Both the position numbers and the translations under genes were made by a program. From a virus: DNA of 48,937 nt. The stretch covers positions 1 through 48,937 of the IMG/VR virus record IMGVR_UViG_3300027712_001670; one strand, written 5' to 3'. The notes beneath the pieces were generated by a model. The model saw only the letters and a list, made by a program, of their open reading frames with translations. It ran no database searches and had not been told where the DNA came from. Shown piece after piece: positions 1-48,937 of the stretch (the first letter of the stretch is position 1; every line of letters begins with the position of its first letter).

Positions 1-17
1 ATCGGGGTAAATAAAAA

Positions 18-1238
18 ATGGCATATGTAATCGTTAAAAGTGATGGTACAGTATTAACTACTATTCCTGACGGAACAATTAATACAACCAGTACTGCTAT
101 TGGTCTACCGGGTAGAAACTATGCCGGATATGGACAAACGCTAGATACAAATTTTGTACACACACTAGAAAATTTTGCTGATACTGTTCCCCCGGCTAAT
201 CCTTTACGAGGGCAACTTTGGTATAATACTAATAATCAAACACTTTATGTTTGTCCGGCTGATGGAGAAACTAATATTGCTGGGTGGTTAGCATTAACAG
301 CTACTGCCAGCGGAGGTACAACAACGTTTGGCGCAGTAACCGTTACTGGAAATTTACAAGCGAATAATATAAGTGCTACTAATAATAGTAATGCAAATGC
401 TGCTTCATTTAACTATCTTACGGTTTCTGCAAATGCAGATATTGCAGATGGAAATCTTACCACAGCCAATATCGGCACGCTCTATACCAGAAATATAACT
501 ACAGGAGCCGCAACTACCACCGGAAATATAACAGGACTTTGGACTATCACCGGCGGCGCAGGCGGCGCAGGTGGAAACGCTGTAATTTTTAATACCGGTG
601 GTATATATATTAATAATACCGGGAACTTATACGGGATCAAAACCGATAGATATATGTATGCAAATGGCGACCCGGTTTCTTTTGCAGGCACCTATAGCAA
701 TTCAAATGTCTCGTTATTTTTACCAACTTACAATGGTAATGTTCTTGCTGCAAGGGTACAAACTCCGATAATTACTACTGGAGCTAATACTACAACAGGA
801 AATATAACGGGAAATTGGACTTTAACAGCAGGATCTAGATTTAACGCGACATATGCTGACTTAGCTGAACGATTTGAAGCAGATGCAATTTATGATTCTG
901 GTACAGTAGTAGAATTAGGCGGTGAAAAAGAAATTACTGCGGTTAAATATGAACTAAGTGAAGATGTGTTTGGGGTAATATCAAATAGTGTTGCATATTT
1001 GATGAATTCGGCTGCCGGTCCAGATAATACCCATCCAGCAGTAGCAGTAGGAGGTCGAGTGCATGTTAAAGTTACTGGAAAAATTAATAAAGGTCAACGT
1101 TTAGTAAGCGCGGGTCAAGGTATAGCCAGAGGAGCGTTACGCGGAGAGGCAACAGCTTTTAACACTATTGGCCGTGCATTGGCTGACAAAAAATCAGTAG
1201 GGGTTGGCACCGTTGAAGCTATTGTTATCATACGTTAA
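18..1238 (+). CDS. Tail-fibre-like protein with C-terminal peptidase G2/chaperone-like domain
   Basis: A 406-residue structural protein. The N-terminal ~95 residues include the stretch GLPGRNYAGYGQ and a W-Y-N-T-N segment, a module I associate with fibre and baseplate-linked proteins of T4-like marine phages. The middle (about 100-270) is Thr/Asn/Gly-rich and low in complexity, as in trimeric fibre shafts. From about residue 280 (TYADLAERFEAD) to the end the sequence resembles the intramolecular-chaperone or peptidase G2-like domain at the C-terminus of phage fibres, which assists trimerisation and is sometimes cleaved. I see these resemblances by eye; autocleavage is not demonstrated. It is followed after 9 bases by another fibre-like gene. 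The start has an A-rich upstream stretch with only a weak ribosome site (GGGG about 10 bases upstream). Likely a virion surface protein. Confidence 0.75.
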   Translation: MAYVIVKSDGTVLTTIPDGTINTTSTAIGLPGRNYAGYGQTLDTNFVHTLENFADTVPPANPLRGQLWYNTNNQTLYVCPADGETNIAGWLALTATASGGTTTFGAVTVTGNLQANNISATNNSNANAASFNYLTVSANADIADGNLTTANIGTLYTRNITTGAATTTGNITGLWTITGGAGGAGGNAVIFNTGGIYINNTGNLYGIKTDRYMYANGDPVSFAGTYSNSNVSLFLPTYNGNVLAARVQTPIITTGANTTTGNITGNWTLTAGSRFNATYADLAERFEADAIYDSGTVVELGGEKEITAVKYELSEDVFGVISNSVAYLMNSAAGPDNTHPAVAVGGRVHVKVTGKINKGQRLVSAGQGIARGALRGEATAFNTIGRALADKKSVGVGTVEAIVIIR

Positions 1239-1247
1239 GGTTAAAAA

Positions 1248-2204
1248 ATGACTTACGCACAATACGGTCTAATAGAAGCAACAGATTATAATACTTTAGC
1301 AGGTGGAAACCCAACCACAACATCAGGAACAATTAACTCAGTTTGGGCAACAGGAGGAACTACTGCAGGGTATGGCCAAACTGCGGTAGCTAACGTGGCT
1401 GTAGGTGATACAGTAACAGCGGCTCAATGGGCATCATTGGTTAATAATACATCAAATTCTGCTTCTCATCAAGGTACTAATATTACTTCAGTCGCTACAC
1501 CTGTGGTAGGTGGAACAATTACTTATCTTTCTGCAATACCTACTAATTTAACAACAATTTATAACAGCAGATTGAATGCAGCAACACAGGGATCAACTAC
1601 GTCCAATGCAGCCGTATATAGTAGTACTTGGTCAACTGGTCTTACTTTTACACATGTGATTACTTTTAGTACGGGTGATGCAGCCCGTTATTTTTTTAAC
1701 GCAGGAGGTCAACTAAAAATTACATGTACACATGCCAATTCTACTGCAGGTATTAACTTATTATTAAATAATTTAGTAAGTAATATAGGTACTGTAGCAT
1801 TAAGCGCCCCTTCTACAGGATCGGTGACAATAGCGGCAACAACCTACAATGGTGTTACTAAGATTGGTGGAGGTGGTACTACACCAACTATTTCTACAAA
1901 TTCAGGGTACTTTGCACTAGGTACATCGAATACAACTATATTTACACAAACTGCTAGTACAGGCCCAGCTGGTTATTTAGGTACATTTATCCGTATGATA
2001 GCTAAAACTAATGGTACGCAGGGTGCAAATGGTGATAAAGGCAATATTATTACTATATACACTGTTTGGGATGAAGTGCCGGATGGATTAACCGCAGGTA
2101 CAAATTCTACAACTACTGTTACTATAGTACCTCCCGAAAATGTTTATCTGCCAACAGCTAGTTGGGGCACCCCAACTATCACGGGCACCGCAACCCTTAT
2201 ATAA
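1248..2204 (+). CDS. Putative tail-fibre or virion structural protein
   Basis: A 318-residue Thr/Ser/Asn/Gly-rich protein with no charged core, typical of beta-structured phage appendage proteins. The N-terminus (MTYAQYGLIEATDYNTL) resembles the starts of structural proteins of T4-like marine phages, followed by a WA-T-G-T repeat-like region. Near residue 270 there is an NGTQGANGDKGN stretch, short and collagen-like in flavour but not a real Gly-X-Y array. It lies 9 bases after the preceding fibre gene and probably shares its transcript. No enzymatic motif is visible. The role as a virion protein is inferred from composition and context. Confidence 0.6.
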   Translation: MTYAQYGLIEATDYNTLAGGNPTTTSGTINSVWATGGTTAGYGQTAVANVAVGDTVTAAQWASLVNNTSNSASHQGTNITSVATPVVGGTITYLSAIPTNLTTIYNSRLNAATQGSTTSNAAVYSSTWSTGLTFTHVITFSTGDAARYFFNAGGQLKITCTHANSTAGINLLLNNLVSNIGTVALSAPSTGSVTIAATTYNGVTKIGGGGTTPTISTNSGYFALGTSNTTIFTQTASTGPAGYLGTFIRMIAKTNGTQGANGDKGNIITIYTVWDEVPDGLTAGTNSTTTVTIVPPENVYLPTASWGTPTITGTATLI

Positions 2205-2229
2205 TTTTATAACGGCTCCTAGCATCCAT

Positions 2230-2238
2230 CTAAATACT
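2230..2238 (+). promoter_or_regulatory. T4-late-promoter-like motif
   Basis: CTAAATACT lies 15 bases upstream of the start of the 2253 gene and matches 6-7 positions of the T4 late consensus TATAAATA. A good ribosome site (TAGGAG at 2241) follows. It is one of several similar motifs upstream of genes in this window. It would separate the fibre genes from the accessory island. Confidence 0.4.
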
Positions 2239-2252
2239 CGTAGGAGAGTATT

Positions 2253-2558
2253 ATGGATACCAAGACACTAATTGCAGATGCTAAAACTAGATTTAGTCAT
2301 AATGCAGCCAAAGCTTATTTAAAAGACAAATACGATAGTAAATTTATCGTTGCTGATCAGGGCGGACTTTGGCGTGCCAATTTAGAAACTATTAATTTTT
2401 TAAATTCTGTAACTGATGAAAAAGTTATTTTAATTGACAGATTTGATAACCCAGTAGAGGTAAATAGGCAGGAATTGAAAGATAAATTATACGCAGTATA
2501 CATCGATAATATGAGTAATTGGTATCAAGAATGGGTTGAACTAGAGAATAAAAGATGA
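2253..2558 (+). CDS. Conserved-looking small phage protein, function unknown
   Basis: A 101-residue acidic/aromatic protein beginning MDTKTLIADAKTRFSHN. It looks alpha-helical at the N-terminus, has a central hydrophobic segment (KVILIDRFDNPVEV) and ends in a Trp-rich helix (NWYQEWVELE). I do not recognise a named domain. It is the first gene after a late-promoter-like motif and a strong ribosome site (TAGGAG), and its stop overlaps the start of the glycosyltransferase-like gene by 4 bases. Its place at the head of the island would suit a small structural or accessory protein. Confidence 0.7.
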   Translation: MDTKTLIADAKTRFSHNAAKAYLKDKYDSKFIVADQGGLWRANLETINFLNSVTDEKVILIDRFDNPVEVNRQELKDKLYAVYIDNMSNWYQEWVELENKR

Positions 2559-3355
2559 GAGGTGTACTTCTATTTGCGTTTAATAGCCCAAAATTTAACT
2601 ATTATAATATGGCCGTAGCTACAGCCAAACGGGCTAATCACTTTTTAAATTTGCCGGTAACTCTAGTTACGGATAATCAATCATTGCCTGAAACCCCCAA
2701 TTATACATTTAATAATGTAATAGTGACCGAACCTGATAGAAATAATAGCCGTGATTGGGGAATATGGATAAACAAGGGTAGATATAAAGCATACGAGTTT
2801 AGTCCCTATGATGAAACCATACTATTAGATGTAGATTACGTTATTAATTCTAACAAATTGTTAGACTCTTTTAATTTACCCACTGATTTCTGCTGTCATG
2901 ATACAACTAGTTTTTTAATGAATCCTGAAGCTACTCAAGAAGTACTAAGTGGTTATAGTTTTAAAACGTTATGGGCTACTGTAATTGCTTTTAAAAAGAC
3001 TGCACGGGCTAAACAAATATTTGAATGTCTTCGCATGGTTCAACATAATTTTGATCATTATTCAAATATTCATGGGTTTATAGCAAATACTTTTAGAAAC
3101 GATTACGCATTAACTCTAGCATTAAGAATTGTTAATGGTCATATGGATGTAAAAAATGACATTATTCCATGGAATTTAGTACATATTGGAAAGAATACTA
3201 GTATCTACCCTGATTCTGATGATGAATTTAATTCTGAATATACTGTTATGTTCGATAATTGGAAAAGAGGAAAAATTCGTAAAGAATTTATTACTATTAA
3301 AGATACTGATTTTCATGTCATGAACAAAGAAAATATGTTGGGATTAATTAAATGA
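2555..3355 (+). CDS. Glycosyltransferase-like protein (GT-A fold, putative)
   Basis: A 266-residue protein. The N-terminus reads like the first beta strand and helix of a GT-A domain (VLLFAFNSPKFNYY, then LPVTLVTDN). Around residues 88-97, SPYDETILLDVDYVIN carries a D-V-D motif at the place where GT-A enzymes bind metal and nucleotide sugar. The 3352 gene has the same layout (SPYDETIKLEADMIIP), so the two are adjacent paralogues. There is no signal peptide or membrane segment, so it should be cytoplasmic. It overlaps its neighbours by 4 bases on both sides, so translation is probably coupled. Sugar donor and acceptor cannot be told; a fibre or surface glycan is likely from context. Confidence 0.6.
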   Translation: MRGVLLFAFNSPKFNYYNMAVATAKRANHFLNLPVTLVTDNQSLPETPNYTFNNVIVTEPDRNNSRDWGIWINKGRYKAYEFSPYDETILLDVDYVINSNKLLDSFNLPTDFCCHDTTSFLMNPEATQEVLSGYSFKTLWATVIAFKKTARAKQIFECLRMVQHNFDHYSNIHGFIANTFRNDYALTLALRIVNGHMDVKNDIIPWNLVHIGKNTSIYPDSDDEFNSEYTVMFDNWKRGKIRKEFITIKDTDFHVMNKENMLGLIK

Positions 3356-4149
3356 ATCGCGGATTTGTGATAATGGCCCAAAATACTACTGAAGTAGATT
3401 ATGTAAAATGTGCCGAAACTTTGGCTATGAGCATTCATAAAATAATGCCACACGCAAGAGTTTCTATCATTACTAATGACGCCACTACCTATCCAAAATT
3501 TGATCAGGTTGTTCCTTTACCATATGGAGATTTAGATATAAATGGTAAATGGAAACTAATTAATGATTGGCAAGTATATGAAGCTAGTCCATATGATGAA
3601 ACTATAAAATTAGAAGCGGACATGATAATTCCCCGCAATATAATGCATTGGTTTGACGTATGCGGTCAACAAGACATAGTACTGTGTACTACTATAAGAA
3701 ATTTAAAACAAGAAATTTCGAAGGTAAGGGGTTACCGTAGGTTTATCGATGAAAATAAACTTCCTGATGTTTACAATGCTATTGCATATTTTAAAAAATC
3801 TGATACGGCTAAAAAATTCTTTGATATAGTAAGAGATATTTTTGAAAATTGGGATGAATATAAAAATATATTGAGGTGCACACCTCAAGAACCAGTTAGC
3901 ACCGATTGGGCTTATAGCATTGCAGCGCACATTATAGGTAAAGAAAAGACTACTATGCCTTCATTCAATGAAATGAGTATGATTCATATGAAACAATTCA
4001 TAAATGGTAATCCAACTGAAAATTGGACTGATACTTTTGTATATGAATGTTTACCGAATCAAATAAGAATTCAAACTATTCCTCAAATCTATCCATTTCA
4101 TTATCATATTAAGAATTTTTGTGATAAAATCATAAGAGGTTATAAATGA
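3352..4149 (+). CDS. Glycosyltransferase-like protein, paralogue of upstream gene
   Basis: A 265-residue protein with the same plan as the 2555 gene: an N-terminal strand (RGFVIMAQNTTEVDY), a conserved A-x-S-x-H-K segment, SIITND, then SPYDETIKLEADMII. Here the D-x-D of the paralogue is replaced by E-A-D. Acid-for-acid changes at this site occur in active GT-A enzymes, so activity cannot be excluded. Residues 150-200 (YNAIAYFKKSDTAKKFFDIV) resemble the matching segment of the paralogue (TVIAFKKTARAKQIFECLR). It overlaps both neighbours by 4 bases. Cytoplasmic glycosyltransferase is the most likely role; substrate unknown. Confidence 0.58.
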   Translation: MNRGFVIMAQNTTEVDYVKCAETLAMSIHKIMPHARVSIITNDATTYPKFDQVVPLPYGDLDINGKWKLINDWQVYEASPYDETIKLEADMIIPRNIMHWFDVCGQQDIVLCTTIRNLKQEISKVRGYRRFIDENKLPDVYNAIAYFKKSDTAKKFFDIVRDIFENWDEYKNILRCTPQEPVSTDWAYSIAAHIIGKEKTTMPSFNEMSMIHMKQFINGNPTENWTDTFVYECLPNQIRIQTIPQIYPFHYHIKNFCDKIIRGYK

Positions 4150-4478
4150 GTGATGAACTAGTCATTCTTTGGGAAGCGCCCAAAATTGATCCTCCTGAAT
4201 TCCGTTTATATTATGATGATAAAGGAAATGTTGTTTGTTATACCTGTCAAAAGTTAGAAGGTAATTATATTATAATCGATTCATTGACTTATGCTGCGGC
4301 AAGACCTGATTTAAGAGTAATAGATGGAAAAATATCAACTGTATCACCTAGTGCAGTGGTATATAAATTAATGCCCTCAATTGAGGGTATGGCGTGCGCT
4401 AAAGAAGATATTAGTATTATTTCGGATGCATCAATAGAAGAAACAATCAATTGGAAATTAAGAATATATGAGTTATGA
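4146..4478 (+). CDS. Small conserved-looking phage protein, function unknown
   Basis: A 110-residue protein (MSDELVILWEAPKIDPPEF). It has a beta-rich opening with YYDDKGNVVCYTCQKLEGNYIIID, a C-x-x-C pair that is unlikely to be a metal site alone, and an acidic helical end. No domain recognised. It overlaps the upstream glycosyltransferase-like gene by 4 bases and the next one by 11 bases, so it is almost certainly co-translated with them and may be a partner of that set. Confidence 0.68.
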   Translation: MSDELVILWEAPKIDPPEFRLYYDDKGNVVCYTCQKLEGNYIIIDSLTYAAARPDLRVIDGKISTVSPSAVVYKLMPSIEGMACAKEDISIISDASIEETINWKLRIYEL

Positions 4479-5418
4479 TATAATTGATGTAGCAGATTTA
4501 GATTGCATCTACTTAAGTTACGATGAGCCACAAAAAGAAGAGTTTTGGCTTAAAATTAAAAATATGATCCCGTGGGCTAAAAGAGTTGATGGTGTAAAGG
4601 GTAGCGATGCAGCACATAAAGCAGCCGGCAGGTGGAGCGATACTGAACGATTTATTCTTATCGATGGCGACAATATGCCTGATGAATCATTTTTTAATCT
4701 TCAGTTAGATTTTACTGATAAAGATCCCAAATACAAAAAGGCTCAATTTCGTTGGAAAGCCATTAATGCTATCAACGGGTTGAGATACGGCAACGGAGGA
4801 ATGAGTAGTTGGACAAAAACATATGTCAAAGAAATGCAGACCCATGAACATCAAAAAGACGGAGATTTAGCCCGTGTTGCTGATTTTTGTTTAGATAGTG
4901 CAGATAATTTATACTGGGCAATGCATGATTGTTATAGTACTACCTATCCTAATTATACACCTTTTCAAGCATGGCGTGCAGGGTTTCGTGAAGGTGTAAA
5001 AATGTGTTTAAATAGAGGAGCAGTTCCAACTATAGATGAATTTAAAGAAACGGTGGCAAGCCGCAATTTAAATAATCTTACCATATGGCATAATGTTGGT
5101 GCAGATGTTGAAAATGGCATGTGGGCCATATATGGGGCAAGACTTGGAACTTGGTATACAATGTTAACTGATTGGGACCATACGAATGTTCAGTGGTTCG
5201 ATAATTATCTTGAACTTTGGGAACCGCAAAAAGATAAAAATCCTGAGATTGCAGCAGAGATTGTGGGTGAAATACTTTTAGATAAATTGGGTCTTCCAAT
5301 GTGTATACTTAATGCAGAACAAAGTAAATTTTTTAAAAGGCATTATAACGCAGACAAACATAATTTAGGTCCTTTAATTACTGAAATGGACGTGATTCGT
5401 AGTATCGAGGGTTGGTGA
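4468..5418 (+). CDS. Glycosyltransferase-like protein related to the giant protein's C-terminal domain
   Basis: A 316-residue protein. It opens with LDCIYLSYDEPQ, then a K-R-V-D-G-V-K-G segment, A-A-H-K-A-A-G-R-W, and ERFILIDGDNMPD, which has a D-G-D motif where GT-A enzymes have D-x-D. The order and wording recur near the end of the 28978-38190 protein (IIFLSNGEPN, TRIEGINGR, AAYHKTAE, SWYFVVWGK), as do YGNGGMSSWTK / YGHQAVVAYNK and FQAWRAGFREGVKM / WTTWRTAFRECIKL. The two are clearly homologous by eye. The D-G-D is kept here but reads V-W-G-K in the giant protein. Likely a cytoplasmic transferase or sugar-binding protein. The start overlaps the previous gene by 11 bases. Confidence 0.6.
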   Translation: MSYDIIDVADLDCIYLSYDEPQKEEFWLKIKNMIPWAKRVDGVKGSDAAHKAAGRWSDTERFILIDGDNMPDESFFNLQLDFTDKDPKYKKAQFRWKAINAINGLRYGNGGMSSWTKTYVKEMQTHEHQKDGDLARVADFCLDSADNLYWAMHDCYSTTYPNYTPFQAWRAGFREGVKMCLNRGAVPTIDEFKETVASRNLNNLTIWHNVGADVENGMWAIYGARLGTWYTMLTDWDHTNVQWFDNYLELWEPQKDKNPEIAAEIVGEILLDKLGLPMCILNAEQSKFFKRHYNADKHNLGPLITEMDVIRSIEGW

Positions 5419-6209
5419 TGAATAACATAAGCAAATACGACCGCATTTTTACTTTTGGGTGTTCTTGGACTAACTATGTTTGGCCAACTTGGGCTGAAAT
5501 GATTAGATACACCGATCAATCTCCCGAGGTACATAATTGGGGTATTTCGGGCATCGGCAATGTTGGTATATTTTATAGAATGATTGAGTGTGATTTAAAA
5601 AATAAATTTACTGAAAATGATCTTATAATTGTACAATGGACCAGTTGGACTAGGGAAGATAGACATGTAAATCGATGGCAAACATATGGTAATATTTTCA
5701 ATTCATCGTACTACGATCAGAAATTTTTAAAAAAATACTGGAGCTGGGACAATGACGTAATAAAAAATAGCAGTTGTATATTAGCAACTAATAAAATGTT
5801 TAACATTGGTTATCAATTTAATATGCTTCCAAATCTATATTCTGAACTTGAATTTCCATTCAGAGATGAAGAATGGCACAAAATTTATCATGATGCATTG
5901 CCAAAAATTGATTATTTTCCTAAAGGCTCCGGTTGTTTTAACGGTAAAATGACATATGATGCTCATCCAGATATTAAAGATCATTTAAATTTTTTTAATA
6001 ATAATATTAAAGATAGGTTTGGATTTACCTTAGAAAAAAATGAATCTGAGATATTAAAATTATATGATTCAATCGTAAAAAACCTAGACCATCTAGATCC
6101 TTTAATGATCAACGGCGCCGCAGGCCGTCCGGCTGTTCAGGATCTAATACATAAAGAATGTAAAATTCTTGATTCTAATTTCCCTCATGATCCTCAAGGA
6201 TTACTATGA
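5418..6209 (+). CDS. SGNH/GDSL-like hydrolase-family protein
   Basis: A 263-residue protein starting MNNISKYDRIFTFGCSW. TTG and GTG codons lie just upstream, but the ATG at 5418 overlaps the previous stop in a TGATG junction and is the natural start. The nucleophile block G-C-S (Ser16) replaces the usual G-D-S. NWGISGIGN supplies the Gly/Asn oxyanion block, and Asp181-Ala-His183 matches the C-terminal D-x-x-H-type catalytic pair. It is paralogous to the 17974 gene (PTWA, TREDRH and QTYGNI equivalents). SGNH proteins usually remove or transfer acyl groups on sugars; here the target is unknown. It sits directly before five radical SAM genes and overlaps the first. Confidence 0.62.
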   Translation: MNNISKYDRIFTFGCSWTNYVWPTWAEMIRYTDQSPEVHNWGISGIGNVGIFYRMIECDLKNKFTENDLIIVQWTSWTREDRHVNRWQTYGNIFNSSYYDQKFLKKYWSWDNDVIKNSSCILATNKMFNIGYQFNMLPNLYSELEFPFRDEEWHKIYHDALPKIDYFPKGSGCFNGKMTYDAHPDIKDHLNFFNNNIKDRFGFTLEKNESEILKLYDSIVKNLDHLDPLMINGAAGRPAVQDLIHKECKILDSNFPHDPQGLL

Positions 6210-7606
6210 GTAACGAACAAAAAAGAATCAATGACATTAAGATTAAAATAGAAAATGAAATAGGGCCTACCTTTTGTCTAGCTAAATGGCATCATGTCAC
6301 AATGTACTTACAATCAGGTGAAACACATAGTTGTTATCACCCTCAACCACATAGAATCCCGCTAAGTGAAATAATTGATAATCCATCGGCCCTTCATAAT
6401 ACTAGTCAAAAGAAAGAAGAACGTAAATTAATGTTAGATGGGGGTAAGCCTACTGGGTGTCAATATTGCTGGAATATCGAATCAATGGGTCCTGATTATA
6501 TTAGTGACAGGCATATTCGAAATGCTAGCATCTTTACAGAAGAAAGATATGAACAAACTACTAAAGGAGTTTGGAATCAAAATATTAATCCAGAGTATAT
6601 TGAGATTAATTTTGGTAATGAATGCAATTTTAAATGCGGCTATTGTCATCCAAAATATAGCACTAGTTTTTACAAAGAAATTGAAAAATACGGACCTGTT
6701 ACTACGGTACAGAATCATAGATGCGATATAGATTGGATGAAATTATACCAACACGAAGATGATAATCCTTATGTAGAGGCATTTTGGAAGTGGTGGCCTG
6801 AACTCCGTAAAACATTAACAATTATGCGTATTACCGGCGGGGAGCCAACTTTACATAAATCTACATGGCAACTAATAGAATCGATTGAATCAGATCCTAT
6901 GCCATGGTTAGAATTAAATATTAATAGCAACTTAGGGACAAAACCATTACTTATCGAAAGATTGGCTGAAAAAGTTAAAAATCTTACTACTAGTGGAAAA
7001 ATTAAAAGTTTTAAACTGTTTACTAGTATGGACACGTGGGGTAAGCGGGCAGAATACATTCGTACTGGTTTAGATTTAGAATTATGGGAGAAAAATTTTC
7101 ATACTTATCTTAAAAATACCAATAGCCCAATTACTTTTATGATTACGTTTAATATTTTTAGTGTAACAACATTTAAAAACTTTTTAGAAAAACTTATCGA
7201 ATGGCGTAAAATTTATGGATGGTATGACGATTCAAATAATCCACAACATCGCGTAAGATTTGATACGCCGTATCTTAGGGATCCTATTCAATATGATATG
7301 AATATTTTACCTAAGGAGGAATTTATGCCATATATGCATGATGCGTTAAATTATATGAGAGATCATACTGATGATAGTAAGTCAGATGCATTTAGTACAA
7401 TTGAATATGAAAAATTCAAGCGCGTAGTGGATTATATGGCTGAAACAATGTACTCGGAAGAAAAATTACTACAGGGCCGTAGAGACTTTTATAACTGGTT
7501 CAACGAATTAGACGAGCGTAGAGAAACCGATATGCTATCTATATTTCCAGAATATTTGGGATTCTACCGCATGTGTCAAGAAATTAATTCACTCAATCCA
7601 TTATGA
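6206..7606 (+). CDS. Twitch-domain radical SAM protein
   Basis: A 466-residue radical SAM enzyme, predicted cytoplasmic. The [4Fe-4S]/SAM motif is C-N-F-K-C-G-Y-C at Cys140, Cys144 and Cys147, and the SAM-contacting GGEP motif follows (MRITGGEPTLH). An N-terminal half-SPASM ('twitch') set of cysteines is visible (Cys24, Cys43, Cys85, Cys88), expected to bind an auxiliary iron-sulphur cluster. It differs from the next three genes in having W-H-H and only one Cys in the second cysteine position, so it is the most divergent of the four. Family members modify peptides or small molecules by hydrogen abstraction; the substrate is not predictable. It overlaps both neighbours by 4 bases. Confidence 0.85.
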   Translation: MSNEQKRINDIKIKIENEIGPTFCLAKWHHVTMYLQSGETHSCYHPQPHRIPLSEIIDNPSALHNTSQKKEERKLMLDGGKPTGCQYCWNIESMGPDYISDRHIRNASIFTEERYEQTTKGVWNQNINPEYIEINFGNECNFKCGYCHPKYSTSFYKEIEKYGPVTTVQNHRCDIDWMKLYQHEDDNPYVEAFWKWWPELRKTLTIMRITGGEPTLHKSTWQLIESIESDPMPWLELNINSNLGTKPLLIERLAEKVKNLTTSGKIKSFKLFTSMDTWGKRAEYIRTGLDLELWEKNFHTYLKNTNSPITFMITFNIFSVTTFKNFLEKLIEWRKIYGWYDDSNNPQHRVRFDTPYLRDPIQYDMNILPKEEFMPYMHDALNYMRDHTDDSKSDAFSTIEYEKFKRVVDYMAETMYSEEKLLQGRRDFYNWFNELDERRETDMLSIFPEYLGFYRMCQEINSLNPL

Positions 7607-8856
7607 ATAAAAAACAATTATTAACCGAAAGTAAAACATTTTGTATGCTGCCTTGGATACATTTTAGTACTAGCCCAAGTGGTGATGCGCTTCCTTGCTG
7701 TATAGCAAAACCTCTCACTCATGAACATTTTGGGTTTCACCTTCCATTAGGAAACACTACTAAATCAAGCATGATGGAAATTGTAAATTCTACTAGAGCA
7801 AAACAGCTTAGACTTGATATGTTGACTGGTATTAGGAATCCAATGTGCAGAACATGTCATGAACAAGATGATTTAAATTTAGTGAGCTTTCGTCACGATT
7901 CAAATAATAAGTATGCTAAACATTTTGATAATGCTATAGCCACTACTAATCAAGACGGTTCTTTATCTGAGTTTAAAATGAGATATTTTGATATCAGATT
8001 TAGTAATATATGTAATTTTAAATGCAGAACATGCGGCCCCGATTGGAGTTCTCAATGGGAACAAGAGAATATAAAAAATAATATTTACCAACCTGTTATT
8101 ATCAAAAACGATAATAAAGAATTTTTAAAAGAAATTATTGATCAGATTCCTAATTTTGAAGAAGCATATTTCGCAGGTGGTGAGCCACTTATTACCGAAG
8201 AGCATTATATATTATTAGAAGAAATGATTAAACAGGGGCGCACAGACATTATATTACGGTATAATACAAATTTAAGTAACTTAAAATTTAAAAATAAAGA
8301 TTTGTTGGGTCTTTGGAGTCAATTTACTAATAAAGTACAAGTTTATGCCAGTATAGATCATTATGGGGCTCGTGCTGAATATATAAGACATGGAACAGAT
8401 TGGGCAGTAGTAGAAGAAAATTTTTTATTGGCTAAAAAATCACCAAATATTCAGATACAAATGAACACGGTTTTGAGTTTATACAATTATACCACATTCT
8501 TAGAATTCTATCAATATTTGGCAGACAAAGGTTTGTACTCCAATAGCACCAATTCAATATATTATATGAATTCCCCCGAATTTCTTACTTCAAAAATATT
8601 ACCGTATCATCATAAAGAACATGGTAAAACAAAAATATTAAAGCTAATAGATATTTTGATATCTTTGAATATTTTAAATAGACCTGAATTAGTAAAACAG
8701 GTACATGGAATAATCGATTGGACTATGGCTCCTAGTGAACATACGTGGGAAAAGTACAAAGAAGAATTTCAGGCTACTACTGAAGAACGGGATGAAATTA
8801 GAGGTGAAAGTTTTGTCAAAACTTTTCCGGAACTTGCCGACTTAATGGAAAATTAA
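7603..8856 (+). CDS. Twitch-domain radical SAM protein
   Basis: A 417-residue protein. The N-terminal twitch segment is FCMLPWIHFSTSPSGD with Cys14, Cys32-Cys33, Cys82 and Cys85. The radical SAM motif C-N-F-K-C-R-T-C is at Cys137/141/144, followed by YFAGGEPLITEEHY. It is a close paralogue of the 8857 gene (shared FDIRFSNICNFKCR, SSQW, RYNTN and SIDHYG). Such tandem twitch enzymes presumably act on related steps or related substrates of one pathway. The start overlaps the preceding stop by 4 bases and the next ATG follows the stop directly. Confidence 0.87.
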   Translation: MNKKQLLTESKTFCMLPWIHFSTSPSGDALPCCIAKPLTHEHFGFHLPLGNTTKSSMMEIVNSTRAKQLRLDMLTGIRNPMCRTCHEQDDLNLVSFRHDSNNKYAKHFDNAIATTNQDGSLSEFKMRYFDIRFSNICNFKCRTCGPDWSSQWEQENIKNNIYQPVIIKNDNKEFLKEIIDQIPNFEEAYFAGGEPLITEEHYILLEEMIKQGRTDIILRYNTNLSNLKFKNKDLLGLWSQFTNKVQVYASIDHYGARAEYIRHGTDWAVVEENFLLAKKSPNIQIQMNTVLSLYNYTTFLEFYQYLADKGLYSNSTNSIYYMNSPEFLTSKILPYHHKEHGKTKILKLIDILISLNILNRPELVKQVHGIIDWTMAPSEHTWEKYKEEFQATTEERDEIRGESFVKTFPELADLMEN

Positions 8857-10089
8857 ATGTCATATGATGCTAACTATTTACTAAAAGAAAGTAAAACATT
8901 CTGCATGTTTCCGTGGATGCATTTAAATGTAACTCCCAAAGGAGATATTTACCCCTGTTGTAGCAATGATTATACCGTACCGTTTGGTAATACCAAACAA
9001 TCCAGTCTTAAAGATGCATTTAATAATGATCAAATGAAACAGTTACGGCTAGATATGTTAGCCGATAAACCAAATAAAATATGTAATTTTTGTTATAAAC
9101 ACGAAGAAGCCGGCCCATATAGTTTCAGAAACTATAGTAAAGAACAATTTGGTAAACATTTTGATGAAATAGTTCCTACTACTCTTGCAGACGGTACCGT
9201 ACCTGAATTTAAAATGCACTATTTTGATATTAGATTTAGTAATATTTGCAATTTTAAATGTAGGACCTGTGGATCAGAATTTAGTAGCCAATGGGGAGCA
9301 GAAATGCGAGCCAATTATGATCCAAAACATCCTATAGTGATTCACGCGGATGAAAAGGGCAACTTATTAAGAGAAGTATTAGATCAAGTGGAACATATTG
9401 ATTTAGCGTATTTTGCAGGAGGAGAACCTACTTTAACAGAAGAACACTATATTATGTTAGAGGAAATGATTCGAAAAAATCGTACAGATATAGTATTGCG
9501 GTATAATACAAACGCTAGTAATATTAAGTTCAAAGATTATGATTTACTAGATATGTGGAAACATTTTAAAAGGATTGAGTTAAGCTGTAGTATAGATCAT
9601 TACGGAGATCGAGCAGAATGGCTGCGGCACGGGACTGATTGGGGATTAGTAGAAAGCAATTTATTAAAATTCAGAGAATTGGATTATGTTTTATTTCAGT
9701 TAAACACTGTTTTTTCATTATTTAACTATTTGACTATAGGAGAATTTTATTCGTATTTGAAGGATAAGGGTTTAGTACGCACTAATGATTGGTATAATAG
9801 CTTGTATTTAGCAGTACATCCAAGCTATTATAGCGGTAAAAGTTTACCTAAAGAATTAAAAATAGAGGCTGAAAGTAAAGCACTAGTTTGGGCAGATCAA
9901 CATCGTAATGACGGGACATCATTATCTCGTTTAGTAACAGATGCAGTTAATTTTGCAAAAGATTCTGACACTTGGGCTGAAAATAAAGAAACTTTTATGC
10001 TGCATACCGGTGCAGGAGACAAGCTAAGAGGAGAAAATTTTTGGAAAACGTTCCCTGAATTAAATAAATTACAGTGTTTGACGGAGTAA
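8857..10089 (+). CDS. Twitch-domain radical SAM protein
   Basis: A 410-residue protein with twitch cysteines Cys16, Cys34-Cys35, Cys76 and Cys79 around FCMFPWMHLNVTPKGD. The radical SAM C-x3-C-x2-C is at Cys131/135/138, with YFAGGEPTLTEEHY after it. Its closest relative in the window is the 7603 gene, so a recent tandem duplication is likely. The ATG follows the previous TAA without a gap. Cytoplasmic, oxygen-sensitive enzyme; reaction unknown. Confidence 0.87.
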   Translation: MSYDANYLLKESKTFCMFPWMHLNVTPKGDIYPCCSNDYTVPFGNTKQSSLKDAFNNDQMKQLRLDMLADKPNKICNFCYKHEEAGPYSFRNYSKEQFGKHFDEIVPTTLADGTVPEFKMHYFDIRFSNICNFKCRTCGSEFSSQWGAEMRANYDPKHPIVIHADEKGNLLREVLDQVEHIDLAYFAGGEPTLTEEHYIMLEEMIRKNRTDIVLRYNTNASNIKFKDYDLLDMWKHFKRIELSCSIDHYGDRAEWLRHGTDWGLVESNLLKFRELDYVLFQLNTVFSLFNYLTIGEFYSYLKDKGLVRTNDWYNSLYLAVHPSYYSGKSLPKELKIEAESKALVWADQHRNDGTSLSRLVTDAVNFAKDSDTWAENKETFMLHTGAGDKLRGENFWKTFPELNKLQCLTE

Positions 10090-10091
10090 AA

Positions 10092-11369
10092 ATGCAAGAT
10101 CCATTAGTAATAGAAAATTTAGTTAAATTTGGTAAACATTTTTGTGTATTACCTTGGGTTCATTTTCATTCGTGGCCAGACGGAAAAGTGATGCCATGCT
10201 GTGTTGCAGATAGTAATATGCCAGTGGCAAATCTCAATGATGGTGAATCTATCATTCAAATGATGAACAGTGAAGCTTATAAAGAAATTCGTTCAGCGAT
10301 GCTAATAGACGAACCAGTTGAAGCATGTAGACGGTGCTACGACTTAGAATTATTAGGCACATGGACTATGCGTAAAAGTCATAATAAACGTAGGGGACTT
10401 GAATATGTTAGTATGATATCAAATAATACTGACAATGATGGTACTATTTCTGACTTTGAGATGAAATATATGGATTTGCGCTTTAGTAATATGTGCAATA
10501 TGAAATGCCGCAGTTGTGGCCCAGGATGTAGTAGTCTTTGGGCACAGGAGTACATCGATAAAAAAGGTACTGCTGAATATGAAAAACATTTCAAAACTAC
10601 CAAAGTTGTGATTAATACCTCAGAAGAAATGAGTTTTATGAATAAATTGAAACCATATTTAAAAGATGTATTGGAAGTTTACTTTGCAGGCGGAGAAATT
10701 ATTATTACACCTGAACATTATGAATGTTTAGATTATTGGATTGAGAATGGATTGACCGATCAAGTTGAGCTAACGTATACTACTAATTTTAGTTCAATGA
10801 AGTTCAAAGATAAAGACTTGCTAGGATATTGGAAAAAATTCCCTCAATTAAAAATTTGGGCTAGTTTAGATGCACACGGGGATATTGCAGAAACTATTCG
10901 TAAAGGAACAGATTGGCAAAGAATTGTCAATAATATCAAAACATTAAAAGAACAACTTCCCCATGCTCAGTTTCAGATTACTCCGACCATTAGCATTTGG
11001 AATGTGTTTAGTTTTCCTGATTTTTTTGATTACTTAGTTAAAGAAAATTTAATTGATGTTAACACATCATCCCCTAGATTTAATTTAGCTACGTCTCCGT
11101 GGTACGCTAATATTATGATATTGCCTTCATCAATGAAGCGTGAATTAGTAGAAATATATAAAACATATGCAGCTAGATATGAAAATATTAATACTGAGTT
11201 GAGTCACGGATTTACGACCATAATTCAGAATTTAAGTGTGGGTGAAGAAAATAAAGGCGGTATACTTGAGTTTAAAAAATTCAACGATGAACTAGACACA
11301 TTTAGAAATGAAAAAATAGAAAATATTATTCCAAAATTTAAAGAGCTTTATCAATGGGCCGAAAGTTAA
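10092..11369 (+). CDS. Twitch-domain radical SAM protein with altered GGEP motif
   Basis: A 425-residue protein from the ATG at 10092. An in-frame GTG at 10074 would overlap the upstream gene, but the ATG has CGGAG 5 bases upstream and is preferred. Twitch cysteines are Cys18, Cys36-Cys37, Cys79 and Cys82; the radical SAM motif C-N-M-K-C-R-S-C is at Cys135/139/142. The SAM-contacting GGEP is GGEI here (VYFAGGEIIITPEHY), an unusual loss of the proline, though family members tolerate variation. The rest aligns with the two upstream paralogues (FKDKDLLGYWK). It overlaps the next radical SAM gene by 16 bases. Confidence 0.84.
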   Translation: MQDPLVIENLVKFGKHFCVLPWVHFHSWPDGKVMPCCVADSNMPVANLNDGESIIQMMNSEAYKEIRSAMLIDEPVEACRRCYDLELLGTWTMRKSHNKRRGLEYVSMISNNTDNDGTISDFEMKYMDLRFSNMCNMKCRSCGPGCSSLWAQEYIDKKGTAEYEKHFKTTKVVINTSEEMSFMNKLKPYLKDVLEVYFAGGEIIITPEHYECLDYWIENGLTDQVELTYTTNFSSMKFKDKDLLGYWKKFPQLKIWASLDAHGDIAETIRKGTDWQRIVNNIKTLKEQLPHAQFQITPTISIWNVFSFPDFFDYLVKENLIDVNTSSPRFNLATSPWYANIMILPSSMKRELVEIYKTYAARYENINTELSHGFTTIIQNLSVGEENKGGILEFKKFNDELDTFRNEKIENIIPKFKELYQWAES

Positions 11370-12331
11370 TCGCTATAGAGGCTCCGGAGCCCTATCTAGC
11401 AATTACTTGGCAAGTTAATAATTATTGTAACTTTAAATGTAGTTACTGTAACCCCGGTAATTGGGGAGGAACTGACATCAATGATGGAAATTTAGATTTA
11501 TATATTAATAATCTAGATACTATCATTAATCGATATAGAGAGATAGGTTATAAAAATTTTAAATTTTTCTTTAGCGGGGGAGAACCCACAGCATGGAGAA
11601 ATTTTATTCCAATTTGTGAATGGTTGTATAAAGAACTTCCGCATGCCACTTTAGCAGTTAATACGAACCTAAGTCGACCATTAAAATGGTGGGAAAAAAA
11701 TTATTATTTATTTGATGATGTTGTTGCTAGTTTTCATGTTGAATTTGCTGATAAAAACCGTTACAAAGAAAACAGCATATTTTTATGTGATAAAGTAAAT
11801 TATTTGGCTACTAAAATGCTACTTCATGAAGAAAGATTTTGGGAAGTGGTGGAATTCGGTAAACATTTAAAAACCGTGATGCCAAATTATTTTATTGAAT
11901 GGACTCCTCTTTTTGATGAGATGAGTGTGAACGCAGGACCGTGGACATATAAAGATCCTATAAAAATTCAATTTGTCAATGATTGTACCTCTGAGCACCA
12001 ACAAACTAAACCAAAGCCCGATAAACGGTCATATTTTAATGTAAGTTATAACAGATATGATGATTATCATTATGAAGTATGTAATAGTAATGAAGTTATT
12101 GTTGCTGGTAACAATTATTTCAGTGGATGGAATTGTAATGTAGGCGACGCTATTTTTATTAATCCAGTTGGGGGTGTAAGTTTAGCTAGCTGCGGTATGG
12201 GCGGACATGTTGGTCATATATTACAGGATATATCTCGTGTTGGCCCTAAACAAATTGTTTGTAAAAAGGAACACTGTCATTGTGGCACTGATATTATAAT
12301 ACCTAAATTTATAAAAAATGACTATACTTAA
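11354..12331 (+). CDS. Radical SAM protein with C-terminal SPASM-like cysteines
   Basis: A 325-residue enzyme of a different layout from the four before it. The radical SAM motif is right at the N-terminus (C-N-F-K-C-S-Y-C at Cys25/29/32) and GGEP is at 75-78 (FFFSGGEPTAW). The auxiliary-cluster cysteines are at the C-terminus: WNCN, ASCGMGGHVGH, IVCKKEHCHCG. This resembles SPASM-type enzymes, many of which modify ribosomally made peptides or dehydrogenate sugars. No precursor-peptide gene is evident next to it. It overlaps the upstream gene by 16 and the downstream one by 14 bases, closing a run of five radical SAM genes. Confidence 0.85.
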   Translation: MGRKLIAIEAPEPYLAITWQVNNYCNFKCSYCNPGNWGGTDINDGNLDLYINNLDTIINRYREIGYKNFKFFFSGGEPTAWRNFIPICEWLYKELPHATLAVNTNLSRPLKWWEKNYYLFDDVVASFHVEFADKNRYKENSIFLCDKVNYLATKMLLHEERFWEVVEFGKHLKTVMPNYFIEWTPLFDEMSVNAGPWTYKDPIKIQFVNDCTSEHQQTKPKPDKRSYFNVSYNRYDDYHYEVCNSNEVIVAGNNYFSGWNCNVGDAIFINPVGGVSLASCGMGGHVGHILQDISRVGPKQIVCKKEHCHCGTDIIIPKFIKNDYT

Positions 12332-13544
12332 TAGAAATTCGCATTTTAAAATTACTACTAGCATGGAATCGGTTGGTACTCCTCATTGGACTACACCTAC
12401 CATTGAAAAAATGACGAACAATATAATATTTGATGTATATGATTTTGATGAAAATAAAGATTATTGGTTTATTGAGATATATAACGGAAATGCATTCGAG
12501 TGTTATCCTATAGAAACCATTCTTCCTGAAGAAATATTGAGAAAAATTTACAATAAAGAAGTAATATTATTAATTTCAAATACCCATGAAACTTATCACA
12601 GTTGTATTACTGGAATTTATAGAGATATTATAGTCAGAGCTAATATACCCATAGAACAAATAATATTTTTGTCTGAGTCTATTGATATAATGGACGAAGT
12701 AGACATTGTAAGAAAAAAATTCAATTTAGAAAGAATAGCTGTAGAATGGATAAGAATATTCGAATTTAACGCAAAAAATGAGTTGTTACATACCTTTCTT
12801 AATCCACCGCTGACTCTTCAACATAAACATTATAATAAAAAGTTTTTAAGTTTTAATCGGCACATGTTAACTCACGGTAGATTACATCGCGGCTCATTAA
12901 TAGCATTATTGTGCGCTATGAATTTGTTAGATAAGGGATTTATCAGTGCAACAATGTCAGCCACCGGTGAAACATGGCATAATATATTAGATGAATTAAA
13001 AGTACATCATAGTGATAACGCAGAATTGATCAACCTAATACAGACCAGTGAACAAAAAATATTAAACATTGGTGAATTAACATTAGATATGGACAGAATT
13101 CTGTCAGAAAAACGAAATAACGCTAGCCTATGGCCTTCTATTTCTGATTTTTATGCAAATTCTTATTTTAGTGTGGTAACAGAAACAAATTGTTTTGCTA
13201 AAGGTATCATGCTCGGAGATCTGAGTCCGCCGGGAAGAGTTCTAAGTGAAAAAACATTTAAAACAATTGCTCTTAAACATCCTTTCATTGTTGTGGCTCG
13301 GGCTAATACCTTGAGTGCTTTAAAAGAAATAGGATACAGAACTTTTAGTTCATGGATAGACGAAAGTTATGACAATGAGTTAAATGAATCTGCTAGAATG
13401 TTAATGATAGTAAAAGAAATAAAAAAATTGTGCGAATTATCGCCCGATCAATTAGTTCATTTTTTAAATGATGCTAAAGAGATTTGTGAATATAATTTTC
13501 AAGTTTTGATGAGTAAAAATAAATGGACAATCAAATTAAACTAG
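12318..13544 (+). CDS. EK-domain protein (putative glycosyltransferase-like family)
   Basis: A 408-residue protein of a family that recurs five times in this window. The N-terminal half has WFIEIYNGNAFECYP and a hydrophobic VILLISNTHE strand. Residue ~172 onward (KFLSFNRHMLTHGRLHRGSL) starts the shared C-terminal domain, with SVVTET, then SEKTFK at Ser310-Glu311-Lys312, HPFIVVA, LKEIGYRTF and DESYD. The E-K-T-F/PF-x-V order recalls the donor-binding end of GT10 and exostosin-like glycosyltransferases, but I cannot confirm this without a profile search. The 16760 gene is its close full-length paralogue. It overlaps the upstream radical SAM gene by 14 bases and ends 11 bases before a convergent operon. 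Confidence 0.6.
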   Translation: MTILNRNSHFKITTSMESVGTPHWTTPTIEKMTNNIIFDVYDFDENKDYWFIEIYNGNAFECYPIETILPEEILRKIYNKEVILLISNTHETYHSCITGIYRDIIVRANIPIEQIIFLSESIDIMDEVDIVRKKFNLERIAVEWIRIFEFNAKNELLHTFLNPPLTLQHKHYNKKFLSFNRHMLTHGRLHRGSLIALLCAMNLLDKGFISATMSATGETWHNILDELKVHHSDNAELINLIQTSEQKILNIGELTLDMDRILSEKRNNASLWPSISDFYANSYFSVVTETNCFAKGIMLGDLSPPGRVLSEKTFKTIALKHPFIVVARANTLSALKEIGYRTFSSWIDESYDNELNESARMLMIVKEIKKLCELSPDQLVHFLNDAKEICEYNFQVLMSKNKWTIKLN

Positions 13545-13555
13545 TAAATATCAAC

Positions 13556-13903
13556 TTAACCATATTTCTTCATTTCTCTTACTGGATCATTTAATTTTTC
13601 TGCCATTTTATTTTTTAAATCGTACCGTTTATGCATTACATCTCTAACATGCAATGCTCTGCGTCCTATTTCAGCCAAATCATACATATTTTCAACTCTA
13701 AATTTTTTGAAATCATCTTCTAAATCCCATACTTCAGCATGGACTTGGTATAATTGATCTAATTCTTCTTGTATTAGTTGAAAGTCTATATCATGCAATT
13801 GTTCTGTGTAGAAGTCTAGTTCTTCTTTATTATTACCTAATTTTGCAAATTTTAATTTGGCAATACAATAACGGTCTACTAATTCTATTATTGGGAATTT
13901 CAT
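13556..13903 (-). CDS. DUF6165-like small helical protein
   Basis: A 115-residue, highly charged, helical protein starting MKFPIIELVDRYCIAKLKF. The order I-E-L-V-D-R, then long helices with LYQVHAEVWDLEDDFKKF, recalls the DUF6165 family often found in polysaccharide gene clusters; this is recognised by eye only. Last gene of the minus-strand operon, with a 4-base overlap with the SGNH gene. It ends tail to tail with the 12318 gene with 11 bases between stops and no visible terminator hairpin. Confidence 0.6.
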   Translation of the reverse strand: MKFPIIELVDRYCIAKLKFAKLGNNKEELDFYTEQLHDIDFQLIQEELDQLYQVHAEVWDLEDDFKKFRVENMYDLAEIGRRALHVRDVMHKRYDLKNKMAEKLNDPVREMKKYG

Positions 13904-14604
13904 AAGTTATCTTTAATTAAGTTTAAAATTTCAATCTGCTGCTGAGGTGAGGTATGATAATGAGCATCGCCGAAGAGATCAACATAATTCTGTTTATATG
14001 TGTCACCTGTAATACATTCATACCACGGAACTTCAGTAATTGGCATATTAAGTAAATCAATAACTAACATAGCAGGTATGTTACTTACATATAATTTATG
14101 TAATACTGCTCGCATACACCATAAATCAATTTTTCTTTTCATCATAGGTGAATACATATACATGAACCATTGTTTTATAGCATCATCCTTTTTTTTGGGA
14201 GCATGAATTTTAGGGAATTTTGTTATAATTGGCTCATGTAATAACGATACAAGATTCTCACTAATTAAGGACGGTGAAGTATTATTATTTAATATCTTAG
14301 GATAATATGATATGTCAAATAAGCTTGCACACCCATTTACATATCTATTATCGTTGTCTTCATCTGAAGTAGTACTTAATTCTATACGGTCAATGACCGT
14401 GGTCCCAAATAATATTAGATCAGGTTTATCTAATATGGCCTGTTCAATTTGCAGTGCAATTCCACCGTTACTCATTCCCCCGCGAGCATATGTCACAAGG
14501 TCATATCCTAATTCCCTAGCAAACAATTCTGAAAAATGTGTATTTTTATAATTATTATAATCCGGTGTCATCCAACTATCACCGCATACTATTAATTTTG
14601 GCAT
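13900..14604 (-). CDS. SGNH/GDSL-like hydrolase-family protein
   Basis: A 234-residue protein beginning MPKLIVCGDSWMTPDY. This member keeps the canonical G-D-S nucleophile block (Ser10). YARGGMSNGGI gives the oxyanion Gly/Asn block, and DLFGDAHYHTS near the end can provide the Asp/His pair. It has no signal peptide. It is more distant from the other three SGNH-type proteins in the window. It overlaps the methyltransferase gene by 13 bases and the DUF6165-like gene by 4, so all are co-translated. Role inferred: deacylation or acyl transfer on a glycan intermediate. Confidence 0.65.
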   Translation of the reverse strand: MPKLIVCGDSWMTPDYNNYKNTHFSELFARELGYDLVTYARGGMSNGGIALQIEQAILDKPDLILFGTTVIDRIELSTTSDEDNDNRYVNGCASLFDISYYPKILNNNTSPSLISENLVSLLHEPIITKFPKIHAPKKKDDAIKQWFMYMYSPMMKRKIDLWCMRAVLHKLYVSNIPAMLVIDLLNMPITEVPWYECITGDTYKQNYVDLFGDAHYHTSPQQQIEILNLIKDNL

Positions 14605-15800
14605 ATTTCTACCTTAGGAAAATATTTTAAAAAAACATCTTGTTCAATGTCACGCACAGTTTTGATTCTTTTGCTGATCTCTGTAAAAAAATTCCAAGCT
14701 AACGGCATAAACACAAGACGATCATTTGTATTATATTGTGTGATAGTATCAGGACCTTTTATAAGAATTTTTGTTCCCGGAGTATATAAATTATGTTTTA
14801 ATGGATTATCATCTATAATTAAATCTAACTCTACATCTAGAAAATTTAATAAGGTATTTCCTTTTGCAGCCGCACCGTAACCAATTATTTTATAGCCATT
14901 AAACTTGTAAGACTCTATAGTACGCTTTAACTCAGACATATTGGTTCTGACATTATGTTTCCATACAGTATAGGTATTAATGTCTAACAAAGACTCTTCA
15001 GTCTTTATTTTTTCGTCAATGACAGATGAAATATTATTGGCACTTAAAACGAATAGGTAACTATTACCATGAACAGGAGTTTTAATAACATTGATTAAGT
15101 GCAGCCCGGCTCGTTTGGTTAACTCATTCATACTATTAATATTAAAGAAATTAATATGCTCGTGGTATATAGTATCAAATTCATTATTCATGATCATGTC
15201 GGCTTGACTAGTTTGAATGAACAGTAGAGTGTGATCATCCATTAATTGTTTACAGGTTTCTAGAAATTCTAATGGATTGGGATTGTGTGCAAAAACGTTT
15301 TGAGCAATAATTGCATCAAACTCATACTTAATTTTACCTACTATATTAGGGCTAAAAAAATCGCATATTATGTCGTGTTTTAATGAACTGATGGGAAATA
15401 TGTTTTCTGCAGGGTCGATCCCAAATGTATTGAACCCTCTGATTTTAAATGAATCTAATTGAGTGCCGTCATTGCATCCAATATCTAAAATATTAGCTGT
15501 TTGCCGATTTAACTTGCTAATTACATAATTAGCAAACCATTCACTATAATCTTTTAATGTTTTACTAGTGCCGGTTACATATAAGTAATTTTTATAGATG
15601 GTCGATGGATCAACCGTATGAGTTAGTTGAAGATGATAACAACTTCTACATAGATTTACTGCTAGTGGGATTTTTTCTTCATATTCACTTTTAGTTCTCA
15701 GATAGCTATTAGCTAACGGTTGGATACCTAAATCAAGAGCCATTGACAAATTTTTACTGTCACACGCTAAACAATATTGGTTGTATTTTATATTATTCAT
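14592..15800 (-). CDS. Three-domain SAM-dependent sugar C-methyltransferase
   Basis: A 402-residue protein, the usual length for NDP-sugar C-methyltransferases. The N-terminal zinc-binding module has C-x-x-C pairs (Cys10/Cys13 and Cys51/Cys54) with DLGIQPLANSYL between them. The central SAM-binding domain starts ILDIGCNDGTQ and includes FNTFGIDPAENI and the YHEHINFF segment typical of the family. The C-terminal domain has GYGAAAKGNTLLNF and IDDNPLKHNLYTPG. Known relatives add a methyl group to C-3 of keto-deoxy sugars. It sits beside an epimerase/dehydratase with an 8-base overlap, which fits a nucleotide-sugar pathway. Cytoplasmic. Confidence 0.86.
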   Translation of the reverse strand: MNNIKYNQYCLACDSKNLSMALDLGIQPLANSYLRTKSEYEEKIPLAVNLCRSCYHLQLTHTVDPSTIYKNYLYVTGTSKTLKDYSEWFANYVISKLNRQTANILDIGCNDGTQLDSFKIRGFNTFGIDPAENIFPISSLKHDIICDFFSPNIVGKIKYEFDAIIAQNVFAHNPNPLEFLETCKQLMDDHTLLFIQTSQADMIMNNEFDTIYHEHINFFNINSMNELTKRAGLHLINVIKTPVHGNSYLFVLSANNISSVIDEKIKTEESLLDINTYTVWKHNVRTNMSELKRTIESYKFNGYKIIGYGAAAKGNTLLNFLDVELDLIIDDNPLKHNLYTPGTKILIKGPDTITQYNTNDRLVFMPLAWNFFTEISKRIKTVRDIEQDVFLKYFPKVEICQN

Positions 15801-16698
15801 ATTTAATAAACTGATTTCTATCGCTGAAGGTTGTTTGATCTATTTTAGAGATAATATCTGCAATAATTGAACCTATTGATTCTTTAAATTCAAAATTATA
15901 TGCTTGCTGAAATTTTTGAGTATTCATTATAAAGTCATAAACCCCTACGATATCGGGCTGAGTTTGGATGCTAGCTTTGGTGACTTGATTCACTGCACTA
16001 CTAATATTATTAACGGTGTCATAAAAGCTGGCTAAATTATATATACCAGGTTTTGGATTTTGTAATACTACATTGATCGCTCTGCTAATATCAGAAATTC
16101 CTAGTATTGGCCTTGTTATCTCTTTATTATTAATAAAAATAGTGCCCAATTCTAGAGATTTTTTAGTCATTTTATTAATCATTAAATCTTCTCGCATGTT
16201 CGGGCTCCAACCGTTAACGGTTCCAAACCTAAATCCAATAATATTATATCCATCTTTAATAAAACGCAATGAATAATTATCAAGGGTGTATTTGGTCAAA
16301 TCATAATTGTTTATAGGTTTAAAATTTAACTCGTCATTTTCATTGGTTTTTTTAGCGGTATTACCATATACACTGCCACTACTTGCATATATCAATGTTT
16401 GTTTTTTGTCTATTTTTGATACTAAGTTGACAAAATTATTTACATTGTTATTAAAGCTTACATTAATATCACCTTTGCACATGTTCACCGAACTGTGACC
16501 AGCAAGCAAAATAATAGCATCAAATTTATTTAGAAATTCCTTAGATAAGGAACGGTAATCCTGTACTGTACTGGTATTTAAATTTTTTTCAAACCAACAT
16601 AAATCTACACTTTGAATTTGATAAATATGCTGAAGATCGTGAATCAACCTAGAGCCAATATATCCGTTACCCCCCAATATTAACACCGTACTATTCAT
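15793..16698 (-). CDS. NAD-dependent epimerase/dehydratase (SDR family)
   Basis: A 301-residue extended short-chain dehydrogenase. The N-terminal Rossmann motif is GGNGYIG (residues 9-15), followed by LILGG/ILLAGHSSV, the catalytic YASSGSVYG serine block and the Y-x-x-x-K pair in NNYDLTKYTLDNY. The downstream FRFGTVNGWSP stretch matches the substrate loop of NDP-sugar epimerases and dehydratases. First gene of the minus-strand operon. Expected to act on an NDP-sugar together with the C-methyltransferase that follows. The exact reaction (epimerase, reductase or dehydratase) is not decidable. Confidence 0.85.
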   Translation of the reverse strand: MNSTVLILGGNGYIGSRLIHDLQHIYQIQSVDLCWFEKNLNTSTVQDYRSLSKEFLNKFDAIILLAGHSSVNMCKGDINVSFNNNVNNFVNLVSKIDKKQTLIYASSGSVYGNTAKKTNENDELNFKPINNYDLTKYTLDNYSLRFIKDGYNIIGFRFGTVNGWSPNMREDLMINKMTKKSLELGTIFINNKEITRPILGISDISRAINVVLQNPKPGIYNLASFYDTVNNISSAVNQVTKASIQTQPDIVGVYDFIMNTQKFQQAYNFEFKESIGSIIADIISKIDQTTFSDRNQFIKYE

Positions 16699-16704
16699 TA
16701 TAAT

Positions 16705-16738
16705 TTATTTATGTGTCTGCGCGGCAGACAATAAATAA
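16705..16738. promoter_or_regulatory. Symmetric palindrome with outward-facing late-promoter-like motifs
   Basis: The 61-base gap between divergent genes holds a near-perfect inverted repeat. TGTCTGC (16714-16720) and GCAGACA (16724-16730) flank a 3-base centre. Outside each arm is ATAAATAA, at 16731-16738 on the plus strand and at 16712-16705 on the minus strand, with one extra G on the left side. Each copy resembles the T4 late promoter box and points to its own operon. This suggests a divergent late promoter pair or a cruciform/operator element. Confidence 0.5.
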
Positions 16739-16759
16739 AGGTGCAACAGTAAAATTATT

Positions 16760-17977
16760 ATGGCTATTTTAAACAAAGATCAATTCCCCTACATAATGAC
16801 AACGCAGGCCGGTGTTACGGGTTATAACATTGTTGATTATAGAAAAAATACTTTCATGTGGCATATGCTAGATTGGAATGCTGATTCTAAGGATTATTGG
16901 TATTGCGAAATATTTCACGGCAATGCATTTGAAGTTTTTGATGTCAATGATATTATACCACCAGACATATTGTTTAAAATTAAAAATGATGGCAAGACTT
17001 TTTTATACATATGCAACTCCCATGAGGCTTTTTTAGATATCGTGGCGCCACTTTATAAATCATTGGTCATTGAAGAAAAAATACCTGCAGGTAAGATTAT
17101 AATTGCTAATGAAGCAGCGGATCTTAATATTGAAGTAAAAAAATATGCTGATTTCATGAATTTAGAATATTTTAATGTACATTGGATTACTGTATTTCAA
17201 GCTGCTACAAGTATTACTACGAATAATTTAATAAGTAACTTGCGACCCTTACAGACGTTAGATAGTAATCGTACATATACCAAACGATTTTTAAATTTCA
17301 ACCGCAGGTGGCGACTACATAGGCCAACCTTAGTGGCTCTTATGAAAGCTTATAATATATTGGATAAGGGATTGGTCAGTTTAGGGGACTGCGACGACAA
17401 ATCTAATTGGGTTAAAATATATCCATGGCTAAAAGAGTATGTGTCACCTAATTCAGAATTATTAAGTGCTATTGAGTCTGTAGAAAATGAAATGCTTGAA
17501 TTGCCCCCACTTTATTTAGATACTACTAATTTAATTGAAAATCAAGCTATAATGAACCTTTCTTCTGCTTACTTATATAACGAATCATTGATAAGCGTTA
17601 TTAGTGAAACTACCTTTTATACTACCGGTAGAGCTTTTAATCCTGCTAGATTTTTAAGTGAAAAAACTTTTAAACCGGTTGGATATGGTCATCCTTTTAT
17701 TATGGTCAGTGTGCCTAAATCATTAGAATTGTTTAGGGAATTAGGATATAAGACGTTTCATCCATATATAGATGAATCCTACGATTTAGAATTAGATGAC
17801 TACAAAAGAATGTTAAAAATAATAAAAGAAATAAAAAGAATTTGTGATATGACCGAAGATGAAGTAAAAGAATTTATTAAATGTGTTAAACCTATTGTCG
17901 AGTTTAACCAAGAATTACTGTTAAATAAAAATAAGGGCCGAGCTAGGTATAATAATTTTTTTAGGAAAACGCTATGA
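16760..17977 (+). CDS. EK-domain protein (putative glycosyltransferase-like family)
   Basis: A 405-residue full-length paralogue of the 12318 gene. Shared landmarks in order: YWYCEIFHGNAFEVF, FLYICNSHEAF, RFLNFNRRWRLHRPTL, SVISET, SEKTFK at Ser300-Glu301-Lys302, HPFIMVS, FRELGYKTF, DESYD and the helical tail ending VEFNQELLLNKN. The conserved Arg/His block (RRWRLHR) and Glu-Lys block are candidates for a nucleotide-sugar phosphate site, by analogy with GT-B enzymes. It is the first gene right of the divergent palindrome and overlaps the SGNH gene by 4 bases. Function inferred, substrate unknown. Confidence 0.6.
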   Translation: MAILNKDQFPYIMTTQAGVTGYNIVDYRKNTFMWHMLDWNADSKDYWYCEIFHGNAFEVFDVNDIIPPDILFKIKNDGKTFLYICNSHEAFLDIVAPLYKSLVIEEKIPAGKIIIANEAADLNIEVKKYADFMNLEYFNVHWITVFQAATSITTNNLISNLRPLQTLDSNRTYTKRFLNFNRRWRLHRPTLVALMKAYNILDKGLVSLGDCDDKSNWVKIYPWLKEYVSPNSELLSAIESVENEMLELPPLYLDTTNLIENQAIMNLSSAYLYNESLISVISETTFYTTGRAFNPARFLSEKTFKPVGYGHPFIMVSVPKSLELFRELGYKTFHPYIDESYDLELDDYKRMLKIIKEIKRICDMTEDEVKEFIKCVKPIVEFNQELLLNKNKGRARYNNFFRKTL

Positions 17978-18786
17978 TTATAAAACCAACCGAAATAGAT
18001 TTTAAAAAATATAAAAGATTTTTTGTTTTTGGGTGCAGCTTTACTTCATACATGTGGCCTACTTGGGCTGATGTGCTTTCTCAAGAAATGCCTAATGCAG
18101 AATATTATAATTTCGGGCATTGCGGCGGGGGAAATTTAATGATGGCGTCTCGTATCGCCGAAGCAAATTCTAGATTCAAATTTAATAATACCGATTTAAT
18201 TATGCCTATGTGGACTACTTTTTGCAGAGAAGATAGATACAGACACGGGCATTGGTTGAACGTTGGCAATATATATTCACAAGGTGAATATAGTGAAGAA
18301 TTTGTACGAAAATATTCTGACCCAAAAGGGTATTTGTTAAGAGATTTGTCATTTATTGAGCTTGCAACTAAATATCTCAGCACAATACAATCAGATTGTA
18401 TTACACTAGCCAGTGTTCCTTATTATTATCAAATGGACATGAAAGACCATGCGTGGCCCGCGGTAAATGAAATTTTAGAAGTTTACAAAGAACTTTTAAG
18501 TGTTACACCTCCTAACCTAGTAGATTTAGAACTAAATGGTTATTTTAAATATGGTCATAGATATATTCGAGCAGCGGATGAAACAATTTATGATGATTAT
18601 CATCCTAACACACTAAATTACTGTAGTTATCTTCAAAAAATAGGTATACCTTTGACAAATTTATCTATAGACTCTACAGAAAAATCAATGGAATTGTTAA
18701 CCAGTACTAAAACTGAAAAACAAATTCATCTAGTATTTAATACTATGATTGTTGATAGAGCGCTAAAATTAAAACATATATTTTAA
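17974..18786 (+). CDS. SGNH/GDSL-like hydrolase-family protein
   Basis: A 270-residue paralogue of the 5418 gene. KRFFVFGCSFTSYMWPTWA aligns with the other copy's RIFTFGCSW...PTWA, and both share a CREDRY/TREDRH block and a GNIY/GNIF block. The nucleophile is Ser22 in G-C-S. The C-terminal D-D-Y-H-P (His210) can serve as the D-x-x-H pair. It overlaps the EK-domain gene by 4 bases, repeating the association of SGNH-type proteins with transferases. Probably acts on acyl groups of a glycan or glycopeptide; not demonstrated. Confidence 0.62.
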   Translation: MIIKPTEIDFKKYKRFFVFGCSFTSYMWPTWADVLSQEMPNAEYYNFGHCGGGNLMMASRIAEANSRFKFNNTDLIMPMWTTFCREDRYRHGHWLNVGNIYSQGEYSEEFVRKYSDPKGYLLRDLSFIELATKYLSTIQSDCITLASVPYYYQMDMKDHAWPAVNEILEVYKELLSVTPPNLVDLELNGYFKYGHRYIRAADETIYDDYHPNTLNYCSYLQKIGIPLTNLSIDSTEKSMELLTSTKTEKQIHLVFNTMIVDRALKLKHIF

Positions 18787-18800
18787 TTTAAAAATAAATT

Positions 18801-19487
18801 ATGAGAAAATTATGCGTAGCTGGATGTAGTTTTAGTGATTACACCAAAGTAGAAAAAACATACGGCGAAATATTGGCTAAAAAAATTAATTACGAATACA
18901 TTCATGAAGGTGCGGGCTGTGGCAGTAATTGGAGAATTTGGAGAAAAGTTAGTAACCACATCTTAGATGGTATACTAACACCTGACGATTTATTAATTAT
19001 TCAATATTCAAACAATACTAGAAATGAGTTTTGGAGTCGATTCCCTAATAGTTTTTTTAAAAATTCAATTGACAGACTTTGTGTTGTAGATAAATCATAT
19101 GACAATGGGGCCATTATACGTTATAAGTCCAATGCAGCCACGTGGCAGTCTAATGAAGAAGAAAAAAATTTCTTTACAATGTATGAAAATAATTTTGTTA
19201 ATGAAAAGTTTGACGACGAAAAATTTAGAGTACATAATTATAATTTTCAGCATATGCTGAAAAATAATAATATTGATACAATATTTTTAATTTCTGACAG
19301 AATCAACATAATGCCCCCCGATATATTAACTCATTTTAAAAATCATGAATTTCATGATCAACTAACAGCAGAAAGAAAATTAAAATATAATTTGTCTCCC
19401 GATGATTGGACTCATATGAATCAAGAAGGACATTATTATTTGGCCGAAAGGCTTTATGTTCATATAAATAATTTAAATTTAATATAA
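18801..19487 (+). CDS. SGNH/GDSL-like hydrolase-family protein
   Basis: A 228-residue protein beginning MRKLCVAGCSFSDYTKVE, with Ser10 in the G-C-S block and Gly/Asn-rich GAGCGSNWR for the oxyanion block. The C-terminal DDWTHMNQEGHYYLAERL is the classic Asp/His end of SGNH enzymes: 'DxxHxN..G....A'. It lies 14 bases after the previous SGNH gene and 9 before the dehydrogenase fusion. It has no signal peptide. This copy is the closest of the four to a textbook SGNH C-terminus. Confidence 0.66.
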   Translation: MRKLCVAGCSFSDYTKVEKTYGEILAKKINYEYIHEGAGCGSNWRIWRKVSNHILDGILTPDDLLIIQYSNNTRNEFWSRFPNSFFKNSIDRLCVVDKSYDNGAIIRYKSNAATWQSNEEEKNFFTMYENNFVNEKFDDEKFRVHNYNFQHMLKNNNIDTIFLISDRINIMPPDILTHFKNHEFHDQLTAERKLKYNLSPDDWTHMNQEGHYYLAERLYVHINNLNLI

Positions 19488-19496
19488 GGTAATTGA

Positions 19497-21866
19497 ATGA
19501 AAAAAATAGCGATGATTGGAGTGGGTAAGTTAGGACAGGATTGTGCTGAAGTAATGGTAGATGCAGGTTATGAAGTAGTTGGATATGATATATCACCTAG
19601 GACACCTAATTTTTCTATGAAAAATACACTTAAAGAAGCGGTCATTGACCGTGACATTATTTTTATTGCTGCTCCTACTCCACATGATCCCATATATGGT
19701 GGAGAAACTCCTACCAGCCAATTGCCCAATAAAGATTTTGATTATAGTATAGTAATTAATATTCTAAATGAAGTAAATGAATATACTGATAAAAATCAAC
19801 TAGTAGTACTTATAAGCACAGTATTACCGGGAACAGTCCGTAATTATTTGGCGCCGTGCATTACAAACGCTAGATTTATCTATAACCCATATTTAATTGC
19901 AATGGGCACTATTAAATGGGATATGGTTAATCCTGAAATGATAATTATTGGGACAGAAGACGGCAGTACTACAGGCGACGCGCAAGAGCTAATCAATTTT
20001 TATAAAGTTTTCATGAATAATAATCCTAGATATGAAATAGGAACATGGGACGAAGCAGAATCAATCAAGATTTTTTATAATACCTTTATTAGTACTAAAT
20101 TAGCACTAGTTAATATGATCCAAGACGTAGCAGAAACAAATGGCAATATTAATGTAGACATTGTAACTAATGCACTAGCAAATAGTACACATCGAATTAC
20201 GGGTCCTGCATATATGAAAGCAGGGTTAGGAGATGCAGGTGCATGCCATCCTAGAGATAATATTGCATTAAGATATTTAGCTGATAGACTAGATTTAAAA
20301 TATGATCTTTTTGATTCTATCATGACCGCTAGAGAAGTACAGGCCGAACGCATGGCGCTGCGCTGCTTAAAGAATGGAAAAAACATTACAATTATAGGTA
20401 AAGCATATAAACCTAAGATCCCCTACACTAACGGTAGCGCCAGTATGTTAGTGGGTCATTATATTGAAAAACACGGCGGCAATGTAAATTACTATGATAA
20501 AAATACCGGCGACGTTGATTTAAAGCCTGACTGGACTGAGGTCATATTAATTGGTTATTGGGAAGATTGGATATACGGTACACTAAGTGAGATTGATTCT
20601 AATCACCGCATGGTGGTTATAATTGATCCATGGCGAAATTCAGATGATCGTTTTCAAAAATTATCAGGTCAATTTGAAATAATTGAATATGGTAATTCTA
20701 GACCAAAAAACTATTATGGGATAGATAAAGAAAATTATAAAAGTTGGCAATCTGACTGTTTAATTAAAGTATGCAATTTGTGGCCTAAATTAAAAAAATA
20801 TTCAGAGATGATTCATTTAATTGACGCTGAAGTTGGACCAACTAATTTTCGACTAAGATCTACAGAAATGATTGTTGAAGAAATATTAGAGGCTAACAAA
20901 AACGGAAAAACTAAGTTTTTGTTTGATAATTTAGCTGAAGGCTTTCAATATACGGTAGTAGACAAAATTCATCGTATTGCAAATATACTCCAAGATAAAA
21001 TTGATTCTAAAAATTTAATATACCTAACGTCTTCTGTTGGAGCAGAAAAAACATACGAAAATATATTCATTCAGAATTCTAGTAAATGGAAAAACAAAAT
21101 TTCAATAATATCTACACATTCTTTTCAATTTTTTACACAAAAGTCTTCTTCTGAATCAATGTTTAACGAACTCATTAAATATGAAATTAAAGAAAAATCT
21201 AAAGACTTTTTGTGCTTCAATAAAGTTCCTCGTGGACATAGAATCAAACTTCTTGAAAATGTATTAAAAAATAATATATTGGATAGAACTTACTATTCAT
21301 TTGAAGGCGAGCCAAATTGGATGGCACACTTACCTGATTCATTTAACACTATTAAATTAAATGAACATATGTTTCCTATAAGATTAAACATTACTTCTGA
21401 GAGAACAAATCCAGCAATGTTAGAAGATGATGACATTAAATATTTTGATAATAGTTATTTTAGTGTAGTTACGGAATCCGTTTTTTATCCTATCAATGAC
21501 ATATTCGGGCTGAATTATTATACACTGTATGATAATCTTTTTATTACCGAAAAAACTTTTAAATGTTTTCCTGCAATGCATCCGTTTATAGTACTTGCTC
21601 GCCCGGGAATATTAGCTGAATTAAAAAAACTTGGATATAAAACATTTTCACCTATCATAGATGAAACTTATGATACTATAATAGATGACGATCTTAGATT
21701 TGAAACGATTTGGGAAGAAATAAATAGGCTACTTCAAAAAACACCTGAAGAATGGATCCAATGGCAAACCAAAATAAAAGAAATAGTTGAATTTAATAAA
21801 AATCATTTTTATTCTAATGAAAATTACCTTTCTTCTGATAATATCGACTCGATATTCGGAGACTAA
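19497..21866 (+). CDS. Nucleotide-sugar dehydrogenase fused to an EK domain
   Basis: A 789-residue two-part protein. Residues 1-~400 form a UDP-glucose/GDP-mannose dehydrogenase: Rossmann GVGKLG at the start, a central helical domain, and the catalytic cysteine in GLGDAGACHPRDN (Cys250; E. coli Ugd has it at 260). A C-terminal NAD/UDP-binding half has IIGKAYKPKIPYTNGS. Such enzymes oxidise C-6 of a sugar nucleotide to an acid. Residues ~569-789 carry the EK domain: CFNKVPRGHR, SVVTES, TEKTFK (Thr684-Glu685-Lys686), HPFIVLA, LKKLGYKTF and DETYD. The linker of ~170 residues is unrecognised. The fusion suggests that the oxidised sugar is passed to a transfer step. Confidence 0.8.
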   Translation: MKKIAMIGVGKLGQDCAEVMVDAGYEVVGYDISPRTPNFSMKNTLKEAVIDRDIIFIAAPTPHDPIYGGETPTSQLPNKDFDYSIVINILNEVNEYTDKNQLVVLISTVLPGTVRNYLAPCITNARFIYNPYLIAMGTIKWDMVNPEMIIIGTEDGSTTGDAQELINFYKVFMNNNPRYEIGTWDEAESIKIFYNTFISTKLALVNMIQDVAETNGNINVDIVTNALANSTHRITGPAYMKAGLGDAGACHPRDNIALRYLADRLDLKYDLFDSIMTAREVQAERMALRCLKNGKNITIIGKAYKPKIPYTNGSASMLVGHYIEKHGGNVNYYDKNTGDVDLKPDWTEVILIGYWEDWIYGTLSEIDSNHRMVVIIDPWRNSDDRFQKLSGQFEIIEYGNSRPKNYYGIDKENYKSWQSDCLIKVCNLWPKLKKYSEMIHLIDAEVGPTNFRLRSTEMIVEEILEANKNGKTKFLFDNLAEGFQYTVVDKIHRIANILQDKIDSKNLIYLTSSVGAEKTYENIFIQNSSKWKNKISIISTHSFQFFTQKSSSESMFNELIKYEIKEKSKDFLCFNKVPRGHRIKLLENVLKNNILDRTYYSFEGEPNWMAHLPDSFNTIKLNEHMFPIRLNITSERTNPAMLEDDDIKYFDNSYFSVVTESVFYPINDIFGLNYYTLYDNLFITEKTFKCFPAMHPFIVLARPGILAELKKLGYKTFSPIIDETYDTIIDDDLRFETIWEEINRLLQKTPEEWIQWQTKIKEIVEFNKNHFYSNENYLSSDNIDSIFGD

Positions 21867-21869
21867 TAA

Positions 21870-24125
21870 TTGGATTTTAACTTAACATCATTAGCAGCTA
21901 GCAAAGCGGTACCTAAAGAAAAACCTACTGAAGATATTGCTGATGCACGGCATCGCAACATGATGGACGCCATTGCTCCTTATGCAAAAAAAACAGAACA
22001 GAAAAATTTAACACCGGTATATGTTGATTATAAAACTCGTAACACTAAATTAGTACTGACATTGTGTCCTGAATGGAGCCCGTATATGCCCCCTTTTAGT
22101 TTAGCCAGGCTAAGTGGTATAGCTAAAAGTGCAGGATATGAAACGACTATTATGGATTTGAATGTAAGAGCTTATAATGAATATCGACTAGATTGGCAAC
22201 CTAACAATAAGCTTCCTTTCAGTTTATGGGATCCTAGTAGTAGTTGGCATTGGTTGGGTGATACTTATATTAATGATATACATCCAATATTGGAACCCTT
22301 ACTAAGTAAGGCCATAGATGATATCGTTGATTTGAATCCACATGTAGTTGGATTTAGTGTATACTATATTAGTGAAGAGCCCACTAGATGGATGTGTAGG
22401 GAATTAAAGCGTAGACTTCCTAATGTAAAAATCGCTGTAGGTGGACCCAATGTACACAAAAGTTGGTTTAGGATTGAACCATATTATGATTATGTTGTTG
22501 TGGGTGAAGGCGAAGCAAATTTATTAGTTTTACTAGAAGAAATAGAAAATGGAATAACTCATGACGGACCTAAAATATTAAGTCAGCCTGAAGAACAGCG
22601 CATTAATATTACCGGCTTGCCAATGCCAGATTATGAATCTATAGACTTTAATCAGTATCAATTACCAAATGGTATTAACACCGAAATAAGTAGGGGATGT
22701 ACAGCAAAATGTACATTTTGCGAAGAAACACATTTTTGGAGGTACCGTCAAAGACAAGCGGTCGATTTGATTACTGAAATAGAATGGCTATACTATAATA
22801 AAGGCACAGATGTTATTTGGTTCATTGATAGTTTAGTAAATGGTAATTTAAAAGAACTTAGAGCCTTTGTCAAAGGGGTCGCTGCCAAAGGTCTTAAAAT
22901 TAAATGGACAGGATACGCCCGTTGTGATGGGAGAATGGATTTAGAATATATGAAAGATTTGGCCGCCGGGGGATGTATAATGTTTAATTATGGAATCGAA
23001 TCTGGTAGTCAAAAGGTATTGGACGATATGGCCAAAGGCGTCACCATAGCAGAAATGGAGCAAAATTTTATTGATGGCAAAAAAGTAGGTATATGGGCTG
23101 CTACAAATTGGATTGTGGGTTTTCCTACTGAAAATTTTCAAGATTACGCTGACAGCATGACGCTATTATGGCGTATGCGTAATAATAATATTAATAACGC
23201 AGGATTGGGAGTAGGATACGGCATGGGTCCTGAAACTATTGTGGGACAAAATCCGCATAGATTTAATATTAGCTGGCACAAATATCAAGGTCATTGGATT
23301 ACTAACGATTTTACCATGGGCGGAACTCATGTAATGACCAGAGTAAAAACTTTTCACATGTTTGCTGATTTTTTACAAGGTTGTAGTGAAGTACCTATAG
23401 GATATCCGGTTAGACATAGTTTAGCAAGAGAACACTATAAAATAAAATTAAATAATCCAAAATGTATCAAAGAAATTAATTATGAAAAGTTTGATTACAA
23501 TATTATCGATGTAGATATTAATCCATTTGCTGATACATTGGTAAATGAGATGTGGCCATTTTTTAGAATGCTTTGGAAGACCAGGGGAGGTTATAAAGCA
23601 GAAGTAAAATTTCATCCCGACATTGACTTAAAGGAATTTGGTAGTCAATATGGTCCAGGCATGTATTATGCTACATATAAATTCAATATTACAGATGAAG
23701 GTAAGTGGGACGCAGATTTTGATATTATTTTTAATCAAGTAGATAATATCTTTGATGACAGAGAACCACCTCCACTAGGTAGAAAGGGTCCCTTTTACGC
23801 ACAAGATTATAGTAGAATTCAAGCTAATACTGCCAAGCGGGCCCGCAAATTAGCTAAACCAACATGGAGTGAGGAAGACGGTAGAGATGGACAAGATTTT
23901 ATGGATTTATTAAATGAAGAGGAAATGTTAAATAAAACTATAGATTTTTCGTTTAAGCTACATTGGGTCAGTTCAGGCGATTGGAGTAATTATGCTGATT
24001 ATGAAGTTAAAGTTTCTGACACGACCGATGTCGTAATTCCTGAAAAGCAAGCAATGTCATCTAGCGAATTTGCAGTAATTAATATATCATCTATTAAACG
24101 CCGTGAATCCAATACTACAGTTTGA
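21870..24125 (+). CDS. B12-binding-type radical SAM protein
   Basis: A 751-residue enzyme. Residues ~60-225 form a cobalamin-binding-like Rossmann domain (PFSLARLSGIAKSAGYETTI, VVGFSVYYISE, IAVGGPNVH, DYVVVGEGE). No D-x-H-x-x-G cobalt ligand is visible, which is common in this radical SAM class. The radical SAM motif is C-T-A-K-C-T-F-C at Cys277/281/284, followed by YGIESGSQKVLDDM typical of the class. The C-terminal ~250 residues are unrecognised. The start at 21870 is TTG with GGAG about 8 bases upstream; the next internal ATGs are near 21960. B12 radical SAM enzymes often methylate unactivated carbons or rearrange rings. It overlaps the next gene by 23 bases. Confidence 0.83.
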   Translation: MDFNLTSLAASKAVPKEKPTEDIADARHRNMMDAIAPYAKKTEQKNLTPVYVDYKTRNTKLVLTLCPEWSPYMPPFSLARLSGIAKSAGYETTIMDLNVRAYNEYRLDWQPNNKLPFSLWDPSSSWHWLGDTYINDIHPILEPLLSKAIDDIVDLNPHVVGFSVYYISEEPTRWMCRELKRRLPNVKIAVGGPNVHKSWFRIEPYYDYVVVGEGEANLLVLLEEIENGITHDGPKILSQPEEQRINITGLPMPDYESIDFNQYQLPNGINTEISRGCTAKCTFCEETHFWRYRQRQAVDLITEIEWLYYNKGTDVIWFIDSLVNGNLKELRAFVKGVAAKGLKIKWTGYARCDGRMDLEYMKDLAAGGCIMFNYGIESGSQKVLDDMAKGVTIAEMEQNFIDGKKVGIWAATNWIVGFPTENFQDYADSMTLLWRMRNNNINNAGLGVGYGMGPETIVGQNPHRFNISWHKYQGHWITNDFTMGGTHVMTRVKTFHMFADFLQGCSEVPIGYPVRHSLAREHYKIKLNNPKCIKEINYEKFDYNIIDVDINPFADTLVNEMWPFFRMLWKTRGGYKAEVKFHPDIDLKEFGSQYGPGMYYATYKFNITDEGKWDADFDIIFNQVDNIFDDREPPPLGRKGPFYAQDYSRIQANTAKRARKLAKPTWSEEDGRDGQDFMDLLNEEEMLNKTIDFSFKLHWVSSGDWSNYADYEVKVSDTTDVVIPEKQAMSSSEFAVINISSIKRRESNTTV

Positions 24126-24687
24126 AACTATTATAAAAGAATATTATAATGCTCCGTATAGTATTGCGACCGATTGTTGCACTCATGCGATTGAATTGTG
24201 TCTTAGATTATTAAAACCAACTGAAGTGTCATGTCCTAGGCACACTTATCTAAGTGTTCCAATGACATATGAAAAATTAAATTTAGATTGGAGATTTAAA
24301 AATTTAAAATGGACCGAATATTATTATATAACTAATAATATTATTGATGCAGCAGTCTATTGGAAGTCAAATAGCTATATATCGGGCACTTACATGTGCT
24401 TATCATTTCAATTTAAAAAACACTTAAGCGTAGGTAGAGGTGGCATGATACTAACTGATAATTTTGAATCCTATGAACAGCTAAAAAAGATGAGCTACGA
24501 TGGCAGGCTTCCAAATATTCCATGGGCTGAACAAGATATAGACACTTTGGGCTATCATTATTACATGACACCTGAAACAGCACAGTTAGGTCTTGACCGT
24601 TTTAATGAAGCAAAGGACACAGAACCTAAACAATGGTCTTGGAAAGATTATCCCGATTTAACAAATATAAGTATATTTAAATGTTAA
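24103..24687 (+). CDS. Half-length DegT/DnrJ/EryC1-like PLP aminotransferase
   Basis: A 194-residue protein matching only the large PLP-binding domain of sugar aminotransferases (family members are usually 360-400 residues). The order is SIATDCCTHAIELCLRLL, SCPRHTYLSVP, IIDAAVYW (Asp82 at the PLP-pyridine position) and SFQFKKHLSVGRGG, where Lys106 aligns with the PLP-forming lysine. It ends with YHYYMTPETAQLGLDRF where full-length relatives continue. It starts at a GTG inside the upstream gene. There is no frameshifted remainder downstream, so it is a compact form rather than a broken gene. Predicted to aminate a keto-sugar. Confidence 0.72.
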   Translation: MNPILQFETIIKEYYNAPYSIATDCCTHAIELCLRLLKPTEVSCPRHTYLSVPMTYEKLNLDWRFKNLKWTEYYYITNNIIDAAVYWKSNSYISGTYMCLSFQFKKHLSVGRGGMILTDNFESYEQLKKMSYDGRLPNIPWAEQDIDTLGYHYYMTPETAQLGLDRFNEAKDTEPKQWSWKDYPDLTNISIFKC

Positions 24688-25643
24688 GTAAAAATGAATG
24701 GGATCCACTTAACACGGTTATAGTTGGCATCGCAGATAATGCAATGCGGCCACCTATCACTAATAGTCTTAGAACAGTTAATTATGCTAATATTATAGAC
24801 ACAGGTGCAATCGAAGTTGGGCATTACCCTGCACAGGTCATAGAAGAGGCTAATCAAGACTTAGAAATATTATGTGATTTTTTTAGAAAAGAAAACATTA
24901 AAGTACTACGACCTGAATCAAATAATCCTCAATATTATAATTATTGTCCTAGAGATACAGTATTAATACATGATAATTTAATATTAGCCACACCAACTGC
25001 ATTGGCTGAACGGCGCAGCGAATGGACTAGTTTTCAAAAACATTTGGATCAGGTTACAATCGCTCCTACTCCTAATAATGCTACTTTATATAACATAGAC
25101 TGTATTAGAAATTCTAATATTTTAGCATTGAATGAAATAGATCCTTGTTTTGATGCCGCTAATATTATTAGAGCAAATGATGATCTATATTATCTAGTTA
25201 GTAACACCGGTAATAAAAAAGGCGCGGAATACCTTAGGTCATTGGGTAAAACTGTGCATACTATTGAAAATGTATATAGTTATATTCACATCGACAGTAC
25301 TATTGCCTTTTTGCGTGAGGGATTAATGCTATTAAACCCAAAAAGAATTACTAATGTTAAAGAACAGCTGCCTGAGTCATTACATAACTGGGATATAATA
25401 TGGGCCCCTGATCCAATAGATATAGGCTATTATCCTAATATATGCAATGCCAGTGTTTGGATAAATATAAATTTATTGTCCATTAACCCTAATTTAGTAG
25501 TATTAGAAGAGCATCAACATAATCTACGAATTGAATTAGAAAAATACGGCATTGAATCAGCCATGTTACCAATGCGTCATGCTAGAACATTGGGAGGGTG
25601 TTTTCATTGTGTTACGCTAGACCTAATTAGGAATCATATATGA
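24681..25643 (+). CDS. Glycine amidinotransferase-like enzyme
   Basis: A 320-residue member of the guanidino-group-modifying superfamily. It opens with NEWDPLNTVIVG, has YCPRDTVLIH, and shows the catalytic triad in the right order and spacing: Asp158 (CFDAANIIR), His203 in IHIDST, and Cys310 in GGCFHCVTLD. In the family, the Cys takes an amidino group from arginine and hands it to an amine. With an aminotransferase gene directly upstream (7-base overlap), a likely acceptor is an amino-sugar or amino acid of the same pathway. It overlaps the next gene by 4 bases. Cytoplasmic. Confidence 0.86.
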   Translation: MLSKNEWDPLNTVIVGIADNAMRPPITNSLRTVNYANIIDTGAIEVGHYPAQVIEEANQDLEILCDFFRKENIKVLRPESNNPQYYNYCPRDTVLIHDNLILATPTALAERRSEWTSFQKHLDQVTIAPTPNNATLYNIDCIRNSNILALNEIDPCFDAANIIRANDDLYYLVSNTGNKKGAEYLRSLGKTVHTIENVYSYIHIDSTIAFLREGLMLLNPKRITNVKEQLPESLHNWDIIWAPDPIDIGYYPNICNASVWININLLSINPNLVVLEEHQHNLRIELEKYGIESAMLPMRHARTLGGCFHCVTLDLIRNHI

Positions 25644-27370
25644 GTAAATGGCAACGCGGGCATATTGGTAGATTTTGGAATATGGATGAAGTTAAACAAC
25701 TCAGTTATACCAAACAATCTATAACACAAGTTGAAATTGATCAATGGGTATCTAAAGGATATGACCATGTCAAAAGTTTTACGGGGGAAATGTATGATAA
25801 CCGTAATCCAATGCCTGAATTTATCGATAGATTTAAGCATATTTTTGATAATTATAAAAATCCTACTTTCACTTTTTATAGAATGCGAACATTGGATATC
25901 ATGCCTGAGCATTCCGATCATTATACTACCTACATTAAATTATATGGGGCGGAATATAAAAATATACGCCGTATATTAATTATGTTAGAAGATTGGAAAC
26001 CTGGCCATTATTTAGAAATAGATGGCACTGGAATTATTAATTGGATTGCCGGAGATTATTTTATTTGGGAAAGTGACTGCAATCATGCTGCTAGTAATAT
26101 TGGTATAGAAGACAGGTATACTTTGCAAATTACGGCTGAGTTGCTTAGTGATAATTCAACTGACAATAAACTACATTGGTATAATATACCAAATCGTCTA
26201 CCTAAGCCAGAATCACGACAATATTATATGAATAATGTATACAATGGATTGTCGGATAATATTAAGAATCAGCCTTTATACATTTATATGCTTAACCAAA
26301 ATATTATTGAACTTTCATCAATAATACATGACAAAGCTACGATACAATATTTAAATCAACAAGGTCTTAACTTTTATTTGACAGAACCATTATGCAGTTA
26401 TACGTATACCGTAGATTTACCTAGAAAACACTCTTTACAAATTTATTCGGAATTTACAGGGGATGAATCTGATTCCGTATTGAGAGCAGACGAATTAGAT
26501 AGTATTAAAGATTATGCTATTAGTAATAAATTAACCAATATCAATGTTTATACCTGCGATTATGATGCTAAAAAATATTACTCTTATTACGCAGATTATA
26601 TGAATATATTAACAGATGATTTGTTTATTCGGACTATTCCAAAAAAAACTATATATTATAATGATGTAAAAACTAATTTTAATAAAAAATTTATTTGTTT
26701 AAATTGGAGATTCACTCCACACCGGCAATTAGTAGCCGCATACTTATCCCAAAAGTCTAGCACTATTAGTTGGTATTTTAGGGGAGATTTGCCTGTTGTC
26801 GGTCAATTTAATTGGTTTAATATCTTTCAACTTAATAATCCTAAATATGATAATAAATTAATGAATGGTATAAATTATTTAAATGCCAATGCCCCTCTAA
26901 TAGTTGATTTAGCCGCTGTGCCGGCGATCTCTTTGTATAATATTATTCATGATCAGTTAATTCCTGATACCAAATTAGTTAATAATATGGATAATCCAAT
27001 TGTAGAAAAAGCTTATTTGAATGTTTTTTGTGATGTAGTTACAGAAAGTAGATTCGCTCAACCAACTGCTAATTTCAGCGAAAAGGTATTTCATCCCATA
27101 TGGTATAAAAAACCCTTTATACTGGTAGCCCCTCCCCATACTTTAAGGTATTTAAAAGAAGAGGGTTATAAAACTTTCAATGAATTTTGGGATGAAAGTT
27201 ATGATGAATGTGAAAATCATGGGGAAAGATTAATGAAAATATTCGATTTAATTGATTACATTGATAGTAAATCAATTGATGAGTTGCATGAACTATACGA
27301 ACAAATGAAGCCAATACTAAAACATAATTATGATTTAATAAAACAAAAGCTACCTACAATTGAAAAATAA
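25640..27370 (+). CDS. 2OG-Fe(II) oxygenase-like protein fused to an EK domain
   Basis: A 576-residue two-part protein. The first ~170 residues look like an aspartyl/asparaginyl-hydroxylase-type jelly roll: PEHSDHY supplies the metal ligands His91 and Asp93, CNHAASN the distal His149, and Arg159 in DRYTLQIT would bind 2-oxoglutarate. From ~350 the EK domain follows: FICLNWRFTPHRQL, DVVTES, SEKVFHP (Ser480-Glu481-Lys482), KPFILVA, LKEEGYKTF and DESYD. The middle is unrecognised. It would hydroxylate a residue or small molecule and the EK part would then act on it; this coupling is inference. It overlaps the amidinotransferase gene by 4 bases. Confidence 0.7.
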   Translation: MSKWQRGHIGRFWNMDEVKQLSYTKQSITQVEIDQWVSKGYDHVKSFTGEMYDNRNPMPEFIDRFKHIFDNYKNPTFTFYRMRTLDIMPEHSDHYTTYIKLYGAEYKNIRRILIMLEDWKPGHYLEIDGTGIINWIAGDYFIWESDCNHAASNIGIEDRYTLQITAELLSDNSTDNKLHWYNIPNRLPKPESRQYYMNNVYNGLSDNIKNQPLYIYMLNQNIIELSSIIHDKATIQYLNQQGLNFYLTEPLCSYTYTVDLPRKHSLQIYSEFTGDESDSVLRADELDSIKDYAISNKLTNINVYTCDYDAKKYYSYYADYMNILTDDLFIRTIPKKTIYYNDVKTNFNKKFICLNWRFTPHRQLVAAYLSQKSSTISWYFRGDLPVVGQFNWFNIFQLNNPKYDNKLMNGINYLNANAPLIVDLAAVPAISLYNIIHDQLIPDTKLVNNMDNPIVEKAYLNVFCDVVTESRFAQPTANFSEKVFHPIWYKKPFILVAPPHTLRYLKEEGYKTFNEFWDESYDECENHGERLMKIFDLIDYIDSKSIDELHELYEQMKPILKHNYDLIKQKLPTIEK

Positions 27371-27375
27371 ATACT
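27367..27375 (+). promoter_or_regulatory. T4-late-promoter-like motif
   Basis: ATAAATACT overlaps the stop codon of the oxygenase fusion and lies 14 bases before the start of the 27390 small gene. It matches the late box plus the conserved C-T that follows it in T4. It probably drives the small gene, the carbamoyltransferase and perhaps the giant gene. Confidence 0.45.
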
Positions 27376-27389
27376 TAAAGGAGAATTAA

Positions 27390-27488
27390 ATGTTTATTAT
27401 AAGATGGATTAAGAATATTATCAGAGAATATAAATATCGTAAAAGAATTAAAGAATTACGTAAACGGGATCCCTTTATTTACAAATGA
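27390..27488 (+). CDS. Small basic peptide, unknown function
   Basis: A 32-residue peptide that is strongly basic: MFIIRWIKNI, then an Arg/Lys-Glu-rich helix, then KRDPFIYK. It has an excellent ribosome site (AAAGGAG, 5 bases upstream) and a late-promoter-like box. The stop overlaps the carbamoyltransferase start in an ATGA junction, which supports real translation. The N-terminal hydrophobic helix plus basic face could bind membrane or nucleic acid. No family recognised. Confidence 0.6.
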   Translation: MFIIRWIKNIIREYKYRKRIKELRKRDPFIYK

Positions 27489-28966
27489 ACTATATAGGTA
27501 TATCAGCAGGATTTCATGATGCGGCGATCAGTGTAGTAGACTGCACCGGTAACATATTATTTGCCGCGCATAGTGAACGCTATAGTAAGAAAAAACATGA
27601 TAAAGATTTGTGTGAAGAGTTATTAACTGACGCATTAAGTTACTGTAATTCAGAATCATTTGAGTATCATTATTATGAAAGACCATGGCTAAAAGCACTT
27701 AGACAATTGCGTAGCGGTGAGGGATTCCATTGGCCAACTTGGCAAAAGTTGTTAGGTAATAATTATCATCAAATGGGAAAGCCAAAAATTCATACTCATA
27801 GTCACCATCTATGTCATGCAGCAGCAGGGTTTCAAACTAGTCCTTATAATGATGCTACTGTTGTAGTAATTGATGCTATAGGTGAGTTTGATACCATGAC
27901 TATATGGGATGCTAGGTATGACCCCATAACAGGCAAGGCTAACTATGAGAAGTTATGGAGTATGCAATACCCAAACAGTATTGGCTTATTTTACTCAGCA
28001 ATGACGGAACGAGTTGGGTTACGTCCACTAGATGAAGAATATATTCTTATGGGCATGGCAGCATATGGTTATCCTAATTATGTTGATGATATTATGGACG
28101 CTTTAATTGATCACAAAGATATACTGACCTTTACACAGAATTTACATGTGGGTTTAAGTAAAAAATTTTTAAAAGATGCTAAAGAAACAGACATTGCTAG
28201 TAGTAGTCAACAAATAATAGAGTATATGATTGCTACAGTTATCAGTAAGGCTAAAAATCTAGGTAGAAGTAGGAATCTAGTCTATGGCGGTGGGGTAGCA
28301 TTGAATTGTTTAGCAAACAGACTACTAGGAAATATATATGAAAATATTTGGATTATGCCGAACCCAGGTGACGCAGGCAATAGCCTTGGTGCGGCAGGTC
28401 TTGGTTACGGCGCTAAACTTAATTGGAATAATGCTTTTCTTGGGCATGATATCATTGGGGATTATCCTGTTCATCGGTTACTTGATGTACTACTTACTGA
28501 TCGGATGGTTGGCGTGGCTAGTGGCAGGGCGGAATTTGGTCCGAGGGCATTAGGTAACCGTAGTTTATTAGCAGATCCTCGAGGTAATGATATAAAAGAT
28601 AAGGTCAATGAAATTAAGCGTAGACAAAAGTTTAGACCATTCGCCCCTGTTATTCTTGAGGAATATGTCTATGATTATTTTGACATGCCAAAATCGTGGG
28701 ACAATAGCAGGTACATGCAAGTGATTGCTAATTGTAAATATCCTGATCTATTTCCTGCTATAGTACATGCCGACAAAACTAGCAGAGTACAAACAGTACC
28801 TAAAGATGGGTCAGGTATTAGAGAACTATTAGAAAAATGGTATGTTTTAACTGGATGCCCAATATTATTGAATACTAGTCTTAATATTCGCGGTGAACCA
28901 ATGGTAAATGATAGAGCCGATGCTGATAGATTTGAAAAACTATATGGGGTCAAAGTTTTGTCATAA
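27485..28966 (+). CDS. Carbamoyltransferase (NodU/CmcH family)
   Basis: A 493-residue enzyme, slightly short for the family (about 550-600). The N-terminal ASKHA-fold part starts MNYIGISAGFHDAAIS and has the metal- and substrate-binding HSHHLCHAAAGF block. The YrdC-like C-terminal half contains the hallmark SGRAEFGPRALGNRS, KFRPFAPVIL and TSLNIRGEPMV. The family moves a carbamoyl group from carbamoyl phosphate, via ATP, to a hydroxyl of a sugar or antibiotic scaffold. Marine phages often carry such genes. It is translationally coupled to the small basic peptide upstream and ends 11 bases before the giant gene. Confidence 0.92.
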   Translation: MNYIGISAGFHDAAISVVDCTGNILFAAHSERYSKKKHDKDLCEELLTDALSYCNSESFEYHYYERPWLKALRQLRSGEGFHWPTWQKLLGNNYHQMGKPKIHTHSHHLCHAAAGFQTSPYNDATVVVIDAIGEFDTMTIWDARYDPITGKANYEKLWSMQYPNSIGLFYSAMTERVGLRPLDEEYILMGMAAYGYPNYVDDIMDALIDHKDILTFTQNLHVGLSKKFLKDAKETDIASSSQQIIEYMIATVISKAKNLGRSRNLVYGGGVALNCLANRLLGNIYENIWIMPNPGDAGNSLGAAGLGYGAKLNWNNAFLGHDIIGDYPVHRLLDVLLTDRMVGVASGRAEFGPRALGNRSLLADPRGNDIKDKVNEIKRRQKFRPFAPVILEEYVYDYFDMPKSWDNSRYMQVIANCKYPDLFPAIVHADKTSRVQTVPKDGSGIRELLEKWYVLTGCPILLNTSLNIRGEPMVNDRADADRFEKLYGVKVLS

Positions 28967-28977
28967 GTAACTACATC

Positions 28978-31900
28978 ATGAAAGATGTATTTTATTACGG
29001 TCAAAAACCTAACGTTCACCCAAAAGAAAAATTTGCTTCGTCCTTAGCAGATGCTAGAAGTAAATCTACAACCGAACATTTTTGGATAATTAACGAATTC
29101 TGTGACTATCGTAATTTTGATTGGGATTTTGATTTTGAATTTCTACCTGATGAAGATGTGTGGGCTTCGAAACACAATAATATATGGCCCAGTCAACATC
29201 AAAAAGATAGCGGAACATGGTTATGTTCATTAGAACCCAGTAATATACTTATATATCGTGCTGATGTTAACCCTCTTATTCGTAAGAATATAAAGAATGA
29301 TAATTGGGTAATATTATATCAAATTGATGAAATTAAATTTGATTTCAGTTGGCATCCTGATCCAACTGATCCTTCCTATACTTATGTATGGGGCAACCAA
29401 TGGCATTCTGGTAAGATTATGCCTACAGTTAAATATTCCGTACCTGGTTCGTCTGAAGTAAAATATATTGAAAATAATATTGCGATACTAGCACAATTAC
29501 TTGAAAACTTTGATATTCTTGAAGAAGTTGAGAATTTTGATTTTAGTTGGCATCCTAATCCAACCAGTCCTCCGTATATCTATGTATGGGGTAATCAATG
29601 GAATAAACCAGAAGATAAAATAAGTGTGCAGTTTGTTGTAGAAGGTGCAACAGAGTATAAGTATATGGACCAACGTGCTACTCGTAAGCCATGCATGGAT
29701 AATTGGGTTATACCTAAAAATGTTGATATAGATGGATTTGATTTTAGTTGGGAACCCAGTCCAGCCGATCCCCCTTATATATATGAATTTGGAACTCAAT
29801 GGCAAAAGACAGGTGGTCCTCGTTATATAGTTGAAGGTGCGACGGAAACAAAATATATTGATTTTCAAAAAGCAAAAGCATTACCTAATAAAGATAAATG
29901 GACAATACCCGATAATATTGATATTAACGATTTTGATTTTAGTTGGCACCCAGATAGTACGAGTCCTCCTTATATCTATCATTTTGGTACTCAGTGGGCA
30001 CTGACAGGAGGACCTGTATATGCTTGTGAAGGTGCTACTGAAATCAAATATGTAGACGATATGGAAGCCAAAGCTCTACCAAATAAAACGAATTGGGAGT
30101 ACGACTCTAATGTCATTGATGAAAGTATGTTTGATTTCTCATGGCACCCATATGTAGAAGATCAACCTTATATTTACCAATTTGGAACTCAATGGCAGAA
30201 GACAGGTGGACCTCGATATATTACACCTGGTACGCATAAAAATAGCCCAGTTAAGTATGTTGATACACGAATAATAAGGGCAACTAGATTGCCATCCAAT
30301 AATTATTGGAGAGTTATTAATAACTACAAAATAGCAGATTTTGATTATAGTTGGCATCCAGATGAAACTGATGAGCCATATATATATGTATTTGGTAATA
30401 ATTATTATCCAGCTGAAATTATGCCTACTATTGAGTATGTACCTGATAATATACCTAGATTAGCATCAGGCGACCCAATTGGTCAAATAAAATATGTTAA
30501 TGATGTAGTTGCTAAATTAGGCCAAAATAAAACAAATTGGATTATACCTGAAGATGTGGATGAAGGTAGTTTTGACTTTAGTTGGGTACCTAATCCTAAA
30601 GATCCACCGTACATATACGAATTTGGTACTCAATGGCATGATAGGGGAGGACCTAAGTATGTGCTACCTAATAAAGGTCTTATATTAGCTTCAGGACAAC
30701 TTATTGGTGAATATAAATATGTAAGTGATTTGGTTGCTACTCTAAAACTAAATAAAACTAATTGGATAATACCTGAAGATATGGATATTACCAGTTTTGA
30801 CTTTAGTTGGGTACCGCACCCCGACGACCCCCCTTACATATACGAATTTGGTACTCAATGGCATGATAGGGGAGGACCTAAGTATGTGCTACCTAATTTA
30901 GGATTGGTAGGAACTTCAGGACAACTTATTGGTGAATATAAATATGTAAGTGATTTGGTTGCTACTCTAAAACCAAATAAAACTAATTGGATTATTCCTG
31001 AAGATATAAATGAAGGCAGTTTTGATTTTAGTTGGGTACCTCACCCAGATGATCCCCCTTACCTATACGAGTTCGGTACACAATGGCAGAAAACAGGCGG
31101 ACCTAAATATGTAATTGAGGGGGCGACCGAGTACAAATATGTTGATATACAAAAAGTAAGAAAATTATACAATAAGAATAATTTTGTTATTTTAGATAAT
31201 AATATTATTGATGAATTTGATTATAGCTGGCATCCAGATAGTACCGATGAGCCATATATATATGTATTTGGTAATAACCAATACCCAGCTGAAATTATGC
31301 CAACTATTCAATATGTAGTACCTGAAGCAACAAAAATTAAATATGTTAATGATATAGTCGCTAAACTAGGTCAAAATAAAACAAATTGGATTATACCTGA
31401 AGATGTGGATACCGCTAGTTTTGACTTTGGTTGGGTACCTAATCCCAAAGATCCCCCTTATATATATGAATTTGGCACCCAATGGCAAAAAACAGGTGGT
31501 CCTCGTTATATAATTGAAGGTGCGACGGAAACAAAATATATTGATTTTCAAAAAGCAAAAGCATTAGTAAGCCAAACTCACTGGACAGTACCCAGTAATA
31601 TTGATGTTACCGATTTTGATTTTAGTTGGCACCCAGACGGTACAAGTCCTCCTTATATCTATCACTTTGCCACTCAATGGGCATTAAGTGGTGGTCCAAT
31701 CTACACGGTAGAGGGTGCTACTGAAATCAAATATGTAGATGACATGGCAGCTAAAGCTCTACCAAATAAAACGAATTGGGAGTACGACTCTAATGTCATT
31801 GATGAAAGTATGTTTGATTTCTCATGGCACCCGTATGCACAAGACGAACCTTATATTTACCAATTTGGAACTCAATGGCAGAAGACAGGTGGACCTCGAT

Positions 31901-34900
31901 ATATTACACCTGGTACGCATAAAAATAGCCCAGTTAAGTATGTTGATACACGAATATTGAAAGCAAAACGGTTGCCTAATAAGAAAAAATTTGCAATAGT
32001 AAACAACTACAAAATAGCAGATTTTGATTATAGTTGGCATCCAGACATTACTGATGAGCCATACATATATGTATTTGGTAATAACCAATACCCAGCAGAA
32101 ATTATGCCTACTATTGAGTATGTACCTGATAATATACCTAGGTTGGAATCAGGTGTCCCAATTGGTCAAATAAAATATGTTAATGATGTAATTGCTATAC
32201 TGGGAGAAGATAAAACATTTTGGGAAGTACCTAATAGTATAGACGTTACTGGATTCGATTTCAGTTGGGTACCTAATCCCAAAGATCCCCCTTATATATA
32301 TGAATTTGGCACCCAATGGCAAAAAACAGGTGGTCCTCGTTATATAATTGAAGGTGCGACGGAAACAAAATATGTTGATATACAAAAAGTAATCGCATTA
32401 CCTAATGATAAATGGACAGTACCCAGTAATATTGATGTTACCGATTTTGATTTTAGTTGGCATCCAGATAGTTCAAGTCCTCCTTATATCTATCACTTTG
32501 CCACTCAGTGGGCACTAAGTGGTGGTCCAATCTACACAGTAGAGGGCGCTACTGAAATCAAATATGTAGATGACATGGCAGCTAAAGCTCTACCAAATAA
32601 AATGAATTGGGAGTACGACCCTAATGTAATTGATGAAAGCATGTTTGATTTCTCATGGCATCCATATGCACAAGACGAACCTTATATCTATCAATTTGGA
32701 ACTCAATGGCAGAAGACAGGTGGACCTCGATATATTACACCTGGCACGCATAAAAATAGCCCAGTCAAGTATGTTGATACACGAATAATAAGGGCAACTA
32801 GATTGCCATCCAATAAATATTGGAGAGTTATTAATAACTATGTAGTAAAAGATTTTGATTACAGTTGGCACCCAGATGAAACCGAAGAACTGTACATATA
32901 TGTATTTGGTAATAACCAATACCCAGCAGAAATTATGCCTACTATTGAGTATGTAGTACCTGAAGCAACAAAAATTAAATATGTCAATGAAGTAGTTGCT
33001 AAATTAGGACCAGACAGAACTAATTGGGTTATCATTCAGCCTATTAATGAAGATAAGTTTGATTTTAGTTGGAAACCTAATCCTAAAGATCCACCGTACA
33101 TATATATATGGGGTAATTCTTATATTGATGGGAAAATTAAATCTACAGTTGAATATCGCGTTCCAAGTGCTACTGAGTACAAATATATGGATGAGTTAGT
33201 AGAAGTAACTCCAGAACGGGACCGTTGGATTATTCCTGAGTATATAGATATAAGTAAGTTTGACTTTACTTGGAGACCAGATCCATTAGAAGCGCCTCTC
33301 AAGTGGCAATTCGGTACTCAATGGCAAAAGACAGGTGGTCCTTGCTATATAATGCCCGATTCAATAGAAACAAAATATGTTGATATACAAAAAGTAATTG
33401 CATTACCTAATAAAGATAAATGGACAATACCCAGTAATATTGATGTTACTGATTTTGATTTTAGTTGGCACCCAGACGATACAAGCCCTCCTTATATCTA
33501 CCACTTTGCTACTCAGTGGGCACTAAGTGGAGGTCCAATTTACACGGTAGAGGGAGCTACTGAAATAAAATATATAGATGACATGACAGCTAAAGCTCTA
33601 CCAAATAAAACGAATTGGATTATACCTGAAGATATAGATGAAAACAGTTTTGATTTTAGCTGGCATCCAAATTCGAATGAAAAACCATACATATATCAGT
33701 TCGGCACTCAATGGCAGAAAACAGGTGGTCCTCGTTACATAGTTGAAGGTGCAACGGAAACAAAATATGTTGATATACAAAAAGCAAAAGCATTACCTAA
33801 TAAAGATAAATGGACAATACCCGATAATATTGATGTTACTGATTTTGATTTTAGTTGGCACCCAGACGGTACAAGTCCTCCTTATATCTATCACTTTGCC
33901 ACTCAGTGGGCACTAAGTGGTGGTCCAATCTACACAGTAGAGAGCGCTACTGAAATAAAATATGTAGATGACATGGCAGCTAAAGCTCTACCAAATAAAA
34001 CGAATTGGGAAATACCTGAGTTTATAGATATCGATTCGTTTGATTTCTCATGGCATCCATATGTAGAAGATCAACCTTATATCTATCAATTTGGAACTCA
34101 ATGGCAGAAGACAGGTGGACCTCGATATATTACACCTGGCACGCATAAAAATAGCCCAGTCAAGTATGTTGATACACGAATATTGAAAGCAAAAAGACTT
34201 CCTGCTATTGAACATAATTTTATTATTTTAAATAATAACATCATTGATGAATTTGACTATAGTTGGCACCCAGACATTACTGATGAGCCATATATATATG
34301 TATTTGGTAATAACCAATACTCGGCAGAAATTATGCCAACTATTCAATATGCACCTGATAATGTACCTAGGTTGGCATCAGGAGCGCCAATTGGTCAAAT
34401 AAAATATGTTAATGATGTAGTTGCTAAATTAGGTCAAAATAAAACAAATTGGGTAATACCCGAAGATATAGATGAAAGTAGTTTTGATTTTAGTTGGGTC
34501 CCTAATCCCAAAGATCCACCTTATACATATGAATTTGGTACTCAATGGCAGAAAACAGGTGGTCCTCGTTACATAGTTGAAGGTGCAACGGAAACAAAAT
34601 ATGTTGATATACAAAAAGTAATCGCACTACCTAATAAAGATAAATGGACAGTACCCGATAATATTGATGTTACTGATTTTGATTTTAGTTGGCACCCAGA
34701 TAGTACAAGTCCTCCTTATATCTATCACTTTGCCACTCAGTGGGCACTAAGTGGTGGTCCAATCTACACAGTAGAGGGCGCTACTGAAATAAAATATTTG
34801 GAAGAGCCGAATGCTGTAGCATTACCAAATAAAACGAATTGGGAAATACCTGAGTTTATAGATATCGATTCGTTTGATTTCTCATGGCATCCATATGCAC

Positions 34901-37900
34901 AAGACGAACCTTATATCTATCAATTTGGAACGCAACACCAAAAGACAGGTGGACCTCGATATATTACACCTGGTACGCATAAAAATAGCCCAGTCAAGTA
35001 TGTTGATACACGAATATTGAAAGCAAAAAGTTTGCCTAATAAGAAAGGATTTTCGTCTATTAATAATAATATTATTGATGAATTTGACTATAGTTGGCAC
35101 CCAGACATTACTGATGAGCCATATATATATGTATTTGGTAATAACCAATACTCGGCAGAAATTATGCCTACTATTGAGTATGTACCTGATAATATACCTA
35201 GGTTGGAATCAGGCGCGCCAATTGGTCAAATAAAATATGTTAATGATGTAGTTGCTAAATTAGGTCAGAATAAAACATTTTGGGTAATACCTGAAGATGT
35301 GGATACTACCAGTTTTGATTTCAGTTGGGTACCTCATCCAGATGATCCTCCTTACATATACGAATTTGGCACTCAATGGCACGATAGGGGAGGACCTAAA
35401 TATGTGCCACCTAATAAAGGTCTTGTACTGGCTTCGGGTAAACTTATCGGTGAGTACAAATATGTAAGTGATTTAGTTGCTAAATTAAAACCAAATAAGA
35501 CTAATTGGGTAATACCCGAAGATGTGGATACGACCAGTTTTGATTTCAGTTGGGTACCGCACCCAGATGATCCTCCCTATATATACGAATTTGGTACTCA
35601 ATGGCAAGAAACAGGAGGGCCTAAATATGTGCCACCTAATAAAGGATTATTTGGTGAATCAGGTCAACTTATCGGCGAGTACAAATATGTGAGTGAATTG
35701 ATTGCTACATTGAAACCAAATAAAACCAACTGGATTATACCTAAAGATATAGATGAAAGTAGTTTTGACTTTAGTTGGCATCCAAATTCCAATGAAAAAT
35801 CATACATATATCAGTTCGGTACTCAATGGCAAAAGACAGGTGGACCTCAGTATATATCTAAAGATATTCCTAGATTACCATCAGGCGTACCTATAGGTGG
35901 TCAAATAAAATATGTTGATATTATTAAAGCTAAAAAAATATCCAATAAAACTTATTGGACTAATCCTAACAATGCAGATATTAGTACATTTGATTTTAGT
36001 TGGCATCCGGACGAGAGTTCTCCTCCCTATATCTATCAATTTGGAACATTATTAGATAGAGAAGACGGGCCTAGATACATGACACCGAATACCAATGGGG
36101 TGATTTCATACTTAGAACGAGTTGAAAAAGAAGTTGAAGAAGTTGAAGAAGTTGTAGAAGAATTTGTAAAATATGATTTCCCTAAATATTATATTTCTAC
36201 TACGCTTGACGATCTAGTAAAAGATCACCCAAATGAAATGTTTTGGGCATTAAATCCTAATTTAGATTATAGCGATTTTGATTTTAATTGGAGACCTAAT
36301 ATTGACCGATCGCAATATGAATCAGAATATGTTCATGTGTTTGGATCTAGTGCAAGTGAAAAAACACAGACTTATTTAGTTAATAGTGCAATGTGGGAGA
36401 AAGGTTTTAGAGAATTAAATTGGGTCATTGACAAAAAACTTGATGACGAAACATTATTTAAAATGTTTAAAAAATCCGATATGTTCTTTGTAGACAGAAA
36501 TAATTCAGAATCCCAAGTAAGATTCGAGCAACTTAAACTTAAGTTTCCTAATATACAAAAAACAAGATATCTAAATAGTTGGGTAGATACTATTAATCGC
36601 TGTATCAACCGTGCTAGTAGCAATTTATGTTGGATATTAAATAGTGAACTAGATTATACTAATTTTGATTTTGATTATTATCCCAATCCGTGGCAAATGA
36701 AAATGGTTCATGTATTTGGAACTCAATGGAGTCACTGGGGTACTACCTTTATGGTAAATCGTGAGTCATTTGCGGAAGACACTAAATGGATTAAAATTAT
36801 AGAACATTTAAACAATCTTAATTTTGTAAAAGATAGGACCGCCGTAGCCGATACCAATTTGTATGACATATATGTAGTAGATCACGGAAATAAAGAAACA
36901 GAATTAGTAGTTAATCAATTAACTAAAAAATCATCAGGTAAATCAGTTAATATTATTAAATATACTGAAAATTATTTACTTACATTTAGAAATTTATTAA
37001 GACAGCTTCCCGAAAAGAAAGACCATTATGTTTGGTTATGTAGTAGTATTTGTGATTATAGTAATTTTGACTTTAGTTACATATGCGATCCTTTCGCTCG
37101 TGAACAACTACATGTATTCCCCAGTGATAAACAAAATTTAGGTGATACCTTTTTAGTCAATATTAATAAATTCCGTGAATTAATTAACAATATGACTTTG
37201 TTGAATGAATATAATAAAATAAATTATAATCAACATCAGCGTGTTAAAAGATTAGAACCTCCTACTATTATTACTAATCATGATTCTCATGTATTAAGTG
37301 TAATGGAAGATTTTAATTTTCCATATGCGGTCTTCTTATCAGAAGACAACAAAGATTTAAAAGTTACAGATGAAGAACCTATTAGTTTATGGAGTAGCGA
37401 CACTAAAAATATTGTCATAACTAGCACTGGCGGAACAAGAATCGTAGTTCCTAAAGAAGTTAAAAATTATGTAGATACTCAATTATATGATTATCCATAT
37501 ATTAAAAAGGCCAATACACTTGCTTCTAGTAATAAGTTAGACATTATCTTTTTAAGTAATGGTGAACCTAATGCGGATGAAAATTATGAAAATTTGTTGA
37601 AATTAACTAGAGGGTTGCCAAACAAAATTACTAGGATAGAGGGTATTAATGGTAGAGTAGCCGCATATCATAAAACAGCAGAGGTTAGTACTACCAGTTG
37701 GTATTTTGTTGTTTGGGGTAAGTTGTTTGTCAATCCAAAGTTTGATTGGTCATGGCAGCCTGATAGATTACAGATTCCTAAGAACTATATATTTCATGCC
37801 AAAAATCCATTAAACGGATTAATATATGGTCATCAAGCAGTTGTTGCATATAATAAAAAATTAGTATTATCTACTAAAGGAAATCAATTAGATTTTACTA

Positions 37901-38190
37901 TGGAAAGCCCGCATATAGTTGTTCCTGTATTATCAGGTACAGCTAACTATAATTGCGATGCTTGGACTACATGGAGAACCGCTTTTAGAGAATGCATTAA
38001 ACTTAGATACGATAATACGGAAGAAAGTAAAAATAGATTAAAAATATGGTTAACTAAAGCCATTGGAGATTTTGCAGACTTTAGTATTAAGGGAGCCAAT
38101 GACGCTATAGAATATTTTGATAGCGTAGACGGGGAATATTCTAAACTCAAATTGAGTTATGAATGGGATTGGTTACGGAATAGATTTTAG
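28978..38190 (+). CDS. Giant repeat protein with glycosyltransferase-like C-terminal domain
   Basis: A 3070-residue protein, the largest gene here. Residues 1-~110 are an N-terminal divergent unit (FWIINEFCDYRNFDWDFDF). About 115-2370 hold ~33 tandem units of 60-90 residues built on W-x-I-P-x-x-I-D-x3-F-D-F-S-W-x-P-x4-P-P-Y-I-Y-x-F-G-T-Q-W, then GGPRY, GATE and KYVD. A short Glu/Val coiled segment (~2380-2400) follows. Then come about three diverged, longer modules (~2400-2830) in which the F-D-F core sits inside what looks like a larger GT-A-like unit. The C-terminal domain (~2854-3070) is homologous to the 4468 protein. No signal peptide or membrane segment. It could be a scaffold, a carbohydrate-binding array or a structural fibre; function unknown. 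The frame is open throughout, so it is intact. Confidence 0.8.
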   Translation: MKDVFYYGQKPNVHPKEKFASSLADARSKSTTEHFWIINEFCDYRNFDWDFDFEFLPDEDVWASKHNNIWPSQHQKDSGTWLCSLEPSNILIYRADVNPLIRKNIKNDNWVILYQIDEIKFDFSWHPDPTDPSYTYVWGNQWHSGKIMPTVKYSVPGSSEVKYIENNIAILAQLLENFDILEEVENFDFSWHPNPTSPPYIYVWGNQWNKPEDKISVQFVVEGATEYKYMDQRATRKPCMDNWVIPKNVDIDGFDFSWEPSPADPPYIYEFGTQWQKTGGPRYIVEGATETKYIDFQKAKALPNKDKWTIPDNIDINDFDFSWHPDSTSPPYIYHFGTQWALTGGPVYACEGATEIKYVDDMEAKALPNKTNWEYDSNVIDESMFDFSWHPYVEDQPYIYQFGTQWQKTGGPRYITPGTHKNSPVKYVDTRIIRATRLPSNNYWRVINNYKIADFDYSWHPDETDEPYIYVFGNNYYPAEIMPTIEYVPDNIPRLASGDPIGQIKYVNDVVAKLGQNKTNWIIPEDVDEGSFDFSWVPNPKDPPYIYEFGTQWHDRGGPKYVLPNKGLILASGQLIGEYKYVSDLVATLKLNKTNWIIPEDMDITSFDFSWVPHPDDPPYIYEFGTQWHDRGGPKYVLPNLGLVGTSGQLIGEYKYVSDLVATLKPNKTNWIIPEDINEGSFDFSWVPHPDDPPYLYEFGTQWQKTGGPKYVIEGATEYKYVDIQKVRKLYNKNNFVILDNNIIDEFDYSWHPDSTDEPYIYVFGNNQYPAEIMPTIQYVVPEATKIKYVNDIVAKLGQNKTNWIIPEDVDTASFDFGWVPNPKDPPYIYEFGTQWQKTGGPRYIIEGATETKYIDFQKAKALVSQTHWTVPSNIDVTDFDFSWHPDGTSPPYIYHFATQWALSGGPIYTVEGATEIKYVDDMAAKALPNKTNWEYDSNVIDESMFDFSWHPYAQDEPYIYQFGTQWQKTGGPRYITPGTHKNSPVKYVDTRILKAKRLPNKKKFAIVNNYKIADFDYSWHPDITDEPYIYVFGNNQYPAEIMPTIEYVPDNIPRLESGVPIGQIKYVNDVIAILGEDKTFWEVPNSIDVTGFDFSWVPNPKDPPYIYEFGTQWQKTGGPRYIIEGATETKYVDIQKVIALPNDKWTVPSNIDVTDFDFSWHPDSSSPPYIYHFATQWALSGGPIYTVEGATEIKYVDDMAAKALPNKMNWEYDPNVIDESMFDFSWHPYAQDEPYIYQFGTQWQKTGGPRYITPGTHKNSPVKYVDTRIIRATRLPSNKYWRVINNYVVKDFDYSWHPDETEELYIYVFGNNQYPAEIMPTIEYVVPEATKIKYVNEVVAKLGPDRTNWVIIQPINEDKFDFSWKPNPKDPPYIYIWGNSYIDGKIKSTVEYRVPSATEYKYMDELVEVTPERDRWIIPEYIDISKFDFTWRPDPLEAPLKWQFGTQWQKTGGPCYIMPDSIETKYVDIQKVIALPNKDKWTIPSNIDVTDFDFSWHPDDTSPPYIYHFATQWALSGGPIYTVEGATEIKYIDDMTAKALPNKTNWIIPEDIDENSFDFSWHPNSNEKPYIYQFGTQWQKTGGPRYIVEGATETKYVDIQKAKALPNKDKWTIPDNIDVTDFDFSWHPDGTSPPYIYHFATQWALSGGPIYTVESATEIKYVDDMAAKALPNKTNWEIPEFIDIDSFDFSWHPYVEDQPYIYQFGTQWQKTGGPRYITPGTHKNSPVKYVDTRILKAKRLPAIEHNFIILNNNIIDEFDYSWHPDITDEPYIYVFGNNQYSAEIMPTIQYAPDNVPRLASGAPIGQIKYVNDVVAKLGQNKTNWVIPEDIDESSFDFSWVPNPKDPPYTYEFGTQWQKTGGPRYIVEGATETKYVDIQKVIALPNKDKWTVPDNIDVTDFDFSWHPDSTSPPYIYHFATQWALSGGPIYTVEGATEIKYLEEPNAVALPNKTNWEIPEFIDIDSFDFSWHPYAQDEPYIYQFGTQHQKTGGPRYITPGTHKNSPVKYVDTRILKAKSLPNKKGFSSINNNIIDEFDYSWHPDITDEPYIYVFGNNQYSAEIMPTIEYVPDNIPRLESGAPIGQIKYVNDVVAKLGQNKTFWVIPEDVDTTSFDFSWVPHPDDPPYIYEFGTQWHDRGGPKYVPPNKGLVLASGKLIGEYKYVSDLVAKLKPNKTNWVIPEDVDTTSFDFSWVPHPDDPPYIYEFGTQWQETGGPKYVPPNKGLFGESGQLIGEYKYVSELIATLKPNKTNWIIPKDIDESSFDFSWHPNSNEKSYIYQFGTQWQKTGGPQYISKDIPRLPSGVPIGGQIKYVDIIKAKKISNKTYWTNPNNADISTFDFSWHPDESSPPYIYQFGTLLDREDGPRYMTPNTNGVISYLERVEKEVEEVEEVVEEFVKYDFPKYYISTTLDDLVKDHPNEMFWALNPNLDYSDFDFNWRPNIDRSQYESEYVHVFGSSASEKTQTYLVNSAMWEKGFRELNWVIDKKLDDETLFKMFKKSDMFFVDRNNSESQVRFEQLKLKFPNIQKTRYLNSWVDTINRCINRASSNLCWILNSELDYTNFDFDYYPNPWQMKMVHVFGTQWSHWGTTFMVNRESFAEDTKWIKIIEHLNNLNFVKDRTAVADTNLYDIYVVDHGNKETELVVNQLTKKSSGKSVNIIKYTENYLLTFRNLLRQLPEKKDHYVWLCSSICDYSNFDFSYICDPFAREQLHVFPSDKQNLGDTFLVNINKFRELINNMTLLNEYNKINYNQHQRVKRLEPPTIITNHDSHVLSVMEDFNFPYAVFLSEDNKDLKVTDEEPISLWSSDTKNIVITSTGGTRIVVPKEVKNYVDTQLYDYPYIKKANTLASSNKLDIIFLSNGEPNADENYENLLKLTRGLPNKITRIEGINGRVAAYHKTAEVSTTSWYFVVWGKLFVNPKFDWSWQPDRLQIPKNYIFHAKNPLNGLIYGHQAVVAYNKKLVLSTKGNQLDFTMESPHIVVPVLSGTANYNCDAWTTWRTAFRECIKLRYDNTEESKNRLKIWLTKAIGDFADFSIKGANDAIEYFDSVDGEYSKLKLSYEWDWLRNRF
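29320..36090 (+). repeat. Tandem coding repeats within the giant gene, with a four-unit super-repeat
   Basis: About 33 recognisable units (counted by the F-D-[FY]-[SGT]-W core) fall into classes by the residues after P-Y-I-Y: E-FGTQ, H-FATQ, Q-FGTQ and V-FGNN. They recur in the order E-H-Q-V at least four times, with local E-E-E and Q-H-Q-H variants. DNA copies are nearly identical in places: 30164-30273 and 31847-31956 match over 110 bases with no difference that I can see, 1683 bases (561 codons) apart. This indicates recent expansion by unequal recombination that kept the frame. Confidence 0.9.
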
Positions 38191-38201
38191 GAGATTTATA
38201 T

Positions 38202-39221
38202 ATGAACTATATAGGTTGGAATAGATGGGATGGTGATGAAAAATTTTATAAATTTGTGCATACCGTTAAGTCCGGCACATATGAAAAGATAATTATATTT
38301 GGTCAAAACGAATGGGAGTGGCATAATATGCCACAGCCTCAGTTTGCTGAATTTATAGATTACTGTAATGAAATAAATAATCCATTAAACATAATTACCG
38401 CATCAGATCATTTACATTATCCTGTTATTAAACCAGTAATAATGCATTGGTGGAATACTTATTGGTTGATGAAAACTTATAACGCATTAAGAGCGAATGC
38501 TCACGGTAGAAAAGTATCCATTGATTTAGATAAATCGGTAGATTACCAACATTATTATATATCTATGAATAATAGACCTCATAATCATAGATTATACTTG
38601 ATAGACTTACTATCTAAGAACGAACTATTAGAACACGGCGCAGTGTCACTACACATGAATTCTAATAATTACCGATGGAAATATTTTGAATATAAAAGAA
38701 TGGTTCTAGAACCAGAATTTGTAGATGATAGAAATCAATATAGAGTGCCTTCTCAATACTATAGTTCGTTTGCACAATTAATTAGTGAAAGTTCTGGCAC
38801 TGTTATTATGATGTCCGAAAAAACATCTATACCAATATTAATAGGTAAGCCTTTTTTAGTAGCATCTCACCAACATTTTCATCAATTTTTGAAAAGGTTG
38901 GGGTTTGAACTATATGATGAGATATTTGACTATGCGTTTGATAATGAACCTGACGATGGGTTGAGATATGATATGTTATTGCAAAACTTTAAAAAATTAT
39001 CACAAATTCCAAAGGTAGAATTATTTGAATTACAACAAATGATTAAGAATAAGATAGAACACAATAAACAAAGGGCTCACAGTATCATTATGGATATGAA
39101 TACTTATCCAAATATAGCCAAAGATGTCATTAATTGGTATAAAAAAACGGGTAAAATAATAGACAAACATTTGATAAATGATTGGGAAACATTACAACAG
39201 TTAAGGTCTATTGAAATTTGA
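38202..39221 (+). CDS. EK-domain protein, divergent member
   Basis: A 339-residue protein. The first part has an unrecognised region with YEKIIIFGQNEWEWHN. The middle has YYISMNNRPHNHRLYLI, matching the F-N-R-x-x-x-H-R block of the other EK-domain proteins. The C-terminal third reads QLISESSG, SEKTSIPILIGKPFLVAS (Ser205-Glu206-Lys207), LKRLGFELYD and YAFD, the same order but with more substitutions. A good ribosome site (TAGGAG) stands upstream, 11 bases after the giant gene's stop, so it probably shares that transcript. Likely transferase-like; substrate unknown. It ends the accessory island. Confidence 0.58.
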   Translation: MNYIGWNRWDGDEKFYKFVHTVKSGTYEKIIIFGQNEWEWHNMPQPQFAEFIDYCNEINNPLNIITASDHLHYPVIKPVIMHWWNTYWLMKTYNALRANAHGRKVSIDLDKSVDYQHYYISMNNRPHNHRLYLIDLLSKNELLEHGAVSLHMNSNNYRWKYFEYKRMVLEPEFVDDRNQYRVPSQYYSSFAQLISESSGTVIMMSEKTSIPILIGKPFLVASHQHFHQFLKRLGFELYDEIFDYAFDNEPDDGLRYDMLLQNFKKLSQIPKVELFELQQMIKNKIEHNKQRAHSIIMDMNTYPNIAKDVINWYKKTGKIIDKHLINDWETLQQLRSIEI

Positions 39222-39246
39222 CTAAATATATAGAAGGTGCTATACT
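39218..39246 (+). promoter_or_regulatory. Sigma-70-type promoter
   Basis: TTGACT (39218-39223), a 17-base spacer and TATACT (39241-39246) lie 30 bases before the lipoprotein start. The -35 box overlaps the stop codon of the upstream gene. The match to the host housekeeping promoter consensus is 5 of 6 in both boxes. It would open a separately regulated, probably early, block. Confidence 0.7.
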
Positions 39247-39276
39247 GTATTCATCGGTAACACAACGGAGTTCATC

Positions 39277-39549
39277 ATGAAACGAGTTTTTGGTCTTGTA
39301 GTAGCGTTAGGTATTAGTGCTAGTACTGTTGGTTGTGCTAGTCACCAAGTTGCTCCGGCTTTAGCAGGAGCGGTGGTTGGGGTTGCACTGGCAGATGCAG
39401 CATATCGTCGCCCGGTTGTAGTGCAACAGCCGGTTGTAGTACAACCATCCGTTGTTATCCCGCAACGTGCATATCCTACGACTTATGCCCGTAGACCAAT
39501 TTATGTTTGTGACTACTATAGTATCCCTAATCGTTGTTCATGGCAATAA
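39277..39549 (+). CDS. Small putative lipoprotein
   Basis: A 90-residue protein with a signal peptide (MKRVFGLVVALGIS) ending in a lipobox (STVGC, Cys at residue 19), so it should be lipidated and anchored in a membrane. After that come an Ala/Gly/Val segment (ALAGAVVGVALADAAY) with a glycine-zipper look, and a Val-Gln-Pro repeat (VVVQQPVVVQPSVV). Lipoproteins of this kind are common in proteobacterial hosts and rarer in phages. An envelope role such as superinfection exclusion is possible. GGAG lies 8 bases upstream of the ATG. Confidence 0.7.
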   Translation: MKRVFGLVVALGISASTVGCASHQVAPALAGAVVGVALADAAYRRPVVVQQPVVVQPSVVIPQRAYPTTYARRPIYVCDYYSIPNRCSWQ

Positions 39550-39563
39550 TAGGAGATCGTAAA

Positions 39564-39884
39564 ATGAAAACAAAAATTCTAGCTGCCGTGCTAGCCATGG
39601 CTCCGCTAAGTAGCATGGCCCAACATCATCATGGTATGAGACATTTTGACCATCATCAATACTATAGAGGTGGATTGGGATGGGTAGCACCTGCTGTAAT
39701 CGGTGGTGCTGTAGTATATGGACTAACCCGCCCTGCACCAGTAATCGTTCAACAACCGCCAATTTATATTCAACAACCTACTATAGTAGACTCATCACAG
39801 GTTGTAATCATTGATGGGGTATCTTATATTAAACAGGCTATGGTTATTAATGGAATAACACAAGAGGTAATGATTCGTCAATAA
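39564..39884 (+). CDS. Small secreted protein with signal peptide
   Basis: The start is set at the ATG at 39564, which has AGGAG 8 bases upstream and gives a clean signal peptide (MKTKILAAVLAMAPLSSMA). An upstream ATG at 39534 would add 10 residues before it, so it is not preferred. The mature part is His-rich (QHHHGMRHFDHHQ), then has a Gly/Ala segment (WVAPAVIGGAVVYG) like that of the preceding lipoprotein, a Pro-Gln-rich stretch and a beta-like end with VVIIDGVSYIKQAMV. It is probably periplasmic. The shared GAVV-x-x-P-x-V-V-Q-Q-P pattern suggests the two are distant duplicates. Confidence 0.68.
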   Translation: MKTKILAAVLAMAPLSSMAQHHHGMRHFDHHQYYRGGLGWVAPAVIGGAVVYGLTRPAPVIVQQPPIYIQQPTIVDSSQVVIIDGVSYIKQAMVINGITQEVMIRQ

Positions 39885-39888
39885 TATT

Positions 39889-40038
39889 ATGTATAAATTT
39901 CAATTATGGGTTAAGATTAACGACTTTCAAACTGCTCATACTATAGTATGGGCCAGCAATGGTTGGGAAGCCAAACTGTTAGGTGAGGCTCAGTATGGCG
40001 TAGGCAATGTTCTTAACTATACACAGGTTGACGACTAA
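39889..40038 (+). CDS. Small hypothetical protein
   Basis: A 49-residue ORF beginning MYKFQLWVKINDFQTAHTIVWA and containing GWEAKLLGEAQYG. The codon use is ordinary and the peptide looks foldable (beta-beta-alpha-beta). It starts 4 bases after the previous stop and has no strong ribosome site, so translation may be coupled by reinitiation. Its end overlaps the possible -35 box of the tmRNA gene. No family recognised. Confidence 0.5.
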   Translation: MYKFQLWVKINDFQTAHTIVWASNGWEAKLLGEAQYGVGNVLNYTQVDD

Positions 40039-40057
40039 ATAAAAGTATTGTTGTAAA
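40028..40057 (+). promoter_or_regulatory. Possible promoter of the tmRNA gene
   Basis: TTGACG (40028-40033) is followed after 18 bases by TGTAAA (40052-40057), a fair -35 and a weak -10. The position just upstream of the first tmRNA segment is right. Read-through from the 39218 promoter is an alternative. Confidence 0.35.
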
Positions 40058-40061
40058 AACC

Positions 40062-40360
40062 GTAAGGAAAGAAGCAAGTCAAAAGACGGACAAGACGGGG
40101 GTGCGAATCCCCCCACCTCCACCAAAAGCATACTGTAGTGACGCTGGGGAAGAGTAATAGTCAGCGGTTAATAAATCTTCCAAGTGTGCTTTTGATGGGG
40201 GTGACTAGAATCGATTGACGGATGAGTAGATGAGCAGACAACACGATAGGCGATGGACGTAATCCAAGCAAAAACGATAATCGCAAATGATGATTATTTT
40301 GGAGAAGTACGCTTAGCCGCGTGATCTCCATGAGGTAGGAAAGACCTTATCACCAAACCA
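40062..40360 (+). ncRNA. ssrA: Circularly permuted tmRNA (ssrA) encoding tag ANDDYFGEVRLAA
   Basis: The two halves of a tmRNA are present in swapped order. First comes the acceptor part: T stem GGGGG (40097-40101), loop TGCGAAT, CCCCC (40109-40113), then CACCTCC, A, and encoded CCA ending at 40124. After ~72 bases the 5' part begins at 40197 with GGGGGTG, which pairs over 7 bp (one G-U) with CACCTCC at 40114-40120, followed by the D-loop-like GATTGACGG. The resume codon GCA is at 40283 in a context like that of E. coli (ATAATCGCAAATGATGA), and the tag frame runs 40283-40324: Ala-Asn-Asp-Asp-Tyr-Phe-Gly-Glu-Val-Arg-Leu-Ala-Ala, TGA. GGAGA/TCTCC pairs around the tag end. TTGAC/GTCAA can form part of helix 2. 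tmRNA rescues stalled ribosomes with SmpB and marks products for proteolysis. Ends of the mature pieces are approximate. Confidence 0.92.
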
Positions 40361-40365
40361 ACCTG

Positions 40366-40396
40366 TAATAGGCCCTTCGGGGCCTATTATTTTGTT
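40366..40396 (+). terminator. Rho-independent terminator after tmRNA
   Basis: A 10-bp stem (TAATAGGCCC / GGGCCTATTA) closes on a stable TTCG tetraloop (40376-40379) and is followed by a T-rich tail. It ends transcription of the tmRNA just before the next promoter. Confidence 0.9.
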
Positions 40397-40420
40397 GTTT
40401 TCCCGCAACAGACCCGAAAT

Positions 40421-40449
40421 TTGACATTAAATTAGCATAAGTGTATACT
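40421..40449 (+). promoter_or_regulatory. Strong sigma-70-type promoter
   Basis: TTGACA (perfect -35, 40421-40426), 17 bases, TATACT (40444-40449). The ATG at 40480 with AAGGAG upstream is the matching start. The in-frame GTG at 40441 lies inside this promoter and cannot be the start. Confidence 0.85.
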
Positions 40450-40479
40450 GTATCTATAGTGAGAAACAAGGAGCAGGCG

Positions 40480-40851
40480 ATGAGCGAAGTTACTTACAAG
40501 CGTTGGGAAGAGTACACTCCATTGGAGCAAACCGCTAGTATTTGGTGGGACATGTATAAAGATGCCTATAACTTCCGCCCACGAGGTGTGGATACCTCTG
40601 ACTGGACGCTAGAGACCTTCCGTAAGGAGATCGACTATCTCCAAGAAGTGATCGAGCGCAACGAGGCCCTGCGTGTCATTGAGGAGGACGTGGCTATCCA
40701 GCGCTTCGAAGAGCGTATCCAGCAGATCCTTGCAGTGGGTGCAAAGGATCGTGCAATGGCACTGCGTTGGATTCACGAGGCTGAGGATACGGACGGTGAT
40801 GATGAGTACCTCTGCTTTCGAGTTGGCATCCCTTATGGATATTTCAAATGA
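40480..40851 (+). CDS. Small acidic hypothetical protein, probably early-expressed
   Basis: A 123-residue protein starting MSEVTYKRWEEYTPLEQ at the ATG with AAGGAG 8 bases upstream. It is acidic and mostly helical (ETFRKEIDYLQEVIERNEALRVIEEDVAIQRFEERIQQIL), with Trp-rich ends. No domain recognised. Its codons are visibly richer in G and C than those of the island genes (for example CGC, GAG, ATC and CTG runs), closer to the two genes that follow. Placed directly under a strong host-type promoter it may be an early host-interaction protein. Confidence 0.75.
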   Translation: MSEVTYKRWEEYTPLEQTASIWWDMYKDAYNFRPRGVDTSDWTLETFRKEIDYLQEVIERNEALRVIEEDVAIQRFEERIQQILAVGAKDRAMALRWIHEAEDTDGDDEYLCFRVGIPYGYFK

Positions 40852-40961
40852 TGTATATTTTAACTACCCCAACTGGTAAGGTCATGCAATTCTATTTACA
40901 GGGTATGGCTGAAGTATATCAAGCAATTTATCAAGGCACAATCACTAAAACCTCTGCTTGA
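40848..40961 (+). CDS. Small hypothetical ORF
   Basis: A 37-residue ORF (MMYILTTPTGKVMQFYLQ...) whose first ATG overlaps the previous stop in an ATGA junction. The sequence looks foldable, with a Tyr/Gln-rich helix, but is too short for a family call. Its stop overlaps the -35 box of the promoter at 40958. Coupled translation with the upstream gene is likely. Confidence 0.45.
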   Translation: MMYILTTPTGKVMQFYLQGMAEVYQAIYQGTITKTSA

Positions 40962-40986
40962 CAATAATTCAAGCAGTTGCTATAAT
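40958..40986 (+). promoter_or_regulatory. Perfect-consensus sigma-70 promoter
   Basis: TTGACA (40958-40963), a 17-base spacer and TATAAT (40981-40986): both boxes and the spacing equal the bacterial consensus. It stands 34 bases before the ATPase gene. Confidence 0.92.
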
Positions 40987-41020
40987 CTTTTTATCGTAAT
41001 TTTTTCAACAGGAGTAATAA

Positions 41021-42121
41021 ATGGCTCAAGTATCTGACAATCTTACTGTTACTAGCGTTCAGGCCCGTAAAGCAATTCTCAAGGCTTTCAAGGTCAAGCG
41101 TCCCGTATTTCTTTGGGGCCCTCCCGGAATCGGTAAGTCTGAGGTTGTTTCCGAAATCACCGAAGAGCTTGGTGGTTTTATGATTGATTTGCGTATGGCG
41201 CAAATGGAACCCACTGACATTCGTGGTATTCCTTTCTTCAACAAAGAGATAGGAAAAATGGACTGGGCTCCCCCAGTTGATCTTCCTGATGAGGAATTCG
41301 CTAGTCAGTATCCCGTTGTCTGTTTGTTCTTGGACGAGATGAACTCGGCAGCCCCCGCTGTACAGGCTGCAGGATATCAGTTGATTCTCAATCGCCGTGT
41401 TGGTAAGTATAAGCTTCCTGACAATGTGGTGATTGTCGCGGCAGGTAACCGTGAGTCCGATAAGGGTGTTACTTATCGCATGCCGATGCCCCTTGCTAAT
41501 CGGTTCTTGCATATTGAAATGCGCCCCGATTTTACTTCGTGGCAGAACTGGGCAGTTAACAAAGGCATTCACAAGGATGTGGTTGGTTATCTGTCGTTTG
41601 CTAAACAGGATCTCTATGACTTTGACGCAAAGTCATCTAGCCGCGCATTTGCTACTCCCCGTAGCTGGTGCTTTGTGTCTGACCTGTTGAATGATGAAGA
41701 GGACACTGACTCTGATACACTGTTCAACTTGGTTGCAGGTTCGGTTGGTGAGGGTCTTGCTGTCAAATTTATGGCACACCGTAAGGTTGCAGGTCAAATG
41801 CCCGAACCTAGCGATATTCTCGCAGGTAAGGTTAAGGAACTGCGTGTCAAGGAAGTATCAGCGATGTATTCTTTGACGATTTCAATGTGCTATGAATTGA
41901 AAGACGCACTGGATAACAAAAAAGTTAGCAACAAACAGTTTCATGAAATGGCTGATAATTTCTTCAGTTACATCATGGCAAATTTTGAAACTGAATTGGT
42001 CGTAATGGGCGCTAAGATTGCACTTAAGACTTACCGTCTTCCGATCGAACCCAGTCAATTGAAAAACTTTGATGACTTCCACAAAAAATACGGGAAGTAC
42101 ATCGTAGAAGCAGGTAACTAA
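41021..42121 (+). CDS. MoxR-like AAA+ ATPase
   Basis: A 366-residue AAA+ protein. Walker A GPPGIGKS is at residues 33-40, Walker B FLDEMN at 103-108, and sensor 1 in VIVAAGN near 143. PMPLANRFLHIEM carries the arginine-finger/sensor region as in MoxR-type ATPases. Such ATPases work with VWA-domain partners in assembling or activating protein complexes; a VWA/metallopeptidase-like gene follows directly (42208). It has its own perfect-consensus promoter, an AGGAG ribosome site and a terminator, so it is a single-gene unit. GC-richer codon use than the island. Confidence 0.9.
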   Translation: MAQVSDNLTVTSVQARKAILKAFKVKRPVFLWGPPGIGKSEVVSEITEELGGFMIDLRMAQMEPTDIRGIPFFNKEIGKMDWAPPVDLPDEEFASQYPVVCLFLDEMNSAAPAVQAAGYQLILNRRVGKYKLPDNVVIVAAGNRESDKGVTYRMPMPLANRFLHIEMRPDFTSWQNWAVNKGIHKDVVGYLSFAKQDLYDFDAKSSSRAFATPRSWCFVSDLLNDEEDTDSDTLFNLVAGSVGEGLAVKFMAHRKVAGQMPEPSDILAGKVKELRVKEVSAMYSLTISMCYELKDALDNKKVSNKQFHEMADNFFSYIMANFETELVVMGAKIALKTYRLPIEPSQLKNFDDFHKKYGKYIVEAGN

Positions 42122-42123
42122 TC

Positions 42124-42148
42124 AAAGGGGAGTTTCTCCCCTTTTTTT
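42124..42148 (+). terminator. Rho-independent terminator
   Basis: AAAGGGGAG (42124-42132), a TTT loop and CTCCCCTTT (42136-42144) form a 9-bp stem followed by four more T residues. It begins 3 bases after the ATPase stop codon. Confidence 0.9.
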
Positions 42149-42150
42149 AC

Positions 42151-42179
42151 TTGCAATTAAATACGGTATATGTTACAAT
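42151..42179 (+). promoter_or_regulatory. Sigma-70-type promoter
   Basis: TTGCAA (42151-42156), 17 bases and TACAAT (42174-42179), just after the terminator and 29 bases before the VWA-type gene, which has AAAGGAG upstream. Confidence 0.75.
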
Positions 42180-42207
42180 ATAGCATATATAAGATAAAGG
42201 AGTAGGT

Positions 42208-43491
42208 ATGAGCGAAGTAATTGCCCCGACTAAAAAGCGTAAACGCAGTAAAAAATTTGAGAATTTGGTCGGCCCTACCGACACTAAAGTAGACTTCAAT
42301 GCCCGTGAGCGGTTGGTAACTGCTCGGATTGGTCTGCTTCTACGCCATTCATTCTTTGGTAATCTTGCAACCCGTATGCAACTAGTTAACGCCGACGAAT
42401 GGTGTTCTACTGCCGCAACCGATGGTCTAAAGTTTTATTATAACTCTAGGTTCATTATGATGCTCAAGCCTAAGGAAGTTGAATTCTTGGTTGGGCATGA
42501 AGTTCTACATGTGGTTTACGACCATATCGGTCGCCGAGGCAATCGTGATCCCCGGCTTTGGAACATTGCCGATGACTACGCAGTCAACGCCGATCTGAAA
42601 CGGCACAAGGTTGGCGAGTTTATCAAAACCGTTCCTTGTTTGTATGAAGTAAAGTATGACGGTAAGTCTGCTGAAGAAATCTATGACGACCTTTACGAAA
42701 AGGCTGAAAAGATTAACGTCGAGGATCTTATCGACCAAATGATTGATGATCATATGGAAGGTGATAATCAAGGCGAGAATGATGGCGAAGAGATTGAAGG
42801 TAGCGGCAAGGTTAAAGGTCGTCCTAAGATGAGCCCTGAAGAGCGTGAGCGTGTCCGTCAGGAAGTCAAACAGGCTATCATCAATGCCGCACAAGGTGCT
42901 GAAGCAGGTTCTATTCCTAAAGGGGTAGAACGTATGATTAAACAGCATACTAACCCAATTATGCCTTGGCGTGAATTGATTCAGACTAATTTGACAAGTG
43001 CTATCCGCACTGACTTTAGTTTTATGCGTCCTAATCGTCGCGGTTGGCATATGGATGCTATCATGCCTGGTATGACCCCGGGCGAAGAAATTGATGTTGT
43101 GGTTAGTCTTGATATGTCAGGCTCTATCACTGATAAACAAGCTCAGGCATTCTTAGGCGAGATCGCAGGTATGATGGATGCGTTTGATGGTTACAAGGTC
43201 CATGTATTCTGTTTTGATACAGAAACTTATAACCCGCAAGACTTTACCAGCGAGAATATGGATACAATTGATTCATATGAACCAGTTGGTGGCGGTGGTA
43301 CTGACTTTGATTGTATCTTCGGTTATCTTAAAGAAAATGCAATTGTACCCAAGCGTTTGATTGTCTTTACTGATGGTTACCCTTGTGGTAGCTGGGGAGA
43401 CTCTGAATATTGTGATACGACATGGATTATTCACGGTGATAAGGATCCCAATCCCCCGTTTGGTACATTCGCACTATATGACGAGAAGTGA
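42208..43491 (+). CDS. DUF2201-type metallopeptidase-like / VWA-like protein
   Basis: A 427-residue protein. The N-terminal part has a zinc-protease signature, His97-Glu98-x-x-His101 in FLVGHEVLHVVYDH, followed by IADDYAVN. A charged linker comes next (about 170-225, Glu/Asp/Gly then RPKMSPEERERVRQ). The C-terminal VWA-like domain has a MIDAS motif Asp302-x-Ser304-x-Ser306 (VSLDMSGS), GGGGTDF and IVFTDGYP. This is the layout of DUF2201 proteins, usual partners of MoxR ATPases. The pair may remodel a host or phage protein complex; the target is unknown. It overlaps the next ORF by 14 bases. Confidence 0.88.
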   Translation: MSEVIAPTKKRKRSKKFENLVGPTDTKVDFNARERLVTARIGLLLRHSFFGNLATRMQLVNADEWCSTAATDGLKFYYNSRFIMMLKPKEVEFLVGHEVLHVVYDHIGRRGNRDPRLWNIADDYAVNADLKRHKVGEFIKTVPCLYEVKYDGKSAEEIYDDLYEKAEKINVEDLIDQMIDDHMEGDNQGENDGEEIEGSGKVKGRPKMSPEERERVRQEVKQAIINAAQGAEAGSIPKGVERMIKQHTNPIMPWRELIQTNLTSAIRTDFSFMRPNRRGWHMDAIMPGMTPGEEIDVVVSLDMSGSITDKQAQAFLGEIAGMMDAFDGYKVHVFCFDTETYNPQDFTSENMDTIDSYEPVGGGGTDFDCIFGYLKENAIVPKRLIVFTDGYPCGSWGDSEYCDTTWIIHGDKDPNPPFGTFALYDEK

Positions 43492-43723
43492 CCTGATATA
43501 TGAATCCCCCGATAAGGGGGAAACTATATATGCTAGAAAAGTAGGATCTACCGAAAGGGTTTTGATATCAATGAGTGAAAAGGCTTGGTCTCGTATCAAT
43601 GAACAAGAGCAAGCCGAGATTTGGAAAGATATTAGAGGATTGGCAAAAACTAATCCATCGTTGAATGATGTATTGGATAGGTTGTTGGTAGTGTATGCGC
43701 TCATCAAAAAAGAAAACAATTAG
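43478..43723 (+). CDS. Small hypothetical phage protein
   Basis: An 81-residue protein from the ATG at 43478 (MTRSDLIYESPDKGETIYARK). An upstream in-frame ATG at 43361 would run deep inside the VWA gene and is rejected. The opening DLIYESPDKGETIYARKVGS looks like a beta hairpin and the rest is helical. A GC-rich hairpin (43505-43520) lies inside the coding sequence. An internal ATG at 43571 (MSEKAW) could give a 50-residue form. No domain recognised. Confidence 0.6.
   Translation: MTRSDLIYESPDKGETIYARKVGSTERVLISMSEKAWSRINEQEQAEIWKDIRGLAKTNPSLNDVLDRLLVVYALIKKENN
43505..43520 (+). other. GC-rich hairpin just after the VWA gene stop
   Basis: TCCCCC, GATAA loop, GGGGGA: a 6-bp, very stable stem starting 14 bases after the VWA stop, within the 5' end of the next gene. 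It lacks a T tail, so it is not a standard terminator. It may slow ribosomes or protect the 3' end of the upstream message. Confidence 0.4.
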
Positions 43724-43733
43724 GTTTATAGCC

Positions 43734-44066
43734 ATGTGGGACATGTTTGGGCTTGAGTGTCTAATTAATGTCACACAAATTGAAAACCAACATGAACAAT
43801 GGGAAAAAGAAAATGTTTTCCGTGTCCTTAAAAATGAGTCTACTACACCCAAACCAAAACATGTTCCATTAGAACAGATGATAATGCGGGCTAGGTATAA
43901 TAGTCAACGCCATTATGAAATCTATGCCTTTGATTCAACATTAACCGAAAAAGATATTAGAGAGACATTTGAAAATACCCCACAAGTAATAGTAGATAGC
44001 ATTCGTAGAACTGGTCATGAATTTTACAGTGATAGAGTCTTAGAAAGGTTACAGGTGATTGTATGA
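43734..44066 (+). CDS. Hypothetical phage protein
   Basis: A 110-residue protein if it starts at the ATG at 43734 (MWDMFGLECLINVTQIE), 10 bases after the previous stop. An in-frame ATG at 43695 would add 13 basic residues (MRSSKKKTIRFIA) and overlap the upstream gene; I prefer the downstream start but both are open. It contains QRHYEIYAFDSTLTEKDIRE and an R-R-T-G segment. No domain recognised. It overlaps the next gene by 4 bases. Confidence 0.6.
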   Translation: MWDMFGLECLINVTQIENQHEQWEKENVFRVLKNESTTPKPKHVPLEQMIMRARYNSQRHYEIYAFDSTLTEKDIRETFENTPQVIVDSIRRTGHEFYSDRVLERLQVIV

Positions 44067-44458
44067 TGTATATTGGTACAAGTTTGGGTGGTTGCTTGCA
44101 GAGTATCCTAAGGGGTGAAGTGTCCGAGGATCAAGTTTTGATGATTATTACTAGGACTAAATGTGAAACCTATGAGCAGTATGTTGGGGTAATTAAGATG
44201 TATTATGATGAAGGTAATCAGTACTCTAGGAATTCTCAAAGGTACGACTTCTCAAGATTTGATTTTGAAACCATTATGGAATTGGCTTCCAAACTTTACA
44301 ATTCAGGTAGGATTCATCAGCCTAGGCTCTTCTCGGACAATGTGTATTCTGTTGCTGGAGAACTTTGGTTACAAGTAGTACCTACTAATAAGAATTCTTC
44401 ACCCGCGGTAGTAGATGCTTATGAAAAATACAAAATAGTTGATGCGCTAACACGATGA
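44063..44458 (+). CDS. Hypothetical phage protein
   Basis: A 131-residue protein opening MMYIGTSLGGCLQSILRGEV. It then has a D-Q-V-L-M-I-I-T-R-T segment, a YDFSRFD stretch and a helical end with LWLQVVPTNK. The look is that of a conserved T4-like phage early protein, but I cannot name it. It overlaps both neighbours by 4 bases, so it is co-translated with them. Confidence 0.68.
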   Translation: MMYIGTSLGGCLQSILRGEVSEDQVLMIITRTKCETYEQYVGVIKMYYDEGNQYSRNSQRYDFSRFDFETIMELASKLYNSGRIHQPRLFSDNVYSVAGELWLQVVPTNKNSSPAVVDAYEKYKIVDALTR

Positions 44459-44688
44459 TAAAAATTGATCCTGTGGTTTGGTTTACTACAAGATGTTTAG
44501 ACTTTAAGCCAGCTCATTTCGTATTGGCTAAAACTTCAGTAACTACTAAGTCTACCGAATGGATAGTAACTAATCTTAAGGGCAGATATGCTCTAATATC
44601 TATTATAGATGAGTTTTATCAAAAATCTCAAGTTCCTGCATTTGAGGATCCAAGAGAAGCTGTATTATACGAACTAACTTGGTCATAA
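44455..44688 (+). CDS. Small hypothetical phage protein
   Basis: A 77-residue protein (MIKIDPVVWFTTRCLDFKPAHF). Mixed alpha/beta with an aromatic N-terminal half and VTTKSTEWIVTNLKGRY in the middle. It overlaps the upstream gene by 4 bases and is followed by a 56-base AT-rich gap before the next gene. No domain recognised. Confidence 0.65.
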   Translation: MIKIDPVVWFTTRCLDFKPAHFVLAKTSVTTKSTEWIVTNLKGRYALISIIDEFYQKSQVPAFEDPREAVLYELTWS

Positions 44689-44744
44689 TAAATTTTACAA
44701 TGTAGTCAAAATTTATTAAATAATTATATAATCAGGAGATTGAA

Positions 44745-45416
44745 ATGAGTTTCTTAAGACATGTAGGCAAACACGGTGATCGTAAAATAGCAGTTATCTT
44801 TAGGGAGGTTCCCGGAGAGCCACATATGTGTTTGGTAACATACACTGAAACATTGAATATGCATGTTCACGACCCAATGATTCAATGTATTGAAAGTGAC
44901 ATTGGTCAGAATAGTGAAAACTTAGCAGATGCCCTTAACAGAACGTACACCAAAGACGGTAAACCTATTCTTCATGTACTTCACCATGAAGGTCAACTTA
45001 AAAAGGTTAATACAGAACAAATCGTAATGACCCCTCAACCTAATACTAGAATCAAGTTAAATGAATTGAACAAGATTCTAAACGAAATGCAACAGGGTGA
45101 GGAAGCAGTCCGTAGATTGGCTGAAATGGATAAAAGTATGGGATTACAAGATCCTGCTGATGTAGTCCGTAGAATGCGTGGACCACAATCTGGTGTTCCA
45201 GGATCAAGTGATATTTTAGGTGATAGTTCATTAGCACAACAAAGAATTGAACAAGCACAAAAAATGGAGCGTGAAGCACAGGGTCTATTAGCTGAATCAA
45301 AGCGTTTAATGGAAGAAGCTAAATCATTAGATCCCGATATTGGTGCATCCACAACACCAGTTGTTGACGCAACTCCAGTTAAGGCAAGAAAATCAAGAGC
45401 AAAAGTTAGTGCATAA
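44745..45416 (+). CDS. Hypothetical phage protein with helical C-terminus
   Basis: A 223-residue protein. Residues 1-~95 look globular and beta-rich (MSFLRHVGKHGDRKIAVIF, HMCLVTYTETLNMHVHD). From ~105 it becomes charged and helical, with QRIEQAQKMEREAQGLLAES near 165-185 likely a coiled coil. A basic tail (VKARKSRAKVSA) ends it. A good AGGAG ribosome site stands 8 bases upstream. The plan of a globular head plus coiled coil plus basic tail fits a small structural or nucleic-acid-linked phage protein; no family named. It overlaps the next gene by one base (TAATG). Confidence 0.7.
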   Translation: MSFLRHVGKHGDRKIAVIFREVPGEPHMCLVTYTETLNMHVHDPMIQCIESDIGQNSENLADALNRTYTKDGKPILHVLHHEGQLKKVNTEQIVMTPQPNTRIKLNELNKILNEMQQGEEAVRRLAEMDKSMGLQDPADVVRRMRGPQSGVPGSSDILGDSSLAQQRIEQAQKMEREAQGLLAESKRLMEEAKSLDPDIGASTTPVVDATPVKARKSRAKVSA

Positions 45417-45712
45417 TGTCACCAGAATTTATCTCCAAATGGGAACACATCCTAGAGGATGTTGAAAAACAAAAAATTCCAGTGCAATTCATTAAAAAGA
45501 TAGTACTGAAATTGCAGGGTAAAAGACAGCAAACAATTAATATTGAAAAATTTTTAAGCCAAGGTCTAGATCCAGATCAAATTGAAGAAGCGGTAAGTAG
45601 AAAGCTTCATGAACTTGATGATTCTATTACTAGCCTAGAATTTATTCTCAATGTTCAAAGTATTGCTGATACCGTTCAACCTGAAACAGATCGTTTATTG
45701 GGCAATTTATGA
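45416..45712 (+). CDS. Small helical phage protein
   Basis: A 98-residue, all-helical, charged protein (MSPEFISKWEHILEDVEKQK). It is flanked by a 1-base overlap with the upstream coiled-coil protein and a 4-base overlap with the DHFR gene. The pairing with the upstream gene suggests a partner. No domain recognised. Confidence 0.68.
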   Translation: MSPEFISKWEHILEDVEKQKIPVQFIKKIVLKLQGKRQQTINIEKFLSQGLDPDQIEEAVSRKLHELDDSITSLEFILNVQSIADTVQPETDRLLGNL

Positions 45713-46161
45713 AATTGATTATTGCCTGTGACCCTGATGGTGGGATAGGTTATCAGAATAAATTACCTTGGAATAAAATTGAAGGTGATTTACCTAGGTT
45801 TAAAGAATTAACAACAAATAATATTGTAGTAATGGGCCGTAATACTTGGGATAGTCTTCCTAAAAAACCATTACCTAATAGAATTAATGTTGTGGTTACT
45901 AAAAATAATATTAGCGAAGTTACTACTATTCCTATTATATCAGAACATTTCAAAAATGATTACCCCAATGCTTATTTAATAGGTGGTGCTAAATTAATTA
46001 ATACGAATTGGTGGGCTATAGATATGATTCACCTAACAAAAACTTATTTTAAATATGTTTGTGATACTTTTATAGATTTAAATTATATAGAGAAAATGTT
46101 TAAAGTTATTCAAAGTGAAAATCATAGCGACCATGTTTACCAAGTTTTAAAACGCAAATGA
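45709..46161 (+). CDS. folA: Dihydrofolate reductase
   Basis: A 150-residue enzyme of normal DHFR size. Family motifs in order: IIACDPDGGIGYQNKLPW (with the Trp after Pro that closes over folate), LPRFKELTTNNIVVMGRNTW for NADPH contact, LPNRINVVVT, and YLIGGAKL with the Gly-Gly turn. The catalytic acid normally follows the first motif; here IEGDLPRFK holds the Asp used by the family. It restores tetrahydrofolate consumed by the thymidylate synthase next door (4-base overlap), boosting dTMP for phage DNA. Confidence 0.95.
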   Translation: MKLIIACDPDGGIGYQNKLPWNKIEGDLPRFKELTTNNIVVMGRNTWDSLPKKPLPNRINVVVTKNNISEVTTIPIISEHFKNDYPNAYLIGGAKLINTNWWAIDMIHLTKTYFKYVCDTFIDLNYIEKMFKVIQSENHSDHVYQVLKRK

Positions 46162-47060
46162 AACAATATATTGACTTATTAAAAGATATACTAGAAAATG
46201 GCGAAATGAAAGACGACAGAACTGGTATAGGAACAATATCAGTATTTTCTAGACAATTAAGATTTGATTTACGCAAGGGATTTCCTGCTGTTACTACTAA
46301 AAAATTAGCTTGGAAAGCCTGCGTGGGTGAACTATTATGGTTCATTGAAGGTAGTAGCGACGAGCGTAGACTAGCTGAAATAACATACGGTACTAGAGAA
46401 GGTGCTGTTACAATTTGGACACCTAATGCGTTGGCAAGTTATTGGAAAGATAAGGCAAAATTTGACGGTGATTTGGGAAGAGTCTACGGAGTACAATGGC
46501 GAAATTGGTTAACACATATTCCAACCGGCAACCCCGATCTTGATGGAATTAATGGTAAAATATACTTTAATCCAATATACGAACATATTGATCAATTAAA
46601 AAATCTACTTAAAGGACTGGTAGAAGATCCTAATGGCCGTAGACATATTCTTAGTGCATGGAATGTTGGTGAATTAAATCAAATGGCATTGCCACCTTGT
46701 CATGTTATGAGTCAATATTATGTAAACAAAAAGCGTGAATTGAGTTGCCATATGTATCAGAGGTCCGTGGATGTTTTCTTGGGTCTACCTTTCAATATTG
46801 CTAGTTATGCTCTACTAACACATTTGATTGCCCATCATTGTGGTTACAAAGTTGGTGAATTAATTATCAGTACCGGTGATACCCATATTTATAAAAACCA
46901 TATTGACCAAGTTAAAGAACAATTATCCCGTGATCCGTTATCCTTACCTACATTAATGCTATCCGTAGAAAAGAAAGATATTTTTACAATGACTATGAAT
47001 GATATTCACTTAGAAGGATATGCTAGCTATGACCCAATCAAAGCGGAAATGGCTGTATGA
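46158..47060 (+). CDS. thyA: Thymidylate synthase (ThyA type)
   Basis: A 300-residue folate-dependent thymidylate synthase. Motifs: DDRTGIGTISVFSRQLRFDL, FPAVTTKKLAWKACVGELLW, the catalytic cysteine Cys181 in LPPCHVMSQYYV, QRSVDVFLGLPFNIASYALL and GDTHIYKNHIDQV. Converts dUMP to dTMP using methylene-tetrahydrofolate. It is coupled to the DHFR gene by a 4-base overlap, a classic phage arrangement, and overlaps the next gene by 4 bases. Complete, with no intron or insertion. Confidence 0.97.
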   Translation: MKQYIDLLKDILENGEMKDDRTGIGTISVFSRQLRFDLRKGFPAVTTKKLAWKACVGELLWFIEGSSDERRLAEITYGTREGAVTIWTPNALASYWKDKAKFDGDLGRVYGVQWRNWLTHIPTGNPDLDGINGKIYFNPIYEHIDQLKNLLKGLVEDPNGRRHILSAWNVGELNQMALPPCHVMSQYYVNKKRELSCHMYQRSVDVFLGLPFNIASYALLTHLIAHHCGYKVGELIISTGDTHIYKNHIDQVKEQLSRDPLSLPTLMLSVEKKDIFTMTMNDIHLEGYASYDPIKAEMAV

Positions 47061-47305
47061 AAGATTATATAGAAACTAGGGTACATTACTTCAGCGTAGG
47101 TGATGCAGAAGATCCTGATATCTATGCCGCTCAACCCCTTTGGGAATTTCAACAGACAGAAAAGGGCAAGTGGATTATGGATAATTCTATTGAAACACCT
47201 ATTTGGCATCGGCATATAGATCATAATACATTTGGTTATACTTATTATGTTACCGCTAAATTGCCTAAAGAAAAATATACATTTTTCAAACTTAAATTTG
47301 ATTAA
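47057..47305 (+). CDS. Small hypothetical protein
   Basis: An 82-residue protein (MKDYIETRVHYFSVGDAEDPD) with IYAAQPLWEFQQTEKGKW and IWHRHIDHNTFGYTYYVTAKL. The aromatic and acidic content suggests a small beta-rich fold. It overlaps thyA by 4 bases. I recognise no family; association with thyA suggests a metabolic or early role. Confidence 0.65.
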   Translation: MKDYIETRVHYFSVGDAEDPDIYAAQPLWEFQQTEKGKWIMDNSIETPIWHRHIDHNTFGYTYYVTAKLPKEKYTFFKLKFD

Positions 47306-47311
47306 TTGAAT

Positions 47312-47329
47312 CCCGTAGATAAATACGGG
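47312..47329 (+). promoter_or_regulatory. Palindrome containing a late-promoter-like motif
   Basis: CCCGTA, loop GATAAA, TACGGG form a 6-bp inverted repeat. GATAAATAC (47318-47326) inside it matches 7 of 8 positions of TATAAATA and is followed by C. The spanin gene starts right after it at 47331. It could be a late promoter or a small hairpin regulating the lysis genes. Confidence 0.45.
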
Positions 47330-47330
47330 C

Positions 47331-47798
47331 ATGTGGATCTTATCTGTTTTACCTAGTTACGCTATACATGGTTTATTAACTGCTGGTATTATTGGTGTAA
47401 TTCTAGGCTTTGTATTAGGGTTTATACCAATAATTGGTAAATATAAACTACCCATTCAAATTATTAGTATATTAATACTAACTCTTGCCTTATACTTAGA
47501 GGGCGGGTTAGAAAATGAACGCTTATGGCAATTGAAAACTAAAGAAGTAGAAGCCAAAGTTGCTGTATCAGAAACTAAAGCGGTAGAAAAAACTGTAGAA
47601 ATACAAGAAAAGATTGTAAACAAAACCAAAGTTATTAAACAAAAGGGCGATGACATAATCAAATATATTGATAAAGAAATCGTTAAAAAAGAAGAGATTG
47701 TCAAATATATAGAAAATTGCCCAGTGCCACAAGAAATAATTGAACAGCATAATAAGATTGTAAATCTATCTAGTCAATCTTCGGGCGAGAAGAAATGA
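47331..47798 (+). CDS. Putative i-spanin (inner-membrane spanin subunit)
   Basis: A 155-residue protein with two N-terminal membrane segments (about 10-32 and 40-58) and then a long charged coiled coil (EVEAKVAVSETKAVEKTVEI, VKKEEIVKYIEN) to the C-terminus. This membrane-anchor-plus-periplasmic-coil plan fits an Rz-like inner-membrane spanin, although most have a single membrane segment. The downstream lipoprotein gene overlaps by 4 bases, as expected for Rz/Rz1 pairs. Would act in the last step of lysis of a Gram-negative host, fusing the two membranes. Confidence 0.7.
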   Translation: MWILSVLPSYAIHGLLTAGIIGVILGFVLGFIPIIGKYKLPIQIISILILTLALYLEGGLENERLWQLKTKEVEAKVAVSETKAVEKTVEIQEKIVNKTKVIKQKGDDIIKYIDKEIVKKEEIVKYIENCPVPQEIIEQHNKIVNLSSQSSGEKK

Positions 47799-48064
47799 AA
47801 AAGTTAATACCAATGGTATTATTACTATCAGCCTGTGCTAGTACTCCTGTTCCAATAGAGCGTAAATTTCCGCCGTATCCTAATACATTGTCAGAAAAAT
47901 GTGAGCCATTAAAACCAATTGAACCTGCTGATAAAGTAGCCATTACAGACATGTTAAAAACAGTAGTTGAAAACTATGTAACATATTATAATTGTGCAAC
48001 TAAAGTTGAAGGTTGGCAAGAATGGTATATTGAACAAAAAAGAATATTTGAAAGCGTAAAATAA
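47795..48064 (+). CDS. Putative o-spanin (outer-membrane lipoprotein spanin subunit)
   Basis: An 89-residue protein with a signal peptide (MKKLIPMVLLLSAC) ending in a lipobox L-S-A-C (Cys14). A Pro-rich stretch follows (STPVPIERKFPPYP), then a helical end (TDMLKTVVENYVTYYNCATK). This is the standard layout of a Rz1-like o-spanin, though longer than lambda Rz1. It overlaps the putative i-spanin gene by 4 bases. Implies a Gram-negative host. Confidence 0.72.
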   Translation: MKKLIPMVLLLSACASTPVPIERKFPPYPNTLSEKCEPLKPIEPADKVAITDMLKTVVENYVTYYNCATKVEGWQEWYIEQKRIFESVK

Positions 48065-48091
48065 TTCTCAGTTCACAAAAGCCTTCTATGT

Positions 48092-48102
48092 GATAAATAC
48101 TG
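48092..48102 (+). promoter_or_regulatory. T4-late-promoter-like motif
   Basis: GATAAATACTG lies 21-31 bases before the next fibre gene and matches the T4 late box (TATAAATA) at 7 of 8 positions, with the following C-T. It would drive the structural genes at the right end. Confidence 0.55.
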
Positions 48103-48122
48103 TATAGATTTGGAACATAGCT

Positions 48123-48653
48123 ATGGCCACAATTGAAGTTATTAATGTAGGGGCAGCTGCCAATGATGGCGACGGTGATCCCTTACGCACTGCCTTTCAA
48201 AAGGTAAACAATAATTTTGCAAATATTAATTCTATAGGATTTTCTACAGCACAGGAAATTACTGTTGGTGTAAGTCCTCAATTGCTATTAAGTACTCCTG
48301 TATATTATTTTACACAGGCTACTATGCAAATTAATTCTAGTAATTTACTGAATGATGATAGTCAAAATATTGTGATATATTCAGCAATTAATAATGGATT
48401 AACTGATGTTAATTGGACAGGACAATTTAGTCAATATTTTGGAAATCTTGTAACAAATTTTGACATGATTGTAGAAAATGGCAATGTTAATTTATATGCA
48501 CTTCCTTTGGGTAATGCAGCCAATACTACAATTTCACATTTTATTTCTTATCAAATAACATATAATTATATAGCTTCAGGCAGTATAATAGCACTTTCCC
48601 AAGATACAAATTCTGAATTGGTAACTGAAACTGGATTATTAATTACAACATGA
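48123..48653 (+). CDS. Putative tail-fibre or structural protein
   Basis: A 176-residue protein. The opening IEVINVGAAANDGDGDPLRT with AFQKVNNNFANIN is a module very common at the N-terminus of phage fibre-like proteins, thought to mount them on the particle. The remainder is Asn/Thr/Ser-rich and beta-like, with no charged core. It follows a late-promoter-like motif. It overlaps the last gene by 4 bases (ATGA). Confidence 0.72.
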   Translation: MATIEVINVGAAANDGDGDPLRTAFQKVNNNFANINSIGFSTAQEITVGVSPQLLLSTPVYYFTQATMQINSSNLLNDDSQNIVIYSAINNGLTDVNWTGQFSQYFGNLVTNFDMIVENGNVNLYALPLGNAANTTISHFISYQITYNYIASGSIIALSQDTNSELVTETGLLITT

Positions 48654-48937
48654 GGGCTAGAGAATTTATTACAGAAGCAATAGGATCTATACAGCCTGCG
48701 TTAGAGCGCACATTACCTGCAGCATGGGTTATTGATAAATTAAAAAATAATGATTTTTATACACAATATAGATTTGGTGTTGCATTAGCAGGAGCAAAGG
48801 GAGCTAAACAGCGGCAAGAAGATTCTGTACCTGAGTTCGCTAAAGAAACTCCATGGGGAGAAAATTTAGTTATAGTATCATATGCAGGCAGAGATCCATT
48901 ACAGGGATATCTAGATGATGCAATGCATGAGATGGGA
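48650..48937 (+). CDS. Phage structural-type protein, partial (runs off the window)
   Basis: The first 96 codons of an ORF that continues past the window end. It begins MRAREFITEAIGSI, an opening seen on virion or head-related proteins of T4-like marine phages. It continues with WVIDKLKNNDFYTQYRFGVAL, which has a folded helical look, and includes GAKGAKQRQ. The start overlaps the preceding stop by 4 bases. Function not established; only the N-terminal part is visible. Confidence 0.6.
   Translation, partial: MRAREFITEAIGSIQPALERTLPAAWVIDKLKNNDFYTQYRFGVALAGAKGAKQRQEDSVPEFAKETPWGENLVIVSYAGRDPLQGYLDDAMHEMG

Follow-up and report, generated by a model that had tools for sequence, protein, structure and literature searches.

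A permuted tmRNA gene in a viral contig

Does this phage locus, in which the CCA-ending half of a tmRNA is encoded ahead of its 5′ half, specify a working two-piece molecule, or is it the trace of a bacterial gene that a phage once captured? In bacteria, tmRNA releases stalled ribosomes and marks the products of these ribosomes for breakdown. The window (the whole 48.9-kb stretch of an IMG/VR virus record that was analysed) had been proposed from its sequence alone to carry a circularly permuted tmRNA gene, with Rfam and ARAGORN suggested as checks. Both Rfam models and the sequence itself place such a gene on the + strand at 40026-40392. RF04321 (tmRNA_permuted), Rfam's merged permuted model for the tRNA-like domain, matches 40066-40324 with 107.8 bits (E 3.6e-20; gathering score 47; Rfam 15), and the betaproteobacterial model RF01850 (beta_tmRNA) matches 40026-40392 over its full length (1-331) with 89.7 bits (E 7.3e-26; gathering score 84). 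The two matches above cut-off, in the record of a virus, confirm the identification. The ARAGORN check was divided: at default settings no tmRNA was reported for the window gene (score below threshold), but at an 80% threshold (-ps80) the same permuted gene was returned as 'tmRNAp*', with the tag ANDDYFGEVRLAA. An unusual G at position 55 of the T-loop (see below) was considered as the cause of the default miss and rejected, because ARAGORN finds 92 of 108 viral genes of the TGC type and 46 of 52 of the TTC type.

The RF04321 match is accompanied by a CCA-ending 3′ half that precedes the 5′ half, a G3-U70 pair, and a tag frame with a stop codon. As the sequence-only reading had it, the CCA-ending acceptor half (40097-40124) lies upstream of GGGGGTG at 40197; the acceptor stem has seven pairs of seven, one of them G-U; and the tag frame opens with GCA at 40283 and closes with TGA, with exactly the peptide given there. 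The G-U pair is G3-U70. The gene is slightly longer than the 40062-40360 first assigned to it, extending from approximately 40044 to a terminator at 40365-40390. Its parts, with the evidence for each (L191 and L346 are loci of two close relatives), are as follows:

40026..40392, +, permuted tmRNA gene, full beta_tmRNA match including the terminator (RF01850, RF04321)
40044..40124 (5′ boundary approximate), +, acceptor piece, made up of the 5′ side of helix 2, the T-arm, and the acceptor 3′ strand with its CCA (block conserved in L191 and L346; RF04321)
40097..40113, +, T-arm GGGGG-TGCGAAT-CCCCC, position 55 being G and not U (sequence; two T-stem pairs compensated in L346)
40114..40124, +, acceptor 3′ strand CACCTCC (40114-40120) and ACCA (40121-40124) (7/7 pairs with 40197-40203)
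40125..40196, +, 72-nt spacer between the halves, presumably excised (fold; terminal stem common in viral spacers)
40197..40324, +, coding piece, comprising the acceptor 5′ strand, the D-loop (ACTAGAATCGAT), the returning strand of helix 2, the region of the first hairpin/pseudoknot and the tag frame (RF04321, RF01850, two-piece cofold)
40283..40324, +, tag reading frame ANDDYFGEVRLAA with TGA (40322-40324), resume codon GCA at 40283 (sequence; ARAGORN -ps80)
40331..40352, +, stem-loop 3′ of the tag, approximately TGAGGT...ACCTTA (alignment by eye, fold)
40365..40390, +, intrinsic terminator (matches the 3′ hairpin of beta_tmRNA)

Directly upstream of the gene, a search revealed no convincing sigma-70 promoter, and the gene may therefore be transcribed by read-through from upstream genes. 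A near-consensus sigma-70 promoter (TTGACA-17-TATACT, 40421-40449) is present directly past the tmRNA terminator, ahead of a 123-aa gene at 40480.

Pairing between the two halves is kept among close relatives

Three tmRNAs of the lineage, those of the window, L191 and L346, were aligned without regard to structure and have a mean column identity of 88%. Within this alignment, the L346 acceptor stem reads CCGGTCC/GGGCCGG as against CACCTCC/GGGGGTG in the window, and its T-stem reads TCGGG/CCCGA as against GGGGG/CCCCC. All five pairs altered in L346 are compensated, three in the acceptor stem (across the 72-nt spacer) and two in the T-stem; each of the three sequences can form all 12 pairs of these stems, and G3-U70 is unchanged. 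When the pairing partner was slid by one to three columns as a control, at most two compensated changes were obtained. Since the acceptor strands flank the spacer in permuted order, the compensated changes are direct evidence that the two halves pair, and this comparison of sequences indicates that selection maintains pairing between the two encoded halves. The fold of the T-arm, spacer and 5′ half has a z-score of -3.7; together with the five compensatory double changes relative to a close relative, this argues that the gene is not a chance arrangement. Additionally, the stem-loop that follows the tag is altered in sequence in L191 but retains its pairing (alignment read by eye).

The ends of the window spacer also pair in the predicted fold, AAAAGCATAC (including the last A of CCA) with GTGTGCTTTT, and thus lengthen the acceptor helix of the precursor. 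Similar terminal stems are general among 141 viral spacers: the longest terminal run averages 10.8 bp, as against 5.1 bp in shuffles, and 89% of the viral spacers have a terminal stem of at least 8 bp, as against 5% of shuffles. This stem probably presents the ends to processing nucleases. It is the only spacer feature above chance, as a candidate H-type pseudoknot (CGCTG/CAGCG with GGAAGA/TCTTCC) was dropped after it was found in 436 of 1000 dinucleotide shuffles. Spacers of permuted phage tmRNA genes have a median length of 70 nt, and long ones of 382 and 220 nt were seen (L355:6603-7000, L356:6603-7000 and L431:1552-1790).

An alternative form of the T-loop/D-loop elbow

In tRNA, position 55 is normally a U that is modified to pseudouridine and contacts G18 (PMC7912444), and pseudouridine-55 has also been reported in the tmRNA T-loop of E. 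coli (PMC3968760). The window T-loop instead reads TGCG, not TTCG, with G at position 55 and A18 in the D-loop. Position 55 being G, no pseudouridine can be formed there. The remainder of the D-loop/T-loop contact is kept (G19 and C56), and the 18-55 combination is A-G instead of G-U. A contact between these loops in tmRNA was shown by mutation, according to the part of PMC3968760 that cites Barends 2002.

Across viral permuted tmRNAs, positions 18 and 55 are strongly associated. Under a fixed-offset rule, U55/G18 occurs 41 times, U55/A18 never, G55/A18 112 times and G55/GG four times (Fisher p ~1e-33, with shared ancestry ignored). The four G55/GG cases read AGG, in which a one-base shift places A at position 18, and most other exceptions are likewise one-base differences in length. 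Both elbow positions switch at once between near-identical relatives (L346 and the window). No earlier description of 18-55 covariation in tmRNA was found in the literature searched, although this does not establish that the covariation is new. Some tmRNAs have a T-loop of a third type, GGCGGTA or GGCAGTA/GGCAGTG, again with AG in the D-loop (L364, L375, L378, L380, L418 and others).

The possibility that TGCG reflects damage or an oddity confined to phages was rejected, as G55 is common in viral permuted tmRNAs and also occurs in Caulobacterales permuted genes and in one-piece tmRNAs from several phyla. It is present in 121 of 174 collected viral permuted tmRNAs, a sample enriched for G55 by one search pattern, and in 35 of the 69 distinct permuted tmRNAs among the matches listed in an unbiased first scan. 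The G55/A18 form is also found in permuted genes of Caulobacterales, and Bacilli, Acidobacteria, candidate phyla and others have it in one-piece tmRNAs. For instance, a Caulobacter vibrioides genome has a permuted tmRNA with this elbow and the tag ANDNFAEEFAVAA; the part of PMC3968760 citing Keiler 2000 states that two-piece tmRNA functions in Caulobacter. Given this occurrence, and the switch between near-identical relatives, the TGCG T-loop is a natural alternative form, not damage.

Distribution, genomic context and origin

The sequence-only reading had held tmRNA genes to be uncommon in phages and permuted ones more so, an expectation that the survey data do not support. An earlier survey listed only ten phages with tmRNA (PMC4131195) and a 2025 database has 79 phage tmRNA sequences (PMC11915505), while Buchholz et al. 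2022 counted 402 phages with 133 unique structures, of which 53 are two-piece, 50 of these 53 being marine or aquatic (PMC9004378). A pattern scan of IMG/VR viral contigs for the permuted arrangement matched at least 120 stretches, and at least 69 distinct sequences (the window included) pass T-stem and D-loop tests; the total comparison set, to which a Stenotrophomonas phage isolate contributed one sequence, comprises 174 distinct permuted tmRNAs of viruses. In 80 related viral loci fetched with the neighbouring AAA ATPase gene as anchor, a permuted tmRNA lies upstream of that gene on the same strand in 29, approximately 0.6 to 7.5 kb away, many of the loci including little upstream sequence. 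RF04321 scores above its cut-off in 23 of 49 whole related records, and the 26 without an RNA-model match above cut-off include many short fragments. On the synteny, the record matches and the scan, permuted tmRNAs are common in phages, and two-piece phage tmRNAs have already been surveyed and annotated in isolates.

The anchor, a MoxR-like AAA ATPase gene (41021..42121, +; phrog_1297, E 1.8e-100), is downstream of the tmRNA gene. It has 50% identity, and the neighbouring DUF2201/VWA gene 42%, to counterparts in large Pseudomonas phages (284-288 kb). The AAA genes of syntenic relatives are 79-98% identical to it, the longest of these phage records measuring 335 and 259 kb, and the closest (98%) is on a 335-kb viral contig (L345) that also bears a near-identical tmRNA, that of L191. 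Therefore, the window probably derives from a large phage genome of which it covers only a part. The gene adjoining the ATPase (42208-43491) is assigned by PHROGs to HNH endonucleases, and called 'homing endonuclease' in several phages, whereas Pfam finds a DUF2201 metallopeptidase-like and a VWA-like domain. Near the tmRNA gene, 28978-38190 is an open frame of 3070 aa that matches hardly any known family; the 335-kb relative has 89% identity to it over 673 aa. Further upstream, a cargo cluster (6206-28966) encodes two radical SAM proteins, a C-methyltransferase, a UDP-glucose dehydrogenase-like protein and a carbamoyltransferase, a content that suggests synthesis of a surface sugar or small molecule.

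The nearest bacterial sequences in a tree are permuted tmRNAs of Burkholderiales, at a distance of 0.67 compared with 1.37 for Caulobacterales, the joining node having a support of 0. The full-length RF01850 match above cut-off likewise resembles the betaproteobacterial two-piece tmRNA, reportedly described by Sharkady and Williams in 2004. However, in the four Burkholderiales permuted genes that were inspected the elbow is U55/G18 and the spacer 24-42 nt long, and three of the four do not encode the final A of CCA, whereas the window gene combines G55/A18 with a spacer of 72 nt and encodes the complete CCA. The proposed origin from a host with the permuted form is plausible for the deep past, but the immediate source is descent within the phage lineage, since the gene is syntenic in many relatives.

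Several phage isolates offer further comparisons. The Methylophilales phage Melnitz and its relatives, tailed phages, also carry a complete circularly permuted tmRNA for which the same roles have been proposed, but the Melnitz tmRNA is of the alpha type and linked to a glutamine riboswitch (PMC9004378), whereas the window gene fits the beta model and the Rfam search of the window gave no riboswitch. The only isolates with DNA matching the window gene (74.7% over 92 nt), which are also its neighbours in the tree, are the Stenotrophomonas phages YB07, Marzo, Yut2 and Yut3 (Menderavirus). Their permuted tmRNA (ARAGORN tmRNA*) has another tag than that of the window, ending in ANDDSYTVRIAA, and differs also in its U55/G18 elbow and its position in a tRNA cluster. 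Brevundimonas phage vB_BgoS-Bajun and Caulobacterales ssrA share the permuted arrangement and the G55/A18 elbow with the window gene, but they have the acceptor stem GGGGCCG and other tags and are distant in the tree.

Tag peptides and probable function

Among viral permuted tags, 149 of the 151 read end in AA and 137 of these in LAA, as expected if proteolysis is selected. The window tag had been thought unusual, and it is indeed absent from the closest relatives, which have ANDEVFSLAA and ANDEVFAIAA and from which it differs by nine extra bases and several changes; however, the similar tags ANDAFFGEVRLAA and ANDAFFGDVRLAA occur in other viral contigs. Tags therefore evolve faster than the remainder of the gene. 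Altogether, 92 distinct tags were found across viral contigs. Two related phage tmRNAs, at L436 and L445 (each with its start near locus position 1501), encode ANDNTYLLASNG and ANDSQFLLAANA, respectively; neither of these tags ends in AA, and they may therefore not act as ClpX degrons.

The reading preferred here, at a probability of roughly 85%, is that the gene has been passed down in a large-phage lineage and encodes a functional beta-type tmRNA, circularly permuted and hence in two pieces, that acts with host factors; most likely it would serve, together with the SmpB of the host, to rescue ribosomes and tag their products in infected cells. The precursor transcript would fold with its acceptor stem formed and extended by the spacer helix, and host RNase P and 3′ processing nucleases would excise the spacer, leaving two RNA pieces that the acceptor stem would hold together with helix 2. 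The encoded CCA end would then be charged by host alanyl-tRNA synthetase through the G3-U70 identity, and host SmpB and EF-Tu would bring the charged tmRNA to stalled ribosomes. The ANDDYFGEVRLAA tag would direct the stalled product to host proteases of the ClpXP type, and ribosomes would be freed during infection, when many host messages are likely broken. A host source of SmpB is assumed because no SmpB gene was found in the window record, a 48.9-kb piece of a probably larger genome, or in 19 related records. Judged from sequence, a two-piece product, retagging and ribosome rescue in the phage are reasonable proposals.

Three other explanations were weighed. That the gene is a captured host copy or pseudogene, for example one left by integration into host ssrA, with no present function, is very improbable. 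Phages do integrate into ssrA and carry fragments of it (discussed in PMC9004378), and some relatives lack the tmRNA gene, but a complete gene with compensated changes on both halves largely refutes this explanation, and it is further opposed by synteny across relatives whose AAA genes are 79-98% identical, by intact tag frames with degron-like LAA ends, and by the terminator. Just as little credence is given to a decoy or inhibitor, that is, a phage RNA that competes for SmpB or alanyl-tRNA synthetase and so blocks host trans-translation. There is a precedent, in that a molecule with only the tRNA-like domain, like the tag-less form of mycobacteriophage DS6A, inhibits E. coli tmRNA (PMC4131195, PMC11915505), and the tags of L436 and L445 lack the AA end; yet a decoy would have no need of the tag frame, resume context and LAA end that almost all relatives keep.

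Somewhat less unlikely, though still doubtful, is that the main point of the gene is altered protease or adaptor specificity, with ANDDYFGEVRLAA replacing the host tag, rather than added rescue capacity. The divergence from the tags of near-identical relatives and the number of distinct viral tags are in keeping with such a role. However, the tags conserve the C-terminal LAA that ClpX would be expected to recognize, and tag diversity, which is wide among bacteria too, may be near-neutral.

Implications for tmRNA evolution in large phages

The near-identical relatives, with five compensated pairs and a coordinated elbow switch, constitute a natural experiment and provide clean evidence that the halves must pair. 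The joint switch of elbow and stems between close relatives is the part that may surprise a specialist, and the window gene provides a tmRNA in which the lack of a pseudouridine-55 site can be put to the test. Tentatively, and as a conjecture that is probably wrong, the lineage may keep one tmRNA at a fixed locus while exchanging its tRNA-like identity (acceptor stem, T-stem and the 18-55 contact, G-U or A-G) as a block between RNAs that are otherwise nearly identical, and its tag separately. If so, the tRNA-like domain would be under selection, for example for escape from host defences that cut tRNA; other drivers could be evasion of modification enzymes or fit to differing host SmpB proteins.
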